Assembly (NCBI RefSeq): GCF_000240165.1
Contig: NC_017586.1
Location: 310,001-374,000 of the forward strand
Direction of reading: 5' to 3'
Origin: Streptantibioticus cattleyicolor NRRL 8057 = DSM 46488
GTDB lineage: Bacteria; Actinomycetota; Actinomycetes; Streptomycetales; Streptomycetaceae
DNA: 64,000 bases
Part shown: positions 1-64,000 of the stretch, piece by piece
Position numbering within the stretch: the first letter of the stretch is position 1
Layout of the letters: each line of letters starts with the position of its first letter
Program-made: the position numbers and the translations under genes
Notes under the pieces: generated by a model
What the model was told of the DNA's origin: nothing
Databases searched by the model: none
The model's input: only the letters and a program-made list of their open reading frames with translations

Positions 1-272
1 GCTGGTGCAATCCGCCGGACCGGGCGCTGGGTGCCGCGCCCACCACCGACACCGGTGATCCGCTGATCGACGCCTATCTGTGGATCAAGGTGCCCGGCGA
101 GTCCGACGGCGCCTGCCGGGGCGGTCCGCCGGCCGGGCAGTGGTGGTCGGAGTACGCGCTGGGGCTGGCCCGTGCGGCCCGGCACGGGGGGCGCCGGGCC
201 GCTTCCGGGGGCGGGGGGTTCAGCTCACGTGCAGCCAGCGGGCCGCCGACGGGGTTCCCCGGGGGTCGGTGA
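1..272 (+). CDS. cslZ: GH6 endoglucanase, C-terminal end (CslZ-like), 5' truncated
   Basis: Only the last ~90 codons are inside the window. They read through a GH6 cellulase C-terminal signature: LWIKVPGESDG, a short Gly/Pro stretch, then AGQWWSEYALGLA. GH6 enzymes are inverting beta-1,4-glucanases; those of this locus type are thought to trim the glucan made by the neighbouring CslA. The call of cslZ rests on the family plus its position beside glxA and cslA, the order known from S. coelicolor. The frame runs on for 53 nt into the 3' end of glxA on the other strand, giving an unusual Arg/Gly/Ser-rich tail that may be an extension specific to this strain. Confidence 0.8.
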   Translation, partial: WCNPPDRALGAAPTTDTGDPLIDAYLWIKVPGESDGACRGGPPAGQWWSEYALGLARAARHGGRRAASGGGGFSSRAASGPPTGFPGGR

Positions 273-2151
273 CGAAGACCATGTACCAGCCGGGCGGGAC
301 CAGAGAGGGGTCGGCGGGCACGGTGACGGTGAGGGTGTCGCCGTGCCGGGCGACGGGCAGCGCGATGGAGCGCTGTTCGACGTCGGTGACGTGGGTGACG
401 GCGCTGGGCCGCATCAGCCGGGCGGTGGCCACCGGGGTGGCGGCGGGCACCCGGAAGGCGGCGGTGGCTCCGCGATGCACCTCGGCCGGGCCGCCGGTGA
501 GCCGCGGGCGGGTGCGGCCGTACAGGTAGGGCGGGGTGTAGACCTCGATGCGCTGTTCGAAGGCGGCGGGTTCGGTGTCGGCCTTGTCGGCGAAGAGCGG
601 GTTGGAGCCGAAGACGGCGATCCGGCCGTCCGGGAGCAGCAGCGCCTCGGCGTGGTAGTCGCGGCCGACGGCGGGCGCGGCGGCCGGGTGGAAGACGCGG
701 CGGGCGGGGTCGTAGAACTGGGCGCGCAGGATGTCGCTGGCCTCCTTGCCCCGGTAGTCGCGCGAGCCGCCGGTGGTGAAGACGTGGTCGTCGGGGGTGA
801 GGACGGCGTTGAGGTAGCGGGTGCCTTCGGCGAGGGCGGGTCCGGGGCGGTAGGCGGGGTGCGCGGCGGTGAGGTCGACGGTGCCGGTGCGGGCGGTGGA
901 GCGGTGGGATTCGCCGACCCCGCCGCCGCCGAGGATCATCACGGTCTGCCGCTGGGCCGGGGGCAGCAGCACGGAGGCGGAGGTCTCGGTCTGGTCGGCG
1001 TCGGGCAGCCCGGGGACGGGGGCGAAGGTGTTGGCGCGCGGGTTCCACACCCCGGGGGTACGTCCCTGGTCGGCGGGGCCGTAGCCGGCGTTGGAGCCGG
1101 AGTAGAAGAGGTTGCCGCCCTTGGTGAGGAAGAGCGCCGGGTAGGTGGGGAAGTAGCGTTTGGGCCCGGTGTGCCAGGTGCGGGTGCGCGGGTCGAAGAT
1201 CTCGTTGTCGCCGGGGATGATCTCGCCCATGTCGTCGAGTCCGGAGACGGCGAGCACGCGTCCGTCGGCCAGGGTGACCAGCGTGGGGTACCAGCGGGCC
1301 TGGGCCATCGGGTCGACGGGGACGTACCGTTCGGCGGTGGCGTCGAACTCGTACGCCTGCTTGATGCCCTGGAAGTCCTTCTTGTCGAGGCCGAGTTTGG
1401 TGGCCAGGCCGTAGTGGTTGCGGGCGTCGGCGCCGGTCAGGCCGGCGATGCGGTACTGGTCGGCGGTGTTGGCGATGCCGGCCTCGCCCTCGCGTACCGC
1501 TTCGACGTAGACGCGAGCCTCGCTGGCGGTGACGGTGACCTTGGCGGCGCGTCCGGTGCCGGTGACGTGTTTGACGCCCCGGGGCACCAGGACGGCGAAC
1601 TGCGAGCGGAACTCCTTGCCGCGGGTGCCGCGGAAGAGCGTGCCCTTGGGCAGCAGCCGGGGGTGGTCGGGGTCCTCGTTCTTGACCACCATGGCGCCGC
1701 CGGCCCGGTGGACGTCGCCGGCGAGCCTTTCGTAGCGTGCGGTGCCGCCGGCCACCAGCAGGTTGCCGTCGGGGAGTTGGGCGTGGCCCGCGCAGAACAT
1801 GTCCTTGGGGGTGGGGATCTCCTTGAAGGTGTTCCTGGCCGGGTCCCACAGCACGCTGCGGAAGGAGCCGGCCTTGAAGTTCTTCTCGTCGTTGCCGGAG
1901 CCGGCGATCAGCAGCACCTTGCCGGTGTGGAGCAGGGCGGCGTGGATGGCGTTGACGCGGTGGGCGGCGGGCACGGCGAGCAGGTCCCAGTGGCCGTAAC
2001 GCGCCATGTACTCGGGGCGGTTGATCTCGTAGTCGTGGTAGGCGTGCTGGGCGTAGCCGTAGACCGCGGGGCCGTTGAGTCCGGCCAGGACGACGCAGGC
2101 CGTCGCCCCGAAGGCCAGCTTGCGGATCCGCGGGGTGGGACGGTGTCTCAC
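220..2151 (-). CDS. glxA: GlxA-type mononuclear copper radical oxidase
   Basis: 643-aa protein with an N-terminal membrane anchor (basic start, hydrophobic stretch ~12-33), a seven-bladed kelch-type oxidase domain and a C-terminal all-beta domain (DUF1929-like). The galactose-oxidase active site can be placed by motif: Cys120 (MFCAGH) to cross-link to Tyr288, stacking Trp287 just before it (ARWYPT), axial Tyr499 and ligand His500 (RDYHAEALL), and ligand His587 near the end. The family oxidises alcohol/aldehyde groups on glycans with release of peroxide, and GlxA is needed for deposition of the CslA glycan at hyphal tips. The GTG start has AAGGAAGG about 7 nt upstream and lies 33 nt after cslA, so the two are probably one transcript. 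Confidence 0.93.
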   Translation of the reverse strand: MRHRPTPRIRKLAFGATACVVLAGLNGPAVYGYAQHAYHDYEINRPEYMARYGHWDLLAVPAAHRVNAIHAALLHTGKVLLIAGSGNDEKNFKAGSFRSVLWDPARNTFKEIPTPKDMFCAGHAQLPDGNLLVAGGTARYERLAGDVHRAGGAMVVKNEDPDHPRLLPKGTLFRGTRGKEFRSQFAVLVPRGVKHVTGTGRAAKVTVTASEARVYVEAVREGEAGIANTADQYRIAGLTGADARNHYGLATKLGLDKKDFQGIKQAYEFDATAERYVPVDPMAQARWYPTLVTLADGRVLAVSGLDDMGEIIPGDNEIFDPRTRTWHTGPKRYFPTYPALFLTKGGNLFYSGSNAGYGPADQGRTPGVWNPRANTFAPVPGLPDADQTETSASVLLPPAQRQTVMILGGGGVGESHRSTARTGTVDLTAAHPAYRPGPALAEGTRYLNAVLTPDDHVFTTGGSRDYRGKEASDILRAQFYDPARRVFHPAAAPAVGRDYHAEALLLPDGRIAVFGSNPLFADKADTEPAAFEQRIEVYTPPYLYGRTRPRLTGGPAEVHRGATAAFRVPAATPVATARLMRPSAVTHVTDVEQRSIALPVARHGDTLTVTVPADPSLVPPGWYMVFVTDPRGTPSAARWLHVS

Positions 2152-2184
2152 GGTTGCCTTCCTTGACGGTGGTGCGGGTGCGGG

Positions 2185-4026
2185 TCAGCCCCGGGTGCGG
2201 GCGCGCAGCAGGGTGTACCGCCAGGCCAGCAGCGGGCCGAGGGCGATGAGCAGGGCGAGCACGGCCCAGGTGCACATCGCGGCGTGCCGGTGGCCGAGGA
2301 GCGCGGAGCACAGCAGGCAGCCGGCGAAGACCGCGGCCCACCCCAGGTGGGTGGCGAAGGTCCGCAGCCGGTCGGGGCTGGCCTGGCCGCCCTTGGGGGT
2401 GACCACGAAGCCGGCCCGGCGGCGCAGTACGGCACCGGCGAGCGAGCGGGCGTAGAGCGGGGCGGCCAGCGCGGACATGGCCATGCCGGCGGCGCCGGAG
2501 GATCCCTCGGGTTCGTGCGGGCTGACGTTGTGCCGCCGGTTCCACAGGTACAGGCCGATCTGGAGGGTGGCGGCGTCCCCGTAGAGCATCAGCCAGATCC
2601 GCGGGTCGATGTGGAGGCCGGAGGCGCCGAGCACCATGAACAGGGCGCAGGAGAGCGCGCCGAGCGCCCAGTTGACGGCGGACATCGGGTAGTAGGTCAC
2701 CATCAGCGCGTAGTTGAGGGCGCGTCCCGGGGAGAGCCGGAAGACCGACTTCCAGAACTGTCGGACCAGCGTCTCGTAGGTGCCGCGGCTCCAGCGCAGT
2801 TGCTGGTTGAAGAAGTCGGTCCAGCTGGAGGGGCCTTCGCCGACGGCGAGGACGTCGGGGGTGTAGACCGAGCGCCAGCGGTGTCCGGTGCGCGGGTTGC
2901 GGGCGGTGTGGATCTCCAGGCCGGTGGCCATGTCCTCGGTGATGGAGTCGTAGAGCCCGCCGACCTGGCGCAGGGCGGCGACGCGTACGCAGTTGTTGGT
3001 GCCGACGAACATCGGGGAGCCGTAGGCGTTGCCGGCCCGCTGGATGAGGGCGTGGAAGAGGAACTGCTGGCTCTCGGACGCCTTGGCCACCGTGCTGTGG
3101 TAGTTGCCGTAGACCTGGGGGCCGACGACGAAGGCGACGTCGGGGTCGCGGAAGTAGCCGAGCATGCGTTCCAGGAAGTCGGGCAGCGGGACGTGGTCGG
3201 TGTCCACGCAGGCCATGAACTGGTAGCCGGCGCCGTGCGCGTCGAGCCAGGAGTTGTAGTTGCCGTGTTTGGTGCGGGCCCGGAAGGGTCCGGCCGGCTG
3301 GTTCCAGCGGGGCTCTCCCTTGCGGGTGAAGTGGTGGACGCCGAGTTCGGCGCAGAGCGCCCGGGCCTGTTCGCTGTCGCCCTCGTCCAGCAGCCACACG
3401 TCGAGGTGTCCGTCGTGCCGCAGCCGGGTGGCCGCGGTGAGGGTGGCGCGGACCATCTCCAGGGGTTCCTTGCCGGGCACGTAGGTGGTGAGGAAGGCGA
3501 CCCGGGTGCCGGGTTCGGGGGGCACCGGCAGCGGGTCGCGGGCGACCAGGGTGGCGTGCGCGTTGGAGGCCACGTTGACCACGCGGAAGGTCTCGATGAG
3601 CGCGATGGACAGCAGCATCGTGGTGTCGGCGGCCGTCTGCCACCAGGTGACGTGGTGCCGGTGCAACCAGTGGCCGGGCTGGACCAGCCAGATCAGCAGG
3701 GTCAGGGAGAGCAGCGGGGCGGCGGTGAGCAGTGCGGTGGTGCGTACCCGGTGGCCGCCCTGGCCGCACAGCGCGCGGTAGCGCACGTGGTAGGTGCCGT
3801 CGGCGCCGGGCACCGGTTCGGTCAGCGGGCCGGCGAGGCGGCTGAAGCGCTCGTAGTCGTAGCCGGGGTGGTCGGCGGGGGGCCGGCGGCCGGGTCCGGG
3901 GAGGCCGGCCGTGGCGGCGCGGGGCCGGTCCGGCGCGGTGCCGGTTCCCTTGCCGCGGGAGGGGACCGGGACGTACGTGGGTCGGTGGTCGAAGGCTTCC
4001 CGGGCACTACTCTGCGAAATCGTCAC
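2185..4026 (-). CDS. cslA: Cellulose-synthase-like GT2 glycosyltransferase CslA
   Basis: 613-aa processive family-2 glycosyltransferase. It has a hydrophilic N-terminal ~90 aa, two membrane helices (~95-116 and ~132-150), the cytosolic catalytic domain (~170-430), and further helices in the C-terminal third. The D,D,D,Q-x-x-R-W set is complete: Asp214/217 (LLDEGD), Asp275 and Asp277 (VDTDH), Asp365 (ITED) and QQLRW at 408-412. It is expected to polymerise UDP-sugar into a beta-linked glucan at growing tips and pass it through the membrane, with GlxA and the GH6 enzyme acting outside. It is the first gene of cslA-glxA and begins just downstream of an AT-rich stretch that lies behind a terminator. 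Confidence 0.93.
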   Translation of the reverse strand: MTISQSSAREAFDHRPTYVPVPSRGKGTGTAPDRPRAATAGLPGPGRRPPADHPGYDYERFSRLAGPLTEPVPGADGTYHVRYRALCGQGGHRVRTTALLTAAPLLSLTLLIWLVQPGHWLHRHHVTWWQTAADTTMLLSIALIETFRVVNVASNAHATLVARDPLPVPPEPGTRVAFLTTYVPGKEPLEMVRATLTAATRLRHDGHLDVWLLDEGDSEQARALCAELGVHHFTRKGEPRWNQPAGPFRARTKHGNYNSWLDAHGAGYQFMACVDTDHVPLPDFLERMLGYFRDPDVAFVVGPQVYGNYHSTVAKASESQQFLFHALIQRAGNAYGSPMFVGTNNCVRVAALRQVGGLYDSITEDMATGLEIHTARNPRTGHRWRSVYTPDVLAVGEGPSSWTDFFNQQLRWSRGTYETLVRQFWKSVFRLSPGRALNYALMVTYYPMSAVNWALGALSCALFMVLGASGLHIDPRIWLMLYGDAATLQIGLYLWNRRHNVSPHEPEGSSGAAGMAMSALAAPLYARSLAGAVLRRRAGFVVTPKGGQASPDRLRTFATHLGWAAVFAGCLLCSALLGHRHAAMCTWAVLALLIALGPLLAWRYTLLRARTRG

Positions 4027-4125
4027 GGCGCGTCCCCGAGGGCGTGGAGCCCTTCAATTGGCAGAAAATAGGGCAATGCGCTATGGAAGCTAACAAACCA
4101 AAAGATAAATCACATGGATCATAGA
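4027..4125 (-). promoter_or_regulatory. AT-rich promoter region of cslA
   Basis: Roughly 4058-4125 is strikingly AT-rich for this genome and lies directly between the upstream terminator and the cslA start, so it most likely carries the cslA-glxA promoter. I could not settle on a single -35/-10 pair. Confidence 0.45.
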
Positions 4126-4169
4126 TGACCCGGTGTGGCGCGGCCGTTGTGCCACGCCACACCGGGTCA
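4126..4169 (-). terminator. Terminator after the MBL-fold hydrolase gene
   Basis: Perfect 15-bp inverted repeat, TGACCCGGTGTGGCG at 4126-4140 and its complement at 4155-4169, with a 14-nt loop. It starts 36 nt beyond the stop of the MBL gene and insulates the cslA promoter. Confidence 0.8.
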
Positions 4170-4204
4170 CCGGCGCCCGCGCCCGCGCCTTGCGGGCTCC
4201 TCGT

Positions 4205-5188
<984 letters not shown>

Positions 5189-5315
5189 GGGAACCCCACC
5201 CTCCACTGCACGGCGATCTTGCCCCCAGGAAATCACCCTCGCGCGCCGACCGGGTACCCGACCCCGGGTGAGGTGCCCCGCGCTGCCCACGCGAGGGGCA
5301 CGAAGACGGACTTAT

Positions 5316-5327
5316 CCTTTGCAAAGG
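5316..5327. promoter_or_regulatory. Palindrome CCTTTGCAAAGG in the divergent promoter region
   Basis: Perfect 12-bp palindrome 64 nt before the MHS transporter start and 128 nt before the MBL gene start, followed by a T-run. The TTTGCAAA core resembles operators of LacI-type regulators, but no regulator gene is adjacent, so the role is inferred. Confidence 0.4.
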
Positions 5328-5390
5328 TTTTTGATGGGTTTTTTTCGTAATTCCTCTGCTTTGTCCCTTCGAGCCCGCCGACAGGACGAG

Positions 5391-6998
5391 ATGAGCACCG
5401 GTCGCACCACACCGCCGAACCGCAGGGGTGGCGGAAGGCCGCGTGGCGGCACCACCGCCACCGACCGCATGATCCGCACGCTGCTGCGCCGCCGCAAGAA
5501 GACGCTCACCCTGGAAGAGGTCACGGTCACCGACCGGCCGGCGGTGCGCCGCGCGGTCTCGGCCGCGGCGCTCGGCAACACCATGGAGTGGTTCGACTTC
5601 GGCGTCTACGCCTACATGGCGGCCACGTTGGGGAAGGTGTTCTTCCCGGCCAGCTCCCCCGGCGCCCAGGTGGTCTCCGCCTTCGCCACCTTCGCCGCCG
5701 CCTTCCTCGTCCGGCCGCTGGGCGGACTGGTCTTCGGGCCGCTCGGCGACCGCATCGGGCGGCAGCGGGTGCTCGCGGCCACCATGATCATGATGGCCGT
5801 CTCCACCTTCGCCGTCGGCTTCCTGCCGGCCTACCGCACCATCGGGTTCACCGCTCCGGTGCTGCTGCTCATCTGCCGCCTGGTGCAAGGGTTCTCCACC
5901 GGCGGCGAGTACGCCGGGGCCACCACCTACATCGCCGAGTACGCGCCCGACCGGCGCCGCGGCTTCCTCGGCAGCTGGCTGGACTTCGGCACCTTCGTCG
6001 GCTACTCGCTCGGCTCCGGGCTGGTCACCGGGCTCACCGCGGCGCTGGGCACCGGGGGGATGACCGACTACGGATGGCGCATCCCGTTCCTGGTGGCCGG
6101 GCCGCTCGGGCTGATCGGGCTCTACATGCGGCTGCGGCTGGAGGAGACCCCGGCCTTCCAGCGGGAGGCGGAGCTGGCCCGCGACGAGGCGGCGGCGGTG
6201 GAGGTCGCCGCCGGCGGCACCGACGACCCCGTCGAGGACGCCCGGCAGTCCGGCCACGGACGGCTGCGGGAGATCTTCACCCGGCACTGGCAGGCCGTGC
6301 TGATCTGCATGGGCCTGGTGCTGCTGTACAACATCACCAACTACATGGTGACCTCCTACCTGCCCACCTACATGACCGAGACGCTCGGCCAGGACGAGAC
6401 CACCGCGCAGCTGCTGGTGCTGGGCACCATGATCGTGGTGGCGCTGACCATCACCACGGTGGGCCGCAGCTCCGACCGGTGGGGGCGGCGGCCGGTCTTC
6501 CTCGGCGGCAGCATCGCACTGGTGGCGCTGGCCTGGCCGGCGGTGCGGCTGATCCACCGCGGCGGCATCCTCACCCCGGCGATCGGCTGCCTGATCCTGG
6601 GGCTGCTGCTGGTCTGCTTCGCGGGCACCTCGGCGGCCACCCTGCCCGCCCTCTTCCCCACCCGGATCCGTTACGGCGCCCTGTCGATCGCCTTCAACAT
6701 CTCCGTCTCGCTCTTCGGCGGCACCACCCCGCTGGTGGCCTCCGCGCTGGTGGAGGCCACCGGGGACACCATGGTGCCCGCCTACTACCTGATGGGCGCC
6801 GGGGTGGTGGGGCTGATCGCCACGGTTTTCCTGCACGAGACGGCGGGGCTGCCGCTGCGCGGCTCGGGGCCGATGGTGGAGACCCACGAGCAGGCCCACG
6901 CCCTGGTGGCCCGCAGCCGCACCGAGGCCGGCCGGCGGGCCCGGGACGTGTGGCTCCGGCTGCGCCATCCCCGTACCCACGGCGACCACCACCGCTAG
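5391..6998 (+). CDS. MFS transporter, metabolite:H+ symporter (ProP-like) family
   Basis: 535 aa, 12 predicted membrane segments. The first helix has GNTMEWFDFGVYAY and the loop after helix 2 has the MFS A-motif GPLGDRIGRQR, both typical of the MHS branch (ProP, ShiA, citrate and alpha-ketoglutarate symporters). A ~35-aa hydrophilic insertion with Glu/Ala/Asp lies in the central loop and a basic His/Arg tail ends the protein. I chose ATG 5391 (AGGACGAG upstream); an in-frame ATG at 5334 would add 19 residues and has a poorer ribosome site. The probable substrate is a compatible solute or organic acid, not determinable here. Confidence 0.85.
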   Translation: MSTGRTTPPNRRGGGRPRGGTTATDRMIRTLLRRRKKTLTLEEVTVTDRPAVRRAVSAAALGNTMEWFDFGVYAYMAATLGKVFFPASSPGAQVVSAFATFAAAFLVRPLGGLVFGPLGDRIGRQRVLAATMIMMAVSTFAVGFLPAYRTIGFTAPVLLLICRLVQGFSTGGEYAGATTYIAEYAPDRRRGFLGSWLDFGTFVGYSLGSGLVTGLTAALGTGGMTDYGWRIPFLVAGPLGLIGLYMRLRLEETPAFQREAELARDEAAAVEVAAGGTDDPVEDARQSGHGRLREIFTRHWQAVLICMGLVLLYNITNYMVTSYLPTYMTETLGQDETTAQLLVLGTMIVVALTITTVGRSSDRWGRRPVFLGGSIALVALAWPAVRLIHRGGILTPAIGCLILGLLLVCFAGTSAATLPALFPTRIRYGALSIAFNISVSLFGGTTPLVASALVEATGDTMVPAYYLMGAGVVGLIATVFLHETAGLPLRGSGPMVETHEQAHALVARSRTEAGRRARDVWLRLRHPRTHGDHHR

Positions 6999-7027
6999 CG
7001 CCGGTTCGCTCGCGCCGACGGTCAGCG

Positions 7028-7309
7028 GGTTCGCTCGCGCTGGCGTCAGCCATTACTTCCTCGGGGTGCGCCCGATTCCGTTTCGTCGTGGCTGGCGTCA
7101 CGGACTGTTTCCCCCCGCCCACCCGTGGCTGTACGCGTACAGCGCGGGATGCGCACTGTCTGCCGGTTCGCTCGCGCTGGCGGTCAGCCATTACCTCCCC
7201 GGGGCTCCCCCGGTCCCCGTCTCGTCGTGGCTGACGTCACCGATCTTTTTTCCCCCCCCCCGCCCACCCGTGGCTGTACGCGTACAGCGCGGGATGCGCA
7301 CTGTCTGCC
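7028..7309. repeat. Tandem repeat, two copies of ~137/145 bp, each with a 16-bp palindrome
   Basis: Copy 1 is 7028-7164 and copy 2 is 7165-7309. Both begin GGTTCGCTCGCGCTGGCG and end GCGCACTGTCTGCC. Each carries the perfect palindrome GCTGTACGCGTACAGC (7128-7143 and 7273-7288). Most of the difference between copies is a longer T/C run in copy 2. A third, truncated copy start lies at 6999-7013. The arrangement is not protein-coding and sits between two convergent genes. Confidence 0.85.
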
Positions 7310-7330
7310 TGGGTTTCCGGGGGCCCTCCG

Positions 7331-7606
7331 GGGTGACTCCTCGCTCCGCGTATCCGCCAAGGCTGGGCTCCGGTTGCTGGGTCGCTGCGGGGACACCCCT
7401 GCACGCCCCCGTTCCGCATCGTTCCGCGCTGCGGCCCGGGGTGGGTGAGAAAAAAATCGGGGTCACCCCAACCTCCTCACTCACCCCCACCCGCGAAGAG
7501 AGGCACCCGCACGACGGACAGAAGGGGGTGTGCCGGGGGTGTCCCCGCAGCGACCCAGCGGACCGGGCGCAACCTTGGAACGAAACCTGGAGCGAGGAGT
7601 CACCCC
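7331..7606. repeat. Imperfect ~80-bp inverted repeat (opposed copies of one element)
   Basis: The left arm (7331-7410) and the reverse complement of the right arm (7524-7606) both read GGGGTGACTCCTCGCTCC, then a diverged middle, then CTGGGTCGCTGCGGGGACAC. By eye identity is around 80%. The two arms are separated by ~113 bp. Because the diverged middle still aligns end to end, this looks like two opposed copies of a dispersed intergenic element rather than a simple hairpin. Confidence 0.75.
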
Positions 7607-7767
7607 CGGCGCGCCCCCGACCCCGTACGGCGCACAGGCGAAGCCACCCGTGCCGAACCAAACCAAAACCCACCAACCCCCCACCACCCCGCCCCCGCCG
7701 GAGGCACCCCGGCGACCACGACAACGGCGTACCCACGGCGGGCTGGCGGTGGGGCGGAGCGCGGCCG

Positions 7768-8817
7768 TCAGTTCAGTTCGATGACGGCCTTGACCACGTC
7801 CCCTTGCGGTTCGAAGGCGCCCTGGAAGGCGTCGAGGGGGACCCGGTGGGTGATCAGCCGTTCCAGCCAGGCGGTGTCGGCGCGGGCCAGCGCCTCGGCG
7901 GCGGCGGAGTAGTGGGCGAGGTTGGCGTTGACCGAGCCGACGACCACCGCGTTGTCCAGCACGATCTCCCGGTTGACCGCGCCGGCGTCCACCGTCAGGC
8001 GGCGGCCGGCCGAGGAGACGCCGGTCAGGCACAGGATGCCGTAGGGGCCCAGGCCCGCCATGGCGCCGAAGACCACCGTGGGGGCGCCGGTCGCCTCGAT
8101 CACCACGTCCGGGCGTACCCGGGCGGTCACCTTCTCGACGTCCTCGCTGTGGTACGTGGCGCCGAGGGCGCGCACCAGGTCGGGCTTGAGTCCGTCGGTG
8201 GCCCGGTCCAGGACGTGCACGTCGAGTCCGCGTTCCACCCCGAGCAGGGCGGCCAGCAGGCCGATCGGCCCGGCGCCGGTGATCAGCGCGGAACGCGGCT
8301 CGAACCAGGAGCGCCGCCCGACGCGTTCCACCTCCTCCCACGCCTTGGCCACCACCGTCGTCGGCTCCATCAGCATTCCGACGCGTTCCAGGGTGGGCGC
8401 CAGGCGTACCGCGTAGCCGGGCTCCACCGTCCACCGCTGCGCGGCGTAGCCGTCGCGTTCCTTGATCCCGCGTTCGGTGTAGCGGCCGTTGCGGCACATG
8501 TCGAACTGGCCACGTCCGCAGGCGCCGCACGGCACCGGGTCGGGCCGCCGGACGACGCCGACCACCAGGTCGCCGGGGGCGAAAGCGGAGCCGGGCGGGG
8601 CGTGGCGCACCCGGCCGAGCGACTCGTGCCCGATGACCAGCCGGTCCCGGCCTTGCGGCGACCATCCGTAGGCGCCCGAGGCGATCTCCCGGTCGGTGCC
8701 GCACACCCCGACGGCGACCGCGTCGACCAGCAGTTCGTCGCCGGCCGGCGTGGGCTCGGGGACCTCGTCGACCCGCAGGGAGCCGACGCGTCCGGGGACC
8801 ACGGTCAGGGCACGCAT
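7768..8817 (-). CDS. Zinc-dependent medium-chain dehydrogenase, glucose 1-dehydrogenase-like
   Basis: 349 aa from an ATG preceded by AGAAAGGCAGGA. MDR features: GVCGTDRE near residue 40 (catalytic zinc ligands with the following GHE), the short cysteine pattern CGACGRGQFDMC, a GAGPIGLLAAL nucleotide-binding glycine motif near 185, and the family-typical ERDGYAAQ and MEPTTVVAKAW segments. This subgroup oxidises aldoses such as glucose with NAD(P). It is divergent from the PP2C phosphatase gene (210-bp gap) and ends beside the intergenic repeat block. Confidence 0.87.
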   Translation of the reverse strand: MRALTVVPGRVGSLRVDEVPEPTPAGDELLVDAVAVGVCGTDREIASGAYGWSPQGRDRLVIGHESLGRVRHAPPGSAFAPGDLVVGVVRRPDPVPCGACGRGQFDMCRNGRYTERGIKERDGYAAQRWTVEPGYAVRLAPTLERVGMLMEPTTVVAKAWEEVERVGRRSWFEPRSALITGAGPIGLLAALLGVERGLDVHVLDRATDGLKPDLVRALGATYHSEDVEKVTARVRPDVVIEATGAPTVVFGAMAGLGPYGILCLTGVSSAGRRLTVDAGAVNREIVLDNAVVVGSVNANLAHYSAAAEALARADTAWLERLITHRVPLDAFQGAFEPQGDVVKAVIELN

Positions 8818-9027
8818 GGGGATCCTGCCTTTCTCCAACGGTTGTCGTTCCGCGCGGGTGCCCGGCCGGGCCGGGCGGAAAACCCGGGCCGGGTCCGGTA
8901 CGCAAGGGCTGCCGGTTCGCCGTCGGCGAGAGAGCATGGAGACAGCCCGCGCGGGGTGCGGGAAGGAGGGCGCTTGCGACGGCGGGAGGTCCGGGGCGGG
9001 CCCGGGCGGCGAAAGGGGTAGCGAGGG

Positions 9028-11115
9028 ATGAGCGCGAGCGAGCTGTTCCGGACGGGTGAGGAACCCGGACCCGCGGTGGAGACCGCGCCGGGCAGCCTGC
9101 TGGACGTGCTCCGGGTGGCCACCGTCGTCCTCGACTCGCGGGGCCGCATCGTGCTGTGGAGCCCGCAGGCCGAGGAGCTGTTCGGGTACACCGCCGCCGA
9201 GGCGCTGGGCCGCTACGCCGCGCGGCTGATGGTGGACGAGCGCCACCTGGACGTGGTGCTGCGCCTGTTCGAACGGGTGATGACCGGCGACGAGAGCGAG
9301 GCGCGCTGGGCCGGGGTCTTCCCGGTGCGGCACAAGGACGGCGCGATCCGGTTCGTCGAGTTCCGCAATATGCGGCTGATGGGCGAGGACGGCGGGCTGT
9401 ACGCGCTGGGCCTGGCCACCGACTCGGCGACGCTGCGCCAGGTGGAGACCGAGCTGGCGCTGTCGGTGCAGCTGATCAACCAGTCCCCCATCGGCCTGGG
9501 GGTCTTCGACACCGAGCTGCGGTACGTCTCGGTCAACCCGGCGCTGGAACGCATCAACGGGCTGCCGGCCGCCGAGCACATCGGCCGGCACATCAGCGAG
9601 ACGGTGTCGTTCCTGGAGACCGGCCCCATCGAGGCGGCGATGCGGCAGGTGCTGCACAGCGGGGTTCCGGTGCTCGACCAGTACGCCGTCGGCCGTCCCC
9701 CGGCGCCCGCGGACGAGGAGCGGGCGTGGTCGGTCTCCCACTACCGGCTGGAGGACGCCGCGGGGCGGGTGCTGGGGGTGGCGTCGTCGGTGGTGGACGT
9801 CACCGAACGGCACCGGGCGGCCACCGAGGCGGCCGAGGTGCGCCACCGGCTGGCGCTGATCGCCGAGGCGTCCATCCGGGTGGGGACCACGCTGGACCTG
9901 GACCAGACCGCCCGTGAACTCGCCGAGCTGTGCGTCCCCGGACTGGCCGACATCGCGGCTGTGGACGTGCTCGACTCGGTGCTCGCCGAGGGGCGGCGGG
10001 CCGCCGAGCCGCCGGTGGGCCCGGCCGCGTTCCGGGCGCTGGCGCTCGCCGGGGACGACGGTGACGTGGCGATGCGGGCCGCCGATCCGGTCGGTGAGGT
10101 GGCCCGTTACGAGACCGACCGGCTGGTCACCCGGTGCGTCTCCACGCTGCGCCCGATCCTGCTGGCCGAGGTGCGTCCGCCGGACCTGCCGCGGATCGCC
10201 GCCCATCCGCGCGGCGCCGAGCTGCTGGCCCGGGCGGGCCTGCGCTCCTACCTGGCGGTGCCGCTGATCGCCCGTGGCGAGGTGCTGGGCGCGCTCGACC
10301 TCAAACGCACCCGCAACCCGGCCCCGTTCGACGAGGACGACGTGGTGCTCGCCCGGGAGCTGGCCGCCCGGGCGGCCGTCTGCATCGACAACGCCCGCTG
10401 GTACCAGACGCAGCGGCACGCCGCGCTCAGCCTGCAGCGCACCCTGCTGCCGGGGCGCCCGCCGGAGCGGCTCGGGCTGCGGATCGCCTACCGCTACCAG
10501 CCGGCCCGGGCCGACAACGAGGTCGGCGGCGACTGGTTCGACGTCATAGCCCTGGACGGCGACAAGACGGCGCTGGTCGTCGGCGACGTGATGGGCAGCG
10601 GCATCCACGCGGCGGCGACCATGGGCCAACTGCGCACCGCCGGGCGGGCGTTGGCCAACCTCGATCTGGACCCGGCCCGGGTGCTGCACTGTGTGGACGC
10701 CACCGCCACCGGTCTGGAGCAGGACATCGCCACGTGTGTGTACGCGGTCTACGATCCGCACCGCGCCGAGTGCCGGATCAGCGTGGCCGGCCATCTGCCG
10801 CCGGTGCTGATCCACCCCGACCGCCCGCCGGAGCTGCTCGACCTGCCGCCGGGCGCCCCGCTGGGGGTGGGCGGGGTGCCGTTCCGTACCTCGGCGGTGC
10901 CGGTGTCCCCCGGTGACCAGTTGTTGCTGTACACCGACGGGCTGGTGGAGAAGCGGGACGAGCCGATAGACGTCCGGCTGCGGGCGATGCTGTCGTTGCT
11001 GACCGGTGCGCGTTCGCCGGAGGAGAACTGCTCGCTGCTGCTGGAGGCGCTGCCCGACCCGGGTCACCACGACGACGTGGCGATGCTGATCGCCCGTTTC
11101 GAGCCGCCGGAGTGA
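9028..11115 (+). CDS. PAS-PAS-GAF-SpoIIE (PP2C) serine phosphatase
   Basis: 695 aa, soluble. Domains in order: PAS (~24-135), PAS (~147-258), GAF (~275-455), PP2C/SpoIIE (~485-693). The phosphatase metal-site motifs are all present: NEVGGDWFD, VGDVMGSG, AGHLPP, LLLYTDGLVE and HHDDVAML. Such proteins dephosphorylate anti-anti-sigma factors in response to a ligand or redox signal sensed by the PAS/GAF part. No STAS or HPK (anti-sigma kinase) gene is adjacent, so its partner is elsewhere. Ribosome site AAGGGGTAGCGAGGG directly precedes the ATG. Confidence 0.92.
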   Translation: MSASELFRTGEEPGPAVETAPGSLLDVLRVATVVLDSRGRIVLWSPQAEELFGYTAAEALGRYAARLMVDERHLDVVLRLFERVMTGDESEARWAGVFPVRHKDGAIRFVEFRNMRLMGEDGGLYALGLATDSATLRQVETELALSVQLINQSPIGLGVFDTELRYVSVNPALERINGLPAAEHIGRHISETVSFLETGPIEAAMRQVLHSGVPVLDQYAVGRPPAPADEERAWSVSHYRLEDAAGRVLGVASSVVDVTERHRAATEAAEVRHRLALIAEASIRVGTTLDLDQTARELAELCVPGLADIAAVDVLDSVLAEGRRAAEPPVGPAAFRALALAGDDGDVAMRAADPVGEVARYETDRLVTRCVSTLRPILLAEVRPPDLPRIAAHPRGAELLARAGLRSYLAVPLIARGEVLGALDLKRTRNPAPFDEDDVVLARELAARAAVCIDNARWYQTQRHAALSLQRTLLPGRPPERLGLRIAYRYQPARADNEVGGDWFDVIALDGDKTALVVGDVMGSGIHAAATMGQLRTAGRALANLDLDPARVLHCVDATATGLEQDIATCVYAVYDPHRAECRISVAGHLPPVLIHPDRPPELLDLPPGAPLGVGGVPFRTSAVPVSPGDQLLLYTDGLVEKRDEPIDVRLRAMLSLLTGARSPEENCSLLLEALPDPGHHDDVAMLIARFEPPE

Positions 11116-11131
11116 CCGCGTCGCGGCCGGG

Positions 11132-12232
11132 TCAGGCCGCGTCGATGCGGGGGAAGACCGCCCGGTCGAGAATGAAGCCGATGGCGACCGCCACCGGGAT
11201 GGCGATGAGCGCGCCCACGATGCCCAGCAGCGCGGCGCCGAGCACCACGGCGATCACGGTGACGATGGGGTGGACGTTGACCGCGAAGCTCATCATCTTG
11301 GGCATGATCAGGTAGTCCTCGGCGAGCCGGAAGACGATGTAGAAGACGGCGGTGGCCACCGCGATGGGGAACGAGACGGCCAGCGCGATCAGGCTGACCA
11401 CCACCCCGCCGATGGTGGAGCCGACCACCGGCACCATGTCCATCAGCGCCACGAACATCCCCAGCGCCGCCGGGTAGGGCACCGAGGTCCCCTCGCACCA
11501 GGCGAAGGTGGCCAGCCCCGCGACGGCCGAGGTGAGGACGTTGCCCAGCATGTAGCGGCCGACGTAGGTGAGGATCTGCTCGGTCAGGTCGACGGCGGGC
11601 GCGCGGCGGCTGGCCGGGACGAAGCGGTAGCAGAACCGCTTCAGCTGCGGCATGCCGGCCATGAAGTACACGGTGAGGACGACCACCAGCACCATGCCGG
11701 TGACCGCGCTGAGCACCAGCCGGCCGGTGCCCAGCAGCCCGCCGAGGAGCGCGGTGCCGGCCCCGCCGGTGAGCTGCTGGCGGCCCTTGGAGATCAGGTG
11801 GTAGCGGTCCTCCAGCCGGCCGAGGAACGAGTGGTGGTCGTGGAGTTGCTTCAGCCACCGGGGCACGGCGTGCACGAAGGCGGTCACCTCGTTGGAGACC
11901 GGCGGGATGACCAGCGCCAGGAAGCCGCTGACCACGGCGAGCAGGGCGAGGATCACCACGGTGACCGCCCAGGCGCGGCCGAGCCGGTGCCGGGCCAGCC
12001 AGCCGACCACCGGTTCCAGGCTGATCGCCACGAAGAGCGCGAGGAGCAGCAGGGTGAGGATGCCGCTGATCTGGAGCACCGCCCGCACGCCCAGGTAGGC
12101 CAGGGTGAGCCCGAGGCCCACGCTGAACCCGGCGACGAACCACGAGGAGGCAGGGCGCACCCGCCACACCCGCCTCGTCCGCCTCGTCCGCGGCTCGCCG
12201 GCGCCGTACGGCCGGATCGGTGGTCCGGTCAC
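11132..12232 (-). CDS. AI-2E family (YdiK/TqsA-type) membrane protein
   Basis: 366 aa with about 8 hydrophobic segments in the UPF0118/AI-2E layout: paired N-terminal helices, a long soluble stretch (~95-180) and a C-terminal helix cluster containing the conserved PxxG/DMVPVVGSTIGG region and an ALLGIVGALIAIPVA segment. The family was named for autoinducer-2 export, and several members are instead Na+/H+ antiporters. The GTG start overlaps the HAD gene stop (GTGA, 4 nt), so the two are translationally coupled. It converges on the PP2C gene with a 16-bp gap. Confidence 0.85.
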   Translation of the reverse strand: MTGPPIRPYGAGEPRTRRTRRVWRVRPASSWFVAGFSVGLGLTLAYLGVRAVLQISGILTLLLLALFVAISLEPVVGWLARHRLGRAWAVTVVILALLAVVSGFLALVIPPVSNEVTAFVHAVPRWLKQLHDHHSFLGRLEDRYHLISKGRQQLTGGAGTALLGGLLGTGRLVLSAVTGMVLVVVLTVYFMAGMPQLKRFCYRFVPASRRAPAVDLTEQILTYVGRYMLGNVLTSAVAGLATFAWCEGTSVPYPAALGMFVALMDMVPVVGSTIGGVVVSLIALAVSFPIAVATAVFYIVFRLAEDYLIMPKMMSFAVNVHPIVTVIAVVLGAALLGIVGALIAIPVAVAIGFILDRAVFPRIDAA

Positions 12233-12927
12233 CGGGCCAGCGGGCTGTCGTCCAGTTCGGCCAGCAGATGGGCGGGGTCGCGGTAGACGCCGATCGCGCC
12301 GGCCTCGGTGAGGTCGGCGGGCGGGATGCCGCCGGAGAGCAGGGCGACGCACGCCACCCCGGCCTTGCCCGCGGCGCGTACGTCCCAGACCGTGTCGCCG
12401 ATGAAGACCGCCTGCTCGGGGTCGGCCCCGGCGCGTTCCAGGGCCCGTTCGACGAGGTCGGGGGCGGGTTTGCTGGAGGTGACGTCGTCGGCGCCGGTGG
12501 CGGCGTGGATGACGTCGTCGGCGCCCAACGCGGCGCGCATCGCGGCGAGTTCGTCGCTTCCGGCGCTGCTGGCCAGGACCACCCGCCAGCCCCGGTCGGC
12601 CACCGCGCGCAGCAGGTCGGCGGCCTTGTCGAAGGCGCGCAGCCGCTGGAACCAGGTGGCGTAGAGGGTCTTGTGGGCCGCCGAGAGCTGGGCGTCCCGG
12701 TCGGGGTCGCCCCGGTCGCCGAGCAGATGGGCGACGAGCTTGTCGGAGCCCATGCCCACGCTGTGGTGGATGTCGGCCATCGGCACCGTGTACCCGGACT
12801 GCCGGAACGCCTCCCACCACGTGACGGCGTGCAGGTAGTTGGTGTCCACCAGGGTGCCGTCGACGTCGAAGAGGGCGGCCCGTACCGCGCCGCCGTGGTC
12901 CCCGTCGTGCTGCCGGTTCGTCGCCAT
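12229..12927 (-). CDS. HAD-superfamily phosphatase
   Basis: 232 aa. Motif I is DVDGTLVD (nucleophile Asp21, general acid Asp23), motif II LASSAGSDE, the lysine in SSKPAPD, and motif IV FIGDTVWDV. The four-helix cap between motifs I and II marks a phosphoglycolate phosphatase/beta-phosphoglucomutase-like member acting on a small phosphorylated metabolite. Start at ATG 12927 has GGGAAGG 5 nt upstream; the frame is open 22 codons further but without a ribosome site. It is the first gene of a two-gene unit with the AI-2E-type protein. Confidence 0.87.
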   Translation of the reverse strand: MATNRQHDGDHGGAVRAALFDVDGTLVDTNYLHAVTWWEAFRQSGYTVPMADIHHSVGMGSDKLVAHLLGDRGDPDRDAQLSAAHKTLYATWFQRLRAFDKAADLLRAVADRGWRVVLASSAGSDELAAMRAALGADDVIHAATGADDVTSSKPAPDLVERALERAGADPEQAVFIGDTVWDVRAAGKAGVACVALLSGGIPPADLTEAGAIGVYRDPAHLLAELDDSPLAR

Positions 12928-13025
12928 AGCGTCCTTCCCGTCACGGCCCCGCGCGTCGTCGGCGTTCGCCTTCCCGCCGCGGGCCTGGCGCACACCGGCC
13001 GTCCCCCGGGTGGCTCAGGGGCGTG

Positions 13026-14201
13026 TCAGGGGTGGAGCACCGCTTTGATCACGCCGTCCTCACGGCGGTCGAAGGCGGTGTAGAAGGCGGGGGCGTCCTC
13101 CAGCGGGCCGTGGTGGGTGACGACACGCTGGGGTTCGGCGCGGCCGGTGAGGATCAGGTCGCGCAGCAGGCGGGTGTAGCGGCGGTCGTGGGTGCGGCCG
13201 AAGCCGACGCGGACGCCCTTGTCGAACAGGACGGCCCACGGCACCTGGAGCGTGCCGTCGGCGTGGCCGTGCGGCGCCGGGTGGGCGTCGTGGGCGGCGA
13301 AGACCCCGGCGACGCCGATCCGGCCGGTGGGGTTGACGATGGCGGCCAGGTCGTCGATCACCTGGCGGGGGTCCTCCTGGTCGAGGTCGGCGCGGCTGCG
13401 GGCCTGGAAGCCGACGGCGTCGATGCCGCAGGTCACCCCGTCGAGTCCGGCCTCGCCGGGGGGCATGCCGCCGCCGGAGTTGCGCAGCGAGCGGATCTGC
13501 TCGCCGGGGTCGCCGTCCCGGGTGTCGACCGGCAGCGCGCCGAAGTCCGCGGCGACCGCGAGGCGTTCGGGCAGGTGGTCGACGACGTACACCTCGGCGG
13601 CGCCGCGCAGCACCGCGGAGTGGGCGGCCAGCAGCCCCACCGCGCCGGCGCCGAAGACGGCCACGCTGTCGCCGGGTCCGGTGCCGGCCAGTTCGCAGGC
13701 GTGCCAGCCGGTGACGAAGGCGTCGGCGAGCAGCACGAAGGCGTCCTCGTAGGCGTCGCCCGGGGAGCCGGGCAGTGGCATGCAGTTGGCGTCGGCGTAG
13801 GGCACCCGCAGCAGTTCGGCCTGGGCGCCGCGGTAGGGGCCCATCCCGGCGTAGCCGTAGGCGGCGCCGAAGCCGCCGGGGCGTACCCGGGTGCAGGCGG
13901 CGGTCAGGCCGCGGGCGCAGGTGGGGCAGACGCCGCAGTACAGATGGGTGGGCATCACCACGCGGTCGCCGGGGGCGACCATGGTCACCGCGGGTCCGGC
14001 CTTCTCCACCACGCCCAGCGGTTCGTGGCCGAGCACCAGTCCGGGGCGGGCGCCGGTGCGGCCGTCGTACATGTGCAGGTCGGTGCCGCACATCGCGCTG
14101 GAGGTGATGCGGACGACCACGTCGGTGGGTTCCTCGACGACGGCGTCCTCGACCTCGTGCACGCCGACCCGCCGGGTGCCTTCGTAGACCACTGCTCTCA
14201 T
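13026..14201 (-). CDS. Zinc alcohol dehydrogenase, glutathione-independent formaldehyde dehydrogenase-like
   Basis: 391 aa. MDR zinc site: CGTDLHMY, LGHEPLG, then the structural-zinc stretch CGVCPTCARGLTAAC; Rossmann motif FGAGAVGLLAA. The long insert with ADLDQEDPRQVIDDL is typical of the glutathione-independent formaldehyde dehydrogenase/dismutase branch, in which tightly bound NAD is used. GAGAGGGGAACG precedes the ATG. It resembles the dehydrogenase at 41131-42315 (same MRAV start and EEPTDV segment), so the window has two paralogues. Confidence 0.86.
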   Translation of the reverse strand: MRAVVYEGTRRVGVHEVEDAVVEEPTDVVVRITSSAMCGTDLHMYDGRTGARPGLVLGHEPLGVVEKAGPAVTMVAPGDRVVMPTHLYCGVCPTCARGLTAACTRVRPGGFGAAYGYAGMGPYRGAQAELLRVPYADANCMPLPGSPGDAYEDAFVLLADAFVTGWHACELAGTGPGDSVAVFGAGAVGLLAAHSAVLRGAAEVYVVDHLPERLAVAADFGALPVDTRDGDPGEQIRSLRNSGGGMPPGEAGLDGVTCGIDAVGFQARSRADLDQEDPRQVIDDLAAIVNPTGRIGVAGVFAAHDAHPAPHGHADGTLQVPWAVLFDKGVRVGFGRTHDRRYTRLLRDLILTGRAEPQRVVTHHGPLEDAPAFYTAFDRREDGVIKAVLHP

Positions 14202-14409
14202 CGGCGCGTTCCCCTCTCGCCGCCGCGGGACGGCCGGGCGGGGCCGCCGGCCACCGGGGTGGTGCGCGGCCCGTTTCCTCCATCGTGGGCCCGGACGGCG
14301 GATGCGACCACAGCAGCCGTGCGGGTGGTGCGTTCCGCCGTCGCGCGGGTACCCGGGCGGGTGGTGCGCGCACCCCGGCGACGTGCCGGGGTGGGCGCGG
14401 GGGCGGGCG

Positions 14410-15081
14410 TCAGCGGCGCGCGGTGGCGCGGCGGCGGCGCATGCCCCAGGCGGTGCCGAGGGCGGCGAAGCCGGCCGCGCCGGCGGTGGACCAGACGGTG
14501 GTGGCCGACCACGGGTCCGGGACGGAGCCGCCGCTGCCCGCCTTGACCCCGCCGAGGGTGCGGACCTGGCAGCCGCGGACCATGGCGAGGTGGGCGGCGA
14601 CGGTCGGCCGGGCGGCCCGGGCGGCGGCGATCACCTTGGCGTTGTGGCTGGTGGTGGTCTCGGCGTCGATGAGCTTGAGGACGCCTTCGTGGCCGGCCGC
14701 CTGGAGGCTGAGCCAGGCGCCGTCGTAGCCGCGGGTGGCCGCCTTGGCGATCACGGCGGCGAGTTGGGCGCGTTGCTGCGCGGTGGGTCCGGCGGGCAGC
14801 GTGATGTGGAGTGCGGTGGCGAGCGCCCGTACGCCGTCGTCGAGTCTGCGGTGGTCGCGGACGAGGACGCGGGCGGTGTCGCGTACGCATCCGCTGTGGC
14901 CGTGCCGTTCGGCGTCGAGGCCGGCCGCGATCTCGGCGAGGTTGCCCTGGTGGACCGCCTGGAGGAAGGAGGCGTCGGTCAGCTGGGCCGAGGTGCCGTC
15001 GGCGACCGCGGTGCCGGTGAGGGTGAGACAGGTCAGCAGGCCGGCGGTGGCGCAGGACGCCAGGGCGCGGGTGCGTATCAT
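14410..15081 (-). CDS. DUF4142 protein, exported and membrane-anchored
   Basis: 223 aa. Sec signal peptide (MIRTRALASC, cleavage after ~TAVAD), a DUF4142 ferritin-like helical domain (~32-165) with the family's DASFLQAVHQGNLAEI, VLVRDHRRL and AGHEGVLKLI segments, then a C-terminal hydrophobic helix and an Arg-rich tail (MRRRRATARR) that would anchor it to the membrane. Function of the family is not established. ATG 15081 is preceded by GGAGCACGTG; longer in-frame starts upstream lack a signal peptide and ribosome site. Confidence 0.85.
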   Translation of the reverse strand: MIRTRALASCATAGLLTCLTLTGTAVADGTSAQLTDASFLQAVHQGNLAEIAAGLDAERHGHSGCVRDTARVLVRDHRRLDDGVRALATALHITLPAGPTAQQRAQLAAVIAKAATRGYDGAWLSLQAAGHEGVLKLIDAETTTSHNAKVIAAARAARPTVAAHLAMVRGCQVRTLGGVKAGSGGSVPDPWSATTVWSTAGAAGFAALGTAWGMRRRRATARR

Positions 15082-15643
15082 CACGTGCTCCGTTTCGTTG
15101 CCGTGTCTGCCGCCGTCCGGTGTCCGGGGGCGGCGGGGCGGGGCCGGCGGATCGGCCGGGTGCGACGGGCCGCGCGTCGGGGGGTGGCCTTCCGGTGGCC
15201 GGGGCGCACCCGGCGGTGACGGGCCGGTGAGGGCCGAGGGAGCGTCAACTCCGCTTGCCGCCGGGCCCGGTGGAGGGGCTCGAACGGGCCCGTCCACGGC
15301 ACATGTGTCCCCGGCGGGCGCGGTGGTGACACCCGGGATGAGCCGGATGGCCCAGTGGCCGGGCGGCCGGGGAGCGCCCCGGTACCCGGACGGACGCGCC
15401 GGCCCGGCGGGTCGGCGGGGGCCGGGTGACGATGGGCGCGGATCCGTCGTCCGTTCCGTCCGGTCTCCGTGCCGGGGCGGGCGGCCGTCCGCACGCCCGG
15501 CTGTCACGTTTCGCGGCAGGCGCCCCGGGTACCGGTGCCGGGTCCTCGGCACGGACCGTCACCGGCCGTGCCGTCCTGTGTGACCCGGACCACCCGGCAG
15601 TCACCCGACACGGCAGTCACCCGACTGAAGAGGAGTGCACCTG
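15082..15643. other. Divergent intergenic region, DUF4142 gene / catalase gene
   Basis: About 560 bp without a convincing gene. Apart from the tandem 15-bp repeat next to the catalase ribosome site (listed separately), I see no strong hairpin or recognisable regulator box. Confidence 0.6.
15595..15625 (+). promoter_or_regulatory. Tandem direct repeat before the catalase gene
   Basis: CGGCAGTCACCCGAC occurs twice (15595-15609 and 15611-15625), one base apart, ending a few bases before the GAGGAG ribosome site. Its position suggests an operator or a 5'-UTR element controlling the catalase; no protein is assigned. Confidence 0.4.
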
Positions 15644-17761
<2,118 letters not shown>

Positions 17762-17813
17762 AGCCACCGGCGCGCCAACTCCCGTCGTCCGTCCCGTGTT
17801 TCGAGGAGGTCCG

Positions 17814-18776
17814 GTGACCAGCGCCGGTGTCAGTCCCCTGTCCGGCCGGGCCGCGTTGGTCACCGGCTCCTCGCGCGGCCTCGGGCTGCTGATCGCGCGG
17901 GAGCTGGCCGACCGCGGCTGCAAGGTCATGCTGTGTGCCCGTGACGAGGGCGAGCTGGAGGCGGCCCGCGACATGGTGCGCGGCCGGGGCGCCGAGGTGC
18001 GCGCGACGGTCTGCGACATCACCGACGCGTGGGCGCCGCAGCGGCTGGTGGACGACACCGTCGCCGAGTTCGGCGCGCTGGACGTGCTGGTGAACAACGC
18101 CGGGATGATCCAGGTCGGGCCGCTGGATGCGATGCGGGAGGAGGACTTCCGGGCGGCGATGGAGACGATGTTCTTCGCGCCGCTGCGGCTGACGCTGGCC
18201 GCGCTGCCCGTGATGCGGGAGCGCGGCGACGGCCGGATCGTCAACGTGACCTCCATCGGCGGCCGGGTGGCGGCGCCCCATCTGATGCCGTACGTGGCGG
18301 CCAAGTTCGCGCTCACCGGGTTCTCCGAGGGGCTGCGGGCGGAGCTGGCGGCGGCCGGGGTCGCGGTGACCACGGTGGTGCCGGGGCTGATGCGCACCGG
18401 TTCCCACCTGGCCGCGCGGTTCTCCGGCGACGCGGCGCGGGAGTACGCGTGGTTCGCCACCGCGGCGGGGCTGCCGCTGCTGTCCATGGACGCCGAGCGG
18501 GCGGCCCGGGCGATCGTGCGGGCCGCCGAACGCCGCCGTCCGGAGCTGGTGCTGACCGCGCTGGCGAAGGCGGCGGTGCGGCTGCACGGGGTGGCCCCGG
18601 CCACCACGGTGCGCGCGCTGGAGCTGGCGAGCCGGATGCTGCCGGGCGAGGGGGGCGGGGCGGCGCACGACCTGCCGGGGGCGGAGGCGGCCCGCCGGCT
18701 CGGTTCCCGTCTGGTGCGGCGGGCCTCGGCGCTCAACGACCGGGCGGCCCGCCGCTTCAACCAGCGTCCGGCCTGA
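17814..18776 (+). CDS. SDR-family oxidoreductase
   Basis: 320 aa from a GTG with GAGGAGG upstream. Classical SDR motifs: TGSSRGLG cofactor loop, NNAG, catalytic Ser in VTSIGGRV and YVAAK (Tyr-x-x-x-Lys). The 3' third is a helical extension not typical of 250-aa SDRs, rich in Arg/Ala. Often found beside catalase or other stress genes in actinobacteria; the substrate is unknown. It probably shares the catalase transcript and converges on the SGNH esterase gene. Confidence 0.86.
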   Translation: MTSAGVSPLSGRAALVTGSSRGLGLLIARELADRGCKVMLCARDEGELEAARDMVRGRGAEVRATVCDITDAWAPQRLVDDTVAEFGALDVLVNNAGMIQVGPLDAMREEDFRAAMETMFFAPLRLTLAALPVMRERGDGRIVNVTSIGGRVAAPHLMPYVAAKFALTGFSEGLRAELAAAGVAVTTVVPGLMRTGSHLAARFSGDAAREYAWFATAAGLPLLSMDAERAARAIVRAAERRRPELVLTALAKAAVRLHGVAPATTVRALELASRMLPGEGGGAAHDLPGAEAARRLGSRLVRRASALNDRAARRFNQRPA

Positions 18777-18788
18777 GAGCCCCAGGGG

Positions 18789-20066
18789 TCACCGGGTGCA
18801 GCGCAGGGCGGCCGGGGCGATCGCGCCGGCCAGCGCGCGCATCCCGGCGTCGTCCGGGTGCAGGTGGTCGCCGCTGTCGTAGGCCGTGTCCATCCGGTCC
18901 GGCTGCCGAGGGTCGCGTACCGCCCGGTCGAAGTCGGCGACCGCGTCGAACTCGCCGCTGCGGCGCAGGAATTCGTTGACCTGGCGGCGTACCCGCTCCC
19001 GGGCCGGGGTCCAGGCCGGGAAGCCGCCGAAGGGGAGGACGGTGGCGGCGACCACGCAGCGGTGGGCGGTGTGCGCGGCGGTGAGCAGGCGGCGGAAGCC
19101 GGCGACGAGTTCGGCGGCGGTGGCGCCGGTGGTGCCGTATTTGATGTCGTTGACGCCTTCGAGCACGATCACGGTGCGGACGCCGGGCTGGGTGAGGACG
19201 TCCCGGTCCAGGCGGGAGAGGGCGCTGGGGCCGGTGCCGTCGTGGAGCAACCGGTTGCCGGAGATGCCTTCGTTGGCGACGCCTTCGGCGGGTGCGGTGG
19301 GGTCGGCGCGCAGCCGGGCGGCCAGCAGGTCGGGCCAGCGGCGGTTGGTGTCGGGGGTGGAGTTGGCGCCGTCGGTGATGGAGTCGCCGAGGGCCGCCAC
19401 CGCGGTGGAGGCCCGGCCGCGGGGTGCGGTGACGGCCACCGAGTCCAGGTAGTACCAGGAGGTCAGGGTGGTGGTGTAGCCGTCGGGGCGGTCCTGGCGG
19501 GCGTGGTCGCCGGTGGCGGCGTAGGAGGTCTGGTAGGCGAGGACGTGGCCGGTGCCGGGTCCGGTGGCGGCGCGGACGTAGAGGCTGACGGCGAGGTCGG
19601 CGTGGGCGGGCACGGTGAGGGCGACCGGGTCGCTGGAGCGGTAGGCGCCGGGGGCGATGGTGACCGTGGTGGCGCCGCCGAAGGTCACCGGGCGGTTGCC
19701 GCCGCGCCGTACGGCAGCGCCGCGGTCGCGTACCCCGGCGTAGACCGGGCCCAGGGTGACCGGGTGGTCGCCGAAGACGTTGGACAGCCGCAGCCGTGGT
19801 GTCCGGCCGGCGGTGCTGGTGTGCACGATGAAGCGGTAGGTGCGGCCGGGGGTCACCGCGCCGAGCCGCTGTGCGGAGGCGGCCCAGGTGACCACGGGGG
19901 CCACCGGGTGCGGCCGGGCCGGGTCGGGGTGGCCGGGTGCGGCGAGGGCGACGGGCGCGGGGAGCAGCGCCGCCGAGGTGAGCACCGCCAGGGCGGCCAC
20001 CGCGCGGCGCACGGTGCGCCGGGGTACGTGCTGGACGGTTCCGCCGTCGTCCGCCGGTCGTCGCAC
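18789..20066 (-). CDS. Secreted SGNH/GDSL-type esterase
   Basis: 425 aa. Signal peptide (basic start to ~APVALAA, residue ~43), an N-terminal beta domain (~55-215), then the SGNH hydrolase domain. Blocks: GDSITDG (nucleophile Ser229), NEGISGNRLL (Gly block), GVNDIK (Asn block) and DHLHPDD (catalytic Asp-x-x-His). Streptomyces homologues are annotated as GDSL lipases or acetylxylan-type esterases; the substrate here is open. GTG start with GGAGGT 8 nt upstream. Confidence 0.88.
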   Translation of the reverse strand: MRRPADDGGTVQHVPRRTVRRAVAALAVLTSAALLPAPVALAAPGHPDPARPHPVAPVVTWAASAQRLGAVTPGRTYRFIVHTSTAGRTPRLRLSNVFGDHPVTLGPVYAGVRDRGAAVRRGGNRPVTFGGATTVTIAPGAYRSSDPVALTVPAHADLAVSLYVRAATGPGTGHVLAYQTSYAATGDHARQDRPDGYTTTLTSWYYLDSVAVTAPRGRASTAVAALGDSITDGANSTPDTNRRWPDLLAARLRADPTAPAEGVANEGISGNRLLHDGTGPSALSRLDRDVLTQPGVRTVIVLEGVNDIKYGTTGATAAELVAGFRRLLTAAHTAHRCVVAATVLPFGGFPAWTPARERVRRQVNEFLRRSGEFDAVADFDRAVRDPRQPDRMDTAYDSGDHLHPDDAGMRALAGAIAPAALRCTR

Positions 20067-20266
20067 CGCGCACCACCTCCGTGGTCAAGGGGCCTGTGGT
20101 TCCAGCCCAGCACCGGGCGCGCCGGTGCGCAGGCCGGGGCGGGCCGTCCGGGCCCGGCCCGGTCAGGATGCCCGTGCCCGGGGCGGGACGGACGGGCCGG
20201 AACCGGTCGGGGTCGGCGGGCCGGGATTGGCCGGTGGGGGCGCTTCACAGGCGGTGCGCGGGGGGG

Positions 20267-21463
20267 TCACAGGCGACGGGGCTGCCATTCGACGAGCAGG
20301 ATGGTGGCGTCGTCGCTGAGGTCGTTGCGCTGGTGGTCGAGGATGGCGTGGATGAGCAGCCGCAGCACCTCGGCGGGCTCCTGGCCGGCGGCGGAGGAGC
20401 GGATGATGAAGTCGGTGAAGCGGTCCAGGCCGAACTCCTCGCCGTTCTCACCGCGGGCCTCGGTGACCCCGTCGGTGTACAGCAGCACCCGGTCGCCGGG
20501 TTCCAGCGCGGTCTCGTGGACCTCGCGCACGGTCGGGCCGAGCCGGAACGGCAGCCCCATCGGGGGTTGCGCGGGGCGTTCCAGGGCGCGTTCCAGCACC
20601 CGTTCGTCGCGGATCAGCAGCGGTGGCGGGTGGCCGCAGTTGCACCAGCGCAGGACGCCGGTGTCGACGTCGAGCCGGCAGACCACGCCGGTGCAGAACT
20701 GGTCGGGCAGCCACTGGGCGAGCGCGTGGTCGACGGTCTCGATCATGTCCGGCAGGTCGGCGCCGGAGCGGCGGGCGTTGCGGCTGCCGGCCATCACCAC
20801 GGCGGTGGTCAGCCCGGAGGCGAGGTTGTGCCCCATGGCGTCGAAGATGCTGGCGTGCAGGATGTTGCGGGTCACCGAGTGGTCGAAGGCGTCGCCGCCG
20901 AGGTCGTAGGCGGGTTCCAGGACGGCGGTGGAGGTGACGCCGGGGCGGCCGACGCTGCGGGGCGGCAGGAAGGCGCGCAGCATCTCGGTGTGCAGTTGCA
21001 TGGTCTCGGTGCGGGTGCGGGCGACGAACCAGTCGCTGTAGGCGCGTTTGGAGGTGACCACCATGGAGACCACGGCGGCCAGCATCCGGCACCGGCGCAG
21101 CCGGACCCCGTCGAGCACCCGCGCGCGTACGCACAGCACCCCGAGGCGTTCGGCGCCGTCCACCAGGGGCACCCAGACCGTCATCGTGTCGCCGCACTCG
21201 TGGACCCGCAGCGAGAGCGTGCGGTAGGCCCAGCCGGCCTCGGAGGAGTTGACCGGCCGCGTCTCGGCGTCGTCGTCGAGCGGGATGAGCAGGCGCTGCT
21301 GGAGGTCGACGAGGTAGACGGTGGCGTCGGCGAGCCCGAGGACCTCGGCGCAGCGGTCGATGACGCCCGGCAGCTGGTAGGGCACCGCCGTGTGGGCTTC
21401 GGCGAGCAGCCGTTCGAGCTGGGTCTCGTCGAGCCGGGCGGCCCGGTCGTCCTCGTCGGCCAT
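20267..21463 (-). CDS. GAF-like/SpoIIE (PP2C) phosphatase
   Basis: 398 aa. An N-terminal ~135-aa GAF-like sensor is followed by a PP2C/SpoIIE domain (~165-395) with YDLGGDAFD, FDAMGHN, CGHPPPLL, LLLYTDGVTEA and LSDDATILL. It lacks PAS, kinase and STAS parts. It should dephosphorylate an anti-anti-sigma protein; the partner is not encoded nearby. GGAGGTGGTGGC precedes the ATG. This is the second PP2C of the window, and smaller than the one at 9028. Confidence 0.9.
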   Translation of the reverse strand: MADEDDRAARLDETQLERLLAEAHTAVPYQLPGVIDRCAEVLGLADATVYLVDLQQRLLIPLDDDAETRPVNSSEAGWAYRTLSLRVHECGDTMTVWVPLVDGAERLGVLCVRARVLDGVRLRRCRMLAAVVSMVVTSKRAYSDWFVARTRTETMQLHTEMLRAFLPPRSVGRPGVTSTAVLEPAYDLGGDAFDHSVTRNILHASIFDAMGHNLASGLTTAVVMAGSRNARRSGADLPDMIETVDHALAQWLPDQFCTGVVCRLDVDTGVLRWCNCGHPPPLLIRDERVLERALERPAQPPMGLPFRLGPTVREVHETALEPGDRVLLYTDGVTEARGENGEEFGLDRFTDFIIRSSAAGQEPAEVLRLLIHAILDHQRNDLSDDATILLVEWQPRRL

Positions 21464-22006
21464 GCCACCACCTCCGCCCCCTCAGTCTCACATCGATCCG
21501 TTCGGCTCTCATTTCCGGCCAGTGGCGGGCCGGGGCGGGTGGCGTGGACCGCTCGGCCGTGGGTGGTAAGAAGTTTCCGCAAGGTGACGAAGGAGTTTCC
21601 ACCGACGTCTTGACGTGACCAGGACATTTGGAGGATGGTCGTGGCGCACCGTCGGTCCTCGGCCGGCGTGGTCAGGGCCGGCAGCCGTCCGGTCCCGGTG
21701 TGGTACGACCGCCTGTCGGCTGGCGCGGCTCCGGGCGGGCGAGGCCACGTCGTCGGCCATGCCGTGAGGTCCTCCTCGTCACCAGGTCGCCACCGCCCGC
21801 GGGGCGGTACCGGCGGCGCGCGGACGGTCCGGCCCGGCCGGGCGCGCGTGCCGGGCGTCGCGGGCAGCGGCGTCCCGGACGGCGGGGCCGGGGACGCGGT
21901 GCGGGGATTCCGATGCCCCGAACGGCCCGGCGGCACCCGGGTGAGCCGCGCGCTCCACCCGGACGCGTACCCGGGTACCGCCCCGACCCCCACCGGGAGA
22001 CAACCG
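21464..22006. other. Intergenic region before the amylase gene
   Basis: About 540 bp between divergent genes; it should hold the amylase promoter. On the minus strand a possible 83-codon gene (21509-21760) starts MADDVAS behind GAGGAGGACCT; its product is Arg/Pro-rich and matches nothing I know, so I treat it as doubtful. Two similar GTTTCC boxes lie at ~21574 and ~21594. Confidence 0.5.
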
Positions 22007-23800
22007 ATGCTGCGCCATGCGCACGACCGGCCGGCCCGCCGCCGGCCCAGCAGACTGCGTGCCGCCCTCGCCTCCGGCGCCCTGCTCACCGCCGGGCTGG
22101 TGCCCCTGACGCTGACGGCCGCCGCCGGCCCCGCCCGGGCGGCCACCCCCTCCGGCGACGTGATCGCCAACCTGTTCATGTGGAACTGGCCCTCGGTGGC
22201 CAGGGAGTGCACCGACGTCCTGGGCCCGGACGGCTACGGGGGCGTCCAGGTCGCCCCGCCGGCCGACTCGCTGTCCACCTCCGGCCATCCGTGGTGGGAG
22301 GTCTACCAGCCGGTCGACTACCACCTCACCAGCCGGATGGGCGACGAGTCCGCCTTCCGGTCCATGGTCGCCACCTGCCGCAAGGCGGGCGTGAAGGTCT
22401 ACGTGGACGCCGTGATCAACCACACCTCCGGCGTCGACGGCACCTCCTACGGCGGCGTGACGTACACCAAGTACGCCTACCCCGACTACACCGACGCCGA
22501 CTTCCACCACTACCCCGCCGACTGCCCGCAGTCCGACGGCCAGATCCACAACTGGAACGACTACACCGAGGTCACCCACTGCGAGCTGCTCCACCTCGCC
22601 GACCTGCGCACCGAGTCCGCGCACGTGCGCACCACCCTCACCAGCTACCTCGACAAGCTGATCGACTACGGCGTTTCGGGGTTCCGGGTGGACGCCGCCA
22701 AGCACATCGGCCACGAGGACCTGGCGGCGATCGAAGCCCAGTTGCACACCACGGCCGACGGCACCCGGCCCTACATCGCCCAGGAGATCGCGCCCGGCGG
22801 CACCGGCGACCTGTCCCCCGCCTCCTTCGAGAACACCGGCGACGTGCTCGGCTTCGACTACGCCGACGGCCTGAAGTCGGCCTTCACCGGCTCCCTCGCG
22901 AGCCTGCGGAACTTCTCCGCCGGACTGCTCGGCAGCGACCAGGAGGAGGTGTTCGTCCAGAACCACGACACCGAACGGGACGGCTCCACCCTCAGCTACC
23001 GCGACGGGGCGGTCAACACCCTGGCCACCGAGTTCGAACTCGCCTACGGCTACGGCACCCCGCAGGTCTACGCCGGGTTCGACTTCACCGGCAAGGACGA
23101 CTCCCCGCCGGCCGACGCCTCCGGCCACGTCACCGACACCACCTGCGGCACGGGCTGGGAGTGCACCGACCGGATCCCCGGGGTGGCCGCGATGGTCGGC
23201 TGGCACGACACCGTGGCCGGCGCCCCGGTGGCCGACTGGTACGACGACGGCGCCGATCTGATCGCGTTCGGCCGGGGCGGCAAGGGGTGGATCGCGCTCA
23301 ACAACGGCTCCACCGCACAGCAGCGCACCTTCGCCACCGGGCTGCCGGCCGGCTCCTACTGCGACGTGATCCACGGCCGGGCCACCGCCACCGGCCCCTG
23401 CACCGGCCCGGCCGTCACCGTGGACGCCGCCGGCGACGCCACGGTGACCGTGCCGGCCAAGGACGCGGTCGCCATCGACGTGGCCGCCCGGGGCACCAGC
23501 ACCACGGCCACCGTCCCCGTCTCCTTCGACCCCACCGTGACCACCTGGTACGGGCAGAACGTCTACGTCACCGGCTCCCTCCCGGCGCTCGGCGGCTGGG
23601 ACCCCGGCAAGGCGGTGGCGCTCTCCCCCGCCGACTACCCGGTGTGGAAGGCGACGGTGGCGCTGCCGGCCAACACCCCGTTCGAGTACAAGTACGTCAA
23701 GAAGGACCCGGACGGCACGGTGGAGTGGGAAAGCGGTGGCAACCGCACCGCGACCACCGGTGCCTCCGGCGGCCTGACGCTCAACGACACCTGGAAGTAA
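22007..23800 (+). CDS. Secreted alpha-amylase (GH13) with CBM20 starch-binding domain
   Basis: 597 aa. Signal peptide ending near GPARAA (45-46), GH13 barrel (~50-400) with conserved DAVINHTSG, nucleophile Asp229 (GFRVDAAKH), acid Glu260 (IAQEIA) and Asp321 (VQNHDTE), an all-beta C domain, and a C-terminal CBM20 (~500-597; VTGSLPALGGWD and the W/Y-rich FEYKYVKKD segment). It hydrolyses internal alpha-1,4 bonds in starch outside the cell. ATG preceded by GGGAGA. It is convergent with the GH92 gene. Confidence 0.95.
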   Translation: MLRHAHDRPARRRPSRLRAALASGALLTAGLVPLTLTAAAGPARAATPSGDVIANLFMWNWPSVARECTDVLGPDGYGGVQVAPPADSLSTSGHPWWEVYQPVDYHLTSRMGDESAFRSMVATCRKAGVKVYVDAVINHTSGVDGTSYGGVTYTKYAYPDYTDADFHHYPADCPQSDGQIHNWNDYTEVTHCELLHLADLRTESAHVRTTLTSYLDKLIDYGVSGFRVDAAKHIGHEDLAAIEAQLHTTADGTRPYIAQEIAPGGTGDLSPASFENTGDVLGFDYADGLKSAFTGSLASLRNFSAGLLGSDQEEVFVQNHDTERDGSTLSYRDGAVNTLATEFELAYGYGTPQVYAGFDFTGKDDSPPADASGHVTDTTCGTGWECTDRIPGVAAMVGWHDTVAGAPVADWYDDGADLIAFGRGGKGWIALNNGSTAQQRTFATGLPAGSYCDVIHGRATATGPCTGPAVTVDAAGDATVTVPAKDAVAIDVAARGTSTTATVPVSFDPTVTTWYGQNVYVTGSLPALGGWDPGKAVALSPADYPVWKATVALPANTPFEYKYVKKDPDGTVEWESGGNRTATTGASGGLTLNDTWK

Positions 23801-23815
23801 GGGAGTTCGGAGCCA

Positions 23816-23849
23816 CGGCCGGGCCGCCACGCGTGTGGCGGCCCGGCCG
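23816..23849. terminator. Bidirectional terminator, amylase / GH92
   Basis: Perfect 15-bp stem CGGCCGGGCCGCCAC (23816-23830) with a 4-nt loop, centred between the convergent stops at 23800 and 23859. Confidence 0.85.
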
Positions 23850-23858
23850 CTGCCGGCT

Positions 23859-26231
23859 TCAGCCCACCGTCGGCCGGGGGGCGTCCTGCGGGCGGGTGCC
23901 CCAGTCCGACGGGCGGGCGTTGGTGGTCAGCGTGATCTCGTGGGCGGCCCGCAGGTCGGCGGTGGTCAGGTAGGTCGCCCGGTGCGGGTGTCCGGCGACC
24001 CGCACCGAGGTGAGGTAGCGCCCGCCCTCGTCGGCGCCGGGCGCGTCGAGGACGAGGCGGCCGTGCGGGAAGTAGGCGCGGTCCAGGGTGAGTTCGACCC
24101 GGTCGAAGGCGGGGGTGGTCAGCCCCCACACCGGTGATCCGGGCTGCACCGGGTACAGGCCCAGGCAGGAGAGCACCGCCCAGGCCGACATGGTGCCCAG
24201 GTCGTCGTTGCCGGTGATGCCGTCGGGGCGGTCGGAGAAGAGCGACAGGTGGCCGCGGACCACGTCGGCGGTCTTCCACGGCCGCCCGGTGGACAGATAG
24301 GTGTACGGCGCGCCCAGGTCGGGCTCGTTGTCGGGGTTGTAGACGGCGTGGTGGTAGTAGTCCGACGGGCTGTGCACCCACACCCGGCGGGTGGTGGCGT
24401 CGGGGTCGGCGAGCAGCCTAGGGTAGGCGAAGAAGGCGTCGAGCCGCTTGTCGGCCGCGTCCCTGCCGCCGATCAGGGCGAACATGCCCGGCAGGTCCTG
24501 CGGCACCAGCCACTGGTATTGCCACGCGGTGCCCTCGTGGAAGCCGACGGCGTCCTTGGGGTCGGCGGGGCCGGTGAAGGCACCCTTGGCGTCGCGGGCC
24601 CGGAAGAAGCCGGTCCTGCGGTCGAAGACGTTGCGGTAGTCGCGCCCGCGCTCCCGGAAGCGGCGGGCGTCCTCGTCGTGGCCGAGCGCCTGCGCCATGG
24701 TGCCGAGCGCCGCGTCGGCGAGCGCGTACTCCAAGGTGGCCGACGGCCCGTGCGCCGGGTCGAAGTCACCGGGCTTGTGCTTGGCCTTGGGCTCGTACGG
24801 AACGTATCCGAGCCGCAGGTAGGCGGGGTTGCCGCCACGGCCCTCGAACGGCGAGGCGGCGGACGGGACGCCGTCGGCGTTGCGCTTCAGCGCCCGGTAC
24901 GCCTCCTCCTCGTGGCCGGCGAGCAGCCCCTGGTGGAAGGCGCTCACCAGGAACGGGGTGACCGGGTCGCCGGTCATGGTGTTGGTCTCGACGGTCCCCA
25001 GGCCCCACTTGGGCAGCCAGCCGCCCTCCTCGGCGATCCGCAGCAGGGAGAGCGAGGCGTCGCGCAGTTCGCGTGGTGCCAGCAGGGCCAGCAGTTGGGC
25101 CTGGGTGCGGTAGGTGTCCCACAGCGAGAAGTTCTGGTAGTAGGTGAACCCCTCGGCGTGGTGGATCCGCCTGTCGTAGCCGGTGTAGGCGCCGTCGGTG
25201 TCGCTGCCGGTGTTGGGGGCGAGCAGCGCGTGGTAGAGCGCGGTGTAGAAGGTGCGGCGGCGCTCCGGGGTGCCGCCGTGCACCCGGGCGGTGGCCAGCC
25301 GCTGTTCCCAGGCGCGCCGGGCGGCGGTGCTGGTGCGGTTGAAGGTGCCGCCGCCCTCGGCGTCCAGGTTGCGGCGGGCGCCGTCGAGGCCGGTCCAGGA
25401 GACCCCGGTGACCGCGGTGACCACCTTGTCGGCGCGGGTGTCGAAACGGACGTAGCCGCCGCGTGGTCCGCCGCCGGAGGTGGTGCGGGCGCCCGGGGTG
25501 ACGCGGGTGCCCTGCCACAGGCCGTGCGCGGTGAACGGCCTGCTGAAGCGGGTGACGGTGTACACGGTGTAGGGGCGGGTGTCGGCGCAGAAGCCGTGTC
25601 CGGTGACGCTGGCGGCGACGGTGCGGTCGTCGAGTACGGTCACCTTGCTGGAGGTCACCTTGTGCAGTGCCTGCCCGGCGTTGATCAGTACGTTGGCGGT
25701 GCGGGTGGCGGGGAAGGTGTAGCGCTGCCAGCCGGTGCGGGTGGTGGCGGTCAGCTCGGCGGTGATGCCCCCGTAGGAGGAGAGCCGGACGCGGTAGTAC
25801 CCGGGGGACGCCTGCTCGCCGGCGTGGGTGAAGGACGCCGCGTACTTGGCGTCGTCGGTGCGGGTGACGGCCCCGGTGGTGGGCAGCAGCGGTACGTCGC
25901 CGCCGGCCGCGCAGCCGGCCCCGGACAGGTGGAGCTGGCTGAAGCCGCGGATCCGGGTGTCGTCGTAGCCGTATCCGGAGAAGTGCCCGGTGTCCGGTGA
26001 CACCTGCACCATGCCGAACGGCACGGTGGCGCCGGGGAAGGTGTTGCCCTGGTTGCGGGTGCCGGTGAACGGGTTGACCTCTGCGGCCAGTTGGCGCTCG
26101 TTGGGGTCGTGAGCGGCGATCGCGGTGCCGGGCGCGGTGACGGCCAGCGCGACGACGCCGGCGGCCAGCGAGCGCAGGGCGGACCGGCGGGGCGGGCGCG
26201 GGAGGCGGGGGAGGTGGCGGAAGGATCTCAC
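23859..26231 (-). CDS. Secreted GH92 alpha-mannosidase
   Basis: 790 aa. Signal peptide to about residue 40 (GTAIAAHD), N-terminal beta-sandwich domain (~50-270; VNPFTGTRNQGNTFPGA, VSPDTGHFSGYGYDD) and an (alpha/alpha)6 catalytic domain with the family signature GNDDLGTMSAWAVLSCLGLY near residue 700. The family consists of Ca2+-dependent exo-alpha-mannosidases, mostly alpha-1,2, that trim mannans and N-glycans. GTG start; its ribosome site is weak and close. No GH92 helper genes are adjacent. Confidence 0.92.
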   Translation of the reverse strand: MRSFRHLPRLPRPPRRSALRSLAAGVVALAVTAPGTAIAAHDPNERQLAAEVNPFTGTRNQGNTFPGATVPFGMVQVSPDTGHFSGYGYDDTRIRGFSQLHLSGAGCAAGGDVPLLPTTGAVTRTDDAKYAASFTHAGEQASPGYYRVRLSSYGGITAELTATTRTGWQRYTFPATRTANVLINAGQALHKVTSSKVTVLDDRTVAASVTGHGFCADTRPYTVYTVTRFSRPFTAHGLWQGTRVTPGARTTSGGGPRGGYVRFDTRADKVVTAVTGVSWTGLDGARRNLDAEGGGTFNRTSTAARRAWEQRLATARVHGGTPERRRTFYTALYHALLAPNTGSDTDGAYTGYDRRIHHAEGFTYYQNFSLWDTYRTQAQLLALLAPRELRDASLSLLRIAEEGGWLPKWGLGTVETNTMTGDPVTPFLVSAFHQGLLAGHEEEAYRALKRNADGVPSAASPFEGRGGNPAYLRLGYVPYEPKAKHKPGDFDPAHGPSATLEYALADAALGTMAQALGHDEDARRFRERGRDYRNVFDRRTGFFRARDAKGAFTGPADPKDAVGFHEGTAWQYQWLVPQDLPGMFALIGGRDAADKRLDAFFAYPRLLADPDATTRRVWVHSPSDYYHHAVYNPDNEPDLGAPYTYLSTGRPWKTADVVRGHLSLFSDRPDGITGNDDLGTMSAWAVLSCLGLYPVQPGSPVWGLTTPAFDRVELTLDRAYFPHGRLVLDAPGADEGGRYLTSVRVAGHPHRATYLTTADLRAAHEITLTTNARPSDWGTRPQDAPRPTVG

Positions 26232-26332
26232 GCCCTCACGATCCGTCAGCCCGCGGCGGGCGGCGCGCGGTGAGGTCCGAACGAGGGCGCGGTGACGGCC
26301 CTTCCGGTGAGCGGCCGACCGGGCGGATCAGT

Positions 26333-26374
26333 TGCAGAGGACTCTGTGCAGAGGACTCTCTGCACCGGTACGCT
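26333..26374 (+). promoter_or_regulatory. Operator repeats and leaderless promoter of the ArsR-type gene
   Basis: TGCAGAGGACTCT occurs twice in direct tandem (26333-26346, 26347-26360), and the second copy with the next bases forms the inverted repeat TGCAGAG-GACT-CTCTGCA (26347-26364). A TACGCT -10-like hexamer (26369-26374) lies 7 nt before the ATG at 26382, which would give a leaderless mRNA. Autoregulation by the ArsR-type protein is the natural reading. Confidence 0.6.
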
Positions 26375-26381
26375 CCCCGCC

Positions 26382-26894
26382 ATGACCGAAACCACCGGGG
26401 CCGGCGGACCGGCACCCCGGCACGTGGACGCCCGCACCCTGCGCGGCCTGGCCCACCCGCTGCGCATCCACATCCTGGAAGTGCTCAAGCTGGAGGGGCC
26501 GGCCACCTCGGCGGGGCTCGCCGAACGGCTGGGCGAGAACACCGGCACACTCAGCTGGCACCTGCGCCACCTCGCCGCCCACGGCTTCATCGAGGAGGAG
26601 ACCGGGCGCGGCACCCGGCGCGAACGCTGGTGGCGGGCGGTGCGCTCCACCATGGTGCTCGACTCCGCCGAGCTGCGCGCCGACCCCGCCGCCCGCGGCG
26701 CGTTCGCCGTCTCCGACTGGACGCACCTGCGGCTGACGCCCGACCGGCTGCGCGCGCTCACCGAGGAGCTGGCCCGGGTGGTCGCGAGCTACGCGCCGGA
26801 TCCGGACGCCGAGCCGGAGGCGGACGCGCTGCCGGTCGTCGTCCAGGTGCAGGCGTTCCCGTACCGGGCGCCCGGCGCCGGGGACGAGGGGTGA
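26382..26894 (+). CDS. ArsR-type winged-helix transcriptional regulator
   Basis: 170 aa. A winged helix-turn-helix spans ~18-95: LAHPLRIHILEVL, then the recognition region NTGTLSWHLRHLAAHGFIEE. No cysteine metal site is seen, so it belongs with the metal-independent ArsR/helix-turn-helix regulators common beside drug transporters. ATG 26382 was chosen because the repeat operator and a -10 element end just upstream; starts further upstream would lie inside them. Its stop overlaps the GTG of the broken MFS gene by 4 nt. Confidence 0.87.
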   Translation: MTETTGAGGPAPRHVDARTLRGLAHPLRIHILEVLKLEGPATSAGLAERLGENTGTLSWHLRHLAAHGFIEEETGRGTRRERWWRAVRSTMVLDSAELRADPAARGAFAVSDWTHLRLTPDRLRALTEELARVVASYAPDPDAEPEADALPVVVQVQAFPYRAPGAGDEG

Positions 26895-28229
26895 GAGCGG
26901 CGGCGGCCCGGCCGGCCCTGCGGGGCGCGCGCCCACAGGGGCCCGGCGGACCGCTGCGGCGCCACCGCGATTTCCGGCTGCTGTGGTGCGGACAGACCAC
27001 CGCGAAGTTCGGCACCGCGGTCGGCGGTGTAGCGATGCCGCTGGTGGCGCTGACCGCGCTGCGGGCGGACACCTTCGAGGTGGGGGTGGTGGGGGCCGCC
27101 GCCTGGCTCCCCTGGCTCCTCGTCGGGCTGCCGGCCGGTGCCTGGGTGGACCGGCTGCCGCGCCGGGCGGTGATGGTGTGCGCGGACGTGGCGGCGCTGG
27201 TGCTCTTCGGCAGCGTGCCGGTGGCCGCCTGGTGCGGTGTGCTCACCATGGCGCACCTGCTGGCCGTGGCCCTGCTCGGCGGGGTGGCGGCGGTCTTCTT
27301 CCAGACCGCCTACAGCGCCTGTCTGCCCGGTCTGCTCGACCCGCGCGACCAGGCGGAGGGCAACGCGCGGCTGCACGGCAGCGCCTCGGCGGCGCAGATC
27401 GCCGGGCAGAGCGCGGGCGGGCTGCTGGCACAGGCGGCCGGGGCGGGGGACGGGCTGGCGGCCAACGCGGCCGGGTTCGCCGTCTCGCTGCTGTGCCTGG
27501 CCCGGATCCGGCACCGGGAACCGCCCCGTACCGCCCGGCGCGACGGCACCCGGCTGCGCCACGAGGTGGCGGTGGGGCTGCGGCTGGTGCTGGGTGACCG
27601 GTGACTGCGCACCCTCACCCTCTTCGGCGCCGCCTCCAACCTCGCGCTCATGGGGTACCAGACGCTCCAGGTGGTCTTCCTGGTGCGGTGGGTGGGGCTG
27701 CCCGCCGGTGCGGTCGGGCCGCTGATCGCCGCCACGGGCACCGGCGGGGTGGCCGGGGCGGCGCTGACCCGGCGGGTGGCGGCCCGGCTGGGCACGGCCC
27801 GCGCGATGCTGGTGTTCGAGCTGGTGGTGCCGGTGCCGGTGCAGCTCATGCCGCTGACCACACGCGGCGCGGGCGCGGTGCTCTTCGTGGCCGGCGGCTT
27901 CTGCGTCTCGTGCGGGGTGGTGGCCCGCCAACGTGCTGAAGGCCGGGTTCACCCAGCGCTACTGCGCGCCCGGGGTGCTGGGCCGGGTCACCGCGAGCGC
28001 CGCCTTCCTCAACTACGGCACGCTCCCGCTGGGCGCCCTGCTCGGCGGTGCGCTGGGCGAGTGGCTGGGGGCGCGCACCGGGCTGTGGATCACCACGGCC
28101 GGGGTACCGCTGTCGGCGCTGATCCTGTTGTGTTCTCCGGTCCGGCGGGTACGGGAGCTGCCCGGCGGTTTCGCCCCGGGCGGCTCGGGCAACCCGGCGG
28201 ACGACACGTACGCCGAGCAGGGAGCGTGA
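26891..28229 (+). pseudogene. MFS transporter broken by a stop codon and a frameshift
   Basis: Begins GTGA over the ArsR stop. Frame 2 reads an MFS exporter (HRDFRLLWCGQTTAKFGTAV at the start, LPAGAWVDRLPRR in the A-motif loop) to an in-frame TGA at 27602-27604, where GDR-stop-LRTLTLFG suggests a lost Trp codon. The same frame continues past the stop to ~27925. There one extra base in GGCCCGCC moves the reading to frame 0, which finishes ANVLKAGFTQRYCAPGVLGR and the rest to 28229. Corrected product ~445 aa, an MFS drug exporter of the TetR/ArsR-linked type. Two independent lesions make a natural pseudogene likely, unless the sequence is faulty here. Confidence 0.85.
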
Positions 28230-28314
28230 GACGGCCGCGGGCCCCGGCAACCCGTCGGCCCCGTGCTCCGGCCGGCGACCACACTCCGACGACGTCAGCA
28301 GATTGGAGCAGCCC

Positions 28315-28698
28315 ATGGATTACCCGACGTTCCTGGCCGCGGTCCGCGAGCGCGGCCACTACGACCGGGCGGAGGCCGAACGGGTCACCACCGCGGTGGT
28401 GGGCACCCTCGGCGACCGGCTGGCCCCGGGCACCGCGGGGAACCTGGCCGACCAGTTGCCCGCCGAGCTGTCCGAGACCCTCAACGACGCCCGGGCGCTC
28501 CCCCGCGACTGGGGGGTGCGCGAGTTCGTCCACCACGTGGCCGAGACCACCGGGGACGACGAACGCACCGCGGAGGCCCACACCCGTACCGTGCTGTCGG
28601 TGCTCGCCCAGCAGATCGGCGGGGGCGAGCTGGACAAGACGCTCAGCCAGCTGCCCTCGGGGTACGCCGACCTGTTCGGGGTGGCGGAGCTGCGCTGA
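28315..28698 (+). CDS. DUF2267 protein
   Basis: 127 aa, all-helical, soluble. It starts MDYPTFLAAVRERG with the DUF2267 pattern of repeated helices (ERVTTAVVGTLGDRL, NLADQLPAEL, REFVHHVAETTG, LDKTLSQLPSGYADLF). The function of this family is unknown. ATG with TTGGAGCAGCCC before it. It is followed by a strong bidirectional terminator. Confidence 0.85.
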   Translation: MDYPTFLAAVRERGHYDRAEAERVTTAVVGTLGDRLAPGTAGNLADQLPAELSETLNDARALPRDWGVREFVHHVAETTGDDERTAEAHTRTVLSVLAQQIGGGELDKTLSQLPSGYADLFGVAELR

Positions 28699-28725
28699 GC
28701 GCCGGCGTGGTGTGACGCGGCGGGC

Positions 28726-28778
28726 GGGACACCGGGCGCCCGCGGCCTTCGCGACGGGCCGCGGTCGCCCGGTGTCCC
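28726..28778. terminator. Two-tier bidirectional terminator, DUF2267 / WhiB
   Basis: Outer 13-bp stem GGGACACCGGGCG (28726-28738 with 28766-28778) enclosing a second stem CCGCGGCC/GGCCGCGG. It lies between the convergent stops at 28698 and 28884. Confidence 0.8.
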
Positions 28779-28883
28779 GTGCGCGGTCGGCGCTCGGCCG
28801 GGTTCGGTAAGGGTCCGCCGGCCGCGCCGGTGCGGGTCGTGCCGGAGCTTGTCGTCGGCTTCCGCGCCGGCCCGCGCGGGCGG

Positions 28884-29153
28884 CTAGCCCCGGTGCACAC
28901 GATGGCGTACGCGGCGCTCCTCGCGGCGGGCCGCGAGATGGAGCAGCCTGCGTTCATCGGGGTCGGTGCCGCCCCACACCCCGCTGTCCTGACCCATCGT
29001 CAGTGCCCAGTGCAGGCATTCGTCGGCGACCGGGCAGCCACGGCAGACCTGTTTGGCCGCCTCGGTCTGGAGCTGGGCCGGCACTCCGGTGCCGACCGGG
29101 AAGAACAGTTCCGGGTCCTCGTGCCGGCAGGCGGCACGGTCACGCCACGCCAT
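28884..29153 (-). CDS. WhiB-family iron-sulfur transcription factor
   Basis: 89 aa. Four cysteines in the WhiB spacing (C9, C37, C40, C46) bind a [4Fe-4S] cluster; GVWGG turn at 58-62; basic C-terminal tail (ARREERRVRHRVHR) for DNA or sigma-factor contact. The length and the DPELFFP segment are closest to the short WhiB1/WblE subgroup. ATG 29153 has GGAAGGAACG upstream; a start 16 codons earlier is possible but lacks a ribosome site. Single-gene unit. Confidence 0.9.
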   Translation of the reverse strand: MAWRDRAACRHEDPELFFPVGTGVPAQLQTEAAKQVCRGCPVADECLHWALTMGQDSGVWGGTDPDERRLLHLAARREERRVRHRVHRG

Positions 29154-29405
29154 GACGTCGTTCCTTCCAGGAGAGGGCGGGCGGGCTTCGGTCTCATCCA
29201 CGTCTCCCCGCCGGCCGCCGCCCGGTCCGGTGGCAGCGGCGGGTGATGCGTCCCGGGGTACCCGCCGAACGCGTCATCATGCCTGCCACGCACGGGAGTT
29301 GGGGCGCGGCCCGACGCCCCCCCGGGCGAGCCGCATGGCCACGCGCACCGACGGGTACGCGAAGCCGGACGCGAACCACGGCGACCAGCGAAGGAGCGGC
29401 ACACC

Positions 29406-29642
29406 ATGACGGCGGAACGGCGCACCGAGGAACCGGGCGGCCGGGCCAGGGCCGTCCCCCGGGACATGCCCGACCAGCAGGCCGGACCCGACGACACCAC
29501 CGCACCGGCGGCCGGCGACACCGCGGACGAGCGGCCGGACGAGACCCTCCCCGACACCGACCAGGCCGGCACCGGCCGCCGCGGCGCCCCGCACCACGGC
29601 GGCGGCCACGGACGCCAGGTGCCCGCGGAACCCCCCGACTGA
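29406..29642 (+). CDS. Small hydrophilic protein, unknown function
   Basis: 78 aa, rich in Asp, Glu, Gly, Pro and Arg, with no hydrophobic segment; probably disordered. A good ribosome site (GAAGGAGCGGCACACC) precedes the ATG, which is the main support. I do not recognise a family. Confidence 0.55.
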   Translation: MTAERRTEEPGGRARAVPRDMPDQQAGPDDTTAPAAGDTADERPDETLPDTDQAGTGRRGAPHHGGGHGRQVPAEPPD

Positions 29643-29761
29643 TCCGTCCGGCCCGGCGGGCGCAGGCCGGTGTTAGGGCAGGGCGCGGACGTGACCGGCC
29701 GCGTCCTCGCACGCGACAAACCCGGCGACATCGACGACCGGCCTCGGGATACTGGGCGCCC

Positions 29762-30517
29762 ATGGATGAGGTCGAAGTCGTCGTCGCCCATTCCGAGCGG
29801 GCGACGCTGCGCGTCGGTGACGTGTTCTTGAAGGTGGACGCGGATCAGGCGCGGACCGATGTCGAGGTCGAGGCGATGGCGCTGGCGCCGGTCCCGACCC
29901 CGCGGGTCCTGTGGCGCGAGCCGCCGGTGCTCGCGATCAGCGCGGTCCCGGGGAGGGCGCTGGGCCGTCTCGGCGAGCCGTCGAGCGCGTCCCCGGCGGC
30001 GTGGGCGGCGGCGGGTGCCGCCGTCCGGAAGGTGCACGACGCGCCGTTGCCGCCCTGGCCCGGCCGGGCCGGCCGGGGTGGGTCCCGACGCGTTGGCGGC
30101 GGAACTCGACGGAGAGTGCGCGCGGCTCGTGGCGGACGGCGTCCTCCCCGCCGACCTGGTGAACCGCAACCGCCAGGTCGCCGAGGCCGCGTTCCGGCCG
30201 TGGACTCCGGTATTCACCCACGGTGACCTAACCTACAGATCGCTCACGTGTTCGTCGACGGCGACGAGATCACGGGCATCATCGACTGGTCCGAGGCGGG
30301 CCGGGGCGATGCCCTGTACGACCTCGCCACCTTGACGCTCGGACACGAGGAACACCTCGGCGACGTCCTCACCGGTTACGGCACCGACGTCGACCTCGAC
30401 GTGATCCGCGCGTGGTGGTCGTTGCGAAGCCTGCTGGGGGTTCGCTGGCTGGTCGAGCACGGCTTCGACCCGACCGCGCCGGGCTGTGAGGTGGACGTGC
30501 TGAGGGCCCGGATGTGA
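29762..30517 (+). pseudogene. Aminoglycoside/choline-kinase-like phosphotransferase with two frameshifts
   Basis: Reads in three pieces. 29762-~30070 (frame 2) is MDEVEVVVAHSERATLRVGD to KVHDAPLPPWPGRA. From ~30070 to ~30230 (frame 0) it is GPDALAAELDGECARL to VFTHGDL. From ~30236 to 30517 (frame 2) it is QIAHVFVDGDEITGIIDW onward. The Brenner-type HGD and the IIDWSEAG magnesium site are present once corrected. The second break is an exact 5-bp tandem duplication, ACCTA ACCTA (30226-30235); removing one copy restores HGDLQIAHV. Corrected length ~249 aa. The first lesion is one extra base in the GGCCGGCCGGGG run. Confidence 0.83.
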
Positions 30518-30939
30518 CCTCGTGGCCGGCTGCCGGATGGGGGCGACGCCGGGCGCCGCCCCGCGAAGACGGGGGCGCCGGGGCTGGTCAGGGGAGGTGG
30601 AGGTGGTGGCCGTCGAGGGTGTTGCTCGACGGCCACCGATCCGCTCCGGTGGCCGGGGCGGAAGGTGGCGGGGCGGAAGGTGGCGGGGCTGTGGTTCTTC
30701 AGCGGGGCCGCCCAGTTCGGGGTCGGGGTGGCCCGCACGGAGGCACCGGCTCGTCGCGGTGGCGTGGAACACCTCGTCCCAGTGGCTTCTTTCGGACATT
30801 CCTTGATCAGCGGACTGTGTCTCCTGTGATCCGGTGCAGGCTGTGGGGTGGCTGAGCCATGATTCCCACGGCGCCGGGCACCTGATGTCGGCACCGCGGC
30901 TTCCCCTACCCCGCATCGTCATGCCCAGGAGCGAGCCCA
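30518..30939. other. Intergenic region before the fibre-like gene cluster
   Basis: About 420 bp without a gene I can support. It holds a perfect 12-bp hairpin (GGTGGCCGTCGA, 30605-30637), likely the terminator of the phosphotransferase remnant, and 2.3 copies of the 15-bp unit GGGGCGGAAGGTGGC (30655-30689). The promoter for the cluster should be in the 3' half; I could not pick a clear -35/-10. Confidence 0.6.
30605..30637 (+). terminator. Hairpin after the phosphotransferase pseudogene
   Basis: Perfect 12-bp stem GGTGGCCGTCGA with its complement, 9-nt loop, 88 nt after the stop at 30517. Confidence 0.65.
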
Positions 30940-32682
30940 GTGCCGGAAGCACACGTGCCCATCCCGCGGAACGACACCACAGCGCTCACCAAAACCCTCT
31001 ACTTCGGTGTCGATCCGAAGAAACCGGGTGTCCCCAGGACCGTGAACGTCCGGGAGATCGAGCCCGGCATCGCCGTCGCCGCCACGCTCGGTTCGGTCGA
31101 CTTCGGCTACACCTGGGGCCTGTTGACCGGCCGTAGCAACGCCGGACTGGACGAGCACGAGCGCGCCCTGGGCCGCAAGATCCTCACGCAGCCGCGGTTC
31201 CCCTGGCAGACCGGCGACCAGCCGGGGAACGACGGCTTCGGGAACTACGTCACGAGGCTGATCGGATCGCTGAAGCAGACGTCGAAGGGCAGGAGCAACG
31301 ACCGCAACTGCGGGGACGGGCGAGGGGCATGGGCCGCCATCTCCTTCCCTGGGGCCGTGTCCTGCAGGCCGAGGGCATGCTGTTGCGGCCCGACGTCCTT
31401 CTCGCCAACCTCCTCAACCGCGCGGTCGGGATCCTCTCCGGGGCCAGCGACGACCGCCCGGTGGACGTACCGGTCTCCTGGAAGCCGTGGGAGTACCGCA
31501 CGGTGCGGACCGCGCTCTCGGAGGCGCTCGCGCTCGGGGCGGAGGCGCCGCTGCGCTACATCCAGTCCGGTTTCGACGACTTCGGAGTGCTCAGCCAGGA
31601 GCCGATCCGGGCGCCGCAGATCGTGAAGGAGGCCGGGAACACGGTGGCGCGCTTCGTGATCGACCTGCACGCCGCGGCCGGTTCCGACAGCGGCTTGAGT
31701 GAGCTGGCCCGGCGGATGGTGCGCACCGAGGCCGCGCGGCGCCGCGCCTGGACGCTCAACGAGAAGGCGGTCAGCGAGGAGTTGGGGCTGCCCTCCCGGG
31801 AGTCCAGCCAGCACGTCGGCAAGGACCTGTACTGGGAGCACCACCTGCTCAAGGACCCGACCACGCTCACCCGTGAGGTGGTCACCAACCCGAAGACCGC
31901 GACCGCCGCCGGCTTCATCACCAACGGCAGGCTCCTCTTCGATGTCGCCAACAAACAGGATCTGGCCTGGGCGGTTCTCGTCGCGCTGGAGGCGCCCCTG
32001 CAGAAGGGCGTCACCGCGCTGCTCGACCTGTTCACGCTCGGCACCATGGGCCGGCCGATCGAGAAGGCCGTCAGCCTGCTCATGCCGAGCAACCTCTACG
32101 CGCTCGTCAACAGCGCCCGCTGGGTGGAGACCTTCGTCGTCAAACCCCTCATGCACCAGCAGGCCGAGCGCTTCCTGCTCGCGTCGGGCGTCGGCGCGGT
32201 GGCGGCCGTGGACGCGTTGGTGAACGAGAAGCTCTCCGTCTTCGCCGAGGCCGCCCGCAAGCAGTTCAGCGGCGCCAACGCCAAGAAGGACTTCGCCCAG
32301 CAGGTCCAGCGCAAGAACGACAAGGAGAACAACCGCAAGAAGCTGATCGCCCAGGCCCGGGAGGGAACCGAGCCGCCTCCCCCCGCACCCGAGAACTCCA
32401 AGATCCCCGGATACCTCCAGCAGGGCGCCGCGCTGGTCTGGAACTTCGCCGCCGACCAGGTGCCGGTCCCGTTGCCCGTGCCGACTCTCCAGCAGCTCCA
32501 GGTGGGTGCCAACGCCTCGGCCTCCCGCGGGGAACGCGGCCTTCAGCGAGCAGGTCGAGCGTTACGTCGCCCAGCACCGGGGCTACTACCTGGAACGCAA
32601 CAAGGCCCTCGCGGAGCGGGTGTCCGGGGGTCCGACGCCGAAGGTGAGCACCGCGCTCGGCCGCAAGGAGACCGCCGTATGA
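30940..32682 (+). pseudogene. Gene A of the fibre-like cluster: unknown ~580-aa protein, two compensating frameshifts
   Basis: GTG start with AGGAGCGAG upstream. Frame 1 gives TALTKTLYFGVDPKKPG to VTRLIGSLKQTSKG; between 31281 and 31330 the reading moves to frame 0 (RVLQAEGMLLRPDVLLANLL onward); near 32521-32532 (extra C in CCTCCCGCGGGG) it returns to frame 1 and ends NAAFSEQVERYVAQHRGYYL to KETAV. The net change is zero, so the total is exactly 581 codons. The middle is mainly helical, with a charged coiled-coil-like stretch (QVQRKNDKENNRKKLIAQAR) and a Pro-rich linker. No signal peptide and no known family. The T-K-T-L-Y-F-x-x-D-P start echoes that of gene E. Its stop overlaps the ATG of gene B (ATGA). 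Confidence 0.7.
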
Positions 32683-35600
32683 GCCTGTCCACCGCGCGGC
32701 TGAAGGAGATGATCGGGGCGGCGGCGGGGGGCTTCGTCCTGTCCGCCGCCGAACTCGCGGTACCCGAGGCCGAGCCCCTGTTCGCGGACTGGCTCGGTGG
32801 CGACCTGGTGCTGGAGAACGGCACGGGTGACGCGGAACGGCTGCTGGTGCGCGGCACGCTGGCCGGCGGCGCCGAAGAGCTGTCGGGGCTGCCCGCGTCC
32901 GTACGGTTCTCCAGCGCCGAGGACGGTGGCGGTGAGGCGTACGTCACCGGTCTGGAGATCGCGGTCACCTGGCCGGGCTGGGCGGTCGACACACCGTTCC
33001 TCCAGCAGGACATGAGCGTGCTGGAGCGAGGCGGGTTCGCCGACCCGCTGGTGGTGCTCTCCGCGCGGCCGGACGGGTACGGCCAGGTGCTGCCGATGGC
33101 GCTGCCGGCCGCGGCGCTCGGTATGGAGGGCGCGCCGGGGGTACCGGCGTACGTGAAATTCCTCCCGGTCGCGGAGGACCCCTCGGACGGGGCGCGGGCG
33201 CGGCCCCGGCGGGCCACGGCCGTCGGTGAGTTCGGCGACGGCCTCGTCTTCACGTCCACCGAGGGCCTGGCCGCGCTGCCGTTCCTCGCCCCCGGCGCCG
33301 TGGACGGTTGGCAGCTCCCGGCCCCGTCGCCGCCGCGCTGTCCTCGCTGCGCGTCACCGACGCCACCGCCGAACTGCACTGGGACGGCGGCGTGTTCGCG
33401 CGGGCCGGTGTCGGTGTGGAGCTGGACACGGAGGGCGGCTGGACGCTGATCGACGGCCTGCTGGTGCTGGACGGCTTCTCCGGCTGGCTGACGGCGGAGA
33501 CCGGGCGGGGCGACGAGCCGCCGCGGGTCTCCGGCGGACTGGCGGCGCTATTGCGGGCGGGGAACTCACTGGAGCTGGAGGCCGGGCTGGCGGTGCCCGG
33601 CGGTGCTGTCTCCGGCTCCGTGTACCGGCCCGAGGGCGGACTGGACCTGATCGGCGACGAACTCCCCGACGGGCTGAGCCGGTCGGCGACCGAGCTGGAG
33701 TACTGCTACGTCCACTGCGATCCGGCCACCCGCGACTACCTGCTGGCCCTCGGACTGGACCTGGAGTGGGGGTTCATCGACGGGCTGGCGTTGACCGGGC
33801 TGATCCTGGAACTGTCCGGAACGGGCGGGGGGACGCCCGCCGCCACCGTGATCGGCACCCTGCGGCTGGGCGGCGCGGACGACCAGATGGTGGTGTGCGG
33901 AACCCGGGACGCCGGTGGTGCCTGGTCCGTCTCCGGCACCGTCACCGACATCTCCTTCCGGGGCTTCGCCGACTGGTTCGCGGACACGTTCGGGACCCGG
34001 CTTCCCGAGGCCGTCGCCGGACTCGAACTGTCCGAGGTCTCGCTGGCCTTCGACCACACCGGCGGCGGGGAGTTCCGGTGCTCCGGCGCCCTGCCGCTGG
34101 GCGAGACCACCCCGGCTGCCGCCTTCGCGCTCCGGGCCGCGGTCGGGCGCGACGGGGGCGGCAAGCGGACCGTGGAGTTCAGCGCCACCCTCGACGTGGC
34201 GGTGGACCTCGGTGACGGCGAGCCGTACCCGATGAGCTTCGACGTGGAGCTGGGCACCGGTGGCGACGGCACCCGGCTGACCGCCTCGTGGACGTCCGAC
34301 GGCGAACCGGTCCCCGTGCTCACGGCGCTGGCCGCACTCGGCCTGGACGGGCTCGGCGAGTTGGAGGACGCGCTGCCGGCCGCGCTCCGCCCCGCGCTTC
34401 GCGCGCTCACCCTGGCCTATGACGCCGGCGCCGGGCGGACCGTGGTCACGGCGAGCACCGAGCGGCTGACCTTCACCGTGGCGTCCGTACGGGACGCGCT
34501 GGGCAAGCCGCTGTGGGCGCTCCAGGCGGTGGTCGCGGTGGGCCTGGGGCTCTCCCAACTCCCCCTGCTGTCCGGCCTGCTGCCCGCCGGGGCCGAACTG
34601 GCCGTGCGCGCGGTGCGCCGGTGGCCTCCTCCGCGCCCGTCCCGGGGCCGCTGCTGGCCGAGCTGAACGAGGCCGCGGGCGGGACGCCGTTCCCCGTGCT
34701 GGACAAGGCGGAGGGCGGGCTGCCCGGCGGGGTGTGGCTGGCCCTGGAGTACACGGCGCCGGGGCTGGACGCCGGGCTGCTGAGCCTGCCGGTGGGCGGG
34801 AGGAGCCCGTCCGGCGCGACTCCCCCGGCGCTCCCCGCCGCACCGGGCGGAAGACCCGCCACCGTGTCCGGCGCCCCGTCGCAAGGGGACCGGCCCGGCG
34901 CGTGGGTGGAGCTGGGCCGCGTCTTCGGCCCGCTGCACGTCCGGCGGATCGGCGCCTCCTACGAGGCCGGGACCGTCTGGCTCATGGTGGACGGGGAGTT
35001 CACCGCCTCCGGGATCAGCCTGTCGGTGTCCGGGCTGGCGCTCGGCGCGGACCTGGACGCGGAGGGGTTCCCGGTACGGACCCGACTGGGCGGGCTGGGC
35101 GTCGAGTTCGCCAGGCCGCCGCTGCTCGTCTCCGGCGCGCTGGTGAACCGTGTCCCGCCGCCGGAGGGCTACGAGCTGATGGTGGGCGGCATGCTGGTGG
35201 TGCAGCTTCCGCAGCTCGGTCTGACCGTGGTCGGCGCGTACCAGCGGCGCCGCGACGGCATGCCCTCGCTGTTCGTCTTCGGCCGGGGCACGATGGCGCT
35301 GGGCGGGCCGCCGCCGTTCCGGGTGCGCGGGTTGGCCGCCGGGTTCGGGTTCAACAGCTCCGTCCGCGTCCCCGGCGCCGGGGAGGTCGAGCGGTTCCCC
35401 CTGATGTCCGGGCTCGACGGCAACCTGCCCGAGAATCCGATGGAGATGCTGGACCGCCTGTCCGGCGAGTGGGTGAGTTCCGAGCCGGGGCAGCTGTGGC
35501 TGGCGGCCGGGATCGACTTCACCTCCTTCGAGTTCATCACCGGGCGGCTGCTGGCGCTCCTGGAGGCGGGCGACACGCTGACGCTGGCCCTGCTCGGCAC

Positions 35601-36612
35601 CGCGCGCGCCGCGTTCCCCAGGAAGGGGCGGGCGTACGCGCAGATCAAGCTGGAACTGCGGATCGTCCACAGTTCCGCGCGCGGCGCCTTCGAGGCCGGT
35701 GCCCAGCTGTACGACTCGTACGTCATCGACCCCAACTGCTCACTCACCGGCGGCTTCGCGTACACCATGTGGTTCGGCGACAGCCCGCACGCCGGTGACT
35801 TCGCGCTCACCGCGGGCGGCTACCACCCCGGCTACGAGCCGCCCGGACACTACCCACAGGTCCCGCGGTTGGGCTTCTCCTGGTCGCTGGGGCTGCTGGG
35901 CCGGCCGCTGGCGCTGGTGCGCGCCCGGGTCCGCATCGACCTGGACGGCCCGGCCCACTACGACCCGGCCTGGCGCAACCTCCTCGACCCGGAGCCGTCC
36001 GCGCTCACCACCCACCGCTGGCCGGTCCGGCTCGGCGAGCGGGACGACCTGGGCGACGGGCTCCTGGCCTACGTCCACGAGCGGGACTACGGAACGCTGC
36101 ACACGGTGCTGGACACCGACGACCTCGCGGATCTGGAGGACCCCGGCGGCTATCTGCGTCCCATCGGGACCGGCACCGGGCTCGCCGTGTCCGCGCGCCC
36201 GCCGCACGAGCACACGTCCGGCAGCACGACAGAGCTGACCTTGCTGATGGACCCGTACGGCACCGTGCACGCCACCACCGGCATCCTGCCGACGGCCGCC
36301 CTGCTGCTCCCGTCGGGCGCCTTCGAGGAGCCGCTGGCCGCGCTGACCGCCGCGTTCCGGTTCGGCCCGATGCCGGTGCTGCCCAGCCGGGTGGAAGGGG
36401 ACGCCCGCGGCGACGCGCCGCAACTGGCGCTGCCCGTGCCCTCGGGGCGCCACGGCACCTGGACCTGGGAGCAGCGGACAGCGGACGGCGGCTGGCGCAG
36501 CCACCCCACCCGGTCCGCGAGCACGGCGCCCGACCTGCCCGCCCCCCGCCCCGAACTGCGTACCGGCTGGCTCCAGTTGCACCCCGCCGCGCCGCAGGAG
36601 GACACCCGATGA
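32679..36612 (+). pseudogene. Gene B: giant beta-rich protein resembling DUF6603, two frameshifts
   Basis: ATG overlaps the gene A stop; AAGGAG upstream. Frame 0 (32679-~33320), frame 2 (~33325-34610) and frame 1 (~34615-36612) join if one base is restored near 33317-33328 and one near 34601-34622; corrected length ~1,311 aa. The whole protein is built of short beta strands ending in Gly or Asp turns (for example GLALTGLILELSGTGGG, SVSGLALGADLDAEGF, VVQLPQLGLTVVGAYQRR). The C-terminal ~600 aa resemble the domain catalogued as DUF6603, as far as memory allows. No signal peptide, no membrane span and no catalytic motif. It may be a scaffold or large extracellular/intracellular assembly protein working with C-F. 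Confidence 0.72.
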
Positions 36613-36668
36613 CCGAGCCCGACCGGTCCCCGGCGATACGCCGCCTGGAAACACGGAGGACGTCATGA
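36609..36668 (+). other. 19-codon micro-ORF linking genes B and C
   Basis: Starts in the stop of gene B (ATGA at 36609) and stops in the start of gene C (ATGA at 36665), so ribosomes could pass from B to C by two re-initiations. The product would be 19 aa, mostly Arg, Glu and Thr; it is more likely a coupling device than a working peptide. Confidence 0.35.
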
Positions 36669-37207
36669 CCGCCCCGCAGCAGCAGACCGGCGGTGCGGCC
36701 ACCACCGGTGCCACCCGGCTCGGCTATCTGCACACCACCGTTCCGGAGCAGGTGTACGCGAGCCGCCCCGACGGTGAACTCGCCGTGTGCGACCTGCGGA
36801 TCACCGTCACCAACCACACCCCCGGCCCCGTCTACTGCCCGCAGCTCACCATCCGCCTGCCGGTCGGTGCCGGCGCCGCCCAGTTCGCGCGGTTCGGCGC
36901 GGGCATCACCGCGCAGGCGATCCCCGCCACCTGGACCGTGACCGCCGTGCAGGACGACGTCCTGATCGCCGTGCCGGACAGCGGTGCGGCCCGGTTCGAA
37001 CCCTCACCCTTCGGTTCGGCCCGGGCCCCGACCCCGAGCCTGGTCGTCGAGTTGCGCGGCATCCGCGTGAACCGCGATCCGGGCACCACCGTCGTGCACG
37101 TCGACGAACTCGCGGGCACCGCCCCGGCCGGCCCCTGGAGCGCGGCGTCGCACACCATCTCGATCGTCAAGCGCGCCCCGCACTCCGCCCCCGGCGACGA
37201 GAGCTGA
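36665..37207 (+). CDS. Gene C: stand-alone base domain of the fibre-like family
   Basis: 180 aa, all-beta, cytoplasmic by sequence (no signal peptide). It carries the pattern V-C-x-L-x-I-x-V-x-N ... Y-C-x-x-L-x-I-x-L-P-x-G (VCDLRITVTNHTPG, CPQLTIRLPVG), which recurs at the N-terminus of D and, with less identity, of E. So C is the base module without shaft or tip. GGAGG precedes the ATG. A structural or adaptor role beside D-F is inferred; I know of no named family. Confidence 0.75.
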   Translation: MTAPQQQTGGAATTGATRLGYLHTTVPEQVYASRPDGELAVCDLRITVTNHTPGPVYCPQLTIRLPVGAGAAQFARFGAGITAQAIPATWTVTAVQDDVLIAVPDSGAARFEPSPFGSARAPTPSLVVELRGIRVNRDPGTTVVHVDELAGTAPAGPWSAASHTISIVKRAPHSAPGDES

Positions 37208-37276
37208 CCGTCGCCCGCCCAAGCACCGCCCACGCACCGCCCCGACCCGACCGCCCGCACCCGTCACGGAGCCCGC

Positions 37277-38737
37277 ATGACCCGCACCCCACCGGCCGTC
37301 CGCACGGACGACGAACTGCCCGTCCCCTCGTACGTCCTCGGCCAGGGCCTGCTCGACTACGCCCTCACCAGCACGCCCTACCCCCTCATGGCCAGCCCCG
37401 CCACCGGGGCGCTCACCCGCGCCGACGTGACCCTCGTCGTCTGCGCGGCACCCGGCGAGCAAGTGCTGTGCGGCGAACTGACCGTGGAACTCCCGCTCGG
37501 GGACGAAGCGCAAGCGCTGGTGTCGAGCGCGGACGGCATCGAAGCCGTTCCCTCCGACAGCTACTGGACCGTGACGGTGGAGACGGTGACGGGCCGCGTC
37601 CGGATCACCCTGACCGCCGCCGGCTCGGGCTATGTCTTCGACGACGGCTTCCTGGTGCGTCTGCGGAACCTGGGCATCGCCCGCGCCGTCGGCGGTACCT
37701 GGATCGACGTGGCGGAGAACGCCGTGCCGCTCGGTGGCGCGGCCGGGACGCGGGGCGGGGCGCCGGTCCGGCTGGAGAACGCCAAGGCACCCTTCCGGCC
37801 CGCCGTGGAGGCCGGGTCCCCCAACCGCTTCTCCGCCCACCGGTACTCCGGCAGCGGCGCGGACACCGCACCGGCCACCCTCGTCGCGGCGGGTTCGCCG
37901 GTCACCTTGCGCTGGCAGGACCGGCAGGGGGTGACCAGGCGCCTGTTCGGGGACTTCCTGCCCGAGGACGCGGGCCCGCACGATCCGCGCGAGGGCCTGG
38001 ACGTGACCGACCGGGCCCGGCTGGACAGCGCGCCACTGCTCCGCCCGGCCGTCTTCACCCTGCGCACCACGGACACCGCCACGGGAGCGATCAGCGACGA
38101 GAGCGTGACGGTGCAGGTGGACTCGCCGACCTGCGACGGACTCACCCTGACCGGCCCGCTCACCCCGCGCGAGGGGAGGGTGGCGTTCGACATCACCGGG
38201 TCGTTCTCGGTGAACGGCGCCCTGAGCGTCGAGGGCACGCTCGGCGCGGGCGAACTGCGCGCCACGGGAGAGGCGACCGCGTCCGGCCCCCTCCGGACGT
38301 CCGGTGGCGCCACGCTCGACGGCGCCCTCACCACCGGCGGACGCCTGAGGTCGGACGGCGAGGTCGTCGCCGGACACGTCAGCACCGGCGACCTCACCGC
38401 GCACGAGCGGGTCCAGATGTTCGGCACCCCCGAAACCGCGACGATCAGCAGCGGCTGGAAGTGCTCGGCCGGGACGGACGGCCTGTACGCCGGACATCTC
38501 ACGCCCCCCAACCCCTACCTGACGGCTGCCGACCTGGAGGTCGTGGTCAACGGCGTCGGTGGCGAGCGGAAGACCGCAGCCGGCGTCGAAAGGAAGGAGG
38601 AGTACGGGGCCCTGTTCCTTCCGTTGCTGCGCGGAGACACGGTGCAGACCGGGGGCGTGGCCAGCACACACGTCGGCTTCCAGCGCGTGTTCTGGATCCC
38701 GTTCGGCACGGGCGGCTTCCCAATGACCCCCAGCTGA
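37277..38737 (+). CDS. Gene D: fibre-like protein (base, Ig-like, shaft, tip)
   Basis: 486 aa. Modules: base beta domain (~15-170; VLCGELTVELPLG), Ig-like module (~185-290; SPVTLRWQDRQG to FTLRTTDTATG...ESVTVQVDSP), a repetitive shaft (~295-385) of hexapeptide-like steps (FSVNGALSVEGTLGAGELRA, TSGGATLDGALTTGGRLRSD), and a tip (~395-486; TDGLYAGHL, ALFLPLLRGDTV, FWIPFGTGG). Such a shaft with a C-terminal globular tip is what trimeric phage tail fibres and C1q-like proteins look like. No signal peptide. GGAG ribosome site. Intact in frame. Confidence 0.8.
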   Translation: MTRTPPAVRTDDELPVPSYVLGQGLLDYALTSTPYPLMASPATGALTRADVTLVVCAAPGEQVLCGELTVELPLGDEAQALVSSADGIEAVPSDSYWTVTVETVTGRVRITLTAAGSGYVFDDGFLVRLRNLGIARAVGGTWIDVAENAVPLGGAAGTRGGAPVRLENAKAPFRPAVEAGSPNRFSAHRYSGSGADTAPATLVAAGSPVTLRWQDRQGVTRRLFGDFLPEDAGPHDPREGLDVTDRARLDSAPLLRPAVFTLRTTDTATGAISDESVTVQVDSPTCDGLTLTGPLTPREGRVAFDITGSFSVNGALSVEGTLGAGELRATGEATASGPLRTSGGATLDGALTTGGRLRSDGEVVAGHVSTGDLTAHERVQMFGTPETATISSGWKCSAGTDGLYAGHLTPPNPYLTAADLEVVVNGVGGERKTAAGVERKEEYGALFLPLLRGDTVQTGGVASTHVGFQRVFWIPFGTGGFPMTPS

Positions 38738-38790
38738 GCCGCGATCCCCCACATCCGCCAGCCACGCCCCGACACACCGGAAGGTCACCG

Positions 38791-40119
38791 ATGGCTACGC
38801 CCGCCGGCACCCTGCTCACGCACACGCTCTACTTCGAACCGGACCCGCCGCAGGCCGGCTCCTCCGACAACGCGGACCCCACGCTCAACCTCCTGGTCAC
38901 CAACGGCGGTTGGACCATCGTCCGGTGCACGGCCATCGCCCTTCAGATCCCCGCCGGCTCGCGCGCCAAGGACCTGGTCGCCGACGGCTCGGCCGTCGGG
39001 GTGGTCTCGGTGCCGGAGGGCTGGAGCGCCCGGGAACCGGTCCACACCAACAAGTTCGCCCGCTTCACCTTCGTGCCCGACCAGGGGTTCGCCGACATCG
39101 CGCAGCAGACGCTGCGCTTCGTCCTCGCCCCGGTGCCGCTCAACGACGAGGTGGGCGTGGCCTATCCGCACGTCGTCGAGACCGCCGCACCGCAGGGCCA
39201 GGAACCCGCCGAGCGGTCGGTCACCCTCCGGATGCCCAAGTTCCCGGCCGGAGTCCGCACCAGGCCCCAGCCGGGCACCAACCTCGCGGTGTTCGCGCCC
39301 GGCCACGAGGAGGGGGACGCGCCGGTCGTGCGCGTCGCACACGGGGCGAGCGTCGAGGTCGCCTTCACCGCCGCACCGGGGCTGGCCCGTACCCTGCACT
39401 GGCGGGACAGCGACCGCGGCGACCCGGTGCCGGACGGAGCGGACCGTGTGGTGTGCGGGCCGCTCACCCAGGACACCACGTTCACCCTCCAGACGGTCTC
39501 CGAGGCGGGCGGCGAGACCGTGAGCCGCTACGACACGGTGACGGTGGCCGTGGACGTCCCCGGCCACCCCGAGGTGCGCGTCGTGCGGGCCTCCGCGGGA
39601 CCGCAGGAGATCGCGCTGCCCACTTCGCCGCCCGCCGCGTCGCTGACCCTGGGCGGCGACCTGGACATCGCGGCAGGCCTGGACGTGGTGGGCTCCCTGA
39701 CCGCCTCGGGGCCGCTGACCGCTTCCGCGCTGAGCGGCGCCTCCCTCGACTACGCCGGCACCGTGACCGCCCCCGCCCCGCTGGACGTCGACGCGCTGGC
39801 CGCGGGCACGCTCGCGGCGACCGGGGGCCTCACGGCCACCGGGACCGTGCGGATGATGCGAGCGGGCCGCGAGGAGCTGTCCTCCTCCGGCGGGACCCGC
39901 GTCGCGGACACCGACGGGCTGCTCGTCGCCACCGCGCGGGGCACACGCGGGCCCGTCCACCTGGCCGTCACCGGTAAGCCCACCTTCCGCACCACCACCA
40001 GGAACGGGGACGGCGCGCTCGTCGCCCCGGTCCACGCCGACACGCGGATGTCCTGGGCGGTGGAAGGCGACGTCGGGGAGGGCGAGGTGCGCTTCTACTG
40101 GTTCGCCCTCGGACTGTGA
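38791..40119 (+). CDS. Gene E: fibre-like protein (base, Ig-like, shaft, tip)
   Basis: 442 aa, same order as D. Base (~5-140; THTLYFEPDP, NLLVTNGGWTIVRC, ALQIPAG), Ig-like module (~165-270; ASVEVAFTAAPG, PLTQDTTFTLQTVSEAGGE, YDTVTVAVDVPG), shaft (~285-360; LTLGGDLDIAAGLDVVGSLT and similar) and tip (~365-442; TDGLLVATA ... ALVAPVHADTRMSW ... FYWFALG). GGAAGG precedes the ATG. No signal peptide. The tip is shorter than in D and lacks the PLLRGD triplet but keeps its position. Confidence 0.8.
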   Translation: MATPAGTLLTHTLYFEPDPPQAGSSDNADPTLNLLVTNGGWTIVRCTAIALQIPAGSRAKDLVADGSAVGVVSVPEGWSAREPVHTNKFARFTFVPDQGFADIAQQTLRFVLAPVPLNDEVGVAYPHVVETAAPQGQEPAERSVTLRMPKFPAGVRTRPQPGTNLAVFAPGHEEGDAPVVRVAHGASVEVAFTAAPGLARTLHWRDSDRGDPVPDGADRVVCGPLTQDTTFTLQTVSEAGGETVSRYDTVTVAVDVPGHPEVRVVRASAGPQEIALPTSPPAASLTLGGDLDIAAGLDVVGSLTASGPLTASALSGASLDYAGTVTAPAPLDVDALAAGTLAATGGLTATGTVRMMRAGREELSSSGGTRVADTDGLLVATARGTRGPVHLAVTGKPTFRTTTRNGDGALVAPVHADTRMSWAVEGDVGEGEVRFYWFALGL

Positions 40120-40172
40120 CGACCGCACGCCAGGACCGTCCCCCAACCCCCGCCGCCCAGGAGGTCCCTCCC

Positions 40173-41038
40173 ATGTCCCCGCACTCCGGCACCCCGTTCA
40201 GCGCCCGCCGCAACGTCCCCGGCGACGCCCGCAGTCTGCCGCCCGCGACCCGGGTCTCCCACGGCGAGTCCGTCGTCCTCTACGGGGACGGTCCGTCCGG
40301 CCCCCACACCCTGTTCACCGACCGGGCGCCGCACGGGCAGCCGGTCACCCTCCCGCACACCACCGAACCCCTCACCCGCGACACCGTGTTCACCCTCCGG
40401 ACCTCGACCGGCGGAGCGACCCAGTACCACACGGTGACCGTCACCGTGGACACCCCCGAACTGCCGGGTCTGAGGACGGACGCGCTCCGGGGCGACCTCA
40501 GCCTGTCCGTACCCGCGGCGCTCACCGTCTCCGGGACCGTCGAGGTCTCGGGCGCGGCGAAGGTGGACGGCGCCTGCGTGGCGGGCGCCATCCGGGCCGC
40601 CGGACACGTGGAGACCGGGACGGTCACCGTGACCGGCGACGTCACCAGCGGCGACGCGGACTCCCGCCTGGAGATCGCGGACCTGCGGGTGGCGCGGGGG
40701 ACGGAGACCGCACACGGCCTCTCCATCACCGGCGGCCCGGCCGCCCTCTTCGGCACGCCGCTCACCGGCGCCGCGAACGCCCCGAGGACGGCTTCGTCGT
40801 GTCCCTCGGCTCCTACAAGGACATGGAACTCACCGCCACCTCCGCGGACGGCACGTCCACCACGACCCGGGCCAGGGCCGCCGGAAGGTACCCATGGACA
40901 GCGGGAGCCCTCCCTCTTCATGTGGGCGACCGCGTGGAGGTCACACCCACCGACGCCCACGTCCACGTCGTCCCCCTCGGCCACGCGGGCACCCACACCG
41001 CCCCTGACGCCGCCGTGGCGGAGCCGGACCACACCTGA
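40173..41038 (+). pseudogene. Gene F: fibre-like protein without base domain, one frameshift
   Basis: ATG behind AGGAGGTCCC. Frame 0 gives the Ig-like module (SHGESVVLYGDG, PLTRDTVFTLRTS, YHTVTVTVDTP) and shaft (LSVPAALTVSGTVEVSGAAK, HVETGTVTVTGDVTSG). Near 40778-40786 one base is missing from CGCCCCGAGG, and frame 2 then reads the tip (EDGFVVSLGSYKDMELTATS ... GALPLHVGDRVEV ... VHVVPLGHAG) to the stop at 41038. Corrected length ~288 aa. It lacks the N-terminal base of D and E, so it may dock through another protein. Uncorrected, translation runs on over the dehydrogenase gene. Confidence 0.77.
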
Positions 41039-41130
41039 CGACGTCCACCGCCACCCCGCGTCCCGATCGCGGGTTTCCCTCCCCCGGGCCACGGACACCC
41101 GGACCGGGGAGAACTGCGAAGGAGGCGACC

Positions 41131-42315
41131 ATGCGGGCTGTGACCTGGCACGGACGGCGGGACGTGCGCGTCGACACGGTGCCCGACCCGAAGATCGAGG
41201 AGCCCACCGACGTGATCGTCCGGGTGACGACCACCGGCATCTGCGGCTCCGATCTCCATCTGTACGAGGTGATGGGCCCCTTCATCGACCCCGGGGACAT
41301 CCTGGGCCACGAGCCGATGGGTATCGTCGAGGAGACCGGCCCCGAGGTCACCGCGGTGCGCCCCGGGGACCGGGTGGTGGTGCCGTTCAACGTCTCGTGC
41401 GGCACCTGCTTCATGTGCGAGCGCGGACTGCACTCGCAGTGCGAGACCACCCAGGTGCACGAGCGCGGCACCGGCGCCGCGCTCTTCGGCTACACCAAGC
41501 TCTACGGCCAGGTCCCCGGCGGCCAGGCGCAGTACCTGCGGGTGCCGTTTGGCAACACGCTGCCGGTCAAGGTGCCCGAGGGTCCGCCGGACGAGCGGTA
41601 CGTGTACCTGTCCGACGTGCTGCCCACGGCCTGGCAGGCGGTGGAGTACGCCGCCGTACCGCCCGGCGGGAGCGTGGCGGTGCTGGGGCTCGGCCCGATC
41701 GGCGACATGGCGGTGCGGATCGCGCTGCACCGGGGCGCCGGGCGGGTGATCGGGGTGGACCTGGTGCCCGAACGGCTGGCCAGGGCCGCGGAACGCGGGG
41801 CGGAGACGGTCGACCTCAACGCCCACGACAAGGACCTCGCCGAGGTCGTCCGGGGGATGACCGACGGACGCGGCCCGGACGCGGTGATCGACGCGGTGGG
41901 CATGGAGGCGCACGGCGCGCCGGCCGCCAAGTTCGCCCAGCAGCTCACCGGGCTGATGCCCAGCGCGGTCGCCCGCAAGCTGATGGAGCGCGCCGGGGTG
42001 GACCGGCTGCACGCGCTGTACGCCGCCATCGACATCGTCCGGCGCGGCGGCACCGTCTCGCTCAGCGGGGTCTACGGCGGCGCCGCCGATCCGCTGCCGA
42101 TGCTGACCATGTTCGACAAGCAGATCCAGCTGCGGATGGGCCAGGCCAACGTGCACCGCTGGGTGGACGACATCCTCCCGCTGCTCACCGACGCCGATCC
42201 GCTGGGCGTCGAGGGGTTCGCCACCCACACCATGGCGCTGGAGGACGCGCCGCACGGCTACGAGACGTTCCAGGCCAAGCGGGACGGCACGGTGAAGGTG
42301 CTGCTCACGCCGTGA
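41131..42315 (+). CDS. Zinc-dependent alcohol dehydrogenase (formaldehyde dehydrogenase-like)
   Basis: 394 aa. MDR zinc site CGSDLHLY and LGHEPMG, structural cysteines CGTCFMCERGLHSQC, nucleotide motif LGLGPIGDMAV. About as long as, and similar to, the dehydrogenase at 13026, but without its DLDQEDP insert; this branch is widespread in actinobacteria and usually annotated as alcohol or threonine-type dehydrogenase. GAAGGAGGCGACC gives a strong ribosome site. It starts 92 bp after the fibre-like cluster and is probably a separate unit. Confidence 0.87.
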   Translation: MRAVTWHGRRDVRVDTVPDPKIEEPTDVIVRVTTTGICGSDLHLYEVMGPFIDPGDILGHEPMGIVEETGPEVTAVRPGDRVVVPFNVSCGTCFMCERGLHSQCETTQVHERGTGAALFGYTKLYGQVPGGQAQYLRVPFGNTLPVKVPEGPPDERYVYLSDVLPTAWQAVEYAAVPPGGSVAVLGLGPIGDMAVRIALHRGAGRVIGVDLVPERLARAAERGAETVDLNAHDKDLAEVVRGMTDGRGPDAVIDAVGMEAHGAPAAKFAQQLTGLMPSAVARKLMERAGVDRLHALYAAIDIVRRGGTVSLSGVYGGAADPLPMLTMFDKQIQLRMGQANVHRWVDDILPLLTDADPLGVEGFATHTMALEDAPHGYETFQAKRDGTVKVLLTP

Positions 42316-42330
42316 CGAGGGGCCCGCGGG

Positions 42331-42948
42331 TCAGCCGACGCGGCGGCCGGTGAACGCGGCCAGCCGGTCGGACGCGGAGGCCCCGGGCGGGGCCGGCTGT
42401 TCGGGGCCGAACGCCTTGCCCTCCACCTCGCGGCCGCGGAACTCGTCGCGCAGCGCGGTGCGGGCCCAGCGCAGGGCGGCCTCGGCCACCTCGTCGTCGA
42501 GTGGCGCCGTGCCGTCGGTGGCGCGCCTCAAGTCCCAGGCGTGCACGGTGAATTCGGTGATCTGCTGGTCGACCGGGAAGCGGGCGGGGACGGTGCCGAC
42601 CACCGGGAGCCGGACGGTGCCGGTCAGGTCGCCGGCCGCGCGCCAGGCGGCGAGGAGCCGGGCGGCGCCGGTCCGGAAGACGGGGGCCCGGTCGGGTCCG
42701 GTGGCGGGCACCGGGGCGGTCCAGTCGGGGCGCTCGCCCCGGGCGACCGCGGTGAACGGGGCGAGGTCGTGCACCACGTGGTCGGCGAGGGTGCCCACGT
42801 CCCAGGTCAGGCACGGGGTGGGCAGCCCGAGCTGGTCGGGGCGTACGCCGTCCAGCACCGCGGCCATCCGGTCCAGCGCCCGGGCCAGCAGTCGCACCGG
42901 ATCGTCCGTGCCGGTCACCGGGGTGCCGGAGGTGGTCGGGTCGCTCAT
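42331..42948 (-). CDS. TIGR03086/maleylpyruvate isomerase-fold protein (DinB-like)
   Basis: 205 aa. N-terminal DinB-like four-helix bundle with the TIGR03086 pattern: LDGVRPDQLGLPTPCLTWDV, then LADHVVHDL and the later FTVHAWDLRRATD; His positions fit the mycothiol-dependent metal site. Such proteins use mycothiol or bind metal; substrate unknown. ATG 42948 has GGAGGCCCC upstream. Convergent with the dehydrogenase gene, 15-bp gap. Confidence 0.83.
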   Translation of the reverse strand: MSDPTTSGTPVTGTDDPVRLLARALDRMAAVLDGVRPDQLGLPTPCLTWDVGTLADHVVHDLAPFTAVARGERPDWTAPVPATGPDRAPVFRTGAARLLAAWRAAGDLTGTVRLPVVGTVPARFPVDQQITEFTVHAWDLRRATDGTAPLDDEVAEAALRWARTALRDEFRGREVEGKAFGPEQPAPPGASASDRLAAFTGRRVG

Positions 42949-43048
42949 GGGGCCTCCGTCGGTGGTCCGGCGGCAGCCGGGCCGGGCCAACTGTCCGCCA
43001 CCGTAAGCGCGGCGCCGGACACCGACAACCCGGGTGGGCCGCCCGGCG

Positions 43049-44065
43049 TCAGCCGCGCCCGGCCGCCGTGAGCACCGCGTCCAGCCCGGGGGCCAGCGCC
43101 ACCAGCACCGGCACCAGGGCGATCAGCAGCCCCACGGCGGTGAGGTGGAGCCGCTGCACGGGCCGCAGCCGGGGCGGCCCGGTCAGCAGCCGGTCGACCC
43201 GTTCGGCGACCTGCTCGACCGGGGGCGGCGGCGGGGAGCCGGGTGCCCACGCGGCGGGCGGCCTGGGGCGTGGGGGGCCGAACCGGCCGTCGTTGAGGTC
43301 GATCAGCGCCAGCGCGGTGGCCAGGCTGCCGTGGCGTTGCGCGGCGGCGTCGTCGGCGGCCAGCTCCACCAGCCGGGCCGAGGTGCGGGCGTAGGCGGTG
43401 AAGAGTTCGGCCGAGGGGAACGCGGTGGCCAGCGCGCCCGCGGAACGCAGCAGCAGATGGTGGCGGGCGCGGGCATGGGCGCGTTCGTGGGCGAGCACGG
43501 CACGCAGTTGCTCCGGGCCGAGCCGGCGCATCGCCCCGGTGGAGACCACCACGCGCGGCGGACGCAGCGGCATGGTCAGCGACCACGCCTCGGGCCGTGA
43601 GCCCTCCAGCACCAGCAGGTCGTCGTCGCCGCGACGGCCGCGCTGCCGGGGCACCGCGCCGGGCGGCAGCGGCGGGGCGGCGGCCCGCAGCGCCTGGTAG
43701 CGGCGGCGCCGGCTGATCCGGGCGAGATGCGCCTCGCGGAACAGGTGGAGCACGACGTGGACCGCCGCCGTGATCAGCACCGCGGCCAGCACCCCGCGCC
43801 ACACCCCGCCGGCGGCCAGCCCGTAGGACTCCTGGACCCCGCGCGGGGCGGACTCGAAGAGCCCGGTGCGCAGCGGCGCCCACAGCGCGGCGCCGGTGAC
43901 CAGCAGCGACAGCGCGAAGCACAACAGCACGGCGGCGACCACGCACTGCCACACCCACAGCGCGACGACCGGTTCGCGGTCCTGCCAGCTGGCGCGGCCC
44001 AGGATCCTCGGCGCCGCGACGGCGAAGGCCACGCCGATCAGCGGGAGCGCGAAGGCCGTTCCCAC
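43049..44065 (-). CDS. M56-family (BlaR1/MecR1-like) membrane metalloprotease
   Basis: 338 aa with four membrane spans (~1-18, ~37-60, ~87-108, ~305-330) and an inward-facing zinc protease domain with HERAH at 193-197 (H193, E194, H197). The following Glu zinc ligand would be in LVELAADDAAA. It has no penicillin-binding sensor domain. In actinobacteria M56 genes usually sit behind a BlaI/CopY repressor that the protease destroys; I find no such gene here. GTG start with GAGGGGGAC upstream. Confidence 0.85.
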   Translation of the reverse strand: MGTAFALPLIGVAFAVAAPRILGRASWQDREPVVALWVWQCVVAAVLLCFALSLLVTGAALWAPLRTGLFESAPRGVQESYGLAAGGVWRGVLAAVLITAAVHVVLHLFREAHLARISRRRRYQALRAAAPPLPPGAVPRQRGRRGDDDLLVLEGSRPEAWSLTMPLRPPRVVVSTGAMRRLGPEQLRAVLAHERAHARARHHLLLRSAGALATAFPSAELFTAYARTSARLVELAADDAAAQRHGSLATALALIDLNDGRFGPPRPRPPAAWAPGSPPPPPVEQVAERVDRLLTGPPRLRPVQRLHLTAVGLLIALVPVLVALAPGLDAVLTAAGRG

Positions 44066-44308
44066 ACCGTCCCCCTCTTCCTGCTCTCGTCGGGTGCTCC
44101 CCGCAGCATGCCCGGCCGGGCCCGCCGGTCGCCACGGTCGCGGTCCGCGAAACGTCCCGGGGCCGCGGGTCCGGCGGCGTCCCACGCTAGCCACCCACGG
44201 CTCGGAAGGCGCCATGAATGGCTCAACTACCAGTCACGTTTTGCGGAAGGCTTGGTGTGCACTGGCCGGCGGGGACGAGTGTGCGGAACCGACGGAGGTG
44301 CATGGATC

Positions 44309-45523
44309 GTGACCGATGCCCTGACGACCCAGCAGTCGCAGGCGCTTCCTTTCCCACAGGCCCGTACCTGTCCCTACCACCCGCCGGCCGGTTACCGGGA
44401 CGTGCGGCAGACGGGCCCGGTCGGCCAGGTGCGGCTGTACGACGGCCGGTTGGTGTGGCTGGTGACCGGGCACGCGCAGGCCCGGGCGCTGCTGACCGAC
44501 CCCAGGCTCTCGGCCGACCGGCAGAATCCGCGCTTCCCGGTGATCGCCCCCCGGCTCGCGGAACTCATCCGCCGGGTGCGCAGCCCGCTGCTCGGGGTCG
44601 ACGAGCCGGAGCACGGGGTGCAGCGCCGGATGCTGATCCCCAGCTTCACGGTGAAGCGGACGGCCGCCCTGCGCCCGCGGATCCAGCGGGTGGTCGACGA
44701 GGCGCTGGACGCGATGGTGGCCCAGGGTCCCCCGGCCGATCTGGTGGCCTCCTTCGCGCTGCCGGTGCCCTCCACGGTGATCTGCCTGCTGCTCGGGGTG
44801 CCCTACGCCGACCACGAGTTCTTCGAGGGACGCTCGCGGCAGCTGCTGCGCGGGCCGCGCGCCGAGGACGTGGAGAGCGCCCGCCAGGACCTCAACGGCT
44901 ACCTGCGCGACCTGGTGCGGGCCAGACGGAGCCGGCCGGGCGACGGCCTCCTCGACGAACTCGTCGCCGAGCAGCTGGAGCCCGGTCACCTCACCGAGGA
45001 CGAACTGGTCAGCATGGCGCTGCTGTTGCTGGTGGCGGGGCACGAGACCACCGCCAACATGATCTCGCTGGGCACCCTGACGCTGCTGGAGCACCCCGAG
45101 CAGCTCGCCGCCGTGCGGACGGACCCGGGCGTGATCCCGGACACCGTCGAGGAGTTGCTGCGGTTCTTGTCGATAGCCGACGGTATGGCCCGGGTCGCCA
45201 CCGCCGACATCGAGGTGGCCGGGGTGACGATACGCGCCGGGGACGGGGTGTTTCTGGCCACGTCGGAGATCAACCGGGATCCGGGCGCGTTCCCGGAGCC
45301 GGACGCGCTCGACGTGCGCCGGGGTGCCCGCCATCACGTGGCGTTCGGCTTCGGGGTCCATCAGTGCCTCGGCCAGAACCTGGCCCGCGCCGAGTTGGAG
45401 ATCGCGCTCACCACGCTGTTCACCCGGCTCCCCGGGCTGCGGACGACGGTGCCGGCCGAGGAGCTGCCGGTCCGCGCCGGGGACGTCATCCAGGGGCTGG
45501 ACGTGCTGCCGGTGACCTGGTGA
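44309..45523 (+). CDS. Cytochrome P450 (CYP105-like)
   Basis: 404 aa, soluble class I bacterial P450. Haem loop FGFGVHQCLGQ with thiolate Cys353, I-helix AGHETT at 243-248, K-helix EELLR at 281-285. Same subgroup as the P450 at 59353 (matching YADHEFF and IxGHETTAN regions). No ferredoxin gene adjoins it, so electrons must come from elsewhere. GTG start with GGAGGT 9 nt upstream. Substrate not predictable. Confidence 0.92.
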   Translation: MTDALTTQQSQALPFPQARTCPYHPPAGYRDVRQTGPVGQVRLYDGRLVWLVTGHAQARALLTDPRLSADRQNPRFPVIAPRLAELIRRVRSPLLGVDEPEHGVQRRMLIPSFTVKRTAALRPRIQRVVDEALDAMVAQGPPADLVASFALPVPSTVICLLLGVPYADHEFFEGRSRQLLRGPRAEDVESARQDLNGYLRDLVRARRSRPGDGLLDELVAEQLEPGHLTEDELVSMALLLLVAGHETTANMISLGTLTLLEHPEQLAAVRTDPGVIPDTVEELLRFLSIADGMARVATADIEVAGVTIRAGDGVFLATSEINRDPGAFPEPDALDVRRGARHHVAFGFGVHQCLGQNLARAELEIALTTLFTRLPGLRTTVPAEELPVRAGDVIQGLDVLPVTW

Positions 45524-45601
45524 CAACAGGCTGAATCCGGCGGCCTGTTGACCTCGGCCGGGCACGAGGGCTCGCCCGGCCACCGGTTCCGGGCGTGCCG
45601 C

Positions 45602-45628
45602 GGCCCCGGGTGACGCGTACCCGGGGCC
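45602..45628. terminator. Hairpin between P450 and His-rich protein genes
   Basis: GGCCCCGGGT and its complement (10-bp stem, 7-nt loop), between the convergent stops at 45523 and 45651. Confidence 0.6.
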
Positions 45629-45650
45629 CGGCGTGCGCGATGTCGTGGCG

Positions 45651-46457
45651 TCAGACGGAGTCGCCGTCACGGCGGCGCCGGACGACGAGTGCACCGGTAC
45701 CCGCCGCCGCGGTGGCCAGCAACGCGGTGCCGGCGACGATCTCCGCGGTGTTCACCGTGCTGGCGCCACCGCCACCGGCGTGGACCGGGCCCTTGGGCGG
45801 CTTGGCCAGCACCCGGACGGTGCCGTAGAGGACCTTGTCGTGCCAGCGGGTCTCGGGGGCGTTCCAGCCGTGGCCGTCCTCCCGGTCGTCGTCCCGCCCG
45901 TGGTCGCGGCCGTGCTCCCGGCCGCCGTGGTCGCGGCCCTCGTCCCGGCCGCCGTCCCACCAGTTGTCCCGGCCGTGCTCCCGGCCGCCGTGCTCCCGGC
46001 CCTCGTCCCGGCCCCCGTCCCACCCGTTGTCGCGGCCGTGGTCGTGGTCCCGGCCGTGCTCGCGGCCGTGGTCGTCGCGGTCGTGGCTGCCGCCGTTCCA
46101 GCCGTGGTCGTACCCGTGGTCGCGGCCGTGGTCGTAGCCGTGGCCGCCGTCGTGGTGCCGGCCGCACTTGACGACGACCTTGTACTCGCCCGGCTTGACG
46201 TCGGCGATCCGGGCCTCACCGCCGAGCCCGTGACGGGCCCGCTCCAGCCGCGCCTCCCCGGTGAACGCCTCCGACCAGGCCGACGCGTACTCGCTGTGGC
46301 ACCGGTCGCCGTCGTAGACCTGGACGGTCTCGCCCGGCTTGGCCTCGTGCGGCACGACGTGGACGTCCCACCCGTCGTGCGCGGCGGCGACCGGCGCGCC
46401 GGCTATGACGGCCGCACCGGCCACGGCAATGGCGGTTACCAGCTTTTTGGCCTGCAT
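45651..46457 (-). CDS. Exported His/Asp/Gly-rich repeat protein with C-terminal anchor
   Basis: 268 aa. Signal peptide (MQAKKLVTAIAVAGAAV, cleavage after ~VAAA), a folded beta domain (~27-98; VVPHEAKPGETVQVYDGDRC, VKPGEYKVVVKC, one Cys pair), then ~100 residues of DHGREHGRD-like repeats rich in His, Asp, Arg and Gly. A wall-spanning linker, a C-terminal hydrophobic helix and an Arg tail (VVRRRRDGD) follow. There is no LPxTG. The N-domain resembles exported proteins of actinobacteria that I cannot name further. The His/Asp repeats could bind metal ions or surface polymers (inference). GGAAG precedes the ATG. Confidence 0.75.
   Translation of the reverse strand: MQAKKLVTAIAVAGAAVIAGAPVAAAHDGWDVHVVPHEAKPGETVQVYDGDRCHSEYASAWSEAFTGEARLERARHGLGGEARIADVKPGEYKVVVKCGRHHDGGHGYDHGRDHGYDHGWNGGSHDRDDHGREHGRDHDHGRDNGWDGGRDEGREHGGREHGRDNWWDGGRDEGRDHGGREHGRDHGRDDDREDGHGWNAPETRWHDKVLYGTVRVLAKPPKGPVHAGGGGASTVNTAEIVAGTALLATAAAGTGALVVRRRRDGDSV
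45910..46035. repeat. 63-bp tandem repeat within the His-rich gene
   Basis: Two adjoining 63-bp units (45910-45972, 45973-46035), nearly identical, each coding a 21-residue block of the type (N/D)xWDGGRDEGRxHGGREHGR. Variation between units is mainly at single codons, so the block probably expands and contracts by slippage. Confidence 0.7.
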
Positions 46458-46653
46458 GTCTTCCTACCTTCTGTTGAGGCCCGCTTCGTCCTGGATGGCG
46501 GAAGTGGGGCGACATTAGGTGGTCAATGCCGCATAAGAAGAACTATGTGATGTATCGGACAGCGGCAACTCGTCGGAGGCCGCCGGGCGACCCCGTCGCG
46601 GGCGCCCGGCGTACGCCGTTTGAGTGAGCGTCAGCCGCCACCGCCCCGCCGGG

Positions 46654-48180
46654 TCAGGGGGCCGACAGCGGTACGCCGCGACTGGCCGCGTACGCCTGAA
46701 CGGGTGTCATGGCGACGCCGCCCAGCAGGACCGTCGGGAACCGGCTCACCTGGGCGCACTCCCCGCCCTGGTCGGCGCTGCGCGGGTGGGCGTCGGCGAG
46801 CGGCGAACCGGCGTCGGGCGAGGCGGAGGCGGAGGAGGCGGGGGAGGCCGACGCGGACGCCGGGGCCGGCACCGAGGACGAGGCGGCGACCGGCGGGGCG
46901 GAGGAGGCGGGCGCGACGACACCGGGCCGGAAGACCGGCAGCCCACCGGCGCGCGCGACCGTGGCGGACGGCGTCACGGCGGGCCGGGCAGGCGGCGGGG
47001 CCGGACCGGCGGCGGGGCGGGCGGCCCCGGCCGGGGTGAGCGGACGGTCGGCCGCGATCGCCTCGAACAGCTTCCGGGCGGCCGGCGCGACCAGCACCCG
47101 GTCGGGGTCTCCGGGGTCCGGGACGCTCTGCATGGTGACGAAGGTGACCCGGGAGGGCGGCACCTTGTCGATGTCGTCGGCGAGCCCGAGCAGCTTGTGC
47201 AGGCTGTCCAGGCCGGTGTCGACGGTCAGCGCCCGGGTGGCGGCGTCGGCGAGCGAGTAGACGGTGGCGGGCCTGCTCAGCGTCCCGGCCGCCTTCAAGG
47301 TGCGCACCAGCGCCGCCAGATACAGGTGCTGGGCGTAGGTGCGGCCCAGGTCGCTGCCGTCCCCGAAGGCGTGCCGGGACCTGACGAACTGGAGCACCGC
47401 CATGCCCTTGAGCACGTGCTCGCCCCGGGTCAGCTTCAGGTGCGAGTAGGGGTCGTAGACATCGTCGCTGACGCAGACCGGCACCCCTCCGGCGACGTCC
47501 GACAGCCGCACCACCCCGGCGAAGTCCACCATCAGGAAGTGGTCGATGGGGATGCCGGTGAGCTGGTGGACGGCGGCCACCGTGCACCCGGGGCCGTACT
47601 GGAGCGTGGAGTTGAGCTGTCCGTGGTGGGCGGGCACCACGGTGCCGGCGTGCGCGTCCCGGCAGGCCGGCAGGTCGGTGACGGTGTCCCGGGGCACGCT
47701 GAGCACGGTGGCGCCGGCGCGGTCGGCGGCGAGGTGGACCACCATCTCGACGTCGGCGTTCTCCCCCGGCCCGCAGTCGCCGCCGATGGCGCAGTCGTCG
47801 GCGGTGGCCCGGGTGTCGGAGCCGATCACCAGGACGTTGACCGGGGTGCGCCCGAAGGCGTCGGGCCGCTCCCGGCCGGCGTCCCCGGTGGTGCCGCCGA
47901 ACAGCGGCAGCCCGCGCAGGTTGCCGCTCAGGTCCTCGTAGACCAGCGCGCCGATGCCGACCACCAACAGGGTGAACAGGCACCCCGCGACGGTGACGGC
48001 GCGCAGCACCCGGCGGCGCCGGGCGGGGACGGGGGCGGGGTCGCCGGCCGTGTCGTCGTCGGCGCCGTCGCCCCCCGCCGGGGACGCCGGCGCGGACGCC
48101 GGTGGGGGCTTCGCGCCGGGGGCGGGCGGACCGGGGCGTTCCGGGCCGTCTTCCTCGCTGCCGTCGGCTGATTCGCTCAA
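46654..48180 (-). CDS. LCP (LytR-CpsA-Psr) family cell-wall ligase
   Basis: 508 aa, type II membrane protein. Cytosolic Pro/Asp-rich head, one helix (~58-80), then the LCP domain: VLVIGSDTRATADDC, DVEMVVHLA, VLSVPRDT (the pyrophosphate-Arg/Asp motif), QFVRSRHAFGDGSDLGR. A Pro/Ala/Ser-rich tail of ~120 aa follows. LCP enzymes move lipid-linked glycopolymers (teichoic acid, capsule) to peptidoglycan. I prefer the TTG at 48180 (GAGGGGCGGCA upstream); a longer in-frame reading exists but has no ribosome site. Confidence 0.85.
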   Translation of the reverse strand: MSESADGSEEDGPERPGPPAPGAKPPPASAPASPAGGDGADDDTAGDPAPVPARRRRVLRAVTVAGCLFTLLVVGIGALVYEDLSGNLRGLPLFGGTTGDAGRERPDAFGRTPVNVLVIGSDTRATADDCAIGGDCGPGENADVEMVVHLAADRAGATVLSVPRDTVTDLPACRDAHAGTVVPAHHGQLNSTLQYGPGCTVAAVHQLTGIPIDHFLMVDFAGVVRLSDVAGGVPVCVSDDVYDPYSHLKLTRGEHVLKGMAVLQFVRSRHAFGDGSDLGRTYAQHLYLAALVRTLKAAGTLSRPATVYSLADAATRALTVDTGLDSLHKLLGLADDIDKVPPSRVTFVTMQSVPDPGDPDRVLVAPAARKLFEAIAADRPLTPAGAARPAAGPAPPPARPAVTPSATVARAGGLPVFRPGVVAPASSAPPVAASSSVPAPASASASPASSASASPDAGSPLADAHPRSADQGGECAQVSRFPTVLLGGVAMTPVQAYAASRGVPLSAP

Positions 48181-48308
48181 TGCCGCCCCTCGTGCTCGTT
48201 GCCCTGGGACCGGTGTGGTGCCGGCCGTCCGCCGCCGCGTGGCCGGGGCCGGCCCGCGGTCACGGGGGCCTGGCCGTCGCGGAAGCACCGGGTCCACCTC
48301 GTCCGATC

Positions 48309-48323
48309 GCGCTCAGTGAGCGC
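48309..48323. promoter_or_regulatory. Palindrome GCGCTCAGTGAGCGC between the LCP and response-regulator genes
   Basis: Perfect 7-1-7 inverted repeat in the divergent intergenic region. It could be an operator for the response regulator downstream or for control of the LCP gene. No factor assigned. Confidence 0.4.
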
Positions 48324-48372
48324 CCTGTCACCATTAGCATGGCTTCCCGTGGGTGGCGAGGAAGCTGCGGCC

Positions 48373-49017
48373 GTGGTGAAGGTGGTGATCGTCGACGATC
48401 ACCCGCTGTTCCGTTCGGGTCTGCGGGCGGCGCTGGAGAGCACACCGGACATCCGGGTGGTCGCGGAGGCGGAGACGGCGGGCGCGGTGGCCGACGCGGT
48501 CGCCCGGCACGGGCCGGACGTGGTGGTGATGGACCTGACGCTGCCGGACGCCTCCGGCATCGAGGTGACCCGGCGGCTGGTGGCCGCCGACCCGGGGCTG
48601 CCGGTGCTGATGCTGACCATGTCCGACGACGACGGCAGCCTGCTGGCAGCGCTCCAGGCGGGCGCCCGCGGCTACCTGGTCAAGGGGGCCGGCCGGGAGG
48701 AGGTGCTCTCCGCGGTGCGCACGGTGGCGGCCGGCGGGGCGGTCTTCGGCAAGGGCACCGCCGAGCGGATCGCCGCCCTGCTGGCCGGTGAGCGCCGACG
48801 CAGCGCGGAACGGCTCTTCCCGGCGCTCACCGCCCGGGAGAGCGAGGTGCTCGACCTGGTCGCCCGGGGCTACGACAACCGGCGTATCGCGCGCGAGCTG
48901 GTCGTCGCCGAGAAGACGGTGCGCAACCACGTCACCCGGATCTTCGAGAAGCTCCACGTGGCGACCCGGGCCGAGGCGGTGGCCCTGGCCCGTGACGTGG
49001 GCCTGGGCGACCGCTGA
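48373..49017 (+). CDS. NarL/LuxR-family response regulator
   Basis: 214 aa. Receiver domain (1-~120): acidic pair DD at 8-9, phospho-acceptor Asp54 (VVMDLTLPDA) and Lys in GYLVKG. LuxR helix-turn-helix (~150-212; LTARESEVLDLVARGYDN, VVAEKTVRNHVTRIF). GTG start with GAGGAAG 8 nt upstream. Its kinase (49241) is next, 223 bp downstream, and the gap holds a conserved DNA motif, so the two are probably one regulatory unit. Confidence 0.92.
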   Translation: MVKVVIVDDHPLFRSGLRAALESTPDIRVVAEAETAGAVADAVARHGPDVVVMDLTLPDASGIEVTRRLVAADPGLPVLMLTMSDDDGSLLAALQAGARGYLVKGAGREEVLSAVRTVAAGGAVFGKGTAERIAALLAGERRRSAERLFPALTARESEVLDLVARGYDNRRIARELVVAEKTVRNHVTRIFEKLHVATRAEAVALARDVGLGDR

Positions 49018-49048
49018 CCGGCCCCCGGCCGGGCCGGGACCGGTTGGG

Positions 49049-49073
49049 GACCGGCGCCCCATGCGCTTGGGAC
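49049..49073 (+). promoter_or_regulatory. Motif copy 1: GACCGG(C/T)GCCCC(A/G)TGC(G/C)CTTGGGAC
   Basis: 25-bp motif 32 nt after the response-regulator stop and ~170 nt before the kinase start; 22 of 25 bases match the copy at 51334-51358. Candidate binding site for the response regulator or promoter of the kinase gene. Confidence 0.5.
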
Positions 49074-49240
49074 GAGGGGGGCCGGACGATGGCGGAACGG
49101 CGCCGCCGAAGTGCGCGGCCCGCGGCGGTCCCGCTCCGGGCGCCCGGGCCGCCGGGACGGCCGGACGCTTACGGGGGGTGTCCGGCCGCCCGTCCGCCCT
49201 GTGGTGGCGGCGGGCCACCGGACACGGCGAGGAGGGCCGG

Positions 49241-51418
49241 ATGAGCGCACCCCCGACCAACGCGGAACTGCCGGGCGCCTTCCGCCCGGCCGGACTCGGC
49301 GCGGCCTGCGCGGGCTGCGGCGCCGCCCTGCTGGGCGCCTTCGCCTGGGTGGCCACGGTGCTGGTGCGCGCCGGGGCGCCGCGGACGGCCGGGGTGCCGT
49401 TCGCCTCGCTGGGGGTGGAGATCCTGCTGGCGGTCGGCTTCGCGCTCTCCGGCACCGTGAGCCTGGCGCACCGGCGGGGCAGCGCGGTGGGGCGGCTGCT
49501 GCTCGCCGCGGCCTGCGCCAAGCTGCTGCCGCACGCCGCCGCGGTGCTGGCGACCGCCGCCGGGGCCGGCCCCGGGCTCGACGCGCCGCTGGCGGTGGCC
49601 ACCGCGGCCGGGGACATCACCATGGTCTTCGCGCTCTTCGCGCTGCCGCTGTGGCTGCCCGGCGGTCGGCTGCCGGGCCGCCGCTGGGGCGTGGCGCTGG
49701 CGGTGGCGGTGGCGGCGTGGAGCGTGCTCCAGCAGTTCTACGACGGCGCCACCGAACACGCCTGGTACGGGGTGCCCAACCCGCTGACCCGGGCGCCCTG
49801 GGCGGCGCTCGCCGGCACCCTGACGCCGTGGCTGGGGGCCGGCGCGCTGGACGTGGTGCCGCCGCTGGTGGTGGCGGTCACGCTGGGCACCATGGCGGTG
49901 CGCTGGCCGCGGTGTCCCAAGGGTGAACGGCCCAAGGGCGCGCTGCTGTTGCCGTATCTGCTGTGGATCGTGGTCATCTTCTTCGGCTTCTACCTCGGGT
50001 TGCGCGGCACCCCGGCGCGGGCGCTGTACTACGCGGACGCCGCGGTGTGGCCGCTGGCGCTCGGTTACGCGTTCGCCCGGGACCGTTCGTGGCACCTGAG
50101 CCGTTCGGCGCGGCGCGCGCTGTCGGTGATACTGCTGACGACGGCGCTGGTGGCGCTGGGTTCCGCGCTGGCGCTGGCGCTCTCGCTGACGCTGCCGGGG
50201 GCGCGCACCCCGGGTGCGCTGGCGCTGGCGTGCGCCGCGCTGCTGATCGGGGTGGCGCTGCGGTCCTCGGCGCGGTGGGCGGCGCGGGTGGTGGACCGTT
50301 TCTACTACGGCGAGCGCGCCCACCCGTACCAGGTGGTGCGGGAGCTGGCCGAGCGGCTGGGCCGGGCGGTGAGCCCCCGGGAGGCGCCGGAGTTGCTGTG
50401 CGGGACGGTGGTGGGCACGCTGCGGCTGGCCGCCGCCCGGGTGACGGTGGCGACCAGTGAGGGCGCGCGGGTGGCGGCCGGTTCGGGCGGGGCGCCGGCG
50501 GCGGGGTGGACGGCGTTCCCGCTGGTCTACGAGGGCGCCGTGATCGGCACGTTGCTGGCCGCGCCCCGCCCCGGCGAGCCGGTGCTGGACGAGCAGGACC
50601 GCGACCTGCTGCGGTTCCTGGCCGGTCAGGCGGCGCCGGCGATCGCCTCGCTGCGGCTGTACGAGGAGTTGCAGGCGAGCCGGGAACGGCTGGTGGTGGC
50701 CCGGGAGGAGGCGCGGCGGCGGCTGCGTCACGATCTCCACGACGGTCTCGGCCCCGCGCTGTCCGGGCTGCGCCTCCAGGTGGACACCGTGCGTGCCGCG
50801 GTCCCGGAAGGCACCGAGGTGGCCGGGGCGCTGGTGGCGGTCTCGGACGGGATCGCCGACGCCGTACGGGAGTTGCGGCGGATCACCGACGGGCTGGCCC
50901 CGGGGGCGCTGGACCGCGAGGGGCTCACCGAGGCGTTGCGTCAGGTGGCCCGTGGGTTGTGCGGGGGCGCGCTGCGCACCGGATGCGTCTTCCGCCCCGA
51001 TCCGCTGCCGCCGCTGCCGCCCGCGGTGGAGGTCGCGGTCTACCGGATCGCCGCCGAGGCGCTGCACAACGTGGTGCGCCACGCCGGGGCCGCCACCGCC
51101 CGGCTGACGGTGGCGGTGGCGGGGGCGACGGTGGCGGTGGAGGTCGCCGACGACGGGGACGGGCTGCCGGGGGCGGCCGGACGGGGCCGGGGGCTGGGGC
51201 TGCGGTCGATGGCCGAGCGTGCCGAGGAGCTCGGCGGCTCGTTGGAGTTGTCACCGGGGCCGGCCGGCCGGGGCACCACGGTCCGGGCGGTGCTGCCGCT
51301 TGCGTCCGGGGGGGGTGAGCCGCACCAAGTTGTGACCGGTGCCCCGTGCCCTTGGGACACGGCCGGCCCGACCATGGTCACGGTCGCGCGCCAGGCGTGG
51401 CCGGACCTTCGGACGTGA
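49241..51418 (+). CDS. Multi-span sensor histidine kinase (NarX/DegS-like)
   Basis: 725 aa. About nine or ten hydrophobic segments in the first ~350 residues, then a GAF-like domain (~375-480), a HisKA_3 dimerisation helix with the phospho-acceptor His497 (RRRLRHDLHDGLGPALSG) and an HATPase domain (EALHNVVRHA N-box; DDGDGLPGAAGRGRGLGLRS G-boxes). GAGGAGGG precedes the ATG. It should phosphorylate the NarL-type regulator upstream. The ligand is probably membrane- or cell-wall-linked, since there is no large extracellular domain. Confidence 0.88.
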   Translation: MSAPPTNAELPGAFRPAGLGAACAGCGAALLGAFAWVATVLVRAGAPRTAGVPFASLGVEILLAVGFALSGTVSLAHRRGSAVGRLLLAAACAKLLPHAAAVLATAAGAGPGLDAPLAVATAAGDITMVFALFALPLWLPGGRLPGRRWGVALAVAVAAWSVLQQFYDGATEHAWYGVPNPLTRAPWAALAGTLTPWLGAGALDVVPPLVVAVTLGTMAVRWPRCPKGERPKGALLLPYLLWIVVIFFGFYLGLRGTPARALYYADAAVWPLALGYAFARDRSWHLSRSARRALSVILLTTALVALGSALALALSLTLPGARTPGALALACAALLIGVALRSSARWAARVVDRFYYGERAHPYQVVRELAERLGRAVSPREAPELLCGTVVGTLRLAAARVTVATSEGARVAAGSGGAPAAGWTAFPLVYEGAVIGTLLAAPRPGEPVLDEQDRDLLRFLAGQAAPAIASLRLYEELQASRERLVVAREEARRRLRHDLHDGLGPALSGLRLQVDTVRAAVPEGTEVAGALVAVSDGIADAVRELRRITDGLAPGALDREGLTEALRQVARGLCGGALRTGCVFRPDPLPPLPPAVEVAVYRIAAEALHNVVRHAGAATARLTVAVAGATVAVEVADDGDGLPGAAGRGRGLGLRSMAERAEELGGSLELSPGPAGRGTTVRAVLPLASGGGEPHQVVTGAPCPWDTAGPTMVTVARQAWPDLRT
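51334..51358 (+). promoter_or_regulatory. Motif copy 2, upstream of the small peptide gene
   Basis: Same 25-bp motif as at 49049 (22 of 25 bases), lying inside the 3' end of the kinase coding region and 78 nt before the small gene at 51436. Its survival inside coding sequence, directly ahead of a gene, supports a promoter or operator role. Confidence 0.5.
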
Positions 51419-51435
51419 AGACGTGGAGGACGACG

Positions 51436-51636
51436 ATGGAGCCGACGCAGAGGAAGACGACCGGGCCGGCGGGGACGGCACTGGCCTTCTCGACGGTCGC
51501 CGCGGTGCTGGCCATCGCGGCCCCGTGGGCCCGGCGCACGTGGCGCACCCGGGGTGGCGGCGGCCTGGCCGGCGCCGTTCCGGACGGTTGCCACCCGCCC
51601 AACTCCTGCCCGCGGCGCCCGCATCCGGACGCCTGA
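51436..51636 (+). CDS. Small membrane protein, possible target of the two-component system
   Basis: 66 aa. N-terminal MEPTQRKTTG, one membrane helix (~11-31; ALAFSTVAAVLAIAAPW), a basic stop (RRTWRTR), then a Gly-rich linker and a C-terminal Cys/Pro segment DGCHPPNSCPRRPHPDA. GGAGG precedes the ATG. Unknown family. It follows the kinase by 17 bp and carries the shared motif upstream, so it may be a regulated output or a signal peptide of the system. Confidence 0.6.
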   Translation: MEPTQRKTTGPAGTALAFSTVAAVLAIAAPWARRTWRTRGGGGLAGAVPDGCHPPNSCPRRPHPDA

Positions 51637-51646
51637 GCCGGGAACG

Positions 51647-51686
51647 GGCCGGGGCCCGCGGGAGCCCTTCCCCGCGGGCCCCGGCC
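51647..51686. terminator. Bidirectional terminator, small protein / chitinase
   Basis: Perfect 16-bp stem GGCCGGGGCCCGCGGG (51647-51662) with an 8-nt loop, between the convergent stops at 51636 and 51703. Confidence 0.85.
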
Positions 51687-51702
51687 TTGTGCGTACCACC
51701 GG

Positions 51703-53451
51703 TCAGTTCAGCGACAGGTCGTCGGCGTAGACGTTGCCCTGGCCGTACCAGCCGTGCACGTAGACGGTGACGGTGCCGGAGGAGCCGGTGGTGAAGGGCA
51801 CGGTCAGCTTCGACCAGCCGGTGGAGGAGGTCCAGGTGCTGGCGGTGGCGCCGCCGCTGACCCCGAGGTAGGCGTAGGCGCCCTGGACCCAGCCGGTGAG
51901 GGTGTAGCTGGTGTTGGGCTTGAGGGTGAGCGTCTGGTCGCACTCACCGGTCTGACCGCTGGTGGCCGTGGCCTGGAGGGCGTGGCCGCCGGAGTGCGTG
52001 GGGCTGGTGACCACGGTGCCGCCGCTCTGGCAGGACCACGGGGCGAGGGAGCCGGTCTCGAAGTCACCGTTGACCAGCGAGCCGGAGCCGCCGGAGGAGC
52101 CGGTGACGGTCAGGGTGTAGGTGGTGGTGTGGCTGCCGGAGGGCGCCGTGCCGGTGACGGTGACCGGGTAGGTGCCGGCCGGCACCGAGGAGGCGACCTT
52201 GGCGGTCAGCGTGGCGCTGCCGCCCGCGGTGACCGAGGCGGGGCTGAGGGAGACGGTGACGCCGGAGGGGGCGCCGCTCGCGGTCAGGGCGACGGTCTGC
52301 GCGGAGCCCGCGGTCACCGAGGTGGCGATGGCCGCGGTGGCGGTGCCGCCGGGGGCCACCGATCCGGCCGACGGCGCGGCCGACAGCGCGAAGTCGTTGC
52401 TGACCGGCCCGCCGCCCCCGGTGAACGGCTCGAAGGTGTGGCTGAACTGCCACTGGCTCTGCGCGACCCCCGAGCAGGTGTCCGAGCCGCCGGTGCCGGG
52501 GCAGCCGCCGTTGTCCCGCTGGAGCGCCCAGAACGACAGGGTGTTGATGCCCTTGCCGACGGCCCAGTTGTAGACGGTGGTGGCGTCGGCGGTGGTGAAC
52601 GTCTCGGCCGCGCCGTAGTCGTCGATGCCGGGCATCTCGGTGACGCCGATCATCCCCCACAACTGGGCGTCGCTGCGGCCCGGGTAGAGGGAGGCGAGCT
52701 GGTCGTGGAGCCCGGAGGCGGCGTTCTCGGTGTCGGTGGCCATCTCGTGGGTGGCGCCGTCGTAGTAGTCGAACGTCATGATGTTGACGACGTCGATGCG
52801 GGCGCCGTTGGAGACGGCGTTGCGCAGCACGGCGAGTCCGCTGTCGGCGAGGCCGCTGGTGGTGGTCGGCAGGGTGTAGGAGAACTGGACGTTGCGTCCG
52901 TTGGCGGCGGCCCAGTCCTCGACCTGCTTGATGGCCTTGTTGCGGCGGTCGATCCCGGCGCTGTTGGTCAGCGAGTTGTCCTCGGTGTCGAGGTCGATGC
53001 GGGAGATGTCGTAGGTGGTGATGACCTTCTCGTAGGCGGCGGCTATGGAGGCCACGTCGGTGCAGCTGTCGGCGATCTCGGTGCCGGTGTTGTCCGCGGT
53101 GTAGCCGCCGAAGGACGGTATGACGTCACCGCCGGACGCCTTGATGGCGGAGATGTCGCTGCCGAACGAGGAGGAGGCGATGGGTTTTCCGGTGTCGCCG
53201 TTCCAGTAGGGGGTGCACGAGCCCTTGCTGGCGGCCTGGATGAAGGCCATGGTCAGGTATTTGGCGCCGGAGGCCGAGGCGAGGGCGGCCGGGCTGTCGC
53301 CGTTGTACGCCTCGAAGTAGGGGGCGAAGACATGGGCGGGCAGCGGGGTGGCGGCGTGCGCGGCGCCGCCACCGGTGACCAGCAGGCCCGCCGAGGCGGC
53401 GGCCGTGGCCAGGGCGGTCAGTGCGGCACGTACGGGTCTGGCAGGTCTCAT
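51703..53451 (-). CDS. Secreted GH18 chitinase with C-terminal carbohydrate-binding domain
   Basis: 582 aa. Signal peptide to ~AAHA (33), GH18 domain (~38-345) with RIDLDTED at 151-158 (Asp153, Asp155, catalytic Glu157), a bacterial Ig-like/fibronectin-type domain (~352-452) and a CBM4/9-type module (~460-582). It degrades chitin outside the cell; the chitosugars induce more enzyme through DasR in this group. No second hydrolase is fused. ATG start; the DasR-like box lies about 60 bp upstream. Confidence 0.93.
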   Translation of the reverse strand: MRPARPVRAALTALATAAASAGLLVTGGGAAHAATPLPAHVFAPYFEAYNGDSPAALASASGAKYLTMAFIQAASKGSCTPYWNGDTGKPIASSSFGSDISAIKASGGDVIPSFGGYTADNTGTEIADSCTDVASIAAAYEKVITTYDISRIDLDTEDNSLTNSAGIDRRNKAIKQVEDWAAANGRNVQFSYTLPTTTSGLADSGLAVLRNAVSNGARIDVVNIMTFDYYDGATHEMATDTENAASGLHDQLASLYPGRSDAQLWGMIGVTEMPGIDDYGAAETFTTADATTVYNWAVGKGINTLSFWALQRDNGGCPGTGGSDTCSGVAQSQWQFSHTFEPFTGGGGPVSNDFALSAAPSAGSVAPGGTATAAIATSVTAGSAQTVALTASGAPSGVTVSLSPASVTAGGSATLTAKVASSVPAGTYPVTVTGTAPSGSHTTTYTLTVTGSSGGSGSLVNGDFETGSLAPWSCQSGGTVVTSPTHSGGHALQATATSGQTGECDQTLTLKPNTSYTLTGWVQGAYAYLGVSGGATASTWTSSTGWSKLTVPFTTGSSGTVTVYVHGWYGQGNVYADDLSLN

Positions 53452-53507
53452 GGACGCTCCCGGGCAGGGGGTGGGGGACGCATGGGGGGACCGCGGTGCC
53501 GACCATG

Positions 53508-53523
53508 GTTGGACTAGACCAAC
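53508..53523 (-). promoter_or_regulatory. DasR (dre) box before the chitinase gene
   Basis: Read toward the gene the site is GTTGGTCTAGTCCAAC, close to the dre consensus ACTGGTCTAGACCACT (TGGTCTAG and CCA identical). Its position fits the GlcNAc-responsive control seen at other Streptomyces chitinase promoters. Confidence 0.65.
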
Positions 53524-53600
53524 TAACTGTCAAGAGTCCTAACAATTCCCGTCCGGAAGCTCCCGCAACGCCGTGAAGGCACCGCTTGGCCCACGCACGA

Positions 53601-53637
53601 CGGCGCCCACCCGCCGCCTGACGACGAGTGGGCGCCG
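53601..53637 (-). terminator. Hairpin downstream of the chaplin gene
   Basis: Stem CGGCGCCCAC (53601-53610) with its complement at 53628-53637, 56 nt past the chaplin stop. Confidence 0.65.
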
Positions 53638-53692
53638 CGGTGTCCGATCCGGTGACACCCCATCACGCACCGGACCGTGCCCGGGTACGGCC

Positions 53693-53932
53693 TCAGGTGT
53701 TGACGCAGGTGTTGCCGAAGGTCGGGTTGAGCAGGCCGATGATGTCGATGCTGTCACCGCACAGGTTGATCGGGACCTGCACCGGGATCTGGACGGTGTT
53801 GCCGGAGATGACACCGGGCGAGTTGGCCGCGGCCCCCTTGGCTCCGGCGCTGGCGAAGGCCCCGCCGGCCGAGGCGGAGACTGCGGCACCCGCCGCCGCG
53901 GTGACCATGAGGGCCTTGGCGATACGCGACAT
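53693..53932 (-). CDS. Short chaplin
   Basis: 79 aa. Sec signal peptide (MSRIAKALMVTAAAG, cleavage ~AFASA), then one chaplin domain: ANSPGVISGNTVQIPVQVP ... LCGDSIDIIGLLNPTFGNTCVN, with the two conserved cysteines C58 and C76. Short chaplins assemble into amyloid-like hydrophobic fibrils on aerial hyphae. ATG with AAAGGA upstream. A candidate BldN-type promoter lies ~70 bp before the start. Confidence 0.9.
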   Translation of the reverse strand: MSRIAKALMVTAAAGAAVSASAGGAFASAGAKGAAANSPGVISGNTVQIPVQVPINLCGDSIDIIGLLNPTFGNTCVNT

Positions 53933-54002
53933 ACTGGGAAGTCCTTTCACACACGAGGAACAGCGACCCCCCGCTCCGGCGCACCGGACGCGAGGACCCT
54001 GA

Positions 54003-54031
54003 ACAACGCATCAGCCCGGGGTGGCGTAGCG
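54003..54031 (-). promoter_or_regulatory. Candidate BldN-type promoter of the chaplin gene
   Basis: Read toward the gene: CGCTAC, 17 bp, CGTTGT, close to the sigma-BldN consensus (CGTAAC, 16-17 bp, CGTTGA). Chaplin genes are known BldN targets. Moderate match only. Confidence 0.4.
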
Positions 54032-54182
54032 GGGCGCCCCTCGAACAGGTGAATACCGCACCCGCCCGGCCCAGTGGGGCCGCCCCGCCGACCCCTCCCC
54101 CGACACCCGGCGACACGTCAACACCCCGCTCGCGGCACGCCGACACCCGGGCGGCTCAGCGTGCTGCGGCGGACACCTCCCC

Positions 54183-54217
54183 GATGGAGCAACTTCCGGC
54201 CTCCGATGGAGCACCTT
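54183..54217. repeat. 13-bp direct repeat GATGGAGCA(A/C)CTT
   Basis: Two copies 22 bp apart (start to start), about two helical turns, in the promoter region of the secreted Gly/Asp/Trp-rich gene. Confidence 0.5.
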
Positions 54218-54298
54218 GCCGCGAATTGGCGCGACAGACCCCGGCAACCGTCCATAACGTCACCCATGTCCCATTCGCACGGATCGAGGAGATCGATC

Positions 54299-54670
54299 GT
54301 GAAGAAGACTCTTGCCCGAGGCGCCGCTGTCGCCTTCCTGTCGGTTGCCGCCCTCGCGCCGCTGGCCGGCACCGCCCAGGCCCACGACCGCTGCCACCAC
54401 CACGGGCAGTCCCACCACAACGACAACTGGGGTGGTGACAACTGGGGTAACGACGACTGGGGTCGAGGCTACGACAACTGGGGTAACGACGACTACGGCC
54501 GTGGCGAGGGCTACGGCCGTGGCGAGGGCTACAGCCGTGGCGAGGGCTACGGCCGTGACGACGACTACGGCTACGGCCGCCGCGAGTGCCGCCGCGAGCG
54601 TGAGTGCCGCGAGCACCACGACCACTTCGGCAGCTTCAACTGGTTCACCGTCATCGACTTCGACGACTGA
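54299..54670 (+). CDS. Secreted Asp/Gly/Trp/Tyr-rich low-complexity protein
   Basis: 123 aa. Signal peptide (VKKTLARGAAVAFLSVAALA, cleavage ~TAQA), a His-rich patch (HDRCHHHGQSHH), then NDNWGGDNWGNDDWGRGYD and repeats of the type RGEGYG, a Cys/Arg/Glu patch (RECRRERECREHH) and a C-terminal hydrophobic strand (FNWFTVIDF). Three Cys in all. No family recognised; the composition suggests a surface or matrix protein and perhaps metal binding. GTG start with GAGGAG upstream. Confidence 0.65.
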   Translation: MKKTLARGAAVAFLSVAALAPLAGTAQAHDRCHHHGQSHHNDNWGGDNWGNDDWGRGYDNWGNDDYGRGEGYGRGEGYSRGEGYGRDDDYGYGRRECRRERECREHHDHFGSFNWFTVIDFDD

Positions 54671-55006
54671 TCCCGCGGGGATCCCCCCGCACCTGACGAA
54701 ACCGGCCCCCGGCTGACCCCGGGGGCCGTCTTCGTTCCCGCGCGGTCTGACACAACATCAGCCGCGCGGAGCGCCCGTCGGCACACCGGCGCGCGGGCCG
54801 GCAGTGGGGGCGCGTCCACCCGGCGCGACGGGCCCGGAGGTGACGTGCGGTCACACCATCCGGGGCGGTTCCGGAGTCTCCCGTTACGACCCGGTATCTT
54901 CGTGTGCCGACCACTCGTCACTCACCCGGTGTTGGCCGCACGATGGCACGGTGATGCCGTTCGTCCCCGGTCCCGCGTTTTCCGCCTTCCGGAAAGGCCG
55001 ACGCCG
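54671..55006. other. Intergenic region before the trypsin-like protease gene
   Basis: 336 bp. The first part holds the hairpin listed next; the rest has no feature I can support beyond the expected protease promoter. Confidence 0.5.
54703..54728 (+). terminator. Terminator after the Asp/Gly/Trp-rich gene
   Basis: Stem CGGCCCCCGG/CCGGGGGCCG with a 6-nt loop, flanked by further pairing (CGAA/TTCG), 33 nt after the stop. Confidence 0.75.
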
Positions 55007-55933
55007 ATGCGCCGATCGACCGTTTCACGTCTGCTGACCGCCGCCCTCCCGGCGGCGCTGCTGACCGTCCTGTCCCTGCTGACCGCTCCCGCGGCCCACG
55101 CCGCCGCGCCGCCGGGGGGACGCGCCCGGCAACTGGACGCCTACTGGACGGCCGCCCGCATGGAGGCGGCGCGGCCGGTGCCGGACGACCGCCGCACCGC
55201 CGCGGCACCGCACACCGACCCGGTGCCGCCGAGCCACCCGTTCCCCGGACTGCCGCAGGTGGGCACCTTCTTCTGGACCGACGGCCACAACACCGGCCGG
55301 TTCTGCGGCGCCACCGTGGTCCGCAGCCCCGGCCGCGACCTGGTGGTCAGCGCCGGCCACTGCCTGCGCAACCCCGACCCCAAACGCGACTTCACCTTCG
55401 TGCCCCAGTACCACGACGGGCTCAAGCCGTTCGGGGTCTTCCCGGTCGACGCCATCTACCTCGACCAGCGCTACTACGACCTGGGCACCGGCAAGGGCGC
55501 CCGGTGGGACTTCTCCGTCGAGCGGCTGGCGCCCCGGGCCGACGGACGGCAGGTGGAGGAGGTCACCGGCGGCTTCGACCTGCTCCCCTACACCGGCTAC
55601 AACCACCACGACGTGCGGCTGATCGGCTACCCCGGGTTCAGCGACAGCCACCCGGAACCGCTGGACTGCTCCTCGTCCACCCACAAGTACACCAGCACCG
55701 ATCCGGGCGCCCCCGGTGACTTCCTGGAGATCGCCTGCGCCGGTTACATCGGGGGCACCTCCGGCGGGCCGTTCCTGGTGCGCGATCCGTTCGGGTACGC
55801 GCTGATCGGGGTGATCGGCGGCTACCACACCGGCGGTGACACCCCGGACATCTCCTACAGCCCCTACTTCACCGCCGACATCGTCGCGCTGTACGTGCAC
55901 GCGCTGCGCGGGGACCCGCCCGCGCACGCCTGA
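55007..55933 (+). CDS. Secreted trypsin-like (S1) serine protease
   Basis: 308 aa. Signal peptide (cleavage ~AAHAA, 33), a ~45-aa propeptide-like stretch, then the protease: His118 (VVSAGHC), Asp168 (RWDFSVERL), Ser252 (GGTSGGPF). Cys100 and Cys119 should form the disulphide beside the catalytic His. Similar proteins are annotated as trypsin-like or V8-like secreted proteases of Streptomyces; specificity is not clear. GGAAAGG ribosome site; longer upstream reading lacks a signal peptide. Confidence 0.87.
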   Translation: MRRSTVSRLLTAALPAALLTVLSLLTAPAAHAAAPPGGRARQLDAYWTAARMEAARPVPDDRRTAAAPHTDPVPPSHPFPGLPQVGTFFWTDGHNTGRFCGATVVRSPGRDLVVSAGHCLRNPDPKRDFTFVPQYHDGLKPFGVFPVDAIYLDQRYYDLGTGKGARWDFSVERLAPRADGRQVEEVTGGFDLLPYTGYNHHDVRLIGYPGFSDSHPEPLDCSSSTHKYTSTDPGAPGDFLEIACAGYIGGTSGGPFLVRDPFGYALIGVIGGYHTGGDTPDISYSPYFTADIVALYVHALRGDPPAHA

Positions 55934-56050
55934 CGACGCCGTCGAAGGCGGGCCGTGGTCACGCTCGGCCCACCATGAGTTGCGCACCGCGACCGGCCCT
56001 CGGAGTGTGGTGCGGGACACCTCCCGTCACCTCGGAAGGAAGCCACACCC

Positions 56051-56740
56051 ATGCGAATGACCCGGAAGACCGGTGTCCTCCTCTCCACCATCGTGACCGG
56101 CGCGGTCGCGGTCGGCGCCTTCGGTACGGCGACCGCGGCCGTCGGCGGTCACCAGACCGCCCGGGTCGTCACACCGGCCCCGGCGGCCGACCCGGTGGCC
56201 CAGGTCGGCCAGTTGGAGAACCTCGGCTCGGTCAGCAAGGTCGCCGAGACGCTCAAGGTCGCGCTGACCGGGCGGCCCGACACCGCCAGGCTCAACGCGC
56301 TGGCCCAGCAGGCCAAGCGGACGCTGGACAACGTCGCCGGCTCCACCACCACGTCCACCTTCACCACCCGGGTGGCCGCGCCCCCCAACCAACTGGTGAT
56401 GAAGGCCGCCAACCAGACCAAGAGTTCGCTGGACGCCCTGGTGAAGGCAGCCGCCACCAAGAACACCAAGAAGATCAGCACCGCGGTGCGCTCGGTCATC
56501 CAGTCCTCGGTGAACCTCGCCGCCAGCCTGGTGCTCAGCAGCGGGCTGCCGGCGCCGACGCTGCCGGGGCTGCCCAGACTGCCGCAGTCGCCCGGCGGTC
56601 CGGGCAACGGCGGCCAGGTCGGCCAGGGCTCCAAGCCCGGCTTTCCCGGCGGGCAGAACCAGCCCGGCGACCAGAGCCAGCAGGGCGGCCAGCAGCCGGG
56701 CGACTCCGGCACCGGCCAACTGCCCGGCGCCGACGGCTGA
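56051..56740 (+). CDS. Secreted protein with Gly/Pro/Gln-rich tail, unknown function
   Basis: 229 aa. Signal peptide (MRMTRKTGVLLSTIVTGAVA, cleavage ~TATAA), a helical domain (~45-165; LNALAQQAKRTLDNV, LVKAAATKNTKKISTAVRS), then a low-complexity tail of Gly, Pro, Gln and Asp (~175-229). It resembles small exported helical proteins of Streptomyces, but I cannot name a family. GGAAGGAAG precedes the ATG. Confidence 0.7.
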   Translation: MRMTRKTGVLLSTIVTGAVAVGAFGTATAAVGGHQTARVVTPAPAADPVAQVGQLENLGSVSKVAETLKVALTGRPDTARLNALAQQAKRTLDNVAGSTTTSTFTTRVAAPPNQLVMKAANQTKSSLDALVKAAATKNTKKISTAVRSVIQSSVNLAASLVLSSGLPAPTLPGLPRLPQSPGGPGNGGQVGQGSKPGFPGGQNQPGDQSQQGGQQPGDSGTGQLPGADG

Positions 56741-56921
56741 CCCGGGCCCCTTTACGTACCGGCCCGCCGGACGCGGGTGCGGGCGCCGTGGCCGCGTCGT
56801 ACCCCCGCCACCGGCGGTACGCGGCCATCGCGCCCGCACCCGCGCCGTCGTGCGGGAGTAACCCCGCGGCACCGGGTACCCGGGCCCTTTCCGACCAGCG
56901 TGACGCGGGAGGCGATACGGC

Positions 56922-59324
56922 GTGGCCGTCACCGAGGAAGACACCCCGAAGACCCCGGGCGACGCGAGGCGGGCACCGCTGTCCGACGCGGGTCTGGCGA
57001 CGCTGGACCGCTACTGGCGGGCGGCCAACTACCTCGCGGTGGGCCAGATCTACCTGCTCGACAACCCGCTGCTGCGATCCGGCCTCACCCTCGACCACAT
57101 CAAGCCGCGACTGCTCGGCCACTGGGGCACCACCCCCGGGCTCAACCTGATCTACGCCCACCTCAACCGGGTGATCTCCACCCGCGACCTGGACATGATC
57201 CACATCACCGGCCCCGGTCACGGCGGCCCGGCCACCCTCGCCTGCTGCTGGCTGGACGGGAGTTACTCGGAGGTCTACCCGGACGTGACGCGGGACGCCG
57301 ACGGCATGCGGCGGCTGTTCCGGCAGTTCTCCTTCCCCGGCGGGGTGCCCAGCCATGTGGCGCCGGAGACCCCGGGGTCCATCCACGAGGGCGGTGAGCT
57401 GGGGTACGCGCTCAGCCACGCCTACGGTGCCGCCTTCGACAACCCGTCGCTGGTGGTGGCCGCCATCGTGGGCGACGGGGAGGCCGAGACCGGCCCGCTG
57501 GCCACCGGGTGGCACGGCAACAAGTTCCTCGACCCGGTGCACGACGGCGCCGTGCTCCCCATCCTCCACCTCAACGGGTACAAGATCGCCAACCCCACCG
57601 TGCTCGCCCGGCTGCCGCACGACGAACTCGACGCGCTGCTGCGTGGTTACGGTCACCGTCCGGTGTACGTCGAGGGGGACGATCCGGCCACCGTGCACCG
57701 GGCGCTCGCCGCCGCCCTCGACGACTGCCTGGACGAGATCGCGCGGATCCAGCGGGCGGCCCGCCGGGAGGGGGCCACCGAGCGCCCCCGCTGGCCGATG
57801 ATCGTGCTGCGCACGCCGAAGGGGTGGACCGGGCCGCATACGGTGGACGGGGTGCCGGTGGAGAACACCTGGCGCGCCCACCAGGTGCCGTTGTCGGGGC
57901 TGCGGGAGAACCCGGGACATGTGCGGATGCTCCAGGAGTGGCTGCGTTCCTACCGGCCCGACGAGCTGTTCGACGAGGCGGGCCGCCCCCGGCCGGAGCT
58001 GCTGGGTTTCGTCCCCGAGGGCGACCGGCGGCTGGGTTCCAACCCGCACACCAACGGCGGCCGGCTGCTGCGCGGTCTGCCCGTGCCCGACGTGCGCGAC
58101 TACGCGGTGGAGGTGGCCTCGCCCGGCGCCACCGCCCACGAACCCACCCGGGTCCTCGGCGGGGTGCTGCGTGATGTGATGCGGGCCACCGCCGACCGGC
58201 GTGACTTCCGCCTGTTCGGCCCGGACGAGACCGCCTCCAACCGGCTCCAGGACGTCTACCAGGCCACCGGCAAGGGGTGGCAGGAGCGGATGCTGCCGGT
58301 GGACGAGCACCTGGCCCGCGACGGCCGGGTGCTGGAGGTGCTCTCCGAACACAACTGCCAGGGGTGGCTGGAGGGTTACCTGCTCACCGGGCGCCACGGC
58401 CTGTTCTCGTCCTACGAGGCGTTCATCCACATCGTGACCTCGATGGCCAACCAGCACGCCAAGTGGCTCCAGGTCTCCCGCGACCTGCCGTGGCGGATGC
58501 CCATCGCCTCCCTCAACTACCTGCTCACCTCCCATGTCTGGCGCCAGGACCACAACGGCTTCTCGCACCAGGACCCCGGCTTCATCGACCACATCGTCAA
58601 CAAGGACCCGCGCACCGTGCGGGTGTATCTGCCGCCGGACGCCAACTGCCTGCTCGCGGTGGCCTCCCGGGTCCTCGGCAGCCGGGACCGCATCAACGTG
58701 GTGGCCGCCGGCAAGCAGCCGTGCCCGGACTGGCTTGGCATCGACGCCGCCGTCCACCACCTCGACCGCGGGGTGAGCGTGTGGGAGTGGGCGGGCACCG
58801 ACACCGGACGCGAACCGGACGTGGTGCTGGCCGCCGCCGGTGACGTGCCGACGATGGAGGTGATGGCCGCCGCGTGGCTGCTGCGCCGGCATCTGCCCAA
58901 GCTCGCGGTGCGGGTGGTCAACGTCATCGACCTGATGCGGCTGATGCCGGACGGCGACCATCCGCACGGGCTGAACGACCACGGTTTCGACGCGGTGTTC
59001 ACCGCCGACAAGCCGGTCATCTTCGCCTACCACGGCTATCCGTGGCTGATCCACCGGCTCACCTACCGGCGTCGCGGCCACGACAACATCCACGTACGCG
59101 GCTACATGGAACACGGCACCACCACGACCCCGTTCGACATGGTGGTGCTCAACAACATGGACCGCTACCGGCTGGTGATGGACGTCATCGACCGGGTGCC
59201 GGGGCTGGCGCTGTCGGCGATCGGGGTGCGCCAGCAGATGAAGGACAAGCGCAACGAGCACCGGGCCTACATCCGGGAGCACGGCGAGGACATGCCGGAG
59301 GTGCGGGAGTGGACCTGGTCGTGA
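56922..59324 (+). CDS. Phosphoketolase (xylulose-5-P/fructose-6-P)
   Basis: 800 aa. A TPP enzyme with the GPGHGGPA loop at ~97-104 and the TPP/metal signature [19 protein letters not shown] at 184-202, followed by the C-terminal domain ([31 protein letters not shown]). It cleaves xylulose 5-phosphate (and often fructose 6-phosphate) to acetyl phosphate and an aldose phosphate. No acetate kinase or phosphotransacetylase gene adjoins it. GTG start with GGGAGG upstream. Confidence 0.95.
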
Positions 59325-59352
59325 GACCGGCCGCCCCCGCACCGCCCTTCGG

Positions 59353-60564
59353 TCACCAGGCGACGGGCAGCTCGTGCACCCCGTAGATGGCCATGTCGGT
59401 GCGGAAGCGCACGTCCTCGAAGGGGATCGCCAGCCGCAGCCCGGGCAGCCGCCGCACCAGCGTGGCCAGCGCCACCTGGAGCTCGACCCGGGCCAGCGGC
59501 TGGCCCAGGCACTGGTGGACGCCGAAGCCGAAGGCGAGGTGGCGGCGGGCGTCCTGGGTGATGTCCAGGTCGTCCCCCCAGGGGAACGCCTCCGGGTCGC
59601 GGTTGGCGGCGGAGATCATGAACAGCACGCCCTCGCCGGCCCGGACGGTCTCGCCGCCGATCTCCAGGTCGTCCTTGGCGACCCGGGCGACGCCCGACTG
59701 GACGATGGTCAGGTAGCGCAGCAGCTCCTCGACGGCGCTGGGGGCCAGGGCCGGATCGTCGCGCAGCGCGGCCAGTTGGCCGGGGTTGCGCAGCAGGGCG
59801 AGGGTGCCCAGCGCCGTCATGTTGGCGGTGGTCTCGTGGCCGGCGATGAGCAGCAGCAGCCCCATGCTGGCCACTTCGTCGTGGCTCAGTTCCGGGCGGG
59901 CGGCCAGCTTGCCGATGATGGAGTCGTCGGGGCGGGCGCGCTTGGCGGCGGCCAGGTCGCCGAGGTAGTCCAGCAGGTCGTCGCGGGCCTCGGCGACCTG
60001 CTCGGGGGTGGTGTTGTTGTGCAGCATGATCCTGCTGCGTTCCTGGAAGAACTCGTGGTCGGCGTAGTCGACACCGAGCAGCAGGCAGATCACCAGGGAC
60101 GGGATGGGCAGCGCGAAGTCGGCGACCAGGTCGGCCGGTGCCCCCTTGGCGATCATCCGGTCCAGGAAGTCGTCGACGATCTCCTGGATCCTCGGGCGGA
60201 GCGTCTCGGTCTTCTTGATCATGAAGTCCGGGGTGAGCATCTTGCGCAGCCGGGCGTGTTCCGGGTCGTCCATCCGGATGAAGCTGGTGTTGCCGCGCCG
60301 GTCGGAGGCGAGGGCACGGCGGTTGGGGGTGATGAACGGGAAGCCGGGGCGGTCGGCCTCGGAGCTGAGCCGCCGGTCGCGCAGCGCCTCGCGGATGTCC
60401 TGGTGGCGGGTGACCAGCCAGCACTGCGAGCCGTCCCACAAGGTGACGCGGGTGACCGGCTGTTCGTCGCGGGCGCGCTGGTAGGCGGGGGGCGGGTCGA
60501 AGGGGCAGCCGCCGCTCTTGGCGGCCGGGACGGAGAACGTGCTGCCGGGGTGGGTGATGGTCAT
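59353..60564 (-). CDS. Cytochrome P450 (CYP105-like), partner of the ferredoxin upstream
   Basis: 403 aa. Haem loop FGFGVHQCLGQ with Cys352, I-helix AGHETT at 241-246, K-helix EELLR at 279-283. It lies 51 bp after the ferredoxin gene in the same direction, so the two form an electron-transfer pair. CYP105 members hydroxylate a wide range of xenobiotics and secondary metabolites. ATG with GAGGAGACG before it. Convergent with the phosphoketolase gene. Confidence 0.94.
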   Translation of the reverse strand: MTITHPGSTFSVPAAKSGGCPFDPPPAYQRARDEQPVTRVTLWDGSQCWLVTRHQDIREALRDRRLSSEADRPGFPFITPNRRALASDRRGNTSFIRMDDPEHARLRKMLTPDFMIKKTETLRPRIQEIVDDFLDRMIAKGAPADLVADFALPIPSLVICLLLGVDYADHEFFQERSRIMLHNNTTPEQVAEARDDLLDYLGDLAAAKRARPDDSIIGKLAARPELSHDEVASMGLLLLIAGHETTANMTALGTLALLRNPGQLAALRDDPALAPSAVEELLRYLTIVQSGVARVAKDDLEIGGETVRAGEGVLFMISAANRDPEAFPWGDDLDITQDARRHLAFGFGVHQCLGQPLARVELQVALATLVRRLPGLRLAIPFEDVRFRTDMAIYGVHELPVAW

Positions 60565-60615
60565 CGCGGGCGTCTCCTCGGGGTTGCCGTGCCGGTTGTG
60601 GCGTGCCGCGGTGGG

Positions 60616-60819
60616 TCAGGCGTCGTGCACGGTGATGGCGCCGGCCGGGCAGAAGCTCGCCGCCTGGTGGAGCTGGGGGCCGAGCTCCACGGCGGGTTCC
60701 TCGGTGAGCAGTTCCACCAGCCCGTCCTCCTCGCTCTGGTCGAAGACCTGCGGTACGGCCAGTACGCACTGGCCCGCACCGCAGCAGCGGTCCCGGTCGA
60801 CGCTTACGCGCACGGTCAT
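60616..60819 (-). CDS. [3Fe-4S] ferredoxin
   Basis: 67 aa. Cysteine pattern C12-x5-C18 ... C57-Pro (RCCGAGQC, FCPAGA) and EEDGLVELL are typical of the small 3Fe-4S ferredoxins that serve P450s in actinobacteria. It donates electrons to the P450 that follows. The ATG 60819 has GGGAGA; a GTG codon just before is less likely. First gene of the operon, divergent from marR across the operator. Confidence 0.93.
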   Translation of the reverse strand: MTVRVSVDRDRCCGAGQCVLAVPQVFDQSEEDGLVELLTEEPAVELGPQLHQAASFCPAGAITVHDA

Positions 60820-60860
60820 CACTTCTCCCTGATGTGCCCAATCAGCTGACGGGGGAGCTC

Positions 60861-60881
60861 AATTACCTAACAAAGGCAATT
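60861..60881. promoter_or_regulatory. MarR-type operator between the ferredoxin-P450 operon and marR
   Basis: Inverted repeat AATTACCT-N5-AGGCAATT (7 of 8 bases symmetric), the size and half-site spacing typical for MarR dimers, 42 bp before the ferredoxin start in a 240-bp divergent gap that is strikingly AT-rich here. Confidence 0.7.
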
Positions 60882-61047
60882 AATGCTGTGGTCACGTTAA
60901 CTCCGCCGCGACGGAGCTGGACAGGGCCCGGCACGGCCCGATGCAACTTGGCCGGTTCCAGATGGTGACAGGACCGTTCGTCAGTGAACTGCGGTACATT
61001 ACGCGGCCGTTCGGTCGCGGCCAGTGCCCGTTCCCACACCGGGTCGC

Positions 61048-61053
61048 TACAGT
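61048..61053 (+). promoter_or_regulatory. -10 element of a leaderless marR promoter
   Basis: TACAGT, 6 nt before the ATG at 61060, with no ribosome site between. That spacing puts the transcription start at the ATG. A -35 is not obvious. Confidence 0.45.
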
Positions 61054-61059
61054 TCCGGC

Positions 61060-61527
61060 ATGTCTGATGCCGCCGCCCAGCCCGACACGGCCGATCTCGA
61101 ACGCGTCCTGTTGGCGCTGTCGTACCTGCTCACCCGGGCGCAGGAACACATACGCACGGTGGCCAAGGCGGACGTGAAGATCGGCCGCTCGGACGTGCAC
61201 CTGCTGATGGCCCTGGAGGAGGGCGGCGGAAGCTGCCGCGTCGGCGACCTGGCGGCACGGCTACTGGTGGAGGCGTCCCACGTGACCCGCCAAGTGGCCC
61301 AACTCCAGGCCCAGGGCCTCGTCGAGCGGACCCCCGACCCGCAGGACCGGCGTGCCCGCAACCTCACCATCACGCCATCCGGCAGCGCCCTCCTCACCCG
61401 CCTCCGCCGCGCCCGCCAGGACTCCCTCCGCGAGGCCCTGGACGGCGTGAGCGCCTCCGACATCGACGCCACGGTACGGGTGCTCAGCCGCCTGATCGAC
61501 AGCGTCGCCCGCCGCACGACGGAGTGA
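61060..61527 (+). CDS. MarR-family transcriptional regulator
   Basis: 155 aa. Winged-helix DNA-binding domain (~35-115; IGRSDVHLLMALEEGGGSC, LAARLLVEASHVTRQVAQLQ, wing DPQDRRARNLTIT) between two helical dimerisation parts. It is divergent from the ferredoxin-P450 operon with the operator between, so it very probably represses that operon and itself, with a small-molecule inducer. ATG chosen because a -10 box lies 6 nt upstream (leaderless). Confidence 0.9.
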   Translation: MSDAAAQPDTADLERVLLALSYLLTRAQEHIRTVAKADVKIGRSDVHLLMALEEGGGSCRVGDLAARLLVEASHVTRQVAQLQAQGLVERTPDPQDRRARNLTITPSGSALLTRLRRARQDSLREALDGVSASDIDATVRVLSRLIDSVARRTTE

Positions 61528-61669
61528 GCGGGGCCGGGAATGCCCGGCGGCCCCGAGAGTTACCCTCCCCGGCAGGCGCGGGGACGACACTTGCCGACCT
61601 GCGGCGTTGCCACGCGGACGCAGACTCCCCTCACCCTATGTCCGGACCGGCAGGTCGCACCGGCAACGG

Positions 61670-61707
61670 CACCAGGCCCGGCACCGAGAACGGGGCCGGG
61701 CCTGGTG
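61670..61707. terminator. Bidirectional terminator, marR / S53 protease
   Basis: Perfect 13-bp stem CACCAGGCCCGGC (61670-61682) with a 12-nt loop, between the convergent stops at 61527 and 61722. Confidence 0.85.
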
Positions 61708-61721
61708 GTTGGCGATGTGGG

Positions 61722-63103
61722 TCAGTGATGGCGGGAGGCGGCGGCCAGGGCGGGGACGAAGCGGGCGGCGTCCACGGTGCCGACGCCGGTGGCCATGTCG
61801 TAGCCGCGCACGGCGGTGTAGCCGGTGACGCCGGCGTAGCTGTTGTTGGTGCCGTCCTTGACGTCGACGATGCCGGTGTAGGGGTTCTTGGCGGACTTGG
61901 CGTTCAGCGCGTACAGCGCGGCGTTGATGTCACCGACGCGGTGGCCGGCGTACTGGTCGGCCAGGGCGATGACGCCGGAGAAGAGCGGGCTGGCCTCGCT
62001 GGTGCCGCCGGAGACGCCCCAGCCGGTCGCCTTGGGGTCGTAGCTGGAGTAGACCCAGGCACCGCCGTTGACCGCGGCGGCCATCGACACGTCCGGGGTG
62101 CCGCGGCGGGCGCCGACCACGGACCGGACGCCGTTCTGGAAGGCGGGGCGGGTGAAGACGTGCGACTGGCCGCCGCCGCCCGCGCCGTTGTCGTTGTAGA
62201 CGCTCTCCGGCTTGACGCGGTTGCCCTTGTCGTCCAGGTGGAGCTGGGTGCCGCCGATGGAGGTCACCAGCGGGTCGGAGGACGGCCAGGAGTTGACGCG
62301 GTACTTGTAGTAGCCCTTGCCGTCGGCGGTGCTGTCGGTGGCGCCGCCGTCACCGGAGGAGCCGAGCACGGTGACGTTGTGCTTGGCGGCGTCCTTGAAG
62401 GCGTACCGCAGCTTCTCGATGCTGGAGAAGTCGCCCTTGTCGAAGCCGGGGAAGGTGTTCTCGGTGGCGCCGAAGCTCTGCGTGATGACGTCGCCTATGC
62501 CGTGGTCTATCAGGTACTTCTCGGCCGACATCATCTCCGGCAGGCCGGTGACGCCCTCGGTCTCCGCGACCGCGGTCTCCACCAGCACGATCTTGGCGCC
62601 GGGGGCGACCGCGTGCGCCATCTCCACGTCCAGCGCGGTCTCCCCGGCCCAGCCGGTCATGTCGGAGTTGTTGGGGTCGAAGGGCGGCACCTTGCCCCAC
62701 TTGACGACCTGCACCTTGGTGCTGGGCAGGCCGAACTGCTTGCTGTAGACGTCCAGGTCGTGCTGGACGGTGGGCGAGCCGAAGGAGTCGACGATGACGA
62801 TCGTGCGGCCCTTGCCGGTGACGCCCTTCTTGTACAGCGAGTTGAGGCCGTACGCCTGCCGGTACTGCAACGGCGAGTAGCAGGCGATCTTCCACTTGGC
62901 CTGGCACTGCTCGGTCGACAGCGGCGTCGGGACGGCCCGGACCAGACCGTGGCCGGCGATCGCGGGCACCGCCGTGGTGTGGGTGGCGGCCGGGGCGGCG
63001 ACGGCCGATCCCCCCGTCTGGGCGGCGAGCGCGGCGGCGGCTGCGAGGGCGACGGCCCCGCCGTGGCGGTCACGGCACGGGTCCGGGGACGAGCTGGGCG
63101 CAT
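61722..63103 (-). CDS. Secreted S53 (sedolisin) peptidase with a frameshift in the signal peptide
   Basis: About 460 aa. The ATG at 63103 with GGGAGAACAC upstream gives MRPARPRTRAVTATAG, a proper basic signal-peptide start, but the hydrophobic core AVALAAAAALAAQ is in the next frame. Restoring one G in the GGGG run (CCCC on the top strand, 63056-63059) joins them. The core of the gene is uninterrupted and also reads from an ATG at 63176, but that start gives no normal signal peptide. Catalytic Glu and Asp are in GETALDVE and Ser in SGGTSEASP. The usual long prodomain is missing or very short. It acts outside the cell, probably at low pH. Confidence 0.82.
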
Positions 63104-63435
63104 GTGTTCTCCCTGTGTGGAGTGGAGCCGCGACGACTGAGCGGAGCGGTTCCCGCGATCCCATCTGGCCGATCATGAACCGGACAAGACTGTTGGCCCG
63201 TTGCTGTCGAATGCTTTACCCGAGCGGTCTTTTCTTTACCTGTACATGGCCAGCCCATGGGTACCATCCGCGCACGAAATCGGGCATACCTCCCGACCGC
63301 CGCCATCGGGCCGGGTGACACCCGAAAACCGGGTGACAGGCTGTCGTCGTGCGGGAGTTGGGCCGGTCGCGGGCACACACCGGGCCCCGGCCGCCTGAGG
63401 CGGCCGGGGCCCGGGTCACTCACCGAGGCAGGGCG
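63104..63435. other. Gap between the two S53 protease genes
   Basis: 332 bp. The part around 63200-63245 is AT-richer and should hold the promoter of the downstream protease; the hairpin at 63381-63413 ends the upstream one. No gene supported. Confidence 0.55.
63381..63413 (-). terminator. Terminator after the second S53 protease gene
   Basis: Perfect 15-bp stem CGGGCCCCGGCCGCC with a 3-nt loop, 22 nt past the stop at 63436. Confidence 0.85.
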
Positions 63436-64000
63436 TCAGCCCTTGAACGCCTCGGTGCCGTTGGGCGTACCGAGCCCGGTCGGGCCGTCGTACCCGGGGC
63501 CCGCGGTGCACATGCTGGTGCCGCCGCAGTCACCGTTGGAGCCCTGGGTCACATCGTTCAGCGCCGAGGTGTGCTGGTACGGGAAGGAGGCCGGGTTGCT
63601 GCCGGCGGACGGGGCGCCGGCCAGCGCGTAGACCGAGGCGATGATCGGGGCGGAGGCGCTGGTGCCGCCGACCACCTGCCAGCCGCCGGACTGGTAGCTG
63701 TCGTAGACCGCCACACCGGTGGCCGGGTCGGCGACCGCGGAGACGTCGGCCACGCTGCGCTTGGCGCAGTCGCCGCCCTTCTGCCAGCTCGGCTTGGCCT
63801 CGGTGGTCGAGCAGCCGGAGCCGGTGCCCTCACCGCCCGCGCTGGAACCCCACACCTTCTCGCTCCAGCCTCGGGAGCTGGAGTCCTTGGTGAGCGAGGT
63901 GCCGCCCACCGCGGTGACGCCCGGCGAGGCGGCCGGGTACTCCACCCCGTAGCCGGAGTCGCCCGCCGAGGCGGTGATGACCACGCCCGGGTGGTTGAAG
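63436..64000 (-). CDS. S53 (sedolisin) peptidase, C-terminal part (runs off the window)
   Basis: The last ~188 codons. It starts inside the catalytic domain (NHPGVVITASAGDSGYG, with the oxyanion Asp), continues AASPGVTAVGGTSLTKDSS and the nucleophile Ser loop VVGGTSASAPIIA, and ends TGLGTPNGTEAFKG. It resembles the S53 protease just downstream in family but is a more typical, disulphide-containing member (GCSTTEAK, GGDCAKR, DCGGTSMC). The N-terminus is beyond the window. Confidence 0.88.
   Translation of the reverse strand, partial: FNHPGVVITASAGDSGYGVEYPAASPGVTAVGGTSLTKDSSSRGWSEKVWGSSAGGEGTGSGCSTTEAKPSWQKGGDCAKRSVADVSAVADPATGVAVYDSYQSGGWQVVGGTSASAPIIASVYALAGAPSAGSNPASFPYQHTSALNDVTQGSNGDCGGTSMCTAGPGYDGPTGLGTPNGTEAFKG

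Follow-up and report, generated by a model that had tools for sequence, protein, structure and literature searches.

A cluster of six genes, A to F, occupies positions 30940-41039 on the forward strand of the 64,000-nucleotide stretch analyzed here (the window), which belongs to the 8.1-Mb, two-contig genome of Streptantibioticus cattleyicolor NRRL 8057. As the earlier note had described, all six genes lie on one strand and are tightly spaced: A and B overlap in an ATGA at 32679-32682, and the gaps that follow measure 52 nt (B to C), 69 nt (C to D), 53 nt (D to E) and 53 nt (E to F). Gene A (30940..32682) encodes a mostly helical protein of unknown family and is broken by frame switches at ~31318 and ~32533. 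The 5' part of gene B (32679..35892, with frame switches at ~33318 and ~34616) comprises an N-terminal beta-rich region and a DUF6603 domain that ends after two thirds of its length, whereas its 3' part (35893..36612) corresponds to the C-terminal ~235 aa of a different protein and is joined in frame to what remains of DUF6603. Gene C (36665..37207) consists of a base domain only, the detached base of a fiber gene whose distal half is F; D (37277..38737) and E (38791..40119) are intact fiber-like genes with a base, an Ig-like domain, a beta shaft and a tip; and F (40173..41039) has the Ig-like domain, shaft and tip without the base, and switches frame at ~40784, ahead of the tip. The reported lack of signal peptides was confirmed for A, C, D, E and F, which have no N-terminal hydrophobic segment of the signal-peptide type; the start of B reaches a hydrophobic score of 1.99 over 10 residues and lacks a clear signal-peptide layout. 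The only real Pfam match in the cluster is that of B to DUF6603 (PF20248; 301 bits against a curated cut-off of 27 bits, E = 1.6e-89), and searches of NCBIfam, PHROGs and PADLOC returned no weighty match for any of the cluster proteins. Upstream of the cluster, a transporter-like gene (26417-28220) has frame switches of its own at ~27930 and ~28220.

B had been taken for one giant DUF6603-like protein. The domain is indeed there, but its match (34918-35892) covers only positions 3-325 of the 502 in PF20248, and the rest has been replaced by the end of another protein. When every protein encoded in 21 loci from relatives was compared with the last piece of B (from 34624), residues 2-423 aligned to the DUF6603 domain of proteins that mostly extend 600-800 aa beyond the DUF6603 part of B, and the sole alignments of residues 424-656 were to the last ~235 aa of a second large protein, termed here big, with the junction (35892/35893) falling on the same residue, plus or minus one, in every comparison with big. 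This sharp shift in homology rules out a single giant DUF6603 protein. The 5' part is 60% identical to the DUF6603 gene of S. noursei, and the 3' part is 67%, 53% and 49% identical to the big C-termini of S. noursei (L084:10001-10690), G065 and G241, respectively. In relatives, the two stretches joined in B lie ~7 kb apart, separated by the remainder of DUF6603, a gene for a ~780-aa protein termed here fam2, and all but the last quarter of big; judged by these alignments, the window has undergone an in-frame deletion that took all three. A second DUF6603 match in the same genome (C2:1.90 Mb) was considered as the relocated missing piece of B and rejected, because it represents a separate, decayed paralogous copy whose common segment with B is only 44% identical. 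This second decayed operon copy (L033:9788-15676; C2:1,903,787-1,909,675) retains the end of DUF6603, a frameshifted fam2 and the first part of big, and adjoins an IS110-like transposase. In Streptomyces sp. NBRC 110611 a DUF6603 fragment also abuts the end of big (L131:8934-12054), so deletions between the DUF6603 and big genes may recur.

Intact relatives of the cluster have a DUF6603 gene, fam2, big (1,150-1,400 aa) and one to three fiber genes, all on one strand. When 84,980 species were scanned with the C-terminus of big, 67 loci emerged, and in 49 of these DUF6603, fam2 and big are consecutive on the same strand with one or more fiber genes; the remaining loci are mostly cut by contig ends, partial, or distant versions with a fourth gene that the fiber profile does not recognize. 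The expectation, set beforehand, that homologues of B would occur with genes of the C-F type in other genomes was thus borne out, and the survey of their neighborhoods for constant partners, which the earlier note had called for, yielded fam2, big and fiber and no further recurring gene: clustering of neighbors gave only antisense artefacts, and a Pfam scan of 112 neighbors of intact operons returned ordinary chromosomal families, mostly transporters and enzymes (among the 25 commonest families listed). No recurring neighbor having emerged, the constant unit is therefore DUF6603, fam2, big and fiber. No secretion or lysis gene was found alongside the operon. The same order is present in most of the first-pass relatives, in the second decayed copy at C2:1.90 Mb and on plasmids of Streptomyces and Paenibacillus. 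The window departs from it: part of DUF6603, the C-terminal end of big and the fiber genes are present, and fam2 is missing. In the closest relative, S. noursei (L084), the DUF6603 gene, fam2 and big are followed by homologues of D, E, C and F, which are 45%, 48%, 59% and 43% identical to those of the window; for D and E, this identity spans the whole length.

Operon hosts are mainly streptomycetes, along with Nocardia, Frankia, Actinokineospora, Sphaerisporangium and Actinomadura; distant versions occur in Bacteroidota and Pseudomonadota, and plasmid searches added Paenibacillus. In the distant phyla, the fourth gene has a base-like N-terminus (as judged by eye and from gene order) and carries propellers or FISUMP distally. 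Besides the host genome we searched 394 others from its family (395 in total), and fam2 was detected in 60 of the 78 that were DUF6603-positive, the other 18 having DUF6603 without fam2, in different contexts, as opposed to two of 317 DUF6603-negative genomes (both weak matches). Across the phylum, both families are patchy, and all genomes with fam2 also have DUF6603. RefSeq annotation names DUF6603 and labels the other operon proteins hypothetical. Neither fam2 nor big matched a known family, profile searches of PDB sequences gave nothing convincing for these two or for DUF6603, and the PADLOC anti-phage defense models matched none of the A pieces, B3, D, E, fam2 or big. We found no mention of DUF6603 or PF20248 in a literature search whose reach left most subscription papers and preprints outside. 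DUF6603, carried both by B and by the first gene of intact operons, is a family of undescribed function, and with fam2 and big it makes up a set of core proteins without described function. Individual loci have additional genes close by: a 984-aa gene with a Peptidase_M91 match (G151_07, E = 2e-6) adjoins one operon (L064:2269-5223); proteins of ~530-540 aa with hemopexin-like and beta-propeller repeats lie between or beside fiber genes in the L043 and L045 regions (G379_09, G141_09) and the L046 region (G099_08); and glycine-rich, collagen-like proteins occur near a Bacteroidota version of the operon (L145:14370-17002).

Against this background, the picture of the window as an intact six-gene system did not survive: the copy lacks fam2 entirely and big for about three quarters of its length, B is a fusion, and A, B and F are broken, which leaves C, D and E as the only open genes. 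The last four of the five frame switches were confirmed by relatives with uninterrupted ORFs: single ORFs of G035 bridge the second switch in A (~32533) and the first in B (~33318), whole DUF6603 genes of relatives bridge the second in B (~34616), and one continuous S. noursei ORF, with 43% identity to F1 and 36% to F2, bridges that in F (~40784). The remaining switch (~31318) coincides with an internal deletion in A, which lacks there an inner segment of ~100 aa that is found in relatives. The A fragment of S. eurocidicus (L154) has this segment and a frame break of its own nearby, and the A-like ORF of S. noursei (L153:7415-9409; 664 aa) is unbroken. Gene A is confined to a few streptomycete loci, with matches in four of the 395 same-family genomes and a clear match in one besides its own genome, and it belongs to no family in Pfam, NCBIfam, PHROG or PADLOC. 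In S. noursei, the intact A-like gene is immediately preceded by a 735-aa gene of unknown family (L153:5196-7403), which lies ~9 kb away from the operon, on the other strand.

One fiber gene has also been split. In S. eurocidicus, C and F form a single uninterrupted gene, and in S. noursei their homologues are adjacent ORFs in the same frame with a stop between them, the upstream ORF being the one to which C is 59% identical; in the window, C and F stand at opposite ends of D and E, which explains the missing base of F: C is that base. For comparison, an automatic rule was applied to 20 regions sampled from this genome, with 307 kb of coding sequence, and found 10 frame breaks, or 0.33 per 10 kb. 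The same rule flagged two of the five switches in the cluster (31318 and 33318) and either read the others as gene boundaries or missed them, at positions where homology shows continuity. Some of the frameshifts may be sequencing errors, which do not account for the deletions and the split between C and F. Read against its relatives, the window copy is a relic, a decayed copy of the operon, and it has probably lost the function of the operon.

The modules ascribed to the fiber-like proteins were recovered in the AlphaFold2 model of D (mean pLDDT 71.5, ~50-70 in the tip), which is all beta and is divided into a base sandwich (residues 26-151), an Ig-like domain (164-282), a shaft of short strands (289-397) and a tip (395-475). 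The base resembles the sandwiches of YcnI, pilins and adhesins (the best match has a Z of 12.2 and 2.4 A across 120 residues, in a match list dominated by this domain). For the DUF6603 domain of S. noursei, the model consists of ~25 long antiparallel strands in a single amphipathic meander, with pLDDT mostly above 90 there. The best PDB matches listed for it, to ApoB100 and to outer-membrane barrels or porin sheets, are weak, with an rmsd of ~13 A, and the likeness is therefore one of general hairpin topology only.

Fiber tips are exchanged between operons that are otherwise closely similar. Comparing the base, the Ig-like domain and the last 95 residues (tip) of the first fiber gene of each locus, we obtained median identities across 99 locus pairs of 84% for big, 82% for fam2, 81% for the base, 81% for the Ig-like domain and 27% for the tip. 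For 19 of the pairs, identity in big was 90% or more; their base and Ig-like domains were 74-99% identical, and the last 95 residues fell below 40% in 14 (these pairs are not independent, many coming from one clade). At the DNA level, L096 is ~95.7% identical to L097 and L100 over 10.6 kb, ending within the shaft, and the flanks of these loci do not match beyond the operon; the occurrence of near-identical operons in unrelated flanks suggests horizontal movement. These alignments demonstrate tip exchange, just as those above demonstrate homology and decay. Shaft repeats differ in number between loci, and the distal modules of relatives include F5/8 type C discoidin (E = 7.8e-10), Fib_succ_major/FISUMP (8.9e-19), propeller repeats and C1q-like endings; one member has weak matches to an amidase (E = 0.0033) and a PHROG endolysin (0.0013). 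E matches the PHROG tail-fiber family phrog_4549 at E = 0.001, and the shafts of relatives match it in five of 60 members (best E = 1.3e-9) and also match bactofilin and FapA solenoids. We take this apparent similarity to phage tail-fiber and bactofilin-type beta-solenoids as supportive only.

Phage tail fibers combine a beta shaft with an exchangeable C-terminal tip that is switched by recombination. The fibers of the operon have the same combination of beta-solenoid shaft and exchangeable tip, along with weak similarity to tail-fiber profiles in the shaft; however, D and big had no tblastn match in 50,697 phage records, the C-terminus of big had none in viral contigs, and the operon is without tail genes. 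On the strength of these searches, a phage or viral origin was rejected. Contractile injection systems, including that of Streptomyces, are defined by a sheath, a tube and a baseplate (PMC10066040), and share with the operon tail-fiber-like recognition proteins and cytoplasmic assembly, the latter being inferred for the operon. No sheath, tube or baseplate was found linked to the operon, whether among A-F, the core proteins or the 25 most frequent Pfam families of the 112 neighbors; the one phage-sheath family gene encountered in the genome (L180, G000:C1:1368561-1368986, E = 4.9e-29) is on the other contig, unlinked to the window, and probably belongs to the contractile injection system of this organism. 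The nearest working analogy is the multi-protein umbrella toxin (Umb) particle of Streptomyces. Its ligand-binding tips, which vary greatly and are thought to select the target species, are borne by conserved attachment domains; they sit on the trypsin-like UmbA domain and are joined by UmbB to the ALF repeats of the toxin UmbC (PMC11062931). A particle made by the operon would likewise carry diverse binding tips on conserved adaptors; in Pfam scans, the Umb families (ALF-repeat UmbC, trypsin-like UmbA and UmbB) matched none of A-F, DUF6603, fam2, big or the fibers. By these tests the operon appears to be neither a contractile injection system, nor a phage tail, nor an Umb particle (the last set apart via Pfam scans), and it fits none of the known kinds tested.

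On balance, we think it probable that the intact operon, of which the window has a decayed copy, specifies a multi-protein particle, made in the cytoplasm and fitted with an exchangeable fiber for target recognition. We infer the particle and its target from the genes, the PDB matches of DUF6603 being topological. The body, a large amphipathic beta sheet that may meet membranes, would come from DUF6603, and fam2 and big would form a conserved hub on which the fiber base docks; the tip borne by the shaft would bind a surface ligand, probably a glycan, and its replacement by recombination would re-target the particle. Against such a particle stands the lack of any secretion or lysis gene with the operon that might account for its release. 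The proposal in the earlier note, of a multi-protein assembly with alternative binding tips different from contractile injection systems, thus holds in part: a multi-gene unit with fiber-like tip proteins recurs in 49 of 67 loci, with no sheath, tube or baseplate found linked to it in the scans above, but the copy for which it was proposed is incomplete.

Other readings account for parts of the same evidence. The absence of signal peptides and export genes, together with the long amphipathic antiparallel meander predicted for DUF6603 and its weak best matches to ApoB100 and outer-membrane barrels, would also suit a structural or lipid-handling system inside the cell or on its surface, in which DUF6603 is an amphipathic sheet that coats or moves lipid and is anchored by the fibers to the surface of its own cell; we consider this unlikely, as wholesale tip exchange in near-identical operons, patchy presence and carriage on plasmids do not befit a housekeeping role. 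A constant docking N-terminus with an interchangeable C-terminus is likewise the layout of cargo proteins, and the base might load different effector domains onto a DUF6603/fam2/big delivery particle, as could be argued from the member with weak amidase and endolysin matches and from the M91-type metalloprotease-like gene (G151_07) that adjoins one operon. However, nearly all recognized distal modules are binding folds (discoidin, FISUMP, propellers, C1q-like endings) borne on a beta-solenoid shaft, and no toxin family and no recurrent immunity-type neighbor were found, leaving this second reading somewhat less credible still.

We give even less weight to the idea that the window cluster functions as it stands, with the DUF6603-big fusion serving as a streamlined body and D, E and F as the three tips of a reduced particle. 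The fusion is in frame and its position is plausible, the frames of C, D and E are open, and D and E align to their S. noursei counterparts over their full length; but A, B and F are each interrupted, A lacks its inner segment, fam2 and most of big are gone despite being constant elsewhere, and no further locus with the same fusion was found. Least probable of all, to a degree that we would hardly entertain it, is that the operon encodes the fiber module for a phage tail, a tailocin or a contractile injection system: shafts do match a tail-fiber PHROG in a few members, and the genome does have a sheath gene, but that gene is unlinked and on the other contig, phage records and viral contigs returned no match, and no structural family of phages or contractile systems figures among the most frequent families of the operon neighbors.

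Beyond the favored reading of a particle with exchangeable fibers, we suggest more tentatively, and with rather less than even confidence, that the intact operon could represent an undescribed class of targeting particle, without kinship to phage tails, to contractile systems or to umbrella toxins, in which an amphipathic DUF6603 sheet that could meet membranes forms the body, fam2 and big the hub, and the tips are swapped as cassettes, and which would have spread horizontally across at least four phyla. Its interest lies in the intact operon family, not in the broken copy of the window: three large, conserved families without described function travel together with a fiber whose end is replaced between near-identical operons. 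Replacement of the end between near-identical relatives is a signature of target choice in tail fibers and bacteriocins, and the operon displays this pattern without phage or injection machinery. If the operon does make a particle, it would constitute a new class of bacterial weapon or adhesin, in bacteria already known for antagonism, and would provide the first functional context for PF20248; and the exchange of tips makes target recognition testable.
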